From NCBI RefSeq assembly GCF_949628265.1, contig NC_088788.1, positions 5,518,001-5,582,000 on the forward strand: a stretch of DNA of 64,000 nucleotides. Reading direction: 5' to 3'. Below the pieces are notes generated by a model, which saw only the letters and a list, made by a program, of their open reading frames with translations, did not search any database and had not been told where the DNA came from. This DNA is from Cloeon dipterum (Eukaryota > Arthropoda > Insecta > Ephemeroptera > Baetidae). Of this stretch, positions 1-64,000 are shown piece by piece; the first letter of the stretch is position 1, and every line of letters begins with the position of its first letter. Position numbers and translations under genes: made by a program.

Positions 1-429
1 AAAATTTAATATTTAAATAAGGTACTTGTAGTGCAGATTTAACCTATAAGTTAATTTAAAATAATTAATTTTGACTCTTCAAGATCACGCTCAGGGGCTA
101 GGACCCACCCCTTCTCAATTCTGGACTTGACGTCATCGAATCTCACCCCCTTAGATGGTTTTTCTCTTTAAAACTCTAAGGTTGACCCCCCCCCCCATCC
201 CATGCACGGAGGCAACGATAAAATGACACAAAATAAGAATATCTAATTATGGTCCTTGGGGATAAATACCTTAACTTATTTTGCTCACGAGGGAAAAATA
301 AAAATATTCCTTTTTTAACTGAAATAAATGTTTCAAATTTTTATTAATTTAGCCAGTCTTGAAAAAAACAACACAAATTTAAATCACAGCAGTTCAAATC
401 AAAGTTTCAGCAAACATAGAAAAAAGGAG
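1..429. other. 3' flank of the prenylcysteine oxidase gene
   Basis: AT-rich DNA downstream of the minus-strand gene that ends at 430. It contains a run of C at about 187-197. A tttatt at about 340 is a minus-strand AATAAA and a plausible polyadenylation signal for the neighbouring gene. I see no coding signal here. Confidence 0.5.
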
Positions 430-2822
430 TCACAGCTCGTCCTTGTCAATAGGCTGTTTGAGCGCAAGGCCGAAGTGCTTGGCGGCGCAGTTTGCCGCAT
501 TTTTGGCACCGAGCAGGCTCATCTCCATGGCGCTGGCGGCCCATTCAATGGCGTTGTTGTACCACAGGCCGGGACCCAGCTGGAACGAGGCATCCGCATT
601 TTTAGACCAATCATAGTGCGGGTACGCCAGCCAGTGGTGCTGTTCCACCTGTCCCACGTCCACTAAGACGCTTTCCAGCAGCTCACGACTAGGTTTTTCA
701 GCGGAGAAAACCTGGATGTGACGAAAAACGGATGGTGTTTGAATTAAATTGGTGTTAATTGCGCAAATATGGCCGCCGAAGGAGAATGGCGGAAAATTTA
801 AAAATTCGACGAGCAGAAAATTGTTTGAAATTAGACGCAAATTTTTAATAACACGAAATTAAATTTTTTTAAATGGTAGCCCTCTTTAATGACTATTGTA
901 TGTACCAAAAACCTCTAGTTTTGTTTATTTTTCAATAATTTAAAAATAAAAAATGTCTTATTTTTCTAAATAAAATAAAATAATTATTTTTTTGTAAATT
1001 TAATTTTTAAAACCTTCTTTTACCTTGTAGACAGGTTTGTCAGGTGTGCGGCCGTCCACAGGCCAGACCCTGCTGATCGAATTGAACCAGGCAGGACCGA
1101 CAGCAATCACGTCGGACACTGGACGGCCAAAGTAGCTTGAGTTGACCGCCGAGGCCTCGATCAGGGTCACCCAGATGCCCTCCATGGGTCGTACGCTGGC
1201 TTGCATGTTTGACGGCAGCTCAAGAGTCCCGTCAAAAGGTGCTGCCACCACCACAGCATCGTATGTGTCCGAAACTAATAAATAAAAAATAAATAAAAAC
1301 ATTGTAATTAAAACCTGTTGCTTGAAAAAAAAATCAGCAAGATAAAATACGATTTATATACGAAATTGAAGCTGGAGAAATTGGAAAAATGACCATAATT
1401 AAACTGTTGATACACTGGAAAATTGGCCGACGGTAATTTAAACTAATAAAATAACAGGAATAATTTTAAAGTTCAATAACTGTCCAAAAACAATTTTAAT
1501 ATGCAATTTTCTTGTGAATAAAAATGACAAGATATTTCTCTAACCTAAAGCTTGAGTTTTAACAGAAAAAAACTCGCCTTTTAAAATATTATTTCACAAG
1601 GAAGAAGATACAATTATTTTTTTTTTCAATCCCCCCTTCAAGGAGAACAAAAATTAGCAATTTAATAAGAAAAAATCCTACCTTGTTCCCAGTGAAGCAA
1701 ATAGCGTTCATCCTGGCTCCTCTCAATCTTCCTGACCTTATGCGGAATGAGAAAAGCATCGGCAGCGGCAAGCAAGGCGTACGGCAGGCGCTTGTTGCCT
1801 CCATCGATGGCCCAGAGGCCGCCCTCAGAGCCGGCCAGCGAGACGAAAGTCACGAATTTGGTTGCATTTGCAGAGTACTGTCCGTAATCGCACCTGAGCG
1901 CTGCGCCAACTATTTCGCGCATGAACTCGGTGGAGAGGTCCTCGATGGTGTCTGCAGAGGCCTGCGTCATCGCCGGAAAGGTCGGGGACATGACGGACAG
2001 AAGCTCGGACAAATTGGTGAAGCAACCGCCGCTTTCCTGAATGTCGTAGATCCTGAAGGACGAAAATTATCAAGTTCAGGAGGGGGGAAATGGAGGGGAG
2101 CTAATCAGAGCTTTGCTTTCCCCACTCCTAATTTTAAAGGACATGTTGCCAAAAATAATGTAATTTTTGGTTTAAACAAACCTGTCAAAGTGTCCCAGCA
2201 TGTCCTGCAATTGCTTGTTTGCCTTGTACAGAGTCATCGGTCCGTACCGCCAGGCCATTTTGGCCAGATCTACAACTGTCCAGCTGCTGTCCTCGAAAAC
2301 GATCTCCTTGCCATCGAAGAAACTCGTTTTGGAATATGGTGGGTCAGGTCTATGTTCCAGTCCTTTGATATGAAATTTTAATTATTTAAATTTTTAAATT
2401 AAAAAAAAATACAAACCTAAATGGTTAACAAGCTCAACTACATGCTTATTGCGAGGGTGAATGACGCTTCCGCCAAGCTCGTACTGAAAACCGCTTATTG
2501 TGGCCAAGTCCAGGCGGCCTCCAACCTTTTAAATAAAAATGCAGGTTGAGAAATTCACTCGAATCAGGTTTAAATTACTTCATCCTCTTCGAAGACATCC
2601 ACCTGCGGCTGTGGGTCCAAAGTATTGCGTAGGAAGTATGCAGTTCCTGTTCCACCGATGCCGCCTCCAATCACAGCTGAATAAATATGCAATTAAACAA
2701 CTAAAAAATATCTACATTTTTATTTCCCATGTACCAATTTTATATCCTCTGGCAAAACTGAGAGATTGCAAAAACGCTGTCGAGGAGAGCACTGCTGCGC
2801 ATAGGAAGGAACGAGAAAACAT
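430..2822 (-). CDS. PCYOX1: Prenylcysteine oxidase (PCYOX1-like), FAD thioether oxidase, ending in KDEL
   Basis: Seven coding exons on the minus strand: 2822-2735, 2676-2579, 2525-2417, 2362-2182, 2052-1682, 1274-1024 and 711-430. They sum to 1380 nt (459 aa), with every junction in phase and GT-AG. The start is MFSRSFLCAAV, a good hydrophobic signal peptide (about residues 1-25). It is followed by a Rossmann FAD fold, AVIGGGIGGTGTAYFL, with the GxGxxG at residues 33-38. The glycine-rich VGGRLDL and ELGGSVIHP segments are typical of the family. Known family members cleave the thioether of farnesyl- or geranylgeranyl-cysteine released from degraded prenylated proteins, giving free cysteine, an aldehyde and H2O2. 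The length is close to the roughly 500 aa of animal PCYOX1. The C-terminus reads IDKDEL-stop, an ER-retrieval signal, whereas the mammalian enzyme is described as lysosomal. Its start lies head-to-head with Nup210, 545 bp away. Confidence 0.92.
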
Positions 2823-3367
2823 GATGCGCTCTACGATTTTGTCGGAAAAGATATTTTTGGGCGAATAACACAGCCCTTTCCAGCTCTCAGCAGACAACTG
2901 TCAGCCTTCAAGAACGTCTAGTTTGTGCTGTCAGTGCGAAAATGTGACAAGGACACCGATCCCTGTTTATTTGGTCAGTAAGGTCGGCAAATCGACCCTA
3001 CACCGGATCGCACCGGATAGGCATATCAGTGGGGTAAACATGAGGAGAAGAAGGTTTCTTTAACAAGATATTTAAGAATAAGGCGCAAGAATGCTATAAA
3101 TGCAAATATAAACAAATAAAAATAAGAATTTAAGTATTTTATTAGTTTTAAAACCGTTAAAACGTTAAAAATTATCAAAGTTTGAGATACAATGCTTTTC
3201 TCCTTTCCTTTCTACCATTTTACTACCCCCTATTCGCGGCCTTGCTTACTCCTGCACGTGGCAGATGGCTCTGCTGGCAGTTTTGGCGGTAGGTAAATAA
3301 GAATGGCGGAATGTTGACATCGTGAGCCGGCTTTTGTGTTCCAAAAAACTTAGATAACCAGTGGAAA
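2823..3367. promoter_or_regulatory. Divergent intergenic promoter region, PCYOX1 / Nup210
   Basis: This 545-bp gap separates two start codons that point away from each other, so both promoters and 5' UTRs must lie here or in unseen upstream exons. I find no clear TATA box. Assignment as a shared promoter is inferred from position only. Confidence 0.45.
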
Positions 3368-6300
3368 ATGCGGCTCATCTGCGTGATTGCGGCGTTCATC
3401 GTGTTCGGCAGCTCGTCGGACGGCGCCAAGCTGAACAAGCCGCGCGTCCTGCTGCCCCTGTACAGTCAGTTTCCCAACAATTTCACCCTGCAGGTGGACG
3501 ACGGCGGCTGCTACAAGTGGTACTTACACGGTTTATTTCGCCAATTTGGCCAATACCCTGTTGTAATGGCAGGAACAAGTCCGTTCCTGCTTCAGAAATG
3601 ACGCGTGGAGTGCTTTGTTTGAAATAATTTTTAAAGAAAATTCTAAATAAAGACGCTGCTTCTCTATGCGGGGGGCATTTTTATTTAAATTTTCCTGTTT
3701 GAATCCGCAGGAGCACCAAAAACCCAACGACCATCCAGCTGAGCGTGACGGACCCTGTGCCGCCGAGGGGCTGCTCCTCGCAGGCGGTGGTCAGCGCCGT
3801 CACGTCTGAGGTCGGCAGACACACGGCCATCATCATAGCAGAGGACATCAACTCAGGCGAGGTTCTGCGGTGCGACGTGATCGTTGACTCCATCGCCTCG
3901 CTCAACATCGTCACCACCACCAGGGAGATCTTCATCGAGGAGGCGCCGGAGGTGTTTGAAGTCCAGGCTTACGATGACTTGGGTGAGAAATAATTTTAAA
4001 TTGCCGAAAAATGATCTAGAAGTGGACATGTAACTGACAAGATTTGAAAAAAAATTGATTTAGGAACAAAATATGAAAATAAACAATTATTTTACTCACT
4101 TAATTTAGTAGATTAGCCTTACAATTAAAATCAGTGGTCAACAACTGTTTTTTCACCACCAGGTGTTTATCTGAGACAATTTTCCAATTTCAGGAAACAA
4201 ATTCACGACCTTGGAGGGATTTGCCTTCGAGTGGAAGGTGCGGACGGTGTCAAAACGCGTGAAGGACTCGAGTCTGGCGCCCACGGTGATTCGGGTGCTC
4301 AAATTTGAAGACTCGCACTACAAGACCCCTTCCGCGAGCTTGGGAGAGATCGAGAGAATCGGTCTGCACGGCAGCCGCGTCCTGCTCTACGGCGTCAGCA
4401 CCGGACAGGCCGAGATCTCTGTCTCGCTGGCGCAGCCGCAGTACCAGAATGTGCGCCCAGCGCCCTCGGTCGTGCTCGCCGTCGTCGCGAACCTGCTGCT
4501 CGACCCCCTTGACACCCTGCTCATGCCTAATACAAAGGTATTGTTATAAAACATTCAAAATTGGCTGTTTTGTCTGTACTAAAATAATATTTTATTTTGT
4601 TCTTAAAACAAACCTAATCGCTTGAATTGTTACTAACTTGAGTCATATATTTTAAAATGCAAGAATTGGCTCAATTGTTTTCCTTTTTAGATTAAAATAC
4701 GGATTGTTTGCCTGAAGTCTAACAATAATTTAATTTATTTTTACTCTCACGTGGACATTGTTTAATTTGGTTTGTTACAAAATTTTCTCTTTTATCAACA
4801 AACATTTGTGCATTGAACCCTTTAACATTTATTTGAATTACATCTTTTAAATAAAATAAATACATCTGTTTAAATTAATTTTGTGATTTAATTTATTCTA
4901 GGTGCGGTACAGTTTGGAGCTGGTGCGTCACGGGCGTCAAGAGAGGCTGCCACTACCTTCGGAGCAGTACCAGTTGGAGGTTGAAGACGCCGCTATTGGC
5001 ACTTTGCAGTCGGACGGCGTGATCGTGGAGGCACTCAAAGTTGGCAAAACCCGAGTCCTATTGCGAGACCTGAACGCCGTCGATGAGGAGGAGGCACGCA
5101 CCACCTCAGCCACGTTGCGCGTCGCCAACCCTGCTGCCCTTGACATCGAAATCCTACCCCATAAGAGGTTTGTTATCTGAAAAATCGTTGATCGTTTTTG
5201 TTCACAAAAATAAAATTAAGATTTAAGACAAAACGGCATCTCTCTGTGCAGCCAATGAATTTACCTCTAAGTTGACTAAAAAAAGTAATGTTTTTGTTTA
5301 AAATTTCAGTTCCTACCTGATTGCCGGGCGAAACTACGAGCTGCACGTGAGCATTCTGGACTCAAACCGCCACGTCTTCCACATTGGCGAGGGTCTCGTG
5401 ATTGATATCAACGTGGACTCCGAGTTCTTCTCGAATGACAGGAAACTGGCCAGCGCTCAGTTCGGAAAGGCTCTGCAGATTGGTTCTGTGCCGGTTACGG
5501 CCCGCCTGCCAAGCTCTCAGTTCCCTTTGACAGCCCAGAAGCAGCTCATCATCAATGAGCAGGTCACTGTCGTGCCTGAAGTCACCTACCTGCCCTGGTC
5601 AAATGTACCACAGTCCTACGAGGTAAGTTGATTCACATTTAGTATCATTTTAGTCGCAAGGAAGTTTTTAAACTGAAAACTAGACAAATATTTACATTTC
5701 AAAATGTAAAAAAGGGTAAAATAAATTTCTAGATAAGGGAAAATATAGTGTAATATGGTAGCAACTAAAATTATTAATATTAAATAGATCAAGCTGCAAG
5801 TCTCTGCCAGAACTGGTGACAACAGCGCTGCGGCTTTTGTTTGGCAAAGCAGAACCCTTCGTTACGCGACCGTAGACCAGGAAGGTGTGGTTACGACCCG
5901 CACCTCCGAACAGGGCGCCTCCAACATCTCGGTTGCCCTTGACAAGGACCCCTCCAACGTCGCCTTCGCCCAAATCAGGTTAGTATTTTTTCTTGGAATA
6001 TTGAACTCTGGAATTATTTTTATCTAATTTTTGTTCCAACAAATAAGTAAAAAATGTCAGGATTGACGTAATGAGATGTGTGAAACTGTTTTGCACGTGT
6101 GAAGCCAATCTGGTTACTGTGGCTGTTCAAATAAATCCAGAGCCCATAAGCGAATTAAGCTAAAAATATAAAATCTCGAATTTTCAACTGTTGAAACACT
6201 AAAAAATTGCTAAAAACTCGAAAAATAGTATGATTTTCAAACTTCAAACTCGGCTTAATAGATCTCATCAAAGGGCATCGAATAAGATGTGTTGGAATCC

Positions 6301-9300
6301 CGTAGGACCCATAGGGTCCGAACCAGGCCCCAAAAACAGATTTCCGAAATGTCCAAAATCGCGTTTTTCAACTATATAAATGTATATCTCCGGTTGTATC
6401 GCACCAACAGCATTCAACCATTGCTCTAAATATTTATCGTTAAATTTTGCGTCGATTGGGCACCAACGCCGCCTCCTTCCGCCCCCTGCCGGTCTCAAGG
6501 GCCGCGCTAAATTTCGAAAATAGATCATTTGTTTTTCTTATTTTTTTCTATTGGCTCCATCAACCTAATTCCAACGCAAGACACGTTTTTCTTCACCTTC
6601 TATCGATTGCTAGATATTTGCGCCTTTATTCCACTTTTTGCCTTTAATTTAACTCGCAAAGATAGGGAATGGCAAACTGGGCACTCCGCCCCCACCTTCA
6701 CCCTTTAACTCGAAAAATGTCCTCTGGAAGTGTATTCGAACGGAACCTTTTTGAAATCAAAGTCTCATGATTTGTGGATTTGCTGTAAAAAATTAATTAA
6801 TTACCAAATCAAGTTAATTTTTTTTAAAATTATAATTGGGATTACCACCCAGTTAATTTCACATTTTTTGCTGCAATATGAATTTCCCCACCTATTTTAG
6901 TTATAATTATGACAAAAATTTAAAAATCTGCCTTTGGAAATCACTAATTAGAAATAATAATTGAAATCAGGTTCCTGCCGCCGTGCAACCTGAAGATCGT
7001 GGGCCGTTTGGCGCAGGCTGAGGTGGGCACCACCCTGCACCTGCCGGTCACCTTGCAGCTGTGCGACAAGAAGGGCCGTCCCGTGCACGCCGCCGACTGC
7101 AGACACGTCAAGTTCAACGTCGAGGCCGGCGGTAGCGTCTACCGCCAAGAGCAAGCACGCAACGGAGCCCCCCTTCCCACGTCGGAGTCGTGCGCCACCA
7201 TTCCTTTGTCCTCGGATACGCCCGTGATGACCTCAGTGAGTGTGTCACTGCTCTTCCAGACCGAGGAGGGTGAAATCCTCGAGCTCAAGGACACTGCCAG
7301 CGTCAGCTTCTACAAGCCGCTCAGGGTGGTGCACCCTGAGTCGGCTCTGACTGTCCTCGCGCCTGGAAGTTCAAGGAACATCGTCTTTGAGGGTGGACCC
7401 AGGGCCATTGCTGGACAGGCCGAGCTCAGCCGCAAACTCACCTTCACCAAGCAGGGACTCGCTCAGGTACTGAGTCAGCGTGAAGGACTAGTATATTATA
7501 TATCCTTTTTTTCAGAAGTTAGGAAAGGTTAATCAGGGAATTGTTCTGGTGTAAACTAATTTTTGTAATTTTGAGCAGAATTTTTATCGGGAAGTGGTTT
7601 TCTGACTCACAGAGTCCCCCTTCTAGGGCTGGAGTCCTAAGTTTTGATGTCCTAGCTTGAGGAAAATTAGTAAAAACATTTTTTAAGGATAACGATCACT
7701 TAATAATTATAAATTACTAATAAACTAACTTAAGAGGTGCTTAAGTCACAACTCCAGTCTTTTAGAGGGGTACATGTGGGGTTATCAGGTAATCAAAGTG
7801 AGATTTCATCACTTAAATCAGGTTAAAGAATTAACTAAATTCTAACTGTGGTGTGACTTATCATATTCCTCACAAATTAGCGTTAGAATAAAAAAAAATC
7901 AGACCCCAGTTCTTACAAAGGGGGCAGTGTGTGTGCAATTTTTGTCTGATTTTAACCACATCTTCCTGTGGCTTTAACGAAATTTCATCTCTAGGTGTGG
8001 GATCTGGACAAGAGCAGCGTGAACTACGTGTTGGTGCGCGTGCAGTGTAGCAGTGTTGGCACTACAGAGCTGCACCTGCTGCTGGGCGCTGGGAAAGACG
8101 GCTCGGCCACCGTGCCGGCCAGGGGAATCGTGACCGTCGTTTGCGCCTTCCCTGACTCGCTGGCCCTGACGCCAAGCCTGACCCTGCCTGACTACGACAC
8201 GTGCGAGATCGCTGCCGGCACCTACGTCTCGCTGATTAACAAAGACTTTGACGTCGTGCTCAACGCCTTTGATAAACAAAACCGCAGGTTTGATGATTAG
8301 TTTCTATTGAAATTTCAAATTAATTAAAAATTATGAAGCGTTTAAAATTCATGTCTTATTTTCTGGAAGGTAAAATCATGGATAAAAATCAGAAATGAAA
8401 TTGTTTAGGTTTGACAACATCTCGAGTCTCCAAGTCGATTGGGAGACAAGTCCAAGCGACGTTGTCGAGCCCTTGCCGTCTGCCGCTTTCGACGCCTCAA
8501 ACCATGACGAGACATACGGCATCTCGCTGCCATCTCCTTCCTACCACGTCATCAGGCCGCTCGGACAGAGCCAGGTCCTCACCCTCACTGTGGTCTTGCA
8601 CGCTGAAAAGGTAAAAAATTTAAAAATTCTAGAAATTCAACATTTCATTCCCTAGGAATGTAAAAAGCTCCATTAAATTAATAAATAATTAAGTTAAATT
8701 ATTTGTCGAATAATTCAAGAATTTTCTAACTGGCGAATTTTCAGGCGAGGATCAGCACCAAGACCTCAGTTTTCCTGATGGAGGACATTCAAGTGTCACC
8801 GGCCAGCCTGACAATCTACAACCACACTGGCAAACCGAGCAAAATCAAGATTTCCAAAGGATCCAACTCGTACCAGATCAGCATCCTTGAAGGGAAAGAC
8901 GTGGCCGAGATCGCATACAAAAAGTCCAGGAAGTCCGTGGAGGTAAGTCACATCTGCATATTAAAATTTGGCTAGCAAATAATATAACATTTTTAATTTT
9001 AAAGATAAATTATTTGATTTTAATTAATGCAAAGTGCATTAAATGAATGGAATTGTCTCCAATTGTAAAAAATTGGTTTAAAAATCCAATTAATTAATTC
9101 ACGATATTTATGAAGGAGTTTAAATGACAATTTTTGTTTCAGGTTATAGCGAAAAAGCCAGGTCGCATGCAGGTGTCGATCGAGGACGGTTGTCTGCCCA
9201 AGCAGGCGCGCACGGCGGCCGTGGCGGAAGTGACAGTTTTGGGCATCGGCAGCGTTGTGGTCACCATGGCGTCGCAGGTGCAGGAGGGCAGCACCGTCGA

Positions 9301-12300
9301 GGGCAGTCTGCTGGTGCTGGGCACCGACGGTCGGCAGATGACACCGCCGGCCGCCGTGCTGGTCAAGCACGCCGAGGACGCCAGCCGCATCAAGGTCGTC
9401 CTGTCTGAGGTGTCGCCCCTCAAGTTCCACGTCACTGGGCTCAGGCTCGGAGATGCTGAGCTCAAGTTCGTCGTTGACAACGTCCACAGCCAGCCGGCAA
9501 CCATCCACGTCTTCCCTCCTATTAAGGTAGGAACTGAGTTTTTTTTAATAATAAGAGTGAGCAAAAAATGCTTTGGCGGCGTTGGAATGGAAAAATGGCA
9601 AATTGTGGCTCTGGGACCGATCTCAGATTGGGGTACCTTAAAAAGGTCGTCAGGGTAAGGGCTCGTCAAGACGAATCGTTTGAGACTTCGCGACTTTTAT
9701 CCATCAACCTGTCGAATTTTAACTTAAAGAAAACCAATTTATTTGTGGTGTAGGCCAAAAAACTGAAAAAAATGTAATTTCATTTTTTATGGCCGCGGGA
9801 AATCTCAAAATTGGTCAGGTCTACGTGTGCGATGAAATGCGGTAAAAATGCTCAATATATTCAATTGCTACAATTTCTTACGGAGGAAGCAATTTAATAA
9901 ACCACGTTTTAGAGCTCCAAAAACCTATTTGTCCTTCATTTTTCAATTTTCTAGAGAAATGGAATAATTTGGTGTCAAATTAGACGTAATTAAATTATTT
10001 AGATGGCCCGTGTCGTTTTTTAATTTTGGTCCAGGACCAGAGATATTGCTTGCGGAAGTTGAAATGGGGGGAAAAAAATAAAGAAACACTATTTTCGGCT
10101 TTAGTAGGTGTGATATTTAAACCTCCCATACTTTTAGAGGATAACAAATTTTTATAATCAACTAAACCTTTGAAATAAAATTTTCAGATCTGGCCAAGCG
10201 ACCTGGTCCTGGTGCCCGGCTCAGTGATTCAAGTCTTAGCCAAAGGCGGTCCAAAAGTGCCAGACGGCGTGCTGGAATTCTCCTCCCAATCGCCAGAGAA
10301 GCCGTCGTGTCTGCACACGTCAACCGGCGGCCTTCTGGAGGCCCGTTGCATCGGCCGCGGCAGCGTGAGCGTGCGTGCCATGGCGCCGGACGGCAGCGTC
10401 TACTCGGAGGACACGGCCAGGGTCAGAATCGTGGCTCTGAGCGGCGTGGAAATCGTCGCGCCGACCACGGTGCTCGAGCAGGGCACCCGCATGCCCGTCT
10501 ACCTGCAGGGCAAGTCGGACACAGGCGAAATCATCTCGCCGTTCGTCGTCGCCACACTCAACGCCGTCTGCCAATGGTCTGAGCACGGCGGACGACTCCG
10601 CATCAAATCAACAGGTAAAAATAAGTTAACTACTGAATTTAAAAATGAGACTTAAAAGCAGAAGTGGACGTTACGTGACCTGGTCTATAATTTAGATTAC
10701 ATAGATTGGAGCTAACTCCAGCTTTTCAATACATTCGAGTGTCCTGAACACTCATGGAATTAAAAGGAGGCTTTGAAAACCATTGATTTTAATTAATTAA
10801 TTAAATCTAATGCTGAAAAATTGACTGATTAAGAGCATGAACAAAGTTTCACAACAAATTGTGCATTTTTACGATTTTTCTGAAGTTGTATCTAAATTAT
10901 CGATGCAATTTCTTATTACCACCTGGTTTTTCACTTTAAACCAGTTGCTTTATCGCTTCTTTAAATTTAATTTTAATTTTTCAGACAGCGTTGGCTACGT
11001 GGACGCGGTGAACGTGGGCACTGCGGAGCTGTCGGCCGACTTCAAGCTTCCGCACGGACAGCCCAACACGTTCACCAACTTCATCACGATCGAGGTCATC
11101 CCAGCACTGCGCCTGACCCTGCCATCCGGCGCACCCTCTGCCGCACCGCTCCTCATCGCTCCCTTCTCAAAGGTAAGCATTCATATTTTCCTAGACTGTT
11201 GCAAAAAGGTACCAGAATTTATGTATTTTATTTGTCGTTTTCCTTTTTCCTCTCTTCATATTTTGCTCTTGCAATTTTAGGTGCAGCTGGCGGCGACGAG
11301 CGGCAAGTTCTTCCTCGAGTGCGGCAGCGAAGGCGTGCTGTCCGTGTCTGAAAACGGTTTGGTGACGTCGCACGGCCCACTGGGACGCGGCTCCATCGTC
11401 GTCTCTGACCAAAAGACCAACCAGAAGCTCATGGTGGGCGTCACCGTGGTGCCTGTCGCCTATGTCATGGCACAGAGCTCCTCGCCGTTCAGCAGCTTCG
11501 CTCGAGGAATGCAGACCCAGGTGAGTCCTAAGTCAGAATTTTTTATTAATAAAAAATCTGGTATTTTTTAATACCAAAAAACCGGCTGAAGAAAACTTCC
11601 CTAATGTCAAATCCACTGTGGAACTGCTGAAACAAACAAAATTTAATTAGTTTTATTAACTTTCTTAGGTGAATGTGAGCTACCACGACGGAATCGGTCG
11701 CGAGATCGTTGTACCGACAAACGAGCGAAACACAGAGTGGATGTCGAGCCGTCCGCAAACGCTGTCCATGTCGAACGGACGGCTGCAGCTGGGCGAGTCT
11801 GGCACCGCGGTGGCCGACATCTGGGACGGCGCCCTGCACGCCTACCTCAAGATCAAGGTCGGCCAGGTGATTACACCCACTGAGCTGGGCCAGGGTGACA
11901 TCGTCTGCTACAAGACAAACCTCAAGGGCAGCTGGAGCACCCAGGGCGAGCAGCAATCGCTGCACGTCGACCCTGAGTCGGGCTGGGCCACCGCCCTCGC
12001 GCCTGGAGACGCCAACCTTCACTTCACTTCAAATCAAGGTTAGATAGATTTCTTTAAATTGTTTTTGATGAGTCTTTGATTTAAAAGTTATAAAAGAAAA
12101 GTTGGAAAAAGGTAAAGGGGGAAATATTTTTTATTTAAATTAGTGGAAAACTTTCAGTTGATTAAATCACTTTTCATGGGAAATAGAATTGAAATTTATT
12201 TGGATTTAGGGATTTAGTAAAATTTTAATATAAATATAATGTACATTTAATTTTATCAAACACTATTACCTGAAAATTTAGTTGTACACAGAGACTTTTC

Positions 12301-15300
12301 ATACTAAATTTGCGCCCCATGAAGATCAAATTTACACCCTGTTCGACGCAAAATCTAATAGGCATCAATTCCATATTTAGTTAAGACCGATCAGAGCCAT
12401 AGGGCTGGAGTTATTAATTTTTTTAGTCCAAGAAACGTGTTTTTTTTTAATTTCTCGAGTTTGAGGGCCCGTTACGCGGACCCCTGGTGCTACCGCGCGT
12501 TCGAATCCTCATCTCATTGGCACTTACCAAAATATCTGGTGGATATTTTGCAATTGTTGGATATTATTGTTTTATAAATTAAAGAGTTCAAATTTATTTA
12601 TCTTATTCTATTTCAGGAGTCAGCACTTGGGCTGAGATTCAAGTTCAGGAAGCTTCAAACGTACAGTTTGTACCTCCGTCGTTTCCCTCATTCAGCTCCG
12701 CAAATCCTTTCGTTGTCCACGTCCAGATCAAGGGCAGAAAAGGTAAGAAAACATTATATTTATTATGTAATAACAAAATCACATGGTTCAACTGAACTCG
12801 GTTTTTAGCTACCAATTTTAATATTTTTCTCTTGAAATAGTTTGTAAACAAAATTTAGCTCACTGCTTTATTAAAAACCGTTCCAAATTAATTATTATTT
12901 TTGTCAGTGTAGCTGCATAATTTTAATCTCCCTTTCACTACTTCTGATCGCAAGACTTCTAGCTCTAAAAAATATCCCATGTAAAGTATTTCATCTAACA
13001 ATTTCACTAATGAACAAATCATCCCTCAGACGATCGCAAGACTAGCTTGATAGAGGGCTCTTGCGAGCCCCCACCCCTTGGGGTGCTTCGTAAAGCCGTC
13101 GAGTGCAAGGCGGCATGGGAGGACGGCTCTTCAGATGACAGCCTCACCGCCGAGCCTGGCTTCGACTTCAGGAGCGGCTACCACACGTGCGAAGTAAAGG
13201 CAAGGTCTACTGCGCGCTCCAAGGTCGTCGTGTTGATGGCCTGTCTGGTCGGCGCCAACAAGTGCACCGAAAAGCTCGCCGTCACCTTCTTCAGCCCGGT
13301 CGACATCAACGCCAACGAGCTCATGTTCTTTTCCCAAACCGCAGAACTCGTCATCAAGGGACCTAGCCAGGCACTCGCCAAGATCAAGGTAGGAGAGGAG
13401 CTCTCTTATTTTCCTCAATGCTGATTTTCGTTCGATCTATTTCTTGTAAATTTCGCTGAACCGTCGGGTTATTTTATTATTTTCTGGATTAATAATGCTT
13501 TGAAATTGCTTCAAGTAATCAAGTAGAACACCGTTTATTCTAAGCTCGCTCCTAAGAACGATTTTTGGTGTTTCAAGAAAGGCAAAAGATGCTAAATTTT
13601 CATCGAGAGAATAAAGTTTCGTTTTGAAATCTGTTTAGGAATAAAATTCATGGATTTTCTTTCCACTTTGAGTTACAGTATAGTGGAGGCGTCTCAATTT
13701 TAATTGTAAATTATTGGGAAAATATTAAATTTTATGCCCCTGAGTTTAAAACTGTTTTCACAATTTGATGCATTGCCAAAATATTGCTTAACTGTTGAGA
13801 AAAGTCTCCAAATATAATTACATTTAAATTATTTTAATCTTTTGATGACCTTTTATTGCTCATTTTCTTCTAATTTCTATGTAATTGTGAGGCAAAAAAG
13901 GCAATTTTCAAAAATTTGCCTTTGATCGCGCCAGGTTTTAATCTAAAATTAATTTTTCGCCGCCTTTTGACCCTGAATTATTATTTTTTTATTTCAAACG
14001 AATTTAATTATAAGAGAATAAAAATTTACTTTATTAAAAATTCGTAACTGATATTTTTAAATCTCCTATTTCTCTTATTTTTGGGTTGCATTATTTGCTT
14101 ACCACCCGTTTTTATTCATCACTGGTTTTTACCGCTCAATTTTTAGCGCAAGAAATGTAAAGAAATGAATTTTTCTATGCAAATCTAAAATTTTCGATCG
14201 GAGTGGTCCAAATTTCCTCTAATGTGTTCAGATTTTTTCTCGATTTATCTCTAACAATATGTTAAGTCGAGGTTAGGAGCAAATAATTAGAAAATTATTG
14301 GAAACTAAGTTGGAAATATTGCTTAAAAGCAATTGGTAGAAATAAAAAAAAACCTTGTCTATCACTGCATTAAATTTTATAAAAAATGCTTGTTTTTTGC
14401 AACCCTGATTTATTAATAAATTCAACTAACTGTTTATATAATAATACTAATTTTATATTGTTTGCAGATTGAGCCGGTTCCAGAGGTGGAGATAGGGTAT
14501 CCTCGACAATTGTCGCCAGACACAATCGCCTATACAGCGCAGCTCACGGAAGCCTTCTGGGCCGTGAGCTCCAATCGAGCATATGGACAAATTCTGCTTA
14601 AAATCCACTCCCCCGTCACAGGTGCGGTGAATTCGAGTTAATAATTTAGCATAACAAATAAAATGCATCTCTGCCTCCAGGACAAAACTTAGCCCTGCCA
14701 GTTGCGTTGGATAGTTCGAACGCGGACCCGCCCTCCTGCCCAAGCAAGTTGTCTGTGCTGCCCAGCTTCTGGGACGGCATTTACTACTACCGCACCGAGA
14801 TCGTCGGCACCCTCAGCGTGATCATCATGATAGCGGCCATCTCAAATCGTGAGTGTCTTTTCAGATTGACGTTTCAGTTCTTGAAATTGATGTTTTTCAG
14901 TCTACTTCGCCAACAACAGCTACAGAGGCTACGTGCCAGTTCCGGACCAGGGACAAAGTAAGTTTTTTTTTGATAATTTTCTGCTTAGGAAAGTATAATT
15001 TAATTCAATTAAGACAAAAATTCAGCTTTTAAAAAGTTTTTTCTTGCAAAATGCATAAATTGTTATTTTTAAAACTTAAAATCTTTTTGAGATGTTTCGG
15101 GAATTGCTATTCAATTTTAATATTTTTTTGCAGTTTTCTTGTTAAGAATTTCTTTTAACTGATGTTTTTTGTGTTGCAGGCAACTCTCCATTCCTGTCCC
15201 GCAGCACATCGTCGTCAAACGGCAACGCATCCTTCCAATCTCCACTGACCCCTGGTAAGTTCAAAACGCAAAATATGTCTTCCTTCTCTCAATCCTAAAA

Positions 15301-16298
15301 ATTCTTCTCATCAAATACACTTCTTACTCAAAAGTGAGGTTTTTATATTAAAATTAGACGCTCTAAATAAAAATGGCCAGGGTTGAGTTTGCTTACCGCC
15401 TGATTTTTTTCTCTACTGATTTTAACCACTAAATTTGTCGATTTTGAACCAAAATTTCATGCGCAGTAGTGATTTTTTTCCATTTTACCCAATTGAAAAT
15501 GTACCACTACTCTGTATTACAAAATACTGGTTTTTGCAACCCTGATTACAGCTCTCCCTGTGTCAATGCAAGCTATAATTTAATCTGATTTTGATTTTGT
15601 GCAAAGAAATTTTGACTTTTTATGGTTTTAACTATTTTATCGTCAGTGAGATAGGTGTAAAGATAAATAAAATATTAGAAAATTGTAAAATTCATTAAAA
15701 ATATTTAATTATCTGTAAAATCGATAATTTTTATCTCTACATTAAAAAATGCCTCTATTAAATCCATTGAATTTTTTACCCTCTAGAATAAGCGCGCAAT
15801 CAGCGTAATTAAAAATTTTTCAGATCATGTTTAATAATTAAATTGTCTTCTTTTATTTTCTTCAATGAAAATCAGGCTTTAAAAGAGGATTGTATTGTTT
15901 CAACATTGGTTCTAATCGTTTTTTACCTATCAAAATGTCGATTTTTCCCCCAAATAAAAATTTTAGTGGTGGAAAAATTGTCTAGTTTGTAAAATGCATA
16001 TCTTGCCCTCAATTTCCGCTAGACATTATTTTCAATCATAGCTCAAGTCGACCTCATGGTTGAAATAACTAACTAAATACCACAAACTTCAATGCAAGAT
16101 ATTGACGAAAAAATAATAGCTTTTTGTAATTCAAATTTTTCAATAACTTGCGTTTTTTTATATTGGCATTAAAATTGCAATATTTGTACAGCTAAATTTA
16201 TTCTCATTTTGATTTTAGGTCAGTACGCATACACGGGCAACGTGTACGGCAACCAGACGCTGGACACGACGTGGAACAGCACTCCAGGCCGGCGTTGA
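3368..16298 (+). CDS. Nup210: Nuclear pore membrane glycoprotein 210 (gp210/Nup210)
   Basis: Twenty-two coding exons: 3368-3519, 3711-3982, 4194-4537, 4902-5167, 5310-5622, 5788-5978, 6971-7466, 7995-8287, 8409-8610, 8745-8942, 9143-9526, 10188-10614, 10985-11172, 11281-11520, 11669-12038, 12617-12742, 13030-13388, 14468-14621, 14681-14848, 14901-14957, 15180-15254 and 16219-16298. They sum to 5355 nt (1784 aa) with all phases consistent; human NUP210 is about 1890 aa. A signal peptide (MRLICVIAAFIVFGSSS) precedes KLNKPRVLLPL and GGCYKWS, which are gp210 N-terminal hallmarks. A long lumenal region of Ig-like beta repeats follows. There is one transmembrane helix near residues 1699-1718 (IVGTLSVIIMIAAISNLYFA) and a short Ser-rich pore-side tail. 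Family role: the single-pass membrane ring of the nuclear pore. Introns 5979-6970, 9527-10187, 13389-14467 and 15255-16218 are long and hold no recognisable gene. Confidence 0.95.
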
Positions 16299-16693
16299 TC
16301 ACGTGAGAGGCAACGGTTGTGCTCGAAAAGTGGCCTTTGCTTTGCGGACTCGCTCATTGACAAAGAAGTGATAGTTTTAAGAGACACCCACCTTGCTTCA
16401 GAGTCGTGCCATAATTGTGTGGCGATTTTTTTTTTGTTCATGTTTTTATTTCCTCATCTGCTCATCGCATTTTTTGATTTTCGTAGCGAAAAAATAAAAT
16501 ACGTTCCTATTGCATCTCCACTAGTACCAACTTTGAATATTGATTGTGAATTAGCAACCGAACCAGGGACATAATTTTAATACTACAAAAGTGGAGCTGT
16601 GATAACGCCATGATGTGTTAGTCGTTAAGAAGAAGTCGTCGATTGTACTTAAGGAGCTGTTATCATCATTTTTGTACGAACAAATCTGCCAAG

Positions 16694-16699
16694 AATAAA
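16694..16699 (+). terminator. Polyadenylation signal AATAAA, Nup210
   Basis: An AATAAA about 395 bp after the Nup210 stop (16298), followed immediately by a second overlapping AATAAA-like hexamer. Another AATAAA lies near 16493. The opposite-strand URI1 signal is only about 50 bp further on. Confidence 0.6.
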
Positions 16700-16746
16700 T
16701 AAAGCGAAAAGAAACTCGTTCACTCATTGATAAACTGACCAGCGTT

Positions 16747-16752
16747 TTTATT
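16747..16752 (-). terminator. Polyadenylation signal, URI1 (minus strand)
   Basis: tttatt on the plus strand is AATAAA on the minus strand, about 150 bp past the URI1 stop at 16904. It defines a tail-to-tail arrangement with Nup210 in which the two transcripts probably end within about 50 bp of each other or overlap. Confidence 0.5.
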
Positions 16753-16903
16753 TCGTATTTGTTATATCGTTTACTTGACACTTAATTCGTAGAAAATCGA
16801 AAATTGAGGACTTCTCGGAGCTTCCAAGAACAGTAAAGGACACATGAAAAAGATGAGACGTTCAACAGTAGTTATTGTTATCACAGCATGCGGGGCCAGC
16901 AAT

Positions 16904-19900
16904 TCATTTCTTCATCCGCGACGACTTGAATCGGCTCATTTTCTTGGTCGGCTTGGCACTCGGGGCAGCGGCCGCGGGCGCAGCCTCTTCCGCACTCGCG
17001 AATCCCACTTTTTTCGTCGCTGCTTTGGTCTTTGTTACTGCTGCCTCTTTTTTCTCCTCTTCCACTTTCGCAACAACGGGAACGGGAATTTTTTCCACTA
17101 CGTCACCAAACACCTGCAATCACAGAGCCAGAAATTTGTTAAAGACCTTATTATAACTCTAATTTGTGATAAATTAAAATAGTTTTTAATATTTTTTTCA
17201 ACTTGGGTGAACACCAAGGCCAATAAAACGGTATCTAAATAATTTTGGGCTTTGATTTTATTTTATTTTAAGCTGTTTCTATAGTAGATATAATTTAATT
17301 TCTAGCACATCAAAAGTAACTAATTTCTCAGAAATTAATTTAAATTATTAAATTACGTTTATAAGGTGATAATAGTAAAATTTTCGGAGCGAAATCTGCA
17401 TTTTTTTCCAATTAAAATTTGTTATTGAGATGATATTGATGAGATTATCCCCAAAAATTTGTTAGCTAGAAGAAAACTTGACTATAATGCTCATCTTCAG
17501 TCTCAAGAATATTAATTTATTATTAGAAAAATATCAAATAAATCGATATTATCTAGAAAAGTGAAATAATTTTATTTCTTTTCGAGTTTATGTGTAAGTT
17601 TGTACGTGAACCTCTTTTTAGAAAAATGAAATGAAAAGGAAATGAATTATGAACTTGTACTGATATTTCCTAAATTTTAATTTCTTTAAAATAAGCAAAT
17701 TAGTGCTTTAAATAACCTGTTTAAATTTTAGGCTTCTTAAAGACACTTTATCCAATTTTACAATCCCAGCGATCCTTCTCTAAATAGATTATAGTTTTTT
17801 TAAAGAAATCTTGAGCAAATTAACAGCTTCAAATGCAAAACGTTTGCCAAACGAATTTGCCAAAAAACAACCATAGTTATATGTTTTGGTAATTTTCTTA
17901 TATAATTTTTTTAAATTAAATGCCTAATTTTATTCTAATCCATTTTTATCTCATTTTAATCATTCCAAAAATCAGATAAAAAAAATAATCTCTTTAAATA
18001 TTGGAACTATAAGTTTGGATAAAGGGGAATTTTGCTTTTTTAATAATTAATTAGAAAAAATAAATAAATTTGAAAATGATATTTCTGAGTCCATTTTTTT
18101 TTAATTACAACAAACATGTTTATTTTCAGAGTTTTTCTATTCATGAGATTTATATCTGAGTAAGCCAATAAACAAACCCCAATAAACAGAATAGTGTCAC
18201 TTATAGCGTCATTCTTGAAAACAATGGAAATAGGTTTGTATCAGTAACTAAAAACTCGGCAAAAAAAAATTGGAATTTAAAAAAAAAGCAATCAGGAAAT
18301 ACCAAGTAGGACGAATTGGCCAAAAATATGAGCAATTGTGTCTAAAACCCAACAAAATCTGGCCATAATTTTGTCATTATTATCAACATGAGATTTTTTC
18401 GTTTAAATTATAACAAACAATTGAAACGAAAAATCAAATAAAAACTATGTCGACGGCTAAAAACGAGAGCAAGGAAAAGATTTTTTATAAATCTATTCTG
18501 GAAATTTCGATTTAAAAATTTGATGACAATTTTCTGCTAAATTTAGAGAAATGTAGCATTTAAATTAGCCCTACTCAATTAATTTCCTGAAAATTTAATT
18601 TAATTCTGCTCGAAACTGAGAGATTATCTAATTTATTTATTTGTTTCCATACCTCCGGCCGTTCCACAGGCTCGCTTTCAGTGGCTTCTTGCTCGTAGTC
18701 ACTGTCGCTGCTCGGCAGGTCGCCCTGAATGTAGGAAAAAGGATATGAAAGCGTCGGCCACTGCTCGGAACTGTCCACTTCCTTCGTCGGCTGCTTCAGG
18801 ATAGACCTAAACCAGGCAAAATGTTATGTTAATTTTAAACCAATTGGTGATAATAAGTTAAATTACTCAAGCATAGGTTACTTATTCAGACCGATTTGAG
18901 CTTATTTAATTAATTTCGTCAGCTAATTAGTAATTTTCAGCCTCAGTTATTCTGTCTACGCTACGATTAAAGCTTTATCAAATGAAATCATCGAGTTTAA
19001 CTGAAGAAAACGCCTTAACTTCTGCGGAAACTCCCCTGCTCGACGTACAATTCACTTAAATCCAAATAAAATTATAAATTTAAGGATAGATAAATGTTAT
19101 AATTTTTTACTTTGGTGGGGCGGCGGCCGCGAACATTTCCTGAAAGGTTGAGTAGATGTCCGAGGGCGACTTGAGCTCGGCAACCGCGGCTTTCGCGGAG
19201 GCCGGCGCTGCGCTAGGTAAGGGCTCGACAGGCGTGTGGCAGAACTCGATCACCGACGTCTCGTCGCTGCCGGTCTCCAGGTGCTGAGCAAACGAAAGCC
19301 TTCTCGGCGGAGAACTACTGGCTGCTTCAGTCTGAAAAATAAATATGGAAATATTTAAAAATGGTTCAAACTTAATAATAAAAAATTATAAATCTTAAGT
19401 AGAGAGTTACCAAAGTTGAAACTGCTTGTAAATTTAACTAAGCTGAATTAAAAACCGAAAAAAGATTACAATTTCAATAGCAGAAAACGATCTTTATCAC
19501 TTAAAATGTTTTAAACCCAGGCCATAATTATGCTATTTTGATAAACTCAGAAAAAAGATTCTACCGTTTCAGAATTTACTTTAATATTTTCTCTAAAAGG
19601 GTTTGAAAGGGTTGAGAGGTGACCAGTTCAAAAGGGAAGGTCAAGACTGGTCTATGAGTGTGCAATTTTTTAAATTCTGGTAATAACGAGCCGAGATTTG
19701 GCGGTGGCAATATATTTGCAAAAAACGAAATAAACCGTAATTTCAATTTTAAAAATAGATGAGTTTCTCAAAAACGAAAGCAAAAATAAATCTTAAATAA
19801 ATTTTAACAAAAGTTAACTTTTTAGGATCTCTAGATTTTTAAAAAATATTTCTGGGTTTTTAAAGTCTTGTAAAAAATAAAAAATAAAAATGGCCCTTAA

Positions 19901-22230
19901 ATTCATTTGATTAGGCTTGTTGAGAGCTAGTTTGGAATTTACCAGCTTTTAATTATTTTCCATACCACGTGGCATTAGTTGGCTGTTGTAATTACAATTT
20001 TAAGAGCATACAAATTTTGTTTTTTAAAGAAAAATTTGTAAATTCGCAGTTTTGATACCACTTTTATTATTTGATACTATTTTAGAATGACTTAAAATAA
20101 CGGTTTGAGCAGGAGGAATTTAATGCATGCGTATTATTTTTGTTAAAATTAAGCCGGTAGTACTCAAAACAGATTAAAAAGAATCATTTAACCTAAAATA
20201 TTACACTTTTAACGATTATTCAGTTGTTTATAATTTCATCAATTTTGTTCTGCAGCAAATTCTAGAGGCCTCAGCCGTGAGATTTAAAGCGGAGGCTGGC
20301 GGGACCGGCTTAGTGGATTTTTTTCCTGGCGGCTGGCATGGCTGACAATACTTTAAACATGAAGTTTGATAGTGTTTAATGGCCCGTAGGGCCAAAAAAC
20401 ATTTTTTCTCCTGCACTGTTTAATTTTTAACCCTTTTTTCACTGGCGGTTAGTTGAGACCTCCAGTTAATTTTGAAATTAACTGTATTCTGACCTTATTT
20501 TGCGGCTCGGTGGAGCTGTCTTCATCTGAACTGCCGGAGTTGGAGGCGCCGTCGTTCCACATCCAGCCCAGCTTGACCTTCCGCCGCTCCTCCTTCTCCT
20601 CCTTGGGAGCCTCCTTCTTTTCCTCTTTGGGCTCGGCGGCGTCCTCGGCAAACTTCACTCCGCCTTTCTTTTTCTTCTTTGCTGGCGGAATTTCTCTGGC
20701 CGGCGCACTGCTCCGCTCAGACCTGTCCATCGTTCGAAGCTCCCCGGACCTTTTTGAAGATTGATTATTATTTAATTGGAATTTAGTTACTCAGGATTTG
20801 GTTACATTTCTTCCTCCAATTCCAGCTCTTCTAGCCGCTGCATTATATCTTCTGCCGAGGTTTCTTTCTTTTGTGATTCAGTTTCTTCCCTTTCCCGCTG
20901 TTCCCTTTTTCTTCTGTAGTGTTCTTTCACCTTTTGTCGGTGGATTTCTGGAATTTGAACCAGTTTGAAGTGATAATCAAAATTTAAAAATATTGAAGAA
21001 GTAATAAATTATCCGTTGCAAAAATTTTAATCCAGCCAGCATAATAAATAACTAAATTTTCAAGTTATTTACTTTTAAAAAAACTGCGAAAATTCAAAAT
21101 TGTTTAAAAGTTAATTAATTTATGGTACTCTGAAACGAAAAAATTAAAGAGATTTAAAAGAACACCAAACATGCTCCTAGAAAATGACTCTCTTGATCCC
21201 CAATCTTAAATAAAATTAAAACCAAAATCGGTATAAAGCTTCAAGGGCAAAAAATAACTTAATTTCTTATTCCTATGAAGTGTAACAGTTTACCTTTATC
21301 AGCCAAATACTGCTCGTTGGTGACGTACTCCTGAATGTCGTGTCCGGAAAACGCCTCTGTAAGACAATCCTCATCCTCCTCCTCCACTACCTCTTCGTCC
21401 GAAGACACGGTCTCGCGGCCACCCGCAATTCTGCCTTTACTGGACAACACCTTTTGGTACGAACGCAGCATTTTCTCTCGTTTTTTCAGCGTGGAAATCG
21501 TTTCTCGACATCCTGGATAATCATGAAATTATATTAAATCAAACGACTTGAGCATCTTCTATAATTTAAATGTGCAACTTAAATTTTACACTTAGTTGGA
21601 AAAATGATAACCAAATTTATTACAGTTAAAAATGGACTCATTTAATTTATTTAACAAGAAACAGGATTCATGTGTACACTCTGTTAATTTGCTACTTACG
21701 CAAAAAGACGTATTAATACGTAATATTTATTTAATGCTCATAAAAAACCCCTAAAATTTTGAAATGAATCCTGCTCTTTGTACATATACTTCCGATTAAT
21801 TTTCCTCTCTTACGGTTTTGTCTGCGGGTGCAGATGCTCTTAGCGTGGTGAGCCGAGCATTTGGTGAACCAGTTGTCGCCGATGTGGACGGTGACCTCGT
21901 TGGTGTTGGTCAGCTCCGCGTTGGGCAGCAGGGCGTGCTTGGTGAGCGCGATGTGCGGCAGCGACCACGACAACTCCCTCGGAAGCAAATCCAGGGTTGC
22001 GATCAGCCGCTCGTACTTCTCGATTTCGCCCTCGAGCCGCTTCAACTCCCGCTTGACCTCGGCCAGGTCCTGCGATGCAACAGAAAATTACAGTATTGCA
22101 AAAAATATAATTGACTCTGACGAGAAGGATTCTCTGAGTGAGGTCTGACGCGCACCTCCTCGACGCGAGAGGAGAACAAGAATTCCTTGTCGCCGTCAAG
22201 CACGCCTTTGAAAATCTGCGAATCTTCCAT
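16904..22230 (-). CDS. URI1: URI1: unconventional prefoldin RPB5 interactor
   Basis: Eight exons on the minus strand: 22230-22156, 22069-21814, 21512-21294, 20947-20806, 20749-20494, 19331-19111, 18806-18653 and 17113-16904. Total 1533 nt (510 aa); human URI1 is about 535 aa. The N-terminal half is a prefoldin alpha-type coiled coil from about residue 26 (DLAEVKRELKRLEGEI) containing the beta-hairpin motif IGDNWFTKCSAHHA, then the second helix with ISTLKKREK. A Glu/Ser-rich acidic stretch follows, then a basic-acidic coiled coil (EIHRQKVKEHYRRK; MQRLEELELEEEM) and a lysine-rich linker. The C-terminus VFGDVVE...KKMSRFKSSRMKK matches the conserved VFGDIVE / SKFKA end of URI. Known role: a subunit of the R2TP/prefoldin-like co-chaperone that binds RPB5 and helps RNA polymerase II assembly. 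The 1.54-kb intron 17114-18652 is plain AT-rich DNA. Confidence 0.92.
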
Positions 22231-23671
22231 TTTTCTGCGATGTTCCGTTCGTGAATTTAGGTGAATTATCAGAGTAGCGGATGAGGACGCATGGTGCTTT
22301 CGACGGTCAGCTGCAAATCGGCGAAAATCAACAAAACAATCCGCGCTAGTGCAGAGTTTGGCTCGACAGAGGGTGCAAGAGGCGCCTGCGTGGAGAAATG
22401 GCGCGAAAGAATTTTCGGGAAAATCGGTTGGTGCTCATAAAAGGGAATGGTTCGTGTGTATAGCGTCAATTGAAGATAATTAAACATCAAAAATACATTA
22501 TTAACGCCATTAATTTGATGCTAACACGCAAAAATTAGGAATTAGATTAGATTCAGAATTCAGATTCCTATCCGTTTGCGTTCTTTTCTTTATTCAGCCA
22601 GCCAATCAGAGGCGTGATCCAGCCAGCTGGAGTAGCGAGAAAAACCAAAAAAGCGCAGACCTTACGTACGCTGTTTGCCTCTGTCGCTGCGAGTGGAGGG
22701 GGAAGAGAGATCACCAGGAAGGCAGAAGACCGAGAAGAAAAACAACTGGCCGCAGGATTCACGGTAACCCATTCGCTACCATGTCTGACTAGTGAGCGAA
22801 AAATGTAGTTCGCGCTGTGCCGATTCTTAATAATTGCTAAAATCATAATTTAATCGATTTATCTGTTTGAAAGTCTTTTACTTGGATGAAAACCCAAGAA
22901 TTTTTTGCCCACTTAGCGACTTTTACTAAATTTAATATTACGAGACTCAGCCCGAAATTATATTTTTGAACTTCTAATTCTGCCCATCTTCTCTCCCAAT
23001 CTGACAAATATTTGAACATTTTTGCCCTTAATCTTATATTTTAATTTAAAAAATAAAACTTGATCAAAATTCCCAAAATTCAGTATAATTTACCAATTAC
23101 TATTTTCAGAATTTATGATTGAGCGTTTTATAAAATATCATCGGTTTTTGGGAATTTATTATTTTATTTCCTCTTACAAAGCGAGTCACATCACATGAAA
23201 TTTACCGAATTTACAATTGAAATGCGCGAAACTCGTTTGAATATAAGGGTTAACCTGGAAAGTTAAATGAGTTTAGCGTAGCCACGTTAAGACGTATCAT
23301 AAAGCAACACATAAAAACACGATATATCTGGATATGTAATATTTTACAGAGAATTTGATACAAAGTCTCGTACAAATTTTGGTTTCATCAGTGTGATCAT
23401 TTATTCAAACACAAGAGGCTAAAAATTCAGTCCCCACCGGTGACGTTCATTTTTGTATCCCTCGGTACAGGAAGCATTTAAAACTGTATTCTTCATACAA
23501 ATATCATTCTTACGATCACTGTACACGACATTTGAAGCAAATAAACACATCAAACTCTTAAAAACCTCAAAATCAGTGCGATCACATTTACATTTACATT
23601 TGTCTGGGTTGATTAAAGTAAGGAAACCAATATTTTATTAAAAGGTTTATCCTGGTCAGTAGCTCAGTCGA
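22231..23671. other. Intergenic: URI1 upstream region and cyclin E 3' flank
   Basis: The left part (to about 22800) is less AT-rich and probably holds the URI1 5' UTR and promoter. The right part is AT-rich and ends in the cyclin E 3' UTR, with minus-strand AATAAA near 23630 and 23400. Short open frames exist but none has introns in phase, recognisable motifs or coding-like base composition. No gene is called. Confidence 0.4.
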
Positions 23672-26600
23672 TTACTTTGGTCCGTCTTCAGACTGGAACA
23701 ATTCCTTTGGATTGAAGCTCGGAGACGCGGTGCTCTTCACGGCCACACTCTTCATAGGAGCCATCTCCAGGCACGCAGTCTCCTGTTACAAGAAAATATT
23801 AAATTAGTTTTGATTGAGAGCATTGACGAGGAATATTTACCTCGAGGTGTTTGCCCATGGGTGTCTTCTCGAGTTGTTTGCCAATGGGAGTCTTCGTGAG
23901 TTTCAGCACCTTCTCTGGCGATGCTTCTAGCAGCTTGGGCGCATCCTTTGCCCAATCCATATCAATCATGGCATTCAAGGCGTGGATATCAATCTGTTGC
24001 GCCAAGTTCTGGAGAAAAATCGTTGGTTTGCTCAATTATTAATTTAATTTATAAGCCAAAACCACGGAAAATTGCGGACACTGGGACCAAACGGAATTTA
24101 AATGGTATTTTCGTTGGAAAGAAAGCTAAACACAGTTCCAGCAGTCACGTGACTCAATAGGGATGTTTTCTTTTGACCAGGTTTTTGACATTACAAAAAT
24201 TCTAGATGAAACCGAAGTGTTCAGCATCTTAACAGCCGAAATCGGAGGGGGGCGTAACCAAGGGAATACAACATGGTGGCGGACTACAAGCAGCGAGCCC
24301 TGTCCACGCCGCCATATTATATTCCCTAGGTTACGCTCCCATCTCCAGCTGCCGATTTTGGCTGTTTTGACGCCAAATTATTCAGTGTCACGCACAAAAA
24401 AGTTGTATTTTTAATAACAAAATCCCAGGCTTAATACACTACGCGAATCTCTGTGATTTCAGCAATAAATCTGTAACTTAAAAAAATTTGGTTTCCTGAA
24501 ATACGACCCAACTGATTGCCAAGGATTTTTTACGACTTTTTCAACAAAAATTTAGAATAAAAATCTCACCAGCAGATCCATGGTGGTTCTGTGGGCCTGG
24601 AGGAGATCCGGGTCTTTGTTGTCCTGAGGAGCGGTGGTGAAAGCGAGCACGGGCGGAGCGGGCGGGGCGGGCAATTCGCTCAAGTAGCGAGACGTGCCGA
24701 CTACGGGCACGAGGCCCTTGACGTGCAGCGCGACCGCGAACTTAGCCATCCACAAGGCGCACTCGGTCAGGTCAGACCAATTCAAGCCAGTGATCTCCAA
24801 GGTTAAGTTTCGGCCGTACACTAATGTGAACGCGGTCGCGGCCAACACAGAGTACGAGTAATTGAGGCAGCCGCCGTCAAGAGTGGCCAGGTCTAGCAAG
24901 GTCGCAACCATCGCTAGCGCCGCCGGTGGAAAGTGCGGCATCTCGAACTTGTGCCTAGATTCCGGAGCTGCCAGCCGACACGAGTTCTGCAGAAACAGAC
25001 TCAACCAGTCGGTAGGCGTGAAAATGAACACTTTCCAGTCTAAAATCTGAAATGACAACAAATCGGAGAAAATAATCAATATGTGGGTTACAGCAGATTA
25101 AAATCATGACAGAAAATTTGATATTAATTTTTTTAGCATGGCTCAGCTCTGCTTACAGCTTACCAGGGTTCACCAATTTCACAAAAATAAATTACTGGTT
25201 ATTTGCGCAAAAAAGAAGCTGGAAAAACACCAGTTTTAGGTTTTACATATTTTTCTGAATTTTTTTCAACATCGAAAAATGTCACATTTTGTGCCAAAAA
25301 TTGCAAATAATTTGGAAAATTACGGTTTGTTATATTTTTTGGTCTTTTGATAACATCAGTGGATTTTAAACTGATTTAGGAAAATTTTGGTCGTCTACCA
25401 TGAGAATGTTTTATTTTTAATAAAAATGCAGGTGGCATAATGTTTTGGAAAAAGGCAAAAATTGCAGAAACCCCCTGAAAAAAGCTTTATCAATATTTTT
25501 AAGACTCAAAAAGGTTTCCTCGGTCATGTCCTAGTTGGTTAAAGTTGAGCCTTGACAGAACATAAGAGAAAATAATCATGCTCATCTACTTCCATTCAAT
25601 GGTTTTGAATATGTATTACAACAGGGAAGCTTACCCTGAGAACGTGTGACTCGTGGTCGATGATGGCCTCTTCAGTGCACGCACCGTCAGTCACGTAGGC
25701 CAGATCACTCACATTCGGCGGATAAATTTCATTCGCCTTACAAGCGATGAACATACAAGTTATTCCTGAAAAATAAATAAATTGCACCATGGTTAAAAAG
25801 TTGTTAATAAGAGATAACATTAGTTTCATGTTTACACAGTAAGTTCAATTGAACAATCAAGCTCACCTAGAAGTTGAAGTTCATTTTTTGGGAGATCTCC
25901 TGAAAGATAAAGAACTCTGTCAACGTAGTCCTGCGCGAGGTAGTAGGTCTCGCGACGAAGCTTGTAGACCGCCGCCACCTCGATCAGCCAGTCGAGCAGT
26001 ATGGAACGCATCTTGGGCAGAATCTCCGGGTTCTTTTCGAAAATCTGTGAGCCACGCTCTTCCTTGTTTTTCAGGTCGGGCACCAACATAGAGTTCCACC
26101 ACACTGTCTGGTGATCGCCCCATGAAAACTTCGGCAGCGGACTAATTTTTTGTCTAAACAAAAAAATCAAAGGTTGTAGACATGGGTTTCAACAATTCAA
26201 AAAATTAAGGGGTAAAAAAATATAGGATTAATTTTAAATAACAGGTAGAAACACCATCATTCAATTTGCAATTAATTTATATATATATATTTTTTAATTC
26301 GTGAAGCAAAAGGCGATACAACTTACTCATCTAATAGACCACGGATCTCAACCATGGATCTGTTGCGCAGACTTCTTCTTGGACTAGGTTTCGGTTCTGG
26401 ACTTTTCAACTCCCTTTCTGGACTTTTCAACCCCCTATCGCTGTGCCGGCGTTTAGCGGCAGCCGACGGAGGTGAAGATGGCTGCACAACGAGTGAGAAA
26501 TTTAATTATTTGAGAACCTCGTACAGTTTTTAATTTGGCAAACAAGCCCAGATAAAATTAAACGTAAAAATTGAAATTAATTTTTTTTAAATTACTTACA

Positions 26601-27470
26601 ATTAAAAGTAGACTCACCTCTTTCGTAGACAGTTTTCTTTTCCTGTTCATCTTGTCAAACATGGAAGGAATATCAGCCTGTTTTCTGAAAAATAAAGGGA
26701 AAAAAATTAATTCCAAATATTTAAAATTTTAGTTTATTTTAATTTTGTGGATGCGAAATTTTATTGAAAAAAAATTTCATCAGAACAAGATGACCGCCAA
26801 AAGATTAAGAAATGACCTTCACATTCTCAAGCGGAAAGCCAAATTTGTAACACGTCACGCCGACACCAGCTAACACGGACGATGCTAGTTTTCCCGCATT
26901 CGCGATGACCCACGGACAGAAAGTGAAAATCGAGCACCGCTCGATTAGTAATCACCGGCGCAACAGTGGAAGTGAAAAAAACCTGGTTTGTTTCGGTTAA
27001 ATCTGACCTGAAAATCGGTATAATGCCAAATAAAACCGGTTAAACCGCGAATTTTGCGCAATGATTGCAGTTTTTCACTGGTTTTAACCGTCGTCGGTTG
27101 TTAGATGTCACTACCTCAAGAGAGCGCTGCTGCGGTTGTGTAATAAAAATCCCTCGCTTTTCGCTTGGCAAATATTTTGATAGCGTCGGAAATTTTTTTC
27201 CGAAATTTCGTCTCGGCCGGAGTGTACGTTTCAACAATTTGAGCAGTTTTCATAGTGATCAATCAATTAAGCAACAAAATCAAGCCTAATTTCTCATTGG
27301 CCTATTCGAATTAAATTCTTATCATCGAATTAAAATCGTACACAGGAGCAGCGGTCAAGGTCCAATAGTTAATTAATACCCGAGGCGTAATCCAAGATTT
27401 CCGAGATTATGAACATGTTAAATATCCAAAATGTAGAACAAATAATTAATGTTGTGACTTACCCTGGCAT
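23672..27470 (-). CDS. CycE: Cyclin E
   Basis: Eight coding exons on the minus strand: 27470-27463, 26684-26618, 26481-26327, 26153-25867, 25765-25635, 25046-24570, 24008-23841 and 23782-23672. Total 1404 nt (467 aa), all phases consistent. The start is an 8-nt coding piece, ATG CCA GG, spliced to give MPGKQADIPSMF; an in-frame TGA about 19 codons upstream makes this the first Met. A basic NRKRKL near the N-terminus could be a nuclear signal. The cyclin box has KMRSILLDWLIEV (about 124-136), YKLRRETYYLAQDYVDR and IYPPNVSDLAYVTDGAC, all strong cyclin E signatures. The second cyclin fold is in the 477-nt exon. Role: activates Cdk2 for the G1/S transition in the nucleus. The C-terminus has KTPIGKQLEKTPMGKHLE and no obvious LLTPP phosphodegron. 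A small foldback repeat sits in the intron at about 24230-24367. Confidence 0.94.
24230..24367. repeat. Foldback (imperfect inverted repeat) element in a cyclin E intron
   Basis: The left arm (about 24230-24282, starting aacagccgaaatcgg) is the imperfect reverse complement of the right arm (about 24307-24367, ending ccgattttggctgttt), with a loop of about 25 bp. Shared inner blocks include ggcgtaacc / ggttacgc, agggaata / attccct and ggtggcgg / ccgcc. It looks like a small foldback or MITE-type insertion. Confidence 0.6.
26890..26897 (+). promoter_or_regulatory. E2F-like site TTTCCCGC in cyclin E intron 1
   Basis: An exact TTTCCCGC core lies within the first cyclin E intron, near a short GC-richer segment. 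Cyclin E is a well-known E2F target in flies and mammals, so the site is plausible, but an 8-mer match alone is weak. Confidence 0.35.
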
Positions 27471-27588
27471 TTTTTCTGTCTCTGGTTGTTGTACGAAAGA
27501 GTTGATGTCGAAAGGGAATTCCTTTCGGAGTCAGGGCTCCGAAAGTTGCCGAAAAGTGCACCTCCACTCAGCACGCTGGAAAGAAAAG
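27463..27588 (-). other. Cyclin E 5' exon (mostly 5' UTR, holds the start codon)
   Basis: Bounded by a ctttccag acceptor at about 27589 and the donor ATGCCAGG|GTAAGT at 27463/27462. Only the last 8 nt are coding; the rest is 5' UTR, with an in-frame TGA ahead of the ATG. The acceptor implies at least one further non-coding exon upstream. Confidence 0.6.
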
Positions 27589-27789
27589 AAGAAATTTAAG
27601 CATTTACACTCCCATAAAATAGGAATTCGACTCGAAAAAAATCAGAGGAGGTTCTTGAACCCCTAGGGAGAGGGCACTGAGTTGGGAAAAATCAGGACGA
27701 ATTCGGCCCGAAATTCACTTGGATTGGCTTCGTGAACTGTTTATAAGAATTCAAATCGTCATTAATGACCAATTATTACGATTAGGCGT

Positions 27790-28600
27790 GATTTTCGCAA
27801 TCCGAGTGCGACATGACCTGTGACGCCACCCTTTTGTGTCCAAAATGGAGGACCGAGATGTATTTATACGACACTTTCATCGCCGCTCTGCCCACATCCG
27901 GGGGCCCGACTGGGTCCGAACGGCCCAGAAACGCGACCCTCGGTTCGTATTCAACATGCGTGCGGGCTGTGGGCCGGTAAATCGGGCCGGAACGGGCCTG
28001 AGGTGGGCCTCGAAAAGAAGCTACCTGGAGCGCGCCAAGTTGTGCGGATGCCAACATGACGAGTCTCATTTTCTGACCATCGGCGGAAAATCGCGGCCAG
28101 ACACAGCCCATCTGCCCCCTTAGAGCCTTGGGAAACTATTTGGGGGCTTGGTGGGCCCGGTCCCAGTCAGAAATCGGGAGGAAAGTGGCCAAAACGTGAA
28201 AGGAGGCGGGCCAGGTGAAGCGCGACTTAGGCGGGAATGGCGGCTGCACATTTCGGCACAAAACCGGCCCCATCTGACCGATATCCGAGCCGAAATCGCG
28301 CGGAAGGGTACCCAAAGAGTTACTTTAGGGCCAGGACTGATCCTGCGGGCCTACCTGCGACTGTTCGTGGCCTAAGGATGGGTAGATTAAGGTACAAATC
28401 CGGCGGGAAACACACACTGCCGCTCCTACTGATACACGGCTGTGAGATCGACTAGCGACTGGAAGGCGACGGCTGGTCTCCTGCTCATGACGAAAATCAT
28501 ATGTTAGCGCGCGACAATAGCAGAGGGGTAACGGAACTCTGACGTCACGCGCTCTCATTGGCTCGTTTACGCGGGCTTTCCAGACCAAGTTTGAAAGTTA
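27790..28600. other. GC-rich, CpG-rich island upstream of cyclin E
   Basis: About 0.8 kb of markedly GC- and CpG-rich DNA amid AT-rich flanks, with many gggcc/ggccc blocks. Several overlapping open frames occur on both strands, but none has a recognisable motif; they look like a by-product of base composition. It contains GGCGGGAAA at 28402-28410 (reverse complement of the E2F consensus) and GCGGGAAT at about 28231. It may be regulatory DNA of cyclin E or a degraded repeat. Confidence 0.4.
28402..28410 (-). promoter_or_regulatory. E2F-like site (TTTCCCGCC on minus strand)
   Basis: Perfect TTTCCCGCC when read on the cyclin E strand, about 0.9 kb upstream of its start codon. Related GCGGGAAT cores occur at about 28231 and 28687. 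Function is inferred from the gene's known E2F control. Confidence 0.35.
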
Positions 28601-30247
28601 AATCAACTTTTGCGGCCTTCTTGCCAATATTTTTCGACCCGCACTCGCGAAAACGTGCGCTAAGTGGAAATTAATTTAAGCAGAATGCGGGAATGGGGTT
28701 TTCTGGGCTGTGACACCACGAGAAATAGGAAAAATCGACCGTAAACCACTGTATCACCATACCATCCCTCTTGTGTTTTGATAAAATTGACCTTGAGCTA
28801 ACACCCCGCCTGACCGCCCTCCCCTAAAGGAGTGTCGTCATCTGTGTTACGCAACGCAAAATAATGTAGGGTTCTTTTGCTCACGATTTTCCTAGAAGTA
28901 CAGCTTTTATTGCTCAACATTCGGCAAAGAACACGGAAGCGAAAACAAAATTTTTCTACCGTGCAGACTAAAGAAAAGATGCAGGATGAATCATTCAAAT
29001 AAAGAGATGATTAAGGTGATAAAAGAGACCCCAGCAGTGCAAATATTAGGAGTAAAATATTGAATTATTGTAAGCGAATGTTTTTAATTAGTAAGGCTTA
29101 ATTAAATTTGTTATTTTTTGAAACATATTAGGCTGACTAATTTATTAAGACGCAGGTAGAATTTTAATAATTGTAGTTTAAATTCTAGAGCGATTTTTTT
29201 CAATACACATTGTCAGATGTGTCTGCCACTGGCGTCGCTGTAGTTTTAGTTACGCAAGAGTTTGTTATTGTAACTATATCTTCCCTCCAAAAATTCCCTT
29301 TGAAACTAAGAATGAATTTTGAAACCAAATGCTTTAGAGGGACAAACGAGTTTTACAGCAGGTGATATATAAGGGTGATTATGTCTTACCTGCACCAGCG
29401 TTTCTAGAAGAGCGACCCCGTATAGCAGCTGATTGCAGGGCTGGTTTTTTATCCCCCGAACGCGTGTGTGACAGAGAGACTGACGTGACGTATATTTTCA
29501 AATGAAATGAACGCACGGTGCAGATCACAACAAATATTAGTGTGATTCTTTTACGACACTTTTGTTCCGATTGGAAACTTTCGGCTGTTGATGCTCTCTG
29601 CTCGGATGCTGGGCAGCAAATGAACGAGTCATGCGCTGTTTGGCTTGTGCTCTGCGAGGTTAATTGTTACGGGCAGTATCGGTTTTTTTTCACGGTGGAT
29701 CTCGGGAAATAAAACATAAACAAAGAATTATTTTTGTCAAAATATGTTATTGTTGACATTTATGGTCAATAAAAAAATAATGTATGCATTTCAAAGTGAC
29801 TTTAATAGTTTAATTAAATTATTTTTAATTGAAAATCACAATTTTAACGCAAAAATAATATTTATACTGGAAGGATAAATTAAATTCTCCCGTCAGAGAA
29901 AATCTTGTGCTTCAGATTTTGGTAAACGTAGCGAAGAAAATTGCAAACGCATATTGCCGGCATTTAAATCACCTTGCCTCTTGTTCATTGTTGTCTCTTT
30001 AAACCCGAGAAGGGTGTGCCTATGCTAGGAGGAAAGACGCAGGGGTATACACTCGCTCCAGCTGCGTTCTTTGTTATTTTCTTACTGGGGTCGACGTGCA
30101 GCATGTGCCGCCGCGATCTCTAACGACTTTTTCTTTGTTATTTTGCCATATATTGCGCTTGCTTGCTTCCTCTAGCCTAGAATTCGGCAGACGTCTGCTT
30201 TTCAACAAGCACACGTGTCATTTTTTTGTTTATACGCAAGCTGCGAT
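28601..30247. other. Intergenic AT-rich stretch
   Basis: Apart from the candidate distal promoter at about 29390-29454 I see no gene, RNA or repeat structure. Short open frames here lack motifs. Confidence 0.4.
29390..29454 (-). promoter_or_regulatory. Candidate distal promoter and non-coding first exon of cyclin E
   Basis: On the minus strand a TATA-like GGATAAAAAA (29445-29454) is followed about 23 nt later by an initiator-like ATCAGCT (A at about 29430). Next comes a short exon ending at a strong donor, GTGCAG|GTAAGAC (29390/29389). This could splice to the acceptor at about 27589. All of it is pattern-based; RNA 5'-end data would be decisive. Confidence 0.3.
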
Positions 30248-31344
30248 TTAAAGTGGAATGATAGTAATTTTTTTATTTTAAAATATGAAATTTCATGTAA
30301 AGTTAACCCTAACCGACCTATTTTTTCCATGTACATCTGACCAAAAGTGCCCCAAAATCCAATTTTTCGAATTTTACCGGTTACGCCCTCTTTTTTTAGC
30401 ATAGGAAATTAATTGCTTCCGGGGCGAGAAAAATTATGAAAATTTAATAGTGAGGAGATAAAAAATAGTGCTTTTAAATCTTCAAAGAAATTTTTTATTT
30501 ATTTCAAAAATTACAGATTTTCAATAGGGGTCTGTGTTTGGATTCATTAAAATTCACTATTTCAAAGTAGCATTAAATACTGCCTAAATTCAGAGAGCTG
30601 ATTAAATTTCCAGTTTTCCCTCACTCAGCAAAATTTTCTAAAATTTAAAATTTTCGAAAAATATTCGTCTGAAAATTTCAGATGTCCGTTAAAGAACGTT
30701 TAAATTTTTTTTGGGAAAAATCAAAATACCCAAAATTAAGTTAATTTATTCAAGAATCATCTCAGAAAAAATGTTTCTTTCATTTTAATAATTTTAATGA
30801 TTTTCAGAGGCAAACTCGGACCCTTATGGCTATCAGAGACTGCGTATAATATAAATAAATTTTTTATTGATTTTCAAGGACAGATTCATTGGCTACCATG
30901 TGCGAAAATTTCAAATTTTTCTGATAATGAGAACGTAATTAAAATGATAATTGAGTTGCGCGCCGGCCACCTTCTGTAATGCAACCAGAAGCGACGGCGT
31001 GAAACGCCCCCTTCTCTTGGCCAGCAGCGCTGGGCGCTGACCAATCAGATTGTTTTTGCCAATTTTCTCCGAAATTTACATTTTCTCACATGATTTGGAA
31101 TCCTCTCATCGAGATCTATCGGACAGCCAGAGTCTAATTTGGGGAAATGCGGAATTTCAGAGAAAATCGTGATTACACAATTCCGTTGAAAATTCTCCAT
31201 TTAAAACAATGCTAAGTTTGAGGTCGATTTTCTCGAAAATTTACAGTGCTGCCTATGTATTTTTAACTGTAAATGATCCTTAGGACATAACCTGTATGCA
31301 TGTTAATGGATTTTGCTGGGAAATTCAGTATCATTCCTCTTTAA
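30248..31344. mobile_element. TTAA-ended non-autonomous transposon, complete copy 1
   Basis: Begins TTAA-AGTGGAATGATA and ends TATCATTCCTCT-TTAA, i.e. inverted termini AGWGGAATGATA flanked by TTAA. The body contains no transposase-like frame. Its left half matches 52875-53404 and 46126-46468 in reverse orientation. Its right end matches 45805-45960. The segment around 31060-31110 (gccaattttctccgaaatttaca) matches the pair at 47799-48717. A TTAA target is typical of piggyBac-type elements, but the termini are not the classic piggyBac CCC start. Confidence 0.7.
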
Positions 31345-31831
31345 ACATTAAATTTTCATACACGATTTTGTTAAGGAAATGAAAAGTTGTGAAAATAACA
31401 ATCGGAAAAAATTCACCTTTTCTGCTGGCCGATTTTTATTTCCTAATTAAAAAGGATTTTTGAGAGGAAAATAGTAAACATAACAAAAACCGGTTTGTTT
31501 CAAATCCTAGGGGGTCGAGTTCCGAAGAAGCTGAAAATTTTCTGTCTCCTCTCTCGTGGCGGGTATTTTACTTTGTTTACATTGTGCTTTTGGAAAGAAA
31601 AAATTTCGCGTACCAGTTTAAATTGTTCTACAAATAAAGAAAATATACACAAATACTTTTTTCCCGTCGGATCCTTTTTTGGCAACCAAAATTACCAAAA
31701 TCAATGGCGAGCGCTGACTCTGCCGCGACTCTCGTCTGCTCGGATCTCGGATCGGAGTCGGTTTAATCCAGGTGCGTCCAGGTAGAACTCCAGGTAAGAT
31801 GTCCGTGCAGTCGGAGCGTCAGGGTCACCAA
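31345..31831 (-). mobile_element. LTR-retrotransposon leader with primer-binding-site-like sequence
   Basis: Read on the minus strand, TGGTGACCCTGACG (about 31817-31830) follows directly after the CTCCTACA end of the putative LTR. That matches the layout of an LTR element whose primer binding site pairs with the 3' end of a tRNA. About 130 bp of GC-rich leader follows (to about 31700), then AT-rich sequence with no gag or pol. The internal region is therefore lost or truncated. Confidence 0.5.
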
Positions 31832-32176
31832 TGTAGGAGCGGTAGTCGGATAAAGCAACACACTGCTCAACCACAGGTTAAGAAGGTTTATTGGACTGAG
31901 TGAACAGAGACCAGACTAAACGGCTGGCCGTAAACTGCGTCGCGAAGTAGATTTTATTTGAATCATATTCATTGCTGTGCATTACTAATAAAGGTGAAAT
32001 TGGGTTTGCCTTTATTGTCCGAGTTTATTGTAAATTGTAATATCAAAGAATTAAGGACACAATTAGTCAGCTAATTAATATTGTCAATGTAAGTGCATTG
32101 TTAGAGAGGAGATTTGGGGGAAGCATCTTCTGGAGGTTTTCAGCACTATCTTTAGTGGGGGTGAAAAGTCACAACA
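31832..32176 (-). mobile_element. Putative LTR, about 345 bp
   Basis: On the minus strand it runs TGTTGTGACTTTTCAC ... CTCCTACA, with TG...CA ends. It contains two AATAAA signals, one in CCAATAAACCTTCTTAACC about 60 bp before the end, the usual R-U5 layout. The exact outer (5') border is a guess based on the TG dinucleotide. A G homopolymer (about 32211-32224) lies just outside. Confidence 0.5.
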
Positions 32177-32230
32177 CACGAGCACATGGCACACATGAGC
32201 ACTAAGTGGGGGGGGGGGGGTGGGAGAAAG

Positions 32231-33215
32231 TCAGAGCAACCGCACAGATCCGATAAGTTGCTGCGTTACTCGTTTTTTCTCACTGAAGAAATGTAAGCTG
32301 TAAGCTTGCATCAAAATTGCCATGTTAGTCGCACACGATCCAGCAGTCTGCAAAAGAAATCTATCATTGATTTTGCCATAAAAATTCAGTGAAATATTTA
32401 CAGCAAAGAGGAGCGCGTAATTGATTGTGAAAAGTCCACAAGCCGTTAATTGTACGTTTCTTAGTGAAATTTCAGACGCGTACCTCAGTAGCTGCGGATC
32501 CAAAGAGATTATTTGAATCTTTTTTCCAAAATTTGACTTCGTGCTCTTATACCTCCTTTCTAGTGGATAATTCTGGAAGGGTATTAGCAATCTTACTTAG
32601 CAGCGGCCCCGTTAACTTAGCCTATATATAAATGCATTTAGCAAAATTATTATTTAATTTTAATTTATAAATTTAATTAAACTATACCTTATTTTCCACT
32701 CTAGCACAAAATGCGCAAATTCCAGTAATTGTAATTATATCCACCAGATTCCAAAGCGATAATCTGACGAGTCCTTGACTTCCAAATAATCCACAAAATA
32801 TATCGTGGTTGTCGTTCAAATAATAAAAGCAGTCGAACAAATCTTTGAGGTTATCATAAAAATCAATTAGTCCATACAGCGCATGCTCTAATAGCAGTGC
32901 AAGATAAACCGGACCATAAATATTATGAATAATTTCGTGTATTTCCATGATTGCTAAATGTTTATCGCACAGGGTGAGTAAATTTTCATTATCATCGTTA
33001 TCACGCTTCTCGAGTGATTTGTTCAAATTAAAAAAGCAGTTGTCTAATAAATATAAAACTAAAACGCATTGGACGAACATTGAATTTACATAAATATCCG
33101 AAAAAGCGCATAGAGTCGTCTTACTCCAAAACCCATCAAATATAAAATAAATATTCAGACCGAATACAAAGTTGTATAAATGATTTAAATTATCATTAAT
33201 GTGCGTGTTTAGATT
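32231..33215 (-). pseudogene. Gustatory receptor-like gene 1, 5'-truncated
   Basis: Minus-strand exons: from about 33215 to 32688 (5' end missing), 32621-32553, 32491-32402 and 32347-32231. They read in one frame, with GT-AG introns at exactly the positions used by the upstream paralogue. Sequence includes SDIYVNSMFVQCVLVLYLL, IMEIHEIIHNIYGPVYLALL, the conserved ACGLFTINYALLFA and a C-terminal TAGSCATNMAILMQAY, as in 7tm_7 insect chemoreceptors (multi-pass membrane proteins). Compared with the 354-aa paralogue it lacks roughly the first 110-120 residues. At that point the frame runs into the poly-A end of a retroposon-like repeat (33220-33510). No remaining space before the neighbour's stop (33590) could hold the missing exon. 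It is probably a pseudogene, although the surviving frame is intact. Confidence 0.75.
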
Positions 33216-33219
33216 TTTA

Positions 33220-33510
33220 TTTATTTTTTTTTTGCTCTTTTTATCCCTGTCCGAGGACCGGGAAGGGCGCGCACTGCAACTGCACTAGCCCGAATGCTGA
33301 ATTCCGAGTGCCAATATTACCGCGAACGGATAACATGGGCGCACCAGGCCGCACAGGGACCCAGCCCACTCAAGGGCCACTTGCCTCCGCACCGAGGACT
33401 GCATTGAAACGCTAGACATTTGTCCCGTGATGCCAAATCAAGCATGCTGGAAAGGTGCAAAGCAGCAAGTAGCGAGTCGCCTCCCAGCCCGTTGAGCAAT
33501 TTGAGCATTT
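33220..33510 (-). mobile_element. Retroposon-like repeat, copy a (poly-A ended)
   Basis: On the minus strand it ends in ACAGGGATAAAAAGAGC followed by a poly-A run. About 160 bp of it match copy b at 45960-46123 closely, including the block at about 33343-33391 (minus strand ggcaagtggccc through caggccgc). Only the 3' end is shared, as for 5'-truncated LINE or SINE copies. The sequence upstream of 33391 is unique in this window, so the true 5' border is uncertain. Confidence 0.55.
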
Positions 33511-33589
33511 CGAATCACTAAACTAACAACTTTTTGCCATCTCTGACATTGGGTTTTTATTCCAGAAGAACTGACAATAATAAAACTTC

Positions 33590-36500
33590 TCATTGGTTGT
33601 TCGGCCTCGATGAAGAAATATGTGCTTGCAGCAAAATTGCCATGTTGGTTGCACACGAACCAGCTGTCTGTAAATAAATAATATAATTTTAAGCACAACA
33701 ACTTTTTCATTAAAATACTTGCCGCAAAGAGGAGTTCATAATTAATTGTAAAAAGCCCGCAAGCAGTTAATTTCGCATTCCTCAAAGAAATTTCTGACGC
33801 ATACCACAAAAGCTGTGAATAAAAAATGCTTCAAAATATTATTTTGTCAAAATTTGATTTCGATTAGAGCACTGTGCGGTGTCAATTTTCATTACCATGG
33901 TAACCGCATTTTTTTTTTAAATCAAAAACCACAACCGCACCACAACCGCATCGGTCTTGATTGGTAATTCAGTAGGAATTTAGGATGATTTTAAATGTTT
34001 TGAAGCCAAGTCGATGCAAATGGAAGCAGATTAATTTTTTTATTAAAATTGAAGCAATGGGGTTGAAAGGGGATGAGGGTAAGCTTCCCATAAACACTTG
34101 GGCTGTTAGTGGAGGTCAAGGCGAGTCTAACGGTAGTAAATTTTTGCAATTCTGATTGTTGGAACCTGAGATTTGGAGGTTCAAAGAACCCAAAAAGTGG
34201 AAAAATGTAATTTATATTAAGTTATGAAATAACTATCAAGATATCCTAAAAATTACGCCATTCTGAAAAATTTGGCCCGGTTTTTAATTGCGGGCACACA
34301 TTTAAGTGGCTCTTGATCCGATCAACTTGTCCACTAAAAGAAGCCCAAATATTCTATTTATGATGCATCAATAACGTTGTAGTAGTTGATTGGCTTGATA
34401 TTAGATTTAACACTTAATTTATTCAAAGAAAGGAGATTTTTTTAAATTTATGGTATATCATAAAAAGTGCCGTGCAAATTCCCAGAAATTACAACAACGT
34501 TATACATATACCCGTCTCGCGGGACGCCCTACCCGTCCCGCGTGACTGCGAGACGCCCTACCCGTCCCGCGGGACGCCCTACCCGTCCCGCGTGACTGCG
34601 GGACGCCCTACCCGTCCCGCGTGACTGCGAGACGCCCTACCCGTCCCGCGGGACGCCCTACCCGTCCCGCGTGACTGCGGGACGCCATAACCGTCCCGCG
34701 GGACGCCCTACCCGTCCCGCGTGACTGCGGGACGCCATACCCGTCCCGCGTGACTGCGGGACGCCATACCCGTCCCGCGTGACTGCGGGACGCCATACCC
34801 GTCCCGCGTGACTGCAGGACGCCATACCCGTCTCGCGCGAACGCCCTACCCGTCCCGCGTGATGGCCTACCCGTCCCGCGGGACGCCCTACCCGTCCCGC
34901 GTGACTGCGAGACGCCCTACCCGTCCCGCGGGACGCCCTACCCGTCCCGCGTGACTGCGAGACGCCCTACCCGTCCCGCGGGACGCCCTACCCGTCCCGC
35001 GTGACTGCGGGACGCCATAACCGTCCCGCGGGACGCCCTACCCGTCCCGCGTGACTGCGGGACGCCATACCCGTCCCGCGTGACTGCGGGACGCCATACC
35101 CGTCCCGCGTGACTGCAGGACGCCATACCCGTCCCGCGTGACTGCGGGACGCCATACCCGTCCCGCGTGACTGCAGGACGCCATACCCGTCTCGCGCGAC
35201 GCCCTACCCGTCCCGCGTGATGGCCTACCCGTCCCGCGGGACGCCCTACCCGTCCCGCGTGACTGCGAGACGCCCTACCCGTCCCGCGTGACTGCAGGAC
35301 GCCATACCCGTCTCGCGCGACGCCCTACCCGTCCCGCGTGATGGCCTACCCGTCCCGCGGGACGCCATACCCGTCCCGCGTGACTGCGGGACGCCATACC
35401 CGTCCCGCGTGACTGCAGGACGCCATACCCGTCTCGCGCGACGCCCTACCCGTCCCGCGTGATGGCCTACCCGTCCCGCGGGACGCCCTACCCGTCCTGC
35501 GTGACTGCGAGACGCCCTACCCGTCCCGCGGGACGCCCTACCCGTCCCGCGTGACTGCGAGACGCCCTACCCGTCCCGCGGGACGCCCTACCCGTCCCGC
35601 GTGACTGCGGGACGCCATAACCGTCCCGCGGGACGCCCTACCCGTCCCGCGTGACTGCGGGACGCCATACCCGTCCCGCGTGACTGCGGGACGCCATACC
35701 CGTCCCGCGTGACTGCGGGACGCCATACCCGTCCCGCGTGACTGCAGGACGCCATACCCGTCCCGCGTGACTGCGGGACGCCATAACCGTCCCGCGGGAC
35801 GCCCTACCCGTCCCGCGGGACGCCCTACCCGTCCCGCGTGACTGCAGGACGCCATACCCGTCTCGCGCGACGCCCTACCCGTCCCGCGTGATGGCCTACC
35901 CGTCCCGCGGGACGCCCTACCCGTCCCGCGTGACTGCGAGACGCCCTACCCGTCCCGCGGGAAGCCCTACCCGTCCCGCGGGACGCCCTACCCGTCCCGC
36001 GGGACGCCCTACCCGTCCCGCGTGACTGCGGGACGCCCTACCCGTCCCGCGTGACTGCGGGACGCCCTACCCGTCCCGCGTGACTGCGGGACGCCCTACC
36101 CGTCCCGCGTGACTGCGAGACGCCCTACCCGTCCCGCGTGACTGCGGGACGCCCTACCCGTCCCGCGGGACGCCCTACCCGTCCCGCGTGACTGCGGGAC
36201 GCCATACCCGTCCCGCGGGACGCCCTACCCGTCCCGCGTGACTGCGGGACGCCATACCCGTCCCGCGGGACGCCCTACCCGTCCCGCGTGACTGCGGGAC
36301 GCCCTACCCGTCCCGCGGGACGCCCTACCCGTCCCGCGTGACTGCGGGACGCCATACCCGTCCCGCGGGACGCCCTACCCGTCCCGCGTGACTGCGAGAC
36401 GCCCTACCCGTCCCGCGGGACGCCCTACCCGTCCCGCGTGACTGCGAGACGCCCTACCCGTCCCGCGGGACGCCCTACCCGTCCCGCGTGTCTGCGGGAC

Positions 36501-39500
36501 GCCCTACCCGTCCCGCGTGTCTGCGGGACGCCCTACCCGTCCCGCGTGACTGCGAGACGCTCTACCCGTCCCGCGGGACGCCCTACCCGTCCCGCGTGAC
36601 TGCGAGACGCTCTACCCGTCCCGCGGGACGCCCTACCCGTCCCGCGGGACGCCCTACCCGTCCCGCGTGACTGCGGGACGCCCTACCCGTCCCGCGTGAC
36701 TGCGGGACGCCCTACCCGTCCCGCGTGACTGCGTGACGCCCTACCCGTCCCGCGGGACGCCCTACCCGTCCCGCGTGACTGCGAGACGCCCTACCCGTCC
36801 CGCGGGACGCCCTACCCGTCCCGCGTGACTGCGGGACGCCCTACCCGTCCCGCGGGACGCCCTACCCGTCCCGCGTGTCTGCGGGACGCCCTACCCGTCC
36901 CGCGGGACGCCCTACCCGTCCCGCGTGACTGCGGGACGCCATAACCGTGCCGCGGGACGTCCTACCCGTCCCGCGTGATGGCCTACCCGTCCCGCGGGAC
37001 GCCCTACTCGTCCCGCGTGACTGCGGGACGCCCTACCCGTACCGCGTGACTGCAGGATGCCATAACCGTCCCGCGTGATGACCTACCCGTCCCGCGGGAC
37101 GCCCTACCCGTCCCGCGTGACTGCGAGACGCCCTACCCGTCCCGCGGGACGCCCTACCCGTCCCGCCTGTCTGCGGGACGCCCTACCCGTCCCGCGTGAT
37201 GGCCTACCCGTCCCGCGGGACGCCCTACCCGTCCCGCGTGACTGCGAGACGCCATACCCGTCCCGCGGGACGCCCTACCCGTCCCGCGTGACTGCGAGAC
37301 GCCATACCCGTCCCGCGGGACGCCCTACCCGTCCCGCGTGACTGCGTGACGCCCTACCCGTCCCGCGGGACGCCCTCCCCGTCCCGCGTGACTGCGAGAC
37401 GCCCTACCCGTCCCGCGGGACGCCCTACCCGTCCCGCGTGACTGCGGGACGCCCTACCCGTCCCGCGTGACTGCGGGACGCCCTACCCGTCCCGCGTGAC
37501 TGCGAGACGCCCTACCCGTCCCGCGGGACGCCCTACCCGTCCCGCGTGACTGCGTGACGCCCTACCCGTCCCGCGGGACGCCCTACCCGTCCCGCGTGAC
37601 TGCGAGACGCCCTACCCGTCCCGCGGGACGCCCTACCCGTCCCGCGTGACTGCGGGACGCCCTACCCGTCCCGCGTGACTGCGGGACGCCCTACCCGTCC
37701 CGCGTGCCTGCGGGACGCCCTACCCGTCCCGCGGGACGCCCTACCCGTCCCGCGTGACTGCGGGACGCCCTACCCGTACCGCGTGACTGCAGGATGCCAT
37801 AACCGTCCCGCGTGATGACCTACCCGTCCCGCGGGACGCCCTACCCGTCCCGCGTGACTGCGAGACGCCCTACCCGTCCCGCGGGACGCCCTACCCGTCC
37901 CGCGTGTCTGCGGGACGCCCTACCCGTCCCGCGTGATGGCCTACCCGTCCCGCGGGACGCCCTACCCGTCCCGCGTGACTGCGAGACGCCATACCCGTCC
38001 CGCGGGACGCCCTACCCGCCCCGCGTGACTGCGAGACGCCATACCCGTCCCGCGGGACGCCCTACCCGTCCCGCGTGACTGCGTGACGCCCTACCCGTCC
38101 CGCGGGACGCCCTACCCGTCCCGCGTGACTGCAGGACGCCATACCCGTCCCGCGTGACTGCGGGACGCCATAACCGTCCCGCGGGACGCCCTACCCGTCC
38201 CGCGGGACGCCCTACCCGTCCCGCGTGACTGCAGGACGCCATACCCGTCTCGCGCGACGCCCTACCCGTCCCGCGTGATGGCCTACCCGTCCCGCGGGAC
38301 GCCCTACCCGTCCCGCGTGACTGCGAGACGCCCTACCCGTCCCGCGGGAAGCCCTACCCGTCCCGCGGGACGCCCTACCCGTCCCGCGGGACGCCCTACC
38401 CGTCCCGCGTGACTGCGGGACGCCCTACCCGTCCCGCGTGACTGCGGGACGCCCTACCCGTCCCGCGTGACTGCGGGACGCCCTACCCGTCCCGCGTGAC
38501 TGCGAGACGCCCTACCCGTCCCGCGTGACTGCGGGACGCCCTACCCGTCCCGCGGGACGCCCTACCCGTCCCGCGTGACTGCGGGGCGCCATACCCGGCC
38601 CGCGGGACGCCCTACCCGTCCCGCGTGACTGCGGGACGCCATACCCGTCCCGCGGGACGCCCTACCCGTCCCGCGTGACTGCGGGACGCCCTACCCGTCC
38701 CGCGGGACGCCCTACCCGTCCCGCGGGACTGCGGGACGCCATACCCGTCCCGCGGGACGCCCTACCCGTCCCGCGTGACTGCGAGACGCCCTACCCGTCC
38801 CGCGGGACGCCCTACCCGTCCCGCGTGACTGCGAGACGCCCTACCCGTCCCGCGGGACGCCCTACCCGTCCCGCGGGACGCCCTACCCGTCCCGCGTGTC
38901 TGCGGGACGCCCTACCCGTCCCGCGTGACTGCGAGACGCTCTACCCGTCCCGCGGGACGCCCTACCCGTCCCGCGTGACTGCGAGACGCTCTACCCGTCC
39001 CGCGGGACGCCCTACCCGTCCCGCGGGACGCCCTACCCGTCCCGCGTGACTGCGAGACGCCCTACCCGTCCCGCGTGACTGCGGGACGCCCTACCCGTCC
39101 CGCGTGACTGCGTGACGCCCTACCCGTCCCGCGGGACGCCCTACCCGTCCCGCGTGACTGCGAGACGCCCTACCCGTCCCGCGGGACGCCCTACCCGTCC
39201 CGCGTGACTGCGGGACGCCCTACCCGTCCCGCGGGACGCCCTACCCGTCCCGCGTGTCTGCGGGACGCCCTACCCGTCCCGCGGGACGCCCTACCCGTCC
39301 CGCGTGACTGCGGGACGCCATAACCGTGCCGCGGGACGTCCTACCCGTCCCGCGTGATGGCCTACCCGTCCCGCGGGACGCCCTACTCGTCCCGCGTGAC
39401 TGCGGGACGCCCTACCCGTACCGCGTGACTGCAGGATGCCATAACCGTCCCGCGTGATGACCTACCCGTCCCGCGGGACGCCCTACCCGTCCCGCGTGAC

Positions 39501-42410
39501 TGCGAGACGCCCTACCCGTCCCGCGGGACGCCCTACCCGTCCCGCGTGTCTGCGGGACGCCCTACCCGTCCCGCGTGATGGCCTACCCGTCCCGCGGGAC
39601 GCCCTACCCGTCCCGCGTGACTGCGAGACGCCATACCCGTCCCGCGGGACGCCCTACCCGTCCCGCGTGACTGCGGGACGCCATACCCGTCCCGCGGGAC
39701 GCCCTACCCGTCCCGCGTGACTGCGTGACGCCCTACCCGTCCCGCGGGACGCCCTACCCGTCCCGCGTGACTGCGAGACGCCCTACCCGTCCCGCGGGAC
39801 GCCCTACCCGTCCCGCGTGACTGCGGGACGCCCTACCCGTCCCGCGTGACTGCGGGACGCCCTACCCGTCCCGCGTGACTGCGAGACGCCCTACCCGTCC
39901 CGCGGGACGCCCTACCCGTCCCGCGTGACTGCGTGACGCCCTACCCGTCCCGCGGGACGCCCTACCCGTCCCGCGTGACTGCGAGACGCCCTACCCGTCC
40001 CGCGGGACGCCCTACCCGTCCCGCGTGACTGCGGGACGCCCTACCCGTCCCGCGTGACTGCGGGACGCCCTACCCGTCCCGCGTGTCTGCGGGACGCCCT
40101 ACCCGTCCCGCGGGACGCCCTACCCGTCCCGCGTGACTGCGGGACGCCCTACCCGTACCGCGTGACTGCAGGATGCCATAACCGTCCCGCGTGATGACCT
40201 ACCCGTCCCGCGGGACGCCCTACCCGTCCCGCGTGACTGCGAGACGCCCTACCCGTCCCGCGGGACGCCCTACCCGTCCCGCGTGTCTGCGGGACGCCCT
40301 ACCCGTCCCGCGTGATGGCCTACCCGTCCCGCGGGACGCCCTACCCGTCCCGCGTGACTGCGAGACGCCATACCCGTCCCGCGGGACGCCCTACCCGTCC
40401 CGCGTGACTGCGAGACGCCATACCCGTCCCGCGGGACGCCCTACCCGTCCCGCGTGACTGCGTGACGCCCTACCCGTCCCGCGGGACGCCCTACCCGTCC
40501 CGCGTGACTGCGAGACGCCCTACCCGTCCCGCGGGACGCCCTACCCGTCCCGCGTGACTGCGGGACGCCCTACCCGTCCCGCGTGACTGCGGGACGCCCT
40601 ACCCGTCCCGCGTGTCTGCGGGACGCCCTACCCGTCCCGCGGGACGCCCTACCCGTCCCGCGTGACTGCGGGACGCCATAACCGTGCCGCGGGACGTCCT
40701 ACCCGTCCCGCGTGATGGCCTACCCGTCCCGCGGGACGCCCTACTCGTCCCGCGTGACTGCGGGACGCCCTACCCGTACCGCGTGACTGCAGGATGCCAT
40801 AACCGTCCCGCGTGATGACCTACCCGTCCCGCGGGACGCCCTACCCGTCCCGCGGGACGCCCTACCCGTCCCGCGTGACTGCGAGACGCCCTACCCGTCC
40901 CGCGGGACGCCCTACCCGTCCCGCGTGTCTGCGGGACGCCCTACCCGTCCCGCGTGTCTGCGGGACGCCCTACCCGTCCCGCGTGATGGCCTACCCGTCC
41001 CGCGGGACGCCCTACCCGTCCCGCGTGACTGCGAGACGCCATACCCGTCCCGCGGGACGCCCTACCCGTCCCGCGTGACTGCGAGACGCCATACCCGTCC
41101 CGCGGGACGCCCTACCCGTCCCGCGTGACTGCGAGACGCCCTACCCGTCCCGCGGGATGGCCTACCCGTCCCGCGGGACGCCCTACTCATCCCGCGTGAC
41201 TGCGGGACGCCATACCCGTCCCGCGGGACGCCCTACCCGTCCCGCGCGACGCCCTACCCGTGCTAAACAGTCGCATAATAAAAATGGTAAATTTTGATTC
41301 TCAAGATTTGCGGTTTTTGGTGGTTCCACCGCAACCGCAAAAATGAAACCGCAACCGCACCGCAACCGCAAAATTATAACCGCATCTGCGGTTGTGGTGG
41401 GCGGTTTGCGGTTTTTTAGTACCAAAACCGCAACCGCACAGTGCTCTAATTTCGATTTACCTCCTGTCTAGTGGGCGAATCTGGAAGGGAATTAGCAATT
41501 TTGCTTAGAATTGGTCCAGTTTTCTTAGCCTGGCAGATTCAAATTTTCAAGCAACTCAATTTTTTCGCCAATAAAATTATACCTCAATTTCCACTCCAGC
41601 GCAAAAGGCACAAGTCCCAGAAATGATAATGGCATCAAGTACGTTCCAAAAGGTATGTGTGAGCAATGATTTGTTTTCACGGTCATTTAAAAAGTAAAAG
41701 CGGTCCAAATGGTATCTCAAATTATAATAAAAATCCAATATTCCGTAAAGTGCGTGCTCTACTAGCAAAACTAAATATACGGGTCCATAAATGCTTTGAA
41801 TTATTTCGTGTATTTCCATAATTTCTCCATGCTTGCAACACAAGGAGAGCAAATTTTCGTTACGTTTTTCCAAGGATTTGTTCAAAGCATAAATACAATT
41901 TTTAATTAAAATTAAAACAAACACACATTGAATGAAGATGGAATTAAGGTACACATCCGAAAACGCGCTCGGAACAGATTTACAGAAATCATCAAATGTG
42001 TATCCTGTGTTCAAAAAAATTACAAATATGACATGGAAATTAGCATAAATGAAGTGTTTGTAATTCAGCAGATAATTCTCGAAATTCAACTTGTGAATTC
42101 GTTCCAGAATGTTCATCAATGCTCTTTGTTTTGTCAAAACAAAATTGGTTGAAATCAAAAGGAGGAAGCAATAAGAGAGATGTGCACACGATCTAATCAC
42201 TTCTTCTCCACTTACAGCTTCCGTGAATTCTGAATAGGCCCGATCCAGATAAAAATAAGAGCAAATAAAGTAAAATGTGACGACACTGATTTTAAATTTT
42301 GCGGAGCACTCGGAAAACTGGTTGGTTTTCTCGTCAAAGTTTATAAATGCGGTACCAGTAAATTTAAAGAGTTTGAGGAACAGCAAAATGATTTTACGAG
42401 AGTGCAGCAT
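33590..42410 (-). CDS. Gustatory receptor-like gene 2, interrupted in an intron by a 7.6-kb element
   Basis: Four exons on the minus strand: 42410-41583, 41529-41461, 33812-33723 and 33667-33590. Total 1065 nt (354 aa), all phases consistent. The protein is hydrophobic with several predicted membrane spans (SVVTFYFICSYFYL, LSYCFLLLISTNFVL, SIFIQCVFVLILI, YGPVYLVLLVEHALYG, VLDAIIISGTCAFCAG). It carries the receptor-family C-terminal ACGLFTINYELLFA and SCATNMAILLQA. Family: insect 7tm_7 chemoreceptors, ligand-gated channels in sensory neuron membranes; ligand unknown. Intron 2 starts GTAA and is invaded by the transposon at 33865-41448; without it the intron would be about 56 bp. Intron 3 starts GC (GCG|GCAAGT), where the paralogue has GT. 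The gene could still work if the 7.65-kb intron is spliced. An odorant-receptor identity is less likely given the C-terminal motif. Confidence 0.78.
33857..33864. repeat. Target-site duplication, left copy (atttcgat)
   Basis: ATTTCGAT directly precedes the left terminal inverted repeat and is repeated exactly at 41449-41456 after the right one. Eight bases of the form nTnnnnAn fit hAT-type insertion. Confidence 0.85.
33865..41448. mobile_element. hAT-like non-autonomous DNA transposon carrying a giant minisatellite (7584 bp)
   Basis: The ends are perfect 16-bp inverted repeats: TAGAGCACTGTGCGGT at 33865-33880 and its exact reverse complement at 41433-41448, flanked by an 8-bp direct repeat. 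Subterminal regions are rich in short AACCGC/GCGGTT motifs on both sides (for example 33899-33955 and 41312-41435), as expected for transposase binding clusters of hAT elements. The left unique part (33881-34510) is AT-rich without a transposase frame. The bulk (34511-41261) is a GC-rich tandem array. No coding capacity is recognised, so mobilisation would need a transposase from elsewhere. The 8-bp duplication also fits P or Merlin elements, but terminal and target patterns favour hAT. Confidence 0.85.
34511..41261. repeat. GC-rich palindromic minisatellite array (about 6.75 kb)
   Basis: Built from two interleaved unit types, about 21 bp and about 29 bp. Both share cccgtcccgcg and end gacgccMta. 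The short unit contains the perfect 14-bp palindrome CGTCCCGCGGGACG; the long unit has a TGACTGCGNG insertion. Higher-order structure is visible. Landmarks recur at 737 bp (37075/37812 and 39454/40191), and the whole block recurs at about 2.38 kb (37075/39454, 37812/40191, 35861/38248). Long open frames through it (PSRGTPYPSR-like or GRVWRPAVTRDG-like) simply reflect the lack of stop codons in the unit and should not be annotated as genes. Confidence 0.93.
41449..41456. repeat. Target-site duplication, right copy (atttcgat)
   Basis: Exact repeat of 33857-33864, immediately after the right terminal inverted repeat. It lies in the receptor intron 4-12 bp from the 5' splice site at 41461/41460. 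Confidence 0.85.
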
Positions 42411-43435
42411 GTTGCTTTTACACCTTGTAACAACCTGCGATTCAAGTTGAGCATATTTTATTGGCTCGTTTTGGATATTGATTGTGCTCTTCTGTATTTG
42501 TCCCTCTTTGAAAAATTAATCGTGCCTACATCAAGGTATGAGGTTTATTCAGCACGAAATCAATAAAATTGCGTTTGGAAACTTCGTTACATCAATATAA
42601 TTAATACATTAATTTCTCATGAAATAAAAGGGGCTAACAAAATTGCGTCGAAATAACGATCAGGAAAATCGTGATTAAAAAGGTTTATTAATGTGACCAT
42701 TTTAAAACGTTCCAGAACTCATTTGATGGTAATAAGGAGTGCTCATATCGTAAAATTGAGAAAAATTTATAACTCCTTTTCTATGTAAACATATATAATG
42801 AGATAATTTTATTATAAGTGCAGTTTAACCATTTCATCGACTTCAATTCCACGGCTGTAAGCAATTATATTATTTATTATTCGTGTTAATATTATGGAAA
42901 AAATTATCTGTAATTAGTTTATTTATCTTTTGATAAATAAAATGTACTTCAAAAGAAAAGTGAAAAACTGAAAATTTAAATGTTTTATATTCATGTAATT
43001 TATTGTTTCATTCCAAACCAAATGCTTTGCAAAAACTTAAATTAAATAAACCCAATCAACGACATCATGATTTATTAATTTATTACGGCATTCAGATCGT
43101 TTAAAACAATCGTTGAACAACTAAGCCTTTTTCAAACATTTATAAGCTCAAAGGGTTTTGAATATTCAGTTGTCGATGCTGTCTACTAAATTTAAAAAAT
43201 TGCTACACCGAGGAGAAAGCATAAATTAATCAACACGCAAATAATCTTCATGGGTATGAATACAGGTTTTTTGAGAGCTCTACAATTTGTGATCACAACT
43301 TTAGTCGGGATCGTGAAACTACCAAAAATTAATTTTTTAAAAAAATAACCTCAAAAAAGGGGATATCTAACAAATAGAGTAATTTGAATTCTAATTTTTT
43401 CTTCATTCAGAATCTTCCATCGCTGAATTAATTAA
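42411..43435. other. Intergenic AT-rich DNA, receptor promoter side and laccase 3' flank
   Basis: No gene seen. The left part is upstream of the gustatory receptor start. The right part should contain the laccase 3' UTR, with minus-strand AATAAA signals near 43070-43085. Confidence 0.4.
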
Positions 43436-46400
43436 TTAGGCAAAATTGCCGCAAGTTGGGAAGTTCACCGGCGGCTCGACCATCTCGTAATGTTCGCCCA
43501 CTTTAAAAGTGAGTGCCATTCCTAGAGCTGCGTGCTCTCCAATGTGGCAGTGGAACATCCAATATCCTGGAAATCAAAAATTATTTAGATACCAAAGTAA
43601 TATAATAGGGAGCTATTAACCTGGATTGTTAGCGCGGAACCTGAGGAGGACGAGCGCTTTTCCAGGGAGGAGCACTGTATCTTTCCACGGCCCACTCGGA
43701 TTTTTTACAATATCATTCGTGTTTTCTACCAAATTTTTCACTTCTTCGTAGTACGTTTGGCTACTAAAATAATAATGGCCAACCACCTTGAAATCGTATC
43801 CGTGCAGATGGAACGGATGTCCGATTTCGAATGGCCCTCCTGCGTTCAATGAATCAACAAATTCATATTATATTTTTATTTAAAGTGTTATTATAATTAC
43901 GTGGATCATAGAGAACGATTTCGACGAGATCTCCTGTTTGGACCAGAAGTGTATTCGGGCAAACACAGTGCGATCCTTCGCAGCCTGTTGGCGTGTTGTA
44001 CTGGTCCGTGCACAAGGTCGTGCTGGTGATCTGCTGCCACTGCGTGAGGACAGGGAACGAAGGAAACGCCCACGTCACGTTGTTCATCTGAGGGTAGACA
44101 AATTGAACACCAGAAGACTCTGCAAATAATATAAATAAATTTACTAAATATTTTTTTAAATAAAATTTAGGCCAGAAACCCGTGTTTTTTCCAGAATAAA
44201 AACCTATTTATTTTAGTAACAAACCTTTATCCGCTTTTTTTACGGATAATCACAAGCAAAAATAATTGTTGCTGAGTGACCAGTGAATTTAATAAAAAAA
44301 TAATTATTGTTTCAGCGGATAAATTCGTAACAATGCAGAAAAATTTCGAATCTTGTGTTATTCTGACTGTGTGAAAATAAAAACAGTTTGTTTTTGGAAA
44401 TAGTAAGCTTTTTTAGACTGTTTTTTGGTGCAAAATAGACGGTTCCTGATCCGATTTGGAGGGTTTTTGAGACATAATTTTACCATAATTAGCACGTTTT
44501 TCGTCTACAATTTCGCGTTTTTCGATGTTCTTAAACGTTTTTATAAATGCCATTTTCTTGACGAACAGGGATGCTCAAAAACCACGAAGAAAACTCGAGA
44601 TTTGACATCGACCTTATTGAGCTGAATTATGGAGTATTATTTATCCTTTACTGGGAGGGATGCAAGTCAAAAGATATTCCAATTGTTCCCTCAATCAACC
44701 GTTCAACCATTCAAATCAACAAAAAAAAATCAAAGTGCAGAAGATTGCCAAAAATAATAATAATTCTAGTAGCGAATATTTTAAAATGCAATATTTAATA
44801 TTTTTCTTTTCACGTTGGAAATAGGGTTTTTCCTATTTATTTTAGCAAACAACCTTTAGCCGCTTTTGTAGTACGGATCACATAAGCAAAGATAATTGTT
44901 GCTGCGTGACCTAAAGAGTGAATTTAATAAAAAAAATATCGTTTCAGGGAATAAATTCGTAAAAATGCAGAAAAAAACTTGAATCTTGTGCTCTTACCTG
45001 CGAAAAAATTTAGAAGTGCATTTTTGCGCAATTAAATATTGAGGAAAACTTTTTAAGCACATACCGCTGTACACATTAAAGCTGGCGTCAACATAAAAAC
45101 GTTTGTCAGGCGTTCCTTCCAGATTATCAGGTCGATTCAGGGCAGTGTTGTAGTTGACCAGTGAATCCGCTGATATTCTATTTTGCGTTACTGAGTTGAA
45201 AATATCTCTGTCCAGGTTGAAAGCCTTTGAACAAAAATGTAATTAAATTATTTTACTAAAATTTTGCATGTGTTTTCCTACCCTTCCTGGCCTGATAGCG
45301 CTGTTGTACGACGGCTCAGGGTAATTGAGCACCGCTCCCGCATAATTGTCGTAGCGCAGAATCGCATACTGGTGAACACCATTCTTCAGTTCATTGCAGT
45401 CGTCCAATCCACGCACCCTGACGTAGAAGGCAGAATCCCAGGTTGATACAGTTGCGAAAGGAACAACGTCCAATCGTTCACCCGCCGTTAGAAAGACAGA
45501 TTCGACTAAAATAGCGTTTTAAATAATTTGAATCTTAAAAATTGAAGAAATTACCAAGCCCGTCACTGCTTTGCACGGCATTTCCGTCGACGGCCAAGAT
45601 TTCCAGTTGGTGGCCATCGATCGAAATTTGAATGGGACACATCAGAGGACCGTTGAAAATGATGCGGAAACGGTATCTTGTTCCCTGTCAACAAGGTTTG
45701 TAAAAAAGAAAATTCGTAAAAATTATTAATTTAGCTGATCTAATTAAAAAATACTCGTTACGAAATCGTCAGTTATTATCATGGAAGAAAAATATAACAA
45801 TTTTTTAAAGTGGAATGATAGTGAATTTCACACAAAATCCATTAAAACACAATACAGATTAGGTCAGAAGGATCATACGTACAGTTAAAAAATAAATAGT
45901 GCCGGAGAGGGACCAAAAAGAAAAAATATTTCTGAGATGATTCTCGAAAAAATTAACATAATTTTTTTGCTCTTTTTTTATCTCTGTCCAATGACCGGGA
46001 AGGGCGCGCACTGCACTAGCATGAATGCTGAAACCCTGCGGTTCCAATAACACCGCGAACGGATTGAATGGGCGCACCAGGCCGCACAGGGACCCAGCCC
46101 ACTCAAGGGCCACTTGCCATTTTGGGTATTTTTATTTTTCAACTAAAAATTTTAAAGGTTCTTTAACAGCCAGTTGATATTTTCTGACGAATATGGTGCG
46201 AAAAAGTAAATTTAAGAAATATTTACTCAATAGAAAAAATACTGAATATTTCCTCAGCTTTCTGAATCTAGGGCAGTTTTTGACAGTCAAATTTTGAAAA
46301 TCTGCATTTTTTAAAAAAATAAAAAATTACTTTCAAGACTCAAAAGTACTATTTTTATCTTCTCACTATTAAATTTACATATTTTTTCACCCCGGAATCA

Positions 46401-49400
46401 ATTAATAAGTCGGTTTAGGGTTTATTTTTCTTGTAATTTAATTTTTAAAAATTGTAGAAAATGCTTTAACGTTTTTTTTATTTAATGCTTTTAAAGCAGA
46501 ATTTAGGTAAATTTTTCAAAGCAATATTGGAATGTGTTCTAATTAATATCATGAACGTTATATAAAAACATAAATTATTGACACCAGTCATCAGTCAGCA
46601 CGGGTTATTTTATGAATAAATATATAGTAAATATTTGATTGCCCATATAATAATAGTAGTTTTACCAATGAAGACTAATTAAAAAATAATATAATATTTA
46701 AATAAAATTACCGAGTTGACGTAGTAGTTTGTGATGGGCTCCTGTCTGCGTTTGCCGTTGGCTGCGAATCGCTGGCCGACGACCCCTTTGCCGTTGATCA
46801 AGAAGCCGAATCCTTCCCTGCGCTGGCTAAGCAGCTTCAAGTCCAAACTCTGCACCTCACCCATATTCTGGTACCAGTGCCACACGAGGATGGTGTGTTC
46901 AGGGAGGTCCTGGTCGTACCTGCCGATCAGGCCTTCCTCACTTGCTTGCGGCTCGCGCACAATTAATGCGCCGTGAATGCCGTCTGCGTCAAGGTGACCT
47001 GAATTTTGATTTAATTGTTTGAATTTTAGTTATATTTGGAAGAAAAAAATTAATTTTTTTAGTATGAGTAATTTCATATTCATTATTTAATTTAAGGGTT
47101 TGTAAGATTAAATTTATAAATAAATTAGGAGCATAAATTACTGAAATTCAATGTATAATCTAAATATTAATAATAATTTAGTTGTATTAAAAATAGCAAT
47201 TTTCTTACCAATGTGAGAGTGATAAATGTGAGTTCCTGCCTCGTCTGCGATCATTCTGTATAGGAACGAGTTGCCAGGTGGAATGGGACACTGCGTCAAA
47301 TAGGGCACTCCGTCCATGAAGGGCGTCGCTCGCTGAAGGAGGCCGTGCCAGTGAATGGTCACGGCAGAGGTCGTAAGCAGGTTCACCACGTCCACTTCAA
47401 TCGTGTCACCGAAGCACACCTAACAATCGATTTAAAATTTCAATCAATTTGTTTGCTGATCGATCGGCATGTTTTTTTTATAAATGACTTATTTTATTTT
47501 GTTACCTGTATGGCTGGTCCTGGCATTTGTTGGTTGATGGAGATCAAGGGTCGCTGGAGGCCACCGGCACTGATGCAGCCGGGCAGGTTGCAGTCGTCCA
47601 AATTGTAGGGACAGTCGCCGCAGTGGACGGTGCTCATGCTCACGTGTTCTTGCACGATGAATTGGTAGCTACATACTCTGGTGTCACCTTCAATGCATGG
47701 ACGCAGACACACCTCCTCAGCAACTGAAATGAAAATTATTAAAAAATTCAAATAAATTAACAGTTGTTGATTTTATTATTTTACTTCTCAATATCGTATT
47801 AAAGAGGAATGATACTGGAAAAAGCCTGCAAAATGCTTGTTGCCAATGCATAAACTCGTCCCTCAGGATTCAGTTAAAGCTGACCTAGGAAGCACTATAT
47901 TTATTCAAGAAAATTGGCTGGAAAGTTAGCGTGCTTTTAAAATGGTAATGGCTGTCTCCTTACTTGAAATCCGATTTAATTTCAAAAGCAAGAGTTTCCC
48001 CAATAATTGGCATACACAATTGGACAGATCTCGACGAAAGCAATCGGAATATGCCAAGAAAATATGTTCAAGCACTATAAATTTTGGAGAAAATTGGCAA
48101 ATTTTGAATTTTTACTGTAGGAAGGTCCTTTTTATTATTGCAAATTGTTAAACAAATTGTTTATCGATCAATTGTTTATGGCATCTAACAATTCAACTAA
48201 TTTTTAATTGTGGCTCTGCATCATTCCACTTAAAAAAATTCAAATAAATAATCAGTTGTTGATTTTATTATTTTACTTCTTAATATCCTCTATTAAAGTG
48301 GAATGATACAGGGCAACAATTGAAAATTGTTTGAATTGTTGGATGCCATAAGTAATTGATCGATAAACAATTTGCAATAATAAAAAAGGACCATCCCACA
48401 GTAAAAATTCAAATTCTGCCAATTTTCTCCAAAATTTGCAATGCTCGAACATATTTTCTTCGCATATTCCGATTCCTCTCGTCGAGATCTGTCCAACGGT
48501 GTATGCCACCTATTGGGGAAACTCTTGGTTTTGAAATTAAATCGGATTTCAAGTAAGGAGACAGCCATTACCATTTGAAAAGCACGATAACTTTCCAGCC
48601 AATTTTCTAAAAAAATTACAGCGCTCCTTTAGGTCAATTTAGGCTTTAACTGCATGAATCCTAAGGGACGAGTTTATGCATTGGCAACAAGCGTTTTCCA
48701 AGCTTTAACCTCTTTAAAAACAGCAAAAATAAATTAAAACTCACGAGGAACGGAGCATTTAAATTTTAGCGCGGCTGAGACGCATTTTTGGGTAGTCTCG
48801 TCGTAAAGGTTGCCTGCGCCGCACGTGTACTCATCCCTCTTGAGGCCGTACTTGGTGCTACGGCAAACGTGAAAGCCTGTGCAGCCCGGCTGTGGGAACC
48901 AACCCTCGCGCGTGCAGCTCAAGGAGGTCGGTTTCAGGGTGCGTTGCGCCAGCCGTATCGCCGGAGAAGCGGGAACGAGGCGTCCGTAAGGACAAACATC
49001 ACCTTTGACACCGCATTCACCACTCTTCTCGCTAGAAACAATGAATTAATATTGAAGTGGGTTTTTCTGAATGACTTTTGCAGCAGATAAAAATGAATTA
49101 TTAGCTGTAAAAATTTATTTTACGATTTTTTGTGTTCAATAAGAAAATGATTGAGTTAAAAATTAATAAGTTTTGCATGGTATACCTTTATTTAATATTA
49201 TTTTTCAAGGTTGATGAATTAAAGACTTTTCCCAAACTCCCGAAGCTCTTAAGAAACACTTTCCTTGAAAATAATTTCTCTTCATTTTAGAATATTTTAG
49301 AAATTTACTTTAATTTATTTTAGTTTGACAGGATTAAATTAAATGTCATTGATCATTGGTAAAACAGAGGGACTATTCTCGTTTTTTCATTAAATACTCT

Positions 49401-50214
49401 CTTAATTAAACTCATATTTATTGCGCAGAGCCTGTTTTACCTCTACTGATCGAAATTAATTTTTGATATATTTATTTCAAACCCTTTATAACAAGGAATT
49501 AATATCATTTAGAATTTCCATAAAATTAACCCCACAAATGTAAGAATATCCGATGAACATGCGCATTTGGGATTTAAATTGCGTGAAATTCCTGCCCACG
49601 ATCGTAAATTGTGCTAATAAAATAGTGGAAAAATCTACACCCACGCACAGCTCAAATTAATAAAAACAGAAATATCGATTAAAAACCAGGCTGGAAGACT
49701 AGCTTGTGAAAATTAACTTAAATTCAAATAAAAATAAGTAAAAAATCAGTTGTTTTTTAATTTCAAATTTTACCTAAACCAAAAGTCATGGAGGCACTGG
49801 ACGATCCTTCTGGTGTACGTCACTTCTACTGTGTTGTTGGTCTCGGCGTGGCACTCGAGGAACTTGCCGCAGTCCCCCAAGACAGGGAAGCGGCCGACAC
49901 CGAGATTTGAGCACGAGTCGAGACGAGGGCTTGGGTTGAAGTCGCCGAAAATCGGGTCCAGGGACCGCCAGTCGATTGTCGACTTGAACCTGTCGACGGC
50001 CACGGTGCCATCGCCCAGTTCTTCGTACAACACTGACTCCAATTCCTCAGCACCGATTAATTCCTTTTAAATTATTCAAATTTTGATTTTTATAAGAAAA
50101 TAACAGAATTAAAATCAGCTTTTTCAAATATAAATCCAAAAATTATACCGATTTTGCGGAGAAAAAGGCGAAGCAGCAGAAGAGCAGAAGACCCGCCGAC
50201 GTTTTAAGCTTCAT
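43436..50214 (-). CDS. Laccase / multicopper oxidase with Cys-rich N-terminal extension
   Basis: Twelve exons on the minus strand: 50214-50149, 50063-49774, 49031-48745, 47723-47506, 47419-47209, 46998-46712, 45684-45555, 45505-45282, 45224-45065, 44119-43901, 43839-43621 and 43566-43436. Total 2442 nt (813 aa), all phases consistent. A signal peptide ([18 protein letters not shown]) is followed by a Cys-rich region of about 200 residues. Three cupredoxin domains follow, with all four copper motifs: HWHG (310-313), HSHIG (354-358), HPFHLHG (705-711) and HCHIGEH (776-782). Met787, ten residues after Cys777, is the likely axial T1 ligand. The C-terminus [11 protein letters not shown] is typical of insect laccases. 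Role: extracellular four-electron reduction of O2 coupled to oxidation of phenols or catechols (cuticle tanning in laccase-2) or of metal or ascorbate in other insect members. I cannot choose the subtype. Two introns hold TTAA-ended elements. Confidence 0.93.
45805..46468. mobile_element. TTAA-ended element copy 2 (laccase intron), interrupted by a retroposon-like repeat
   Basis: Starts TTAA-AGTGGAATGATAG and then matches the reverse complement of the right end of copy 1. At about 45960 the match is broken by the repeat at 45960-46123 and resumes at about 46126 (ttttgggtattttt...). It ends near a decayed terminus (gctttaa, about 46468). It is a nested insertion in the intron between laccase exons 6 and 7. 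Confidence 0.6.
45960..46123 (-). mobile_element. Retroposon-like repeat, copy b
   Basis: About 160 bp. On the minus strand it starts ggcaagtggccc and ends in an A-rich tail (AAAAAAAGAGCAAAAAAA). It is closely similar to copy a inside the receptor cluster. Its position inside copy 2 of the TTAA family shows it inserted later. No internal gene. Family unknown; a box A-like stretch near its 5' end is not convincing. Confidence 0.55.
47799..48233. mobile_element. TTAA-ended element copy 3 (laccase intron)
   Basis: Left end TTAA-AGAGGAATGATAC, right end GCATCATTCCAC-TTAA. About 435 bp. It is highly similar, in opposite orientation, to copy 4 at 48293-48717. An apparent reading frame ([14 protein letters not shown]...) is present in both copies but lacks any protein motif. 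Confidence 0.7.
48293..48717. mobile_element. TTAA-ended element copy 4, inverted relative to copy 3
   Basis: Left end TTAA-AGTGGAATGATAC; right end ...AACCTCT-TTAA (decayed). Together with copy 3 it makes a long inverted repeat with about 60 bp between the arms. The spacer (48234-48292) duplicates the intron sequence just before copy 3 (about 47736-47798; ttgttgattttattatttta shared). Confidence 0.7.
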
Positions 50215-50267
50215 CGTTACTGCCGAACGTGTTGAATTTCGTGTCTTGTTTTGTCATCCCTTTGATG

Positions 50268-50275
50268 CTTATATA
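50268..50275 (-). promoter_or_regulatory. TATA box of the laccase gene
   Basis: On the minus strand TATATAAG is an exact TATA consensus, 54 bp upstream of the laccase ATG (50214). That predicts a transcription start near 50245 and a 5' UTR of only about 30 nt. A TATA promoter fits a developmentally induced secreted enzyme. Confidence 0.6.
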
Positions 50276-51371
50276 TCCCCTCGATCTCATTATATAATGC
50301 GACAGAGCAGAGATAATTCCCATAATTATCGGTAATTTTATTGCCCGCGCCGCACGTGTTCAACATGCTCGCGATATTAGCGAATGACACTGCAATTTCA
50401 AGCTGTTCATTTCGGATTGTTATGCACACAAAATGATTATATTTATTATTTAATAAAGAAACAGCTGAAAAAGCTACTGTCTAGACCATGATATTATCTA
50501 AAATAAGGAGTAAAAATTAATTTTTTTATTATTTGTTTATTCCTTCTGTCATAGTTACAAAATTTAAATTCATCAAATTAAGACATGGTAAGAATGCGCA
50601 AACAAATGCTAGCAGAAAAATGCAAAAACGCTTGAAAACAAAAGTTATCTCGTTAATCAATTAATTTATTTTGCTAAATAATAAATAATAACTCAATTTG
50701 TTTATAAAAAAATGTAAGACAGAATTTTAGCAAATTATTGAGTTTGATCGTTTGTTGACATTACGTAATTTTCAACCGCTAAATTCTTTGCCCTTGGTTT
50801 AACAGGGTTAACAAGTACCTCAGTCAGCACTTTTTTGAACCAAGTTAATCTTGGGTTGTTCCAAATCGAATTATGCTTTATCTTTGACGGCTTTTATTAG
50901 GCTGCATCTCGCATTATGTTGTGTGCTACGTGCGCTTGCTGTCTCTGCGTCAGTAATTAACGGGTTAATTCCGTTAATTCGTATTTCTTGGCGATAATGC
51001 AGTCTGACAATTTTTATTGCAGCGAGATGGCCTTGCATATTTTCAATGATTACATAATAGCAAGCATATTGTAGTTAAAAGCATTCACTTCTAAACGACT
51101 TCAACCCTCCTTTTAATTAAAAACTAATAATATTTCTCATTAATAATGCATTTTTTTGCTGGCGCCCATCTGTTGCTCACGTTTGGCGGGTCAACGCGCC
51201 AATTCCAATTCCACGATTCTGCGTCGTGACAGTGTTTCAGCGGGCAGTCGCAAGGGGCGTTGCCGGCCGCCAGACGCTTTCCCGGCATCTTTCGTCGACT
51301 GTTTCGGACTTTGTTTACAAACAGTCGCAGAATCACAGGACGAAGGGAAAGTTTTAATCAAATCCTGCAGA
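50276..51371. other. Intergenic region between laccase and the ZAD gene
   Basis: Upstream DNA of two divergent genes. The right 200 bp is GC-richer, with an open frame continuous with the ZAD start, so it is probably 5' UTR. Nothing else is recognised. Confidence 0.4.
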
Positions 51372-53874
51372 ATGTCGGGCGCATCGGAGGCAGCGGATGG
51401 CAACGAGAAGATCCAGTGCCGGCTGTGTGCCGAGTACGAACGCACCAAATACCTCATTGACATTTTTGGACGCGAAGGAACGAAACACAACCTGGACTTA
51501 AAAATCAGAAAGTGCTTGCCTATCGTCGTAAGTGCACATTTCCTGAGGAATTTTCGTCATGTCTCTGAGATTTCATGCCCGGAAACCTTTTTCAAATATT
51601 GCCAGCTGGTACGCTCCCCTGTGCCGAGTAGTGTAAAGTGTAAATCGTGGTCGAGAACTGTAATTTTACCCTTCTAATGCCACACCAATTCATTGGAGAA
51701 TGTTCAGGAATTTGGAATTGGCTGCATTTTGTCTTCTAATTGAAATTCACGATTAATTTTCCAGACTGGAAATTAATTTACCTCAGCGTTGGAAAGATTG
51801 TGACAAGAGGAGTTGAAATCAAGGGAGAAATCACTGAAAAAATTCTAGAAATTGGGCAAAATCTCAAATTAAACTGCTACTTTTGGTCCTGATCAGATTT
51901 TCACTCATTTTAGAATTTAATTATTGGAAAATTCCACAAACAGAAATTTCCCCCGGACATTTTCCGACCTATTAATGCAAAATTTTGTTTTATAATTTCT
52001 GTAAATATCAGGACACGCCTCTTTCGTTGCTCGAATTTTTGTTCCTTGCCTAATTTTTAACTAAGAATAGCTTGGAAAAGTAAGAAGGAACCTTAAAAAT
52101 TGACCTTTCATAATTTTTGCTACCCTGAGCAGTTTTTTCGGCATAATTTATGTAAAAAGGCGCTTATCCAACGGCACTCTGATAAATTCAAACCTTCCCT
52201 TTCACAAAAAAGTAAATATATATTTAAAAATAACATTTTGTGTCCTGTTCAGGTGCAAGAAGACGACGGGATGCCTCGGATGGTGTGCATTGACTGCATC
52301 AACCGGCTAGACATGGTGGCTGTGTTCGTCGAGTCGTGCATGCGCTCGCACCACCAGTTCATCAACGTGCTGACCAACGATCCGAGGCGGCGGGTGTCCG
52401 GTCCAGTCTTTTTCGGGAATGATGAGACGGTAGCTGTCGAAGAGGTGCTGATCAAAGCCGAACCTATGTCCGAAGAGGACGAAATCGATCTCGAGGACCT
52501 GCCGCACGTGCTGCAGCGCAAGGACCCCATTGGCGGGGGTGCCGGCAGCGGAAACCCCAGGGTCGCCCAGGTCTTTTCCATTGACAGAGACGACGTGCCA
52601 ACGGAAGAGGTCTCGACCATATTCATCAAGGCTGAACGTGAGTTTGCAATTTTTTATTTTGAAATTGTTGTCATTGACATGTGTTTTGGATTGGATTTTT
52701 TTAAGCAATGAAAAAGGTTGGAATTTTTACCTTAAAACCAACTTCGATAGTTTTCACCCATTTTTTACACAAAGTTTCTTGCCAGATTGCATTCAGCCTT
52801 TGGGTTTCACTTCTAATTAATAAATTAAGAAGGTTTCTCTTGCTGCCTGTGATCTTATAGCAATAATAGAATTTATTTAAATGCAAAACATTATTTTTTT
52901 AGATGATTCTGGAATAAATTAACTTAATTTTGGGTATATTGATTTTTCTCAGAAATATTTAAAGGTTCTCAAACGGCTAGTTGAAATTTTGCAGACGAAT
53001 TTTGTGCATAAATAATAAACGTGTGATAAAATTTTGCTCAATAGGAAAAAAACTGGGAATTTAATCAGCTTTCCGAATATTGGCTTTTTTGACGCTACTA
53101 TCAATTGGTGAATTTTAATGAGGCCAAACACCGACCCCTATCGAAAATCTGCAATTTCTGAAAATATAAGAAAAACCCTTTCCAGACTCAAAGGTACTAT
53201 TTTTTTTATCTTCTCTCTATTTAATTTTCATAATTTTTCTAACCCGGGAAGCAATTAATTTTCTTTGCTCAAAATGGAGAGCTTAACCGGTAAAATTTGA
53301 AAATTTGGGGCACTTTATTGGTCAGAAGCATATGAACAAAATTGGTTAAGGGTCAACATTTCATGTAATATAATTTTTTAAATTTAAAAATCATTCCGCT
53401 TTAAGTATCATTATGCAATGAAAAGGGTTTGAAATTTTTGACCAAAAAAATTAGATGGATTTTTGAAGCCAATTTAGACAGTTTTAACCCATTTGTTCAC
53501 TTCTAATAAATAAATTAAGAAGTTTTGCGAAGATATTTTTAACAAAAATGAACGCAATTTGGATTTTTATTGAACTCTAAACCTTTTTTAATCTCATTTG
53601 ATGTAAATCAAAAGCTCAGTAGGATGTAAAATCATTTTATTTTATGAATCTGAGCCTAACCCTCTGTTTTTGATGAAAAACAAACACAACAAACATCAAG
53701 AAAATTTTTATTTCATCCAGATTTCCATAAAAATCTTTAAAATTGCGTGGTTTGTGTTTAAAGAAAATAAGACGTGGTTGTTAATTTCCAACTGTCCGTC
53801 CTTTTCGTACAAATAAAAATGCTAATTAATTTATTTAATTTGTTTCAGCTGTTGACGTGAACGAGGAGGACTAG
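51372..53874 (+). CDS. ZAD (zf-AD) domain protein without C2H2 fingers
   Basis: Three exons, 51372-51527, 52253-52637 and 53849-53874, give 567 nt (188 aa). The ZAD zinc-binding cysteines are CRLC (residues 16-19) and VCIDC (64-67), the paired CxxC pattern of this arthropod dimerisation domain. The remainder is acidic (EEVLIKAEPMSEEDEIDLEDLPH; IFIKAE, both resembling sumoylation psi-KxE sites). It ends ...PVDVNEED, with no C2H2 zinc finger. ZAD proteins normally carry C-terminal C2H2 arrays that bind DNA, so this may act as a dimerisation partner or be a reduced member. The start was chosen at the Met nearest the domain; the frame is open upstream to 51156, so a longer N-terminus is possible. 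An AATAAA lies near 53993. Intron 2 contains a TTAA-family element. Confidence 0.82.
52875..53404. mobile_element. TTAA-ended element copy 5, left-truncated (ZAD gene intron 2)
   Basis: Matches the reverse complement of 30248-30790 of copy 1 along about 500 bp and ends ATCATTCCGCT-TTAA at 53404. The opposite terminus is missing. The intron segment before it (52704-52830) is repeated, diverged, just after it (53415-53530; both start gcaatgaaaa and share cacttctaatWaataaatta). Confidence 0.65.
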
Positions 53875-54590
53875 TTCCAAAGCAAAAGTACGCTTGCAAA
53901 TTCCGCATTTCCACACAATATGTTATAATGTATGTACCGATTTTAATTGTCTAAAGTCTAAAATAACGGATTTGGACGTGGAGACGTGGATACAAATAAA
54001 GACCTAATTATAAGTTACAAATTAAACAGCAGTGAGTATAATATTTTAAAGTCATTGGCACACTGGAAACTCCGTCTTTACATTTGAAACAGCTTGAATT
54101 CAAAAGAGGGAACGTTTTAAAATTAAAATTATATCAGAGTCTCATTTTTTAATTTATTCAAGCCTCGTAACTGAGAGGAAAGAAAAATTCCAGGAGGAAT
54201 CCGTTTGTGTGTCAAATTTAAACAAGGACGTTCCATTCATCACCCGTATTATTTGCTCTCTTGATGTTGACGAATGGTGTCAGGCGAGAGAGTGCAGGCG
54301 CTTATCCGTTCTTCCACTTTTCGCCTGCATTCCCAGTCACTTTCTTTGCACTCGGTTCAGAATTGTGCTGATTTTTCGAAATGCGGGTGCGTGAATTTCA
54401 CTCATTTCTGCTTTCTTCCTCCCGCATTATTAAAATAAAAATTGCTGGCCCACTGACATTAATCCAATTTGGCAACGAAATATGGATTTACTTGGCGAAG
54501 AAAAAAAATTATAAAAAAATCCCATTTCAATCTCCAAATTATTAAGAATGGCGCAGCTGTCTGAAGTCTCACTGGCTTGATTAATTTTTT
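53875..54590. other. 3' flanks of the convergent ZAD and Pro/His-rich genes
   Basis: AT-rich DNA with the ZAD polyadenylation signal near 53993. Nothing else supported. Confidence 0.4.
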
Positions 54591-55797
54591 TCACTTTTTG
54601 GCATTGTCCTCGTACTTGTAAGCGGGGAAGGGTCCTCGTCCAAGCACGTTCGAGGCGCTGACGCCGTAGAGGCCGGGCCCGTGGAAGGGGCCCTTGTGGT
54701 GACCACCGTGGTTGAGGTGACCGCTGTGGCCGAGATGGCCCCCGTGGCCTATGTGGGGGTGCAGCAACGCCCCTGAGTGGTGGTAATGGTGCGCCCCGGG
54801 CACCACCTGAAAATAATTGATTTTGTTGGATATTAATTTTTTTAATTATTGATTTATTGCGTTTATTGTTAAAAGTGATTTTTCGGACGTTAAATTTCAT
54901 ATTTTTTCTTTAGACTTTGAGTTTTTAAATAATCTACGCGCCTAATTAATTTAAGAAATAAATTTTGAGATTATTAACATGCCTCGCCAAGGTTCTTCCC
55001 CTAATTTTTCCATACCCTGTAAATACCTCAGACAAAAATATCTAGAAACAAATTTTTATATCATTTAATTGTCCCTTTTAAAAAGAAGGCAATATTTTTT
55101 ATAAAATTGTTCCCCCAAAAAATATTTCTAACCTGTTGTAGAAGGTGTAACAGGAGCTGCAGGAGCAAAGTCAGCTGGGGCAGGGCGTGCACAAGGGGGA
55201 TGTGACCCGCGGCGGCCGCCTCCACCTTGTCCTCGTGCACCTGCGAGCCCTGCGCCATCCGGTCGACGTCCAGCAGCTTCCGCAACTGGTCCACTGCCGC
55301 GTTTCCGCTTTTCTTTAGAGGGGTGGGCTTCGCGTCCGTGGGCGTCAGGTCGACGTTGGCTGGGGGTGGTCGAGCCAACTTAGGGATCTGAGGGGCAGAG
55401 ACCACGAAGGGTTGCTGCGGAAGGGTCACTCGAGGAGTGGAGTGTGCACTAGGGGTTGGAGGCGGCAGGAAGGTGCTGCCCTGCGTCTCAGGGTCGTACT
55501 GCGGCGACGGGCGGAAGTTGCGGTTTGAGGAGCGGTAGTAGGGTGAGTGGTTCGGCGGCACAGCCATCACCACCGTCCCGAATGACGCCTTAAAATTTGG
55601 ATAATTTATTTGAAAATTCCTTCACAAGAAAAATTAAATTCGACAAAATGTAATGTAATTAAAAGACAGAATTTTCTTTATCTAAAAATGTTGAACCTTG
55701 GACTTCGTTATTGTCCGATTGAATTGAAAGATATTGCCAAAACAAAAACAATCCTAGAGCTTACCAGGAGGAGAAGTAAGCACGACGAGCCTCTCAT
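54591..55797 (-). CDS. Secreted Pro-rich / His-Gly-rich protein of unknown function
   Basis: Three exons on the minus strand: 55797-55765, 55588-55133 and 54806-54591. Total 705 nt (234 aa), phase 0 at both junctions. The first two exons join to MRGSSCLLLLLASFGTVVMA, a clear signal peptide split by an intron after codon 11, which is common in insect secreted and cuticle-related genes. The middle is Pro/Ser/Thr-rich with few hydrophobics, then a short Leu-rich helix (PQLTLLLQLLLHLLQQ). The last exon is His/Gly-rich (HHYHHSGALLHPHIGHGGHLGHSGHLNHGGHHKG), which could bind metal or sit in the cuticle. It ends GPGLYGVSASNVLGRGPFPAYKYEDNAKK. I do not recognise a family and give no function. Confidence 0.75.
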
Positions 55798-56325
55798 CGC
55801 GAATGTTGGAGAGAGCGGGCAGAACGGAGCCTTTTAACACTTTTTGTCCGATGCGGGCGACAGTGAAATGGAAAACCGAAGAGTGTGTACTGCACGGCTA
55901 CTTGGGAGACACACTAGCGTGTAGTAGTAAAAAAAGTGGCGCACCAATTGTGATGGTAATCAGGAACACAGGATCGCTTTTACAGGACAGGAAATACGAT
56001 TTATTTTCTTTTCACTTTTGTTGCAACAACTGATCGCAAGTTGATTTCCTCTTTGTTTGTATTCATTTATTTTTACACTGACTCGCAGTGTTCATTGGAT
56101 TTTTAAGGCGATAAACTTATATTAAAATAAAAGTGATGTAAATCAATAAAAGCAGTTTAATTTATTTTCAGACTTTTCCGTAACCGGGACACCATTATGA
56201 AAATAATTTAAAAAAATAATGACACGATTAAACCCATAAAAGAATATCTCGCCAGATTTGCGCTAAAAGACGTGAATTTTTTCCCATAAATTAACCTAAT
56301 TTTTCTCAATTTTAAAATTCAATTT
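55798..56325. other. Intergenic region upstream of the Pro/His-rich gene
   Basis: Contains the promoter of the gene ending at 55797 and the 3' flank of the first HADH gene. No coding signal or repeat seen. Confidence 0.4.
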
Positions 56326-57558
56326 TTATTGCTTCTTATAATTGTAAAATCCTTCACCAGACTTAATTCCTAATTTTCCTTGAGCGACCTTCTCATTGAC
56401 CAACGGGACTGGCTTAAAAAGAGGTTCATCTGGGAACTTCTTTGCCCAGCCTAAAATAATCAGTAAAAATGAAATTATTTCAAATTTTTAAATTCGTAAC
56501 AACCTACCATCTAGAACAAATTTATTAGTGTCGAGCCCAACATAATCCAGAAGTTCGAAAGGTCCCATCGGATAACCTGCGCCCAGTTTCATGGCAATAT
56601 CCACGTCCCTGGTGGTAGCGTCCCCTCGCTCGACCAGTCGGGCGGCCTCGGCCAAATAGGGAACCAAAAGGCGGTTGACCACGAATCCGGGAGTGTCCCG
56701 GCAGGTGATGGCCACCTTTCCCAGGGCCTTGCCCCACTCCATCATCGCTTGGTAGGTCTCGTCCGAGGTGTACGGTGTCCTGATCACCTCCAGAAGCTTC
56801 ATCACAGGCACAGGGTTGAAAAAATGGAGACCACCGAATTTTTCCTGATAAAATATTTCATTGAAAATTAAACATTCGCAGATAAATTCGGTCTTTTCTG
56901 AAACCGAGCAGAATAAAATGCATGCTTTTATAATTAAAAAAAAATTGTTGAGCTGATCTTTATTGGAAAGTTTTGATACTTTTCTGAAAATGGGAATTTT
57001 TCTGTATTGAAAGAAAATTAAATATTTGCAATTATAAAATTCGTATTAAAAATCAAGCTAAAATTTTTAAAAAAATACCTTTCTGCTTGGGGCTGCCTGG
57101 GAAATATCCTCAACCGAAAGGGAAGAAGTATTAGAAGCAAAAATCGTGTGGGCAGGGGCGACAGGGTCGAGGCTGCTGAAGAGCTTGTGCTTGACCTTCA
57201 GGTCTTCGACGATGGCCTCGAGCACCAGGTCGGCCGATTTAGCCGCCTCGCACGCGTCCGTGTTGGTGCTCAGGTTGGCCAGGGCGCCGGCCACGAACTT
57301 CTCACCCTCGGCAGGTGCGTCCTTGAACTTCTTCTTGGCCACACGGCCCAGGTTGGCGGTGATGCTGTTCTTAGCCTTGGACAGAACCGTCTCGTCCAGG
57401 TCAACCAGGATCACTTTGTGTCCGGTCTGCGCGGCCACCTGAGCGATGCCGGAGCCCATCAGGCCGCCGCCGATGACCGTGACATTTTTTATGACGGCGG
57501 AAGACGCCAAGGAAGTGGAGAAACTTCTCCTGGCCAAGGTGTTCGCGAGAGGCAGCAT
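56326..57558 (-). CDS. HADH: 3-hydroxyacyl-CoA dehydrogenase, mitochondrial (tandem copy 1)
   Basis: Three exons on the minus strand: 57558-57079 (480 nt), 56844-56508 (337 nt) and 56450-56326 (125 nt). They give 313 aa, matching the about 314 aa of animal HADH. The N-terminus [20 protein letters not shown] is a mitochondrial presequence (basic, hydroxylated). NAD-binding motif [10 protein letters not shown] (residues 28-37). The catalytic dyad is His167 in [10 protein letters not shown] and Glu179 in LLEVI, with the usual spacing of 12. SNTSSL and the C-terminal GEGFYNYKK are conserved. Reaction: L-3-hydroxyacyl-CoA + NAD+ to 3-ketoacyl-CoA, the third step of medium/short-chain beta-oxidation. 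It lies 280 bp downstream of a paralogue with identical exon structure. Confidence 0.95.
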
Positions 57559-57837
57559 TTCGATTGAGTAATTCTACACCTTTGGAGCTTGAACTTCAAA
57601 TGACGCCGCTTATCTGATAAAATGTTAGCTATCTTTGAATCAATATTTGGATTAGAAATCGACTTTGGCCCTTCTTGAACTTTTCCCTCGCATTCAAACA
57701 ATTTTCAGCAGTCTTTAAAAATTTATTTCCGACAGATCAACAAAATAATTAACAACAGAGGCAAGGTAAATTAATATCATATGAAAATAACTGTATATTT
57801 TCAGATTCGATTAGAGATTGCGATATATATTATTTGT

Positions 57838-59591
57838 TTACTTCTTGTAGTTGTAAAAACCTTCGCCAGTCTTAACTCCAAACTTGCCCTGAGCGACCTT
57901 CTCGTTCAGCATCTTGATCGGCTTGAAAAGCGGCTGGTCAGGGAATTTCTTTGCCCAACCTGGAATATTTTTATTTTTGTTAATGAATTCCTCTCACTCT
58001 CAAAGCAAATTAAAAATGAAAGTCCAATAAGGTTGATCTATAAGGGAACTTTTAAGATAAAGATTAGAAAAGAGATTATAAATTTAAAACGTCCTTACTG
58101 AGATTTAAAATAGCAAAATGAAATTTTAAAATACTGGAACTCATTCCAGGATAAAATTGAAATTTCTAAATCATTTTAATATTTAAAAAATTGTGCAAAG
58201 AGAGTTAAAGCCAAATTTTTCTATTCAAGTTCATTTTAAAAATTAACCAAAAACCAATAATTATTTTTAACTATTTACTAACCATCGAGAATGAACTTGG
58301 TAGTGTCAAGTCCGACATAGTCCGCAAGTTCAAAGGGTCCCATCGGATAACCGGCGCCCAGTTTCATGGCAATGTCCACGTCCCTGGCGGAGGCGTCTCC
58401 TCGCTCGACCAGCCGCACGGCCTCGGCCAAATAGGGAACCAAAAGGCGGTTGACCACGAATCCGGGAGTGTCCCGGCAGGTGATGGGCACCTTTCCCAGG
58501 GCCTTGCCCCATTCCATCATCGCCTTGTAGGTCTCGTCCGAGGTGAATGGCGTCCTGATCACCTCCAGAAGCTTCATCACAGGCACGGGGTTGAAGAAGT
58601 GGAGGCCACCGAAATTTTCCTGAGAAAAATATACAAAATTTTGGTTAAAACTGTAATTTTTAGGGATTTTGTTGGATTTTTAAATTGAAGGTAGGAAAAC
58701 GCAGATTTAATGAAAATATTGGATATTTTATGATCTTATTTTCAATTAGATGATAATTTTCAGCCTATTAGGTTCATTTTAAACACTGGAATATTTTTTT
58801 AGAAAAAAATTAGGTCGAAAACGATGAATATTTTTAGAACTTTTTGGATTTTTCTACCAAATAGGAGGAAAATTTATCTCTCTGTCAACAAAAAATTCAT
58901 TTTAAATTCATCCTTTAATTTAAACAAATTTTTATCTTGAAAATTAAATTGAAAACAATTTTAGAAACAAATAATTTCATAATTTTCATTACAAAAAATT
59001 GTGGAAATTTTAGAGGGCTTTTTAGAATGACTGTTTCCAATCAATTCCGTCTGAAAACCATTAGAACATGTTTTCCATTTATGTCCAAAAATAGAAAACG
59101 ATTTTTTAAACCTTTCTCTTGGGGGCAGCCTTAGAAATCTCCTCGATGGACAGGGACGAGGTGTTGGAAGCGAAAATGGCATGAGCGGGGGCGACGGCGT
59201 CCAGGCTGCTGAACAGCTTGTGCTTGACCTTGAGGTCCTCGACGATGGCCTCGAGCACCAGGTCAGCAGACTTGGCCGCCTCGCACGCGTCCGTGTTGGT
59301 GCTCAGGTTGGCCAGGGCGCCGGCCACGAACTTCTCGCCGTCGGCGGGCGCGTCCTTGAACTTCTTCTTGGCCACGCGGCCCAGGTTGGCGGCGATGCTG
59401 TCCTTGGCTTTGCCCAGCACCTTCTCGTTCACGTCCACCAGGGTCACCTTCTGGCCGGCCTGCGCCGCCACCTGGGCCACTCCGGAGCCCATCAGGCCGC
59501 CGCCGATCACCGTCACGTTCTTGATGGCCGCCGAGGCGGCCGCCGACGACGAAAAGCCGCGAACGCAGACCTTCAGCAAGGACGTGGCCAT
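57838..59591 (-). CDS. HADH: 3-hydroxyacyl-CoA dehydrogenase, mitochondrial (tandem copy 2)
   Basis: Exons 59591-59112 (480 nt), 58619-58283 (337 nt) and 57959-57838 (122 nt) give 312 aa. The presequence is [19 protein letters not shown]; an in-frame upstream Met at 59657 would add 22 residues, but the presequence is better from 59591. Same NAD motif ([10 protein letters not shown]) and catalytic His167/Glu179 as copy 1, and the same splice positions and phases. Parts of exons 1 and 2 are identical at the DNA level to copy 1 for 60-70 bp at a time, while introns are unrelated. Both copies look functional, so they may differ in tissue or stage of expression. Confidence 0.95.
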
Positions 59592-61797
59592 GGTTTCGAG
59601 TCGCGAGGATGAGAATGAAAAAAGGCAAAGGCCAAAGTTCTCGACGGCTCGACGCACCGGATGTAAACAAGACGTTCACGGCTGATCGGAGGCACTAAGT
59701 AAGGAGGCACGCCCCATTTTTTAAACGACCACTCCCCCACCTTGCGCCAGGAGTGCGGCGTTTGTATGAACAGCTGCTGTCGCTTGACGCTTCATCGCTT
59801 GAGACTCTGCCTGGATACTGCACTGCCTTTATTAGGTTGTGTGTTGTGTTAAGTGGGTTGTAGATAATTTCTTCGGAGGCTTTGTCACGGAATTCGCTTG
59901 CTGGAAAATAATATGTTGCAAGATTGTCCAGGTTTGTGTTATTCCACATTTTAACCTGTTTTCTATGTCAATTAATTAGAGGAAGTTAATTTAATCCATG
60001 CACATTTAGATACCATGTTTCTTGGCAACGGTAAAATTGCACTCAATAGCATTAGCATAACAAACTCAATTTTATCCTTGTTGCATAAAGGCACTGCAAT
60101 GATTTCGTTGATTAGATTAACCAATTTGGGTAAAACGTGAATTAATTTGTCCGTTTTCCCACACCAGGGTGTTGTTGTTGACGATTTTATTCCTTTTATG
60201 AGAGATAATTATTGTGCTAAATGATACTCGATACCTTATATGGCATTGCATCGATCCAGTTGTTTTTCCAGAGACAATTTTTTTTATCCAATGAAATCTG
60301 GATGGCCAACAGATAATATCGTGCTTCCGAGAAGCCATGAAATTGGATGGACACATTCAACCATCTATTCGATCTATAATTCTAATTCCTTTTGATTGGT
60401 AGTTTCTCGTGATTGGAGCGTGGCATAATAGTTGCTGTTCATATTTATGTATAGACACACAAAAAAACAGATTTTTCATCAATTAAAAATTAAATTCGCA
60501 AATTATCAGCGAGAGAATCGATTAAAAAAATATCTGAATAAGTAGCTTTTCCGTGTGTAGTCCTGGTATTATAATTTCATATCGTTGGAATACATCTTCT
60601 AGATTTTACTTTATTCTCTCGTTAGGCGGGGAGCGAATATTATGCGACATGATCGATCGCGTTCCAAGATGAAGAAGGTCAGTAGGTGGAGTGTTAGCAA
60701 CTACTAGCAATAAAATTTGCTAAAATCGCTTTACACAGTAACACTGCTAAAAATAGCAAAAATTGGAGCGAGAATGATACAAACTAGATTTTTGCCTGGG
60801 CATGGTACGTTTAAACTTAGGGTAATTTGGTACTTCAGAAACAATTGTATAGGACCCCCGAGGACCCCCAATTTTGAATTTCATACATACATGTTGAAGA
60901 GCGTTAGATGAGTTTTTTGTTGCCAAAATTGCAAACCAAAATGTGGTGTATTTCCGGAGATATTAACTTTTTGTTACATTCATTCAAAGAATTCAGTTCA
61001 AGATTTTCGAAAGAAGTTATTTTTCGATTTCAAGAAAATCGGTGCGATGTTCGGAGAGGAAGTCCTGAAATTGATGCGCTCGATACCAAATCTCCGAATT
61101 TGGTAGTTTTTTCGTCTGTTATTATTCCCTTTGAAATATTTATTTTAATCATTTTAAGTACCGAAGGGTTTGGAGACATTTCTATAAACGCATTTTTATC
61201 AATATAAATGGTGGCGTACAAAAAAAAATTAATTAAAATTTGTGCTGGCCACTGGATCGCACACAGAAACCAAAAGCGGAAGTGACTTTTGGCCTTCACC
61301 TTAGTTCGGTTGGGCTTGGCGAGAGGAATCCAAGAAACACACCTTAATTTAAAAGCGCCACGGATAGATGAAATACTGAGTTTTTCCAAAATTCTTTCGT
61401 GAAAACCGTAGAAAATGAACGTTTTTATTTTCAAAAATATTTATGACACAAACCATGTGTTTTTTGCCCGTGATATTTCGTCTGGATATTTTTTCTGTAC
61501 ATATTCCCAGGTTTAGAACTATTTATTATTATATTCTCTCTTCTTTGCATAAAAAAATCCAGTTTTCCAGCCTTTGGTCCTCTTTTCTTGCTCATTGTTA
61601 GCTCAAACACAAACCATTATTCAAACAATCGTTTTTCCAGCTGACAAGAAGACTAATTACTAAAGGCTGTACCAAAACGATTTGTAACGACTAGCAGTTA
61701 AGACTTGCTGGAAACCGCGCTACTAGATTCTTCAGATTCAAGTAAATATACAAACTCTTTCGATTCTCACTTCAACCTTGAGCATTGCTTTTGCAGG
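59592..61797. other. Intergenic: HADH copy 2 promoter side and PARG upstream region
   Basis: Short frames on both strands (for example 59695-59949 and 61030-61434 on minus) have no recognisable motif or supporting splice structure. A ttttgcag acceptor directly before the PARG start suggests a non-coding PARG exon somewhere in here. Confidence 0.4.
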
Positions 61798-64000
61798 ATG
61801 TCATCGCCTTACAATGGCAATAAAGGCCGAAGAAGAGGACCAACGCAGAAACCCTCCCTGGAAGGCATGTTCGACGAAAGCAATGATGATGCAGGCGACA
61901 GATGGAGCAAAAATCCGTCACGCCCTTTGGTTGGCGCCTCGGAGCGGCACAAAAGAATTGTCACCATGCCTTTTCCGACCTACCAGAACGGCATATACGA
62001 TGTAACTTCAACAAATTTCCCAGATGAGTCCCCAAGACTTATCTTTTATTATTTGTTTTCAGTTTGAAGCAAGGTGCCCTGCTGAGGTGAAAGCGAAATT
62101 TGATCAACTCAATTCGTTTAGTGGAAAGGAACACACAACCCAACTGGAGCGGATTGTCAAGCAGCACACCCCTGTATACGAAAAATTCAATTTCAACGTT
62201 CTGCGTAATGCTCTCGGACATGTAAATTTTTTTAAAAACTTGTTCACAAAATATTTGGTGCAATTTAAAATTTTTAGCTCCCAGATGCTTCTCGGAGTCA
62301 ATACTTCGACAGAATCTTTCCTGGGATCGTGTCCTTGGCCAAGGATCTGCCTGGAAAATTAAGCCATCGTCCTCTCGTATTCCTCACACCTGGCGTTACC
62401 CTCGAGCTGAGGAGAGACGAAATCGCGTGTCTGTTGGCCAACGCGTACCTCTGCACCTTTCCATACAGGGATTTGTTCACGTCGACGTTGCCGACTGTCA
62501 ATTTCATCACGTAATGAATTAATTTTGCTTTTTTAAACATTAAAATCAAGCAATTAATTGTTTATTTCAGGTTGTTCAGTGGCCAGCCTGGCAAGGACAA
62601 GCGTGAGAGTGCTAAAGTGGAGAAACTGAAGTGCCTGTTTGCCTATTTTAGCAAGGCGATGGAGTTTGGTAGAAGAAATTTTGTTTATGATGATCTAAAA
62701 ACTTACATCTTATTATTCTGGCAGGTCCTGAGGGTGAAGAAAAGGTGTCTTTCTCCAAAGTGGCTTTGAGTGTAAAGCCTGACTGGGAGAATTCACACAA
62801 GCCAATGAAAAACTTCAACGTTGAAGAGTTGCATGGGAAAATTGAGGATTTTGAGGGAATTCAAGTTGACTTTGCTAACAAGTAATAGCCTACCAATTTC
62901 AATTTATTACGTTATTTATAAATCTTTATGCTAGGTTGATCGGTGGAGGAGTGATTGGTCGTGGCTGCCTGCAGGAAGAAATCCGGTTCATTACATGTCC
63001 GGAACTGATCACTGCTCGACTCTTCACGGAACAGCTAGGAAATGACGAGGCCCTGGTCATCACTAACTTTTGGCAATACGCTGATCACTCAGGCTACCAG
63101 GACGAATTCAAATACGAGGGGCCTTTCACAGGGTCAAATGAAGTGAAAAGAACGCTGGTCGCAATTGACGCGTCCGACTTTTCCGACTTCACGAATGACT
63201 CTAAACTTGAAGGATTGGTAAGACTGATTTTTGCTGCAGTTGAATTATTTGAGGAAGAAATTCATTATTATTTTAAATACATAAATTGTCCTGTTTGTCT
63301 GAAAATTAGAGTGTTTATATTTTTGAACAGGATGTGGTGATAATTACTGTAGTAATTGTTAAAGGAAATTAAATTTTCGTCATTTGAGCATTTCCAGCTG
63401 ATATAAATGGTTTTTCGATGAAACTATTTTTGGGAAATATAATAACAGCAATTGATGCAACAACGAAAATCTAGATTATGCTTAATTCTTCAAAAATTTA
63501 CGTAGCTTTATCACGTTTTGTTGTCTTTTTCAGTTCAGGAAAATAAATCCCATTTTTATTGAAGCTTTATATGCTTCTAGAAAATCGTAATTGCTCAAAA
63601 AATTTAGCGATTTAAAAAATTGTCAATTTAAATTTGTGGAAATTAACTTCGTGTAGTTTCAAGATATTTTTTATTTTCAAAACTGGAAAAAGCGAAAATT
63701 TTTAAAATTTGTTATTTTTATACCTCCAAATCTTGGGTTGCAACCATCAGAATTTAAAAAAAAATGCCCACCGTTTGATTCGTATCGACATTGACCTACC
63801 ATGACCAACTGTTAAGGAGTGGAAAATCTAAAAAATACAAAATTTAAGTAATATTCAGCCTTATTTTTATCTGAGGGGCTTTTTATATTATTATTTTAAA
63901 AAGGAACAACCTGAAAAAAATCTTTTGGTATATTGAAAATCTGTCCTTTGTTCTGGTTCCGTGTGAAAAACCGAAAAAGGACCGGATTCCGGTTTCAAGT
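61798..64000 (+). CDS. PARG: Poly(ADP-ribose) glycohydrolase (PARG), 3' end beyond window
   Basis: Exons in window: 61798-62001, 62063-62221, 62278-62510, 62571-62668, 62725-62881 and 62935-63217 (378 codons, all phases consistent). After 63217 a GTAAGA donor opens an intron that continues to the window edge. The N-terminal part is short and polar. The catalytic region has SQYFDRIFPGIVSLAKDLP and IACLLANAYLCTFPYRD, both PARG hallmarks. The signature loop GGGVIGRGCLQEEI (residues 287-300) contains the catalytic Glu pair 298/299, followed by EIRFITCPELITARLFTE. Role: hydrolyses the ribose-ribose bonds of poly(ADP-ribose), reversing PARP signalling at damaged chromatin. The rest of the macrodomain-like fold and the C-terminus lie outside. 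The 63218-64000 intron part is plain AT-rich DNA. Confidence 0.93.

Follow-up and report, generated by a model that had tools for sequence, protein, structure and literature searches.

How new satellite arrays reach many chromosomes is a standing question. Among the published accounts that place satellites inside DNA transposons are those of Tetris (PMC4079207), miDNA4, Xstir and Cg_HINE (PMC7492417). miDNA4 is a Tc1/mariner MITE of Xenopus tropicalis (Scalvenzi and Pollet 2014), treated here as it is summarised in PMC9659126 and PMC12628747. For Hermes, the account in PMC10368747 gives a target preference for nTnnnnAn and an 8-bp target-site duplication (TSD).

We identified in the genome of Cloeon dipterum a transposon family in which successive stages of satellite spread are legible side by side: array-less relatives, apparently one capture, TSD-marked dispersal, and arrays within intact ends that range from less than 1 kb to about 42 kb. 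Later stages, in which copies have lost their ends or array regions have none, are found in the same genome. We consider it quite probable that a non-autonomous hAT-superfamily transposon carries the satellite array, and that capture, mobilisation in trans, local growth and loss of ends took place as proposed in the steps below.

The window copy and its insertion site

The window, the whole stretch of DNA analysed, comprises 64,000 bp (C3:5518001-5582000) of the 190-Mb genome in 10 contigs; below, C numbers denote contigs and L numbers loci. It contains an element of 7,584 bp (33865-41448) between perfect 16-bp inverted ends, TAGAGCACTGTGCGGT, at 33865-33880 on the plus strand and 41433-41448 on the minus strand. 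An exact 8-bp duplication, ATTTCGAT, which fits nTnnnnAn, flanks both ends (33857-33864 and 41449-41456). The preliminary description had proposed these termini and this duplication, and both are confirmed. The tandem array, delimited by Tandem Repeats Finder (TRF) and by its junctions, occupies 6,753 bp of the plus strand (34509-41261), which by junctions is 89% of the copy and agrees with the earlier figure of nearly 90%. Its palindromic, GC-rich units of 21 bp (TACCCGTCCCGCGGGACGCCC) are mixed with units of 29 bp (TACCCGTCCCGCGTGACTGCGGGACGCCC), and TRF reports a period of 50 (21+29). The GC content of 1-kb windows is 0.74-0.76 within the array and mostly 0.3-0.5 outside it.

The left non-array part (33881-34508, plus strand) contains AACCGC motifs and lacks about 330 bp that are present in most other fetched array-bearing copies. 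The right part (41262-41432, plus strand) is dense in AACCGC/GCGGTT and carries the GGTGGT marker of GC-type copies. AACCGC/GCGGTT occurs 3 times within the element's first 200 bp and 11 times within its last 200 bp, so that the subterminal clusters described earlier are indeed found on both sides. The window as a whole has 30 occurrences, fewer than the 41 expected from shuffles, and nearly half of them are these 14. With up to three mismatches, a 15-mer of the end occurs at two places in the window, both exact and both the ends of the element. Two or more such loose matches also occurred in 8 of 100 window shuffles, and the genome-wide count of the exact 16-mer, given below, is the decisive control.

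The 600-bp flanks of the window copy, once joined, align at 67% identity with 32304-33109 of the window; the alignment runs across the insertion point and lacks the 7.6-kb insert. This paralogous empty site lies in a neighbouring chemoreceptor-like segment, 0.75 kb from the copy. Since the alignment crosses the insertion point, the 7.6 kb represent added sequence; because of a 5-bp gap in the alignment at the junction, the exact pre-insertion bases are unreadable from the paralog. On one side of the insertion is a chemoreceptor-like coding block on the minus strand (33438-33809; 7tm_7, E 1.7e-4, below the curated cut-off), and on the other an open frame on the same strand (41577-42410) with no Pfam match of its own. 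A further 7tm_7 match, at 32682-33080 (E 0.16), is also below the cut-off. A candidate splice donor is about 10 bp away from the copy, which, given the coding-like blocks on either side, is probably in an intron; in a chemoreceptor splice model drawn around the insertion, the exon phases, judged by eye, do not add up. The chemoreceptor-like segments adjoin on the minus strand (32304-33109 and 33438-42410), and a small intron of one of them was probably enlarged by 7.6 kb. Elsewhere in the window are two similar adjacent open frames of the 3-hydroxyacyl-CoA dehydrogenase type, one at 57067-57558 (PF02737, E 5.7e-37) and one at 59106-59657 that was likened to it by eye.

Copies across the genome and the transposase-bearing copy

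The exact 16-bp end occurs at 59 places in the genome (28 on the plus and 31 on the minus strand), and the reversed control at none on either strand. With one mismatch there are 35 plus-strand and 41 minus-strand places, versus 1 and 2 for the reversed control. Further genomic copies of the terminus, on which the earlier proposal depended, therefore exist. Three of the 59 places (C5:24600187, C5:29033298 and C5:32064192) lie outside the fetched set. The exact ends form 18 facing pairs of 0.75-7.6 kb; together with seven pairs in which one end has one or two mismatches, and a single pair of 43,450 bp, they make up 26 complete copies, ranging from 755 bp to 43,450 bp. A search with 300-bp flanks among the fetched loci gave an empty site for none of the 18 exact pairs. 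Copies were compared by matched segments longer than 60 bp and TRF rows of score above 200.

Exact 8-bp TSDs flank 15 of the 26 complete copies; of these 15, 10 have T as the second base and 14 have A as the seventh. Among the other 11, matches in a shifted register are seen in L011 (9 bp), L017 and L027 (7 bp each), one mismatch in L025 and L041, two mismatches in L042 and L044, and no match in L010, L013, L014 and L046. The array is present in 16 complete copies: 14 of the 18 exact pairs (L010-L012 and L015-L025), L032 and the 43,450-bp copy. The preliminary description had asked for copies with the same ends and the same array inside but different 8-bp duplications, and 12 of the 16 array-bearing copies have exact TSDs. 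By the top TRF rows, the arrays in the 18 exact pairs lie within the inverted repeats and not outside them, as had also been proposed. Ten complete copies have no array. One of these, L026, bears transposase sequence; of the nine that have neither, seven measure 1,243-1,379 bp, one 1,795 bp and one 4,956 bp (with an insert). An additional array-less copy (C2:1099475-1101003) is outside the 26 counted.

These results bear on the simplest alternative, that there is no transposon at all and that the window holds an array with chance inverted repeats or an assembly artefact. The exact array length does rest on the assembly. Chance inverted repeats around the array are ruled out by the 59 exact ends with a control of zero, by the exact TSDs of 15 of 26 copies and by the empty site, and the same evidence leaves the alternative as a whole scarcely credible.

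Two pairs of array-less copies show unusual arrangements. L013 and L014 (C3:640723-653785) are about 10 kb apart; both have the flank ACTTGCAC, inverted in one relative to the other, and neither has an ordinary TSD, an arrangement that resembles an inversion or other rearrangement between copies. L042 and L044 (C4:33.16 and 33.46 Mb) are near-alike, with end branches of 1.1-1.2%, and lie 0.3 Mb apart; their imperfect TSD is identical, and they apparently result from a segmental duplication.

The transposase-bearing copy L026 (C5:29276554-29280787) is 4,234 bp long and has the same 16-bp ends and an exact TSD, GTGGAAAC. Its match to the window copy is 94% across 180 bp at one end and 91% across 96 bp at the opposite end, and its ends match those of other array copies at 75-96%. 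We detected the hAT dimerisation domain PF05699 in L026 (E 2.4e-13). When six pieces of L026 were searched against Pfam at E 0.001, the C-terminal piece alone matched, and seven other pieces, searched at E up to 1, gave DBD_Tnp_Hermes (E 0.11) as their best hAT-type match. Three pieces match Hermes weakly but in collinear order (PDB chains 6dww_A and 8edg_A, by sequence; best E 0.055, 0.15 and 0.01). These faint matches are what bears on the RNase-H-like catalytic domain, with its DDE residues, expected of a hAT transposase. At least 13 PF05699 matches occur in the genome, two of them in loci with an end of the present family: L026 and C4:33357505-33359060. The latter is truncated and is the one other locus found to be related to the interior of L026, which leaves L026 as the only full-length representative found of the transposase type. 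The 18 substitutions between the two fall on codon positions 6, 5 and 7 times, which shows no bias.

The preliminary description had asked whether an autonomous hAT with matching termini exists. L026 answers to this in its ends, its exact TSD and its PF05699 domain, but its open frames are split among reading frames. We suggest that the L026 type is the likely helper supplying transposase in trans. A hAT transposase, most likely of this type, would have recognised the terminal inverted repeats (TIRs) and AACCGC motifs and placed copies at new 8-bp sites; the insertions themselves are read from TSDs and shared ends, and trans-mobilisation and motif recognition are what we infer.

Membership in the hAT superfamily is indicated by 8-bp TSDs with the T2/A7 pattern, by a transposase domain in a copy with the family ends, and by short TIRs common to transposase-bearing and non-autonomous copies, the 16-bp ends being shared by the 18 exact facing pairs, among them the transposase-domain copy. 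Other classifications were rejected. Derivation of the array-less copies from the transposase copy by internal deletion is not supported, as L009, L013 and L026 match each other over only about 150-210 bp per end. Classical MITEs stay under about 600-800 bp, and the copies of this family measure 755-43,450 bp, the array-less ones mostly 1,243-1,379 bp. Nor is this a Foldback element, as its only array sits outside the 16-bp TIRs, with dissimilar left and right parts on either side.

Proposed capture and growth of the array, and its monomer

In most array-bearing copies the array is bounded, with few changes, on the left by sequence ending in ACGTTATACATA and on the right by sequence beginning with GCTAAACAGTCGCATAA. 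With up to three mismatches, the left junction occurs genome-wide at 15 places and the right at 17, together representing 19 loci, and controls gave none. All 19 loci have element ends or flanks. Canonical junctions are missing from L020, L034, L037, L061 and from the left edges of the 43,450-bp copy and of L025. At the position of the array, array-less copies have a different sequence (about 216 bp in L009), and no array seed was seen at the homologous place when their printed sequence was inspected by eye.

A tree of left flanks places 17 array-bearing rows and 12 array-less rows on opposite sides of a branch with support 100/100. The tree excludes flanks of 480 bp or less (L037 and L061), L010, L025, L026, L030 and L034, which have no left flank, and the right part of the 43,450-bp copy. 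Midpoint rooting places the array-bearing group within the array-less copies, adjacent forks being weakly supported. Arrays are of two types, a GC-type with the core GTCCCGCGGGAC and an AT-type with the core GTTACGCGTAAC. The labels GC-type, AT-type and array-less require 3 changes on the tree, versus 13.8 in shuffles. Array type also agrees with a right-flank marker, in 8 of 8 GC-type rows and in all 9 readable rows among the 10 of AT-type. The marker test covers these 18 array-bearing rows (excluding L031, L033, L037, L060 and L061), and its Fisher p of 4e-5 is indicative only, since the copies are related and the rows not independent. In addition, an odd right-edge unit containing CTAAAACCATCACGCGCGACGCCC is common to L015, L018, L022 and L033, and is found with two changes in L024; the five loci include both array types.

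Given the shared junctions, the shared edge units and the agreement with the marker, at least the edges of the array travelled with the element. We propose that the array was gained once: an array-less member, about 1.25-1.4 kb long, would have lost some 216 bp of its interior and acquired an array of 21-bp units in their place. The single gain is supported by the common junctions and the one tree group, and the order of events is read from the midpoint rooting. Copies made afterwards carried at least the edge units of the array, as seen at the loci that share them. Alternatively, arrays may have entered repeatedly and independently, for example through recombination with, or gene conversion by, a satellite that already existed. 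Junction-less regions of the same monomer exist and array loci can exchange; moreover, L015 and L033 (GC-type) cluster with L032 (AT-type) in the flank tree (89/95), which could reflect one switch of type by conversion. The common junctions (15 left and 17 right), the single group at 100/100, the shared edge units and the marker linkage argue against repeated entry, which we regard as improbable. Apparently there was one capture of the array, followed by spread through transposition.

Counting only units of the form CCGT-N8-ACGCC, we identified 1,216 cores of 21-bp units, of which 503 are TACGCGTA and 191 are CCCGCGGG, both self-complementary; only 14 are mixed CC/TA cores, some of them in edge units. 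The commonest core is an imperfect palindrome in at least five arrays: TATGCGTA in L020 and L037, CTCGCGGG in L024 and the 43,450-bp copy, and CCCGCGAG in L033. Compared with shuffles, the 29-bp GC unit and a 28-bp AT unit (core GTTACGCG-AGA-CGCGTAAC) fold into hairpins much more strongly (z -4.7 and -5.3), which the 21-bp units do not (z -1.0 and -0.7). Template switching at quasi-palindromes is a type of mutation already described in PMC7202029 and PMC3820800. The two self-complementary states, GC-type and AT-type, are probably kept palindromic by hairpin-templated correction. Copying from arm to arm is suggested by loop-bearing forms in both types together with the mixed intermediates, and it is presented as a conjecture because units within one array are not independent. 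Alternatively, the palindrome may be under selection as a binding site for a protein (transposase or host factor) rather than reflecting mutation bias. The existence of two unlike self-complementary states at such abundance, with so few mixed cores between them, would favour selection; the arrays with an imperfect commonest core, the non-independence of units within an array and the dissimilarity of the motif to the subterminal AACCGC speak against it, and we think selection unlikely. Hairpin-templated mutation has a natural test in these two palindromic states of the monomer.

Arrays differ greatly in length, from 820 to 6,753 bp in the 13 loci where both junctions can be read. The largest copy (C1:7497544-7540993; 43,450 bp) has the TSD CTTTAGAG on either side, and its flanks match at 97% on the left (948 of 964 bases) and 100% on the right. 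Of its array of about 42 kb, the first 6.0 kb and the last 7.3 kb were read; among the matches listed, a 501-bp piece of the window array covers at least 25,553 of the 28,999 unread bases, and gaps of up to 571 bp between these matches make some interruptions possible. Unit composition also varies by locus. The dominant core makes up 60 of 60 and 80 of 86 units at the two sampled ends of the largest copy (140 of 146), 78 of 105 units in L033, 98 of 105 units in the window copy (where it is CCCGCGGG) and 85 of 88 units in L020. Among the arrays compared, the longest exact match between different loci is 306 bp, and end branches in the left-flank tree are only about 0.4-2% long.

The preliminary description held that a hAT element had moved a multi-kilobase satellite. 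Array-bearing copies at many TSD-marked sites support movement of the array-bearing element; much of the length, by contrast, was probably added after insertion, given that lengths and variants are specific to each locus. Transport at full length, in which the 43-kb and 7.6-kb copies transposed as such, would account for the exact TSDs and intact ends of both. hAT-type composite elements of tens of kilobases can move. Against such transport stand the locus-specific dominant variants of the largest copy, L033 and the window copy, and the limit of 306 bp on shared array sequence between loci whose flanks have diverged so little; we judge it to be a minority possibility. These observations favour seeding by short to medium arrays with local growth, and arrays probably grew or shrank after landing. 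They would have expanded, contracted and been homogenised at each locus by unequal exchange or replication slippage, as the locus-specific lengths and variants suggest. Resequencing of other individuals would make this seed-then-grow model directly testable.

Two arrays have unusual internal structure. In L025 (C5:23779509-23785058), whose ends are intact and whose TSD has one mismatch, runs of 21-bp units of the AT-type array alternate with ten near-identical AT-rich spacers of 136-138 bp, and we regard this higher-order array as an emerging higher-order satellite. In L021 (C4:22472069-22477776), the array is broken near its left edge by about 380 bp of unrelated sequence (at about 1364-1743).

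Arrays outside intact elements and comparison with known systems

AT-type 35-mers occur genome-wide 1,058 times on the plus and 191 times on the minus strand, with none for the control. Array and flank matches were scored among the best 38-40 candidates. Against a 1.4-kb AT-type array, at least 59 matches fall in C4:5534329-5574710 and at least 31 in C2:31489001-31538376, the latter in two blocks, each of about 10.5 kb, separated by 28 kb that contain no listed match. Among the matches listed, a gap of 232-235 bp recurs between neighbours (in 44 of 58 cases on C4 and in 19 of 30 on C2), so that both regions resemble a single higher-order repeat sharing a spacer of about 233 bp. Listed matches also include further AT-type array at C1:36049569-36052402 and three matches at only 67-68% identity at C1:36.076-36.122 Mb. 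No canonical element junction, at up to three mismatches, was found in the array regions on C2 and C4 or in those at C1:36.05 and C1:36.076-36.122 Mb. L063 (C1:1192700-1194000) contains a few 21-bp units, one spacer 90% like that of L025 and about two more units, with no ends; it is a possible relic of a donor or of an escaped array.

Some array copies have lost their ends. In L060 (C2:9.04 Mb) the left end and array are present and the right end is missing; in L061 (C1:36.05 Mb) the array abuts a left-flank fragment, and at C4:24.18 Mb a left flank adjoins array. We propose, as a last step, that such losses turned some arrays into free-standing satellite. Truncated copies beside arrays point to this step, and for the regions of 40-49 kb it is an extrapolation: the 40- and 49-kb regions perhaps descend from the transposon. 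Regions of the same monomer without canonical junctions also imply that the satellite is not confined to the transposon, and part of it may be older than, or independent of, the element, considering the C2 and C4 regions without junctions and L063 without ends. The proposal that a hAT element seeds satellite arrays around the genome is thus upheld for the arrays in TSD-bearing copies, but for the junction-less regions that direction is only plausible.

A more ambitious reading, which we offer tentatively and think rather doubtful, is that this hAT family acts as the satellite distributor of the genome. Short palindromic arrays would be planted, grow to tens of kilobases (as in the 43-kb copy, with ends and TSD intact) and lose their ends to become the 40- and 49-kb regions, and the monomer would flip between its self-complementary states through hairpin-templated copying of arms.

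We found no hAT element with an internal satellite array like that of Cloeon in the titles and abstract openings of open-access literature, a scope outside which most subscription journals fall. According to the account of Hermes in PMC10368747, that element shares the nTnnnnAn target, the 8-bp TSD and subterminal repeats with the present family, and its protein has weak, collinear similarity to L026; Hermes is an autonomous model element for which this account mentions no satellite cargo, whereas the Cloeon element carries an array. The gadMor-hAT-1784/8043 elements of Atlantic cod, as outlined in PMC12368964, are likewise hAT-derived, non-autonomous and furnished with tandem repeats, but their 167-169-bp units lie within TIRs of about 600 bp and are tied to inversion breakpoints, and the outline mentions no internal capture at a single site.

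Beyond hAT elements, the Tetris transposon of Drosophila virilis is described in PMC4079207 as having tandem repeats that seeded longer satellite-like arrays. Tetris is a Foldback element with repeats of about 220 bp inside long TIRs, in contrast to the single, internal array of Cloeon outside 16-bp TIRs. The Cg_HINE Helentrons of the Pacific oyster similarly carry central satellite-like arrays to dispersed sites; in the account of PMC7492417 their units are mostly 140-180 bp and the longest array has 29 monomers, compared with Cloeon arrays of about 6.75 kb (window copy) and some 42 kb (largest copy). miDNA4, in the summaries cited above, is also non-autonomous with an internal satellite, and has been interpreted through a model of capture, growth and end loss leading to free satellite. 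Its defining trait, tandem repeats at one internal position in dispersed copies, is seen in Cloeon in the 15 left and 17 right junctions at 19 loci. The two differ in that miDNA4 belongs to Tc1/mariner and the Cloeon element to hAT, with an 8-bp TSD, GC-rich palindromes of 21 and 29 bp, and one copy of 43 kb. What sets the present family apart from the known satellite-carrying transposons is its hAT host, its scale and its palindromic monomer.
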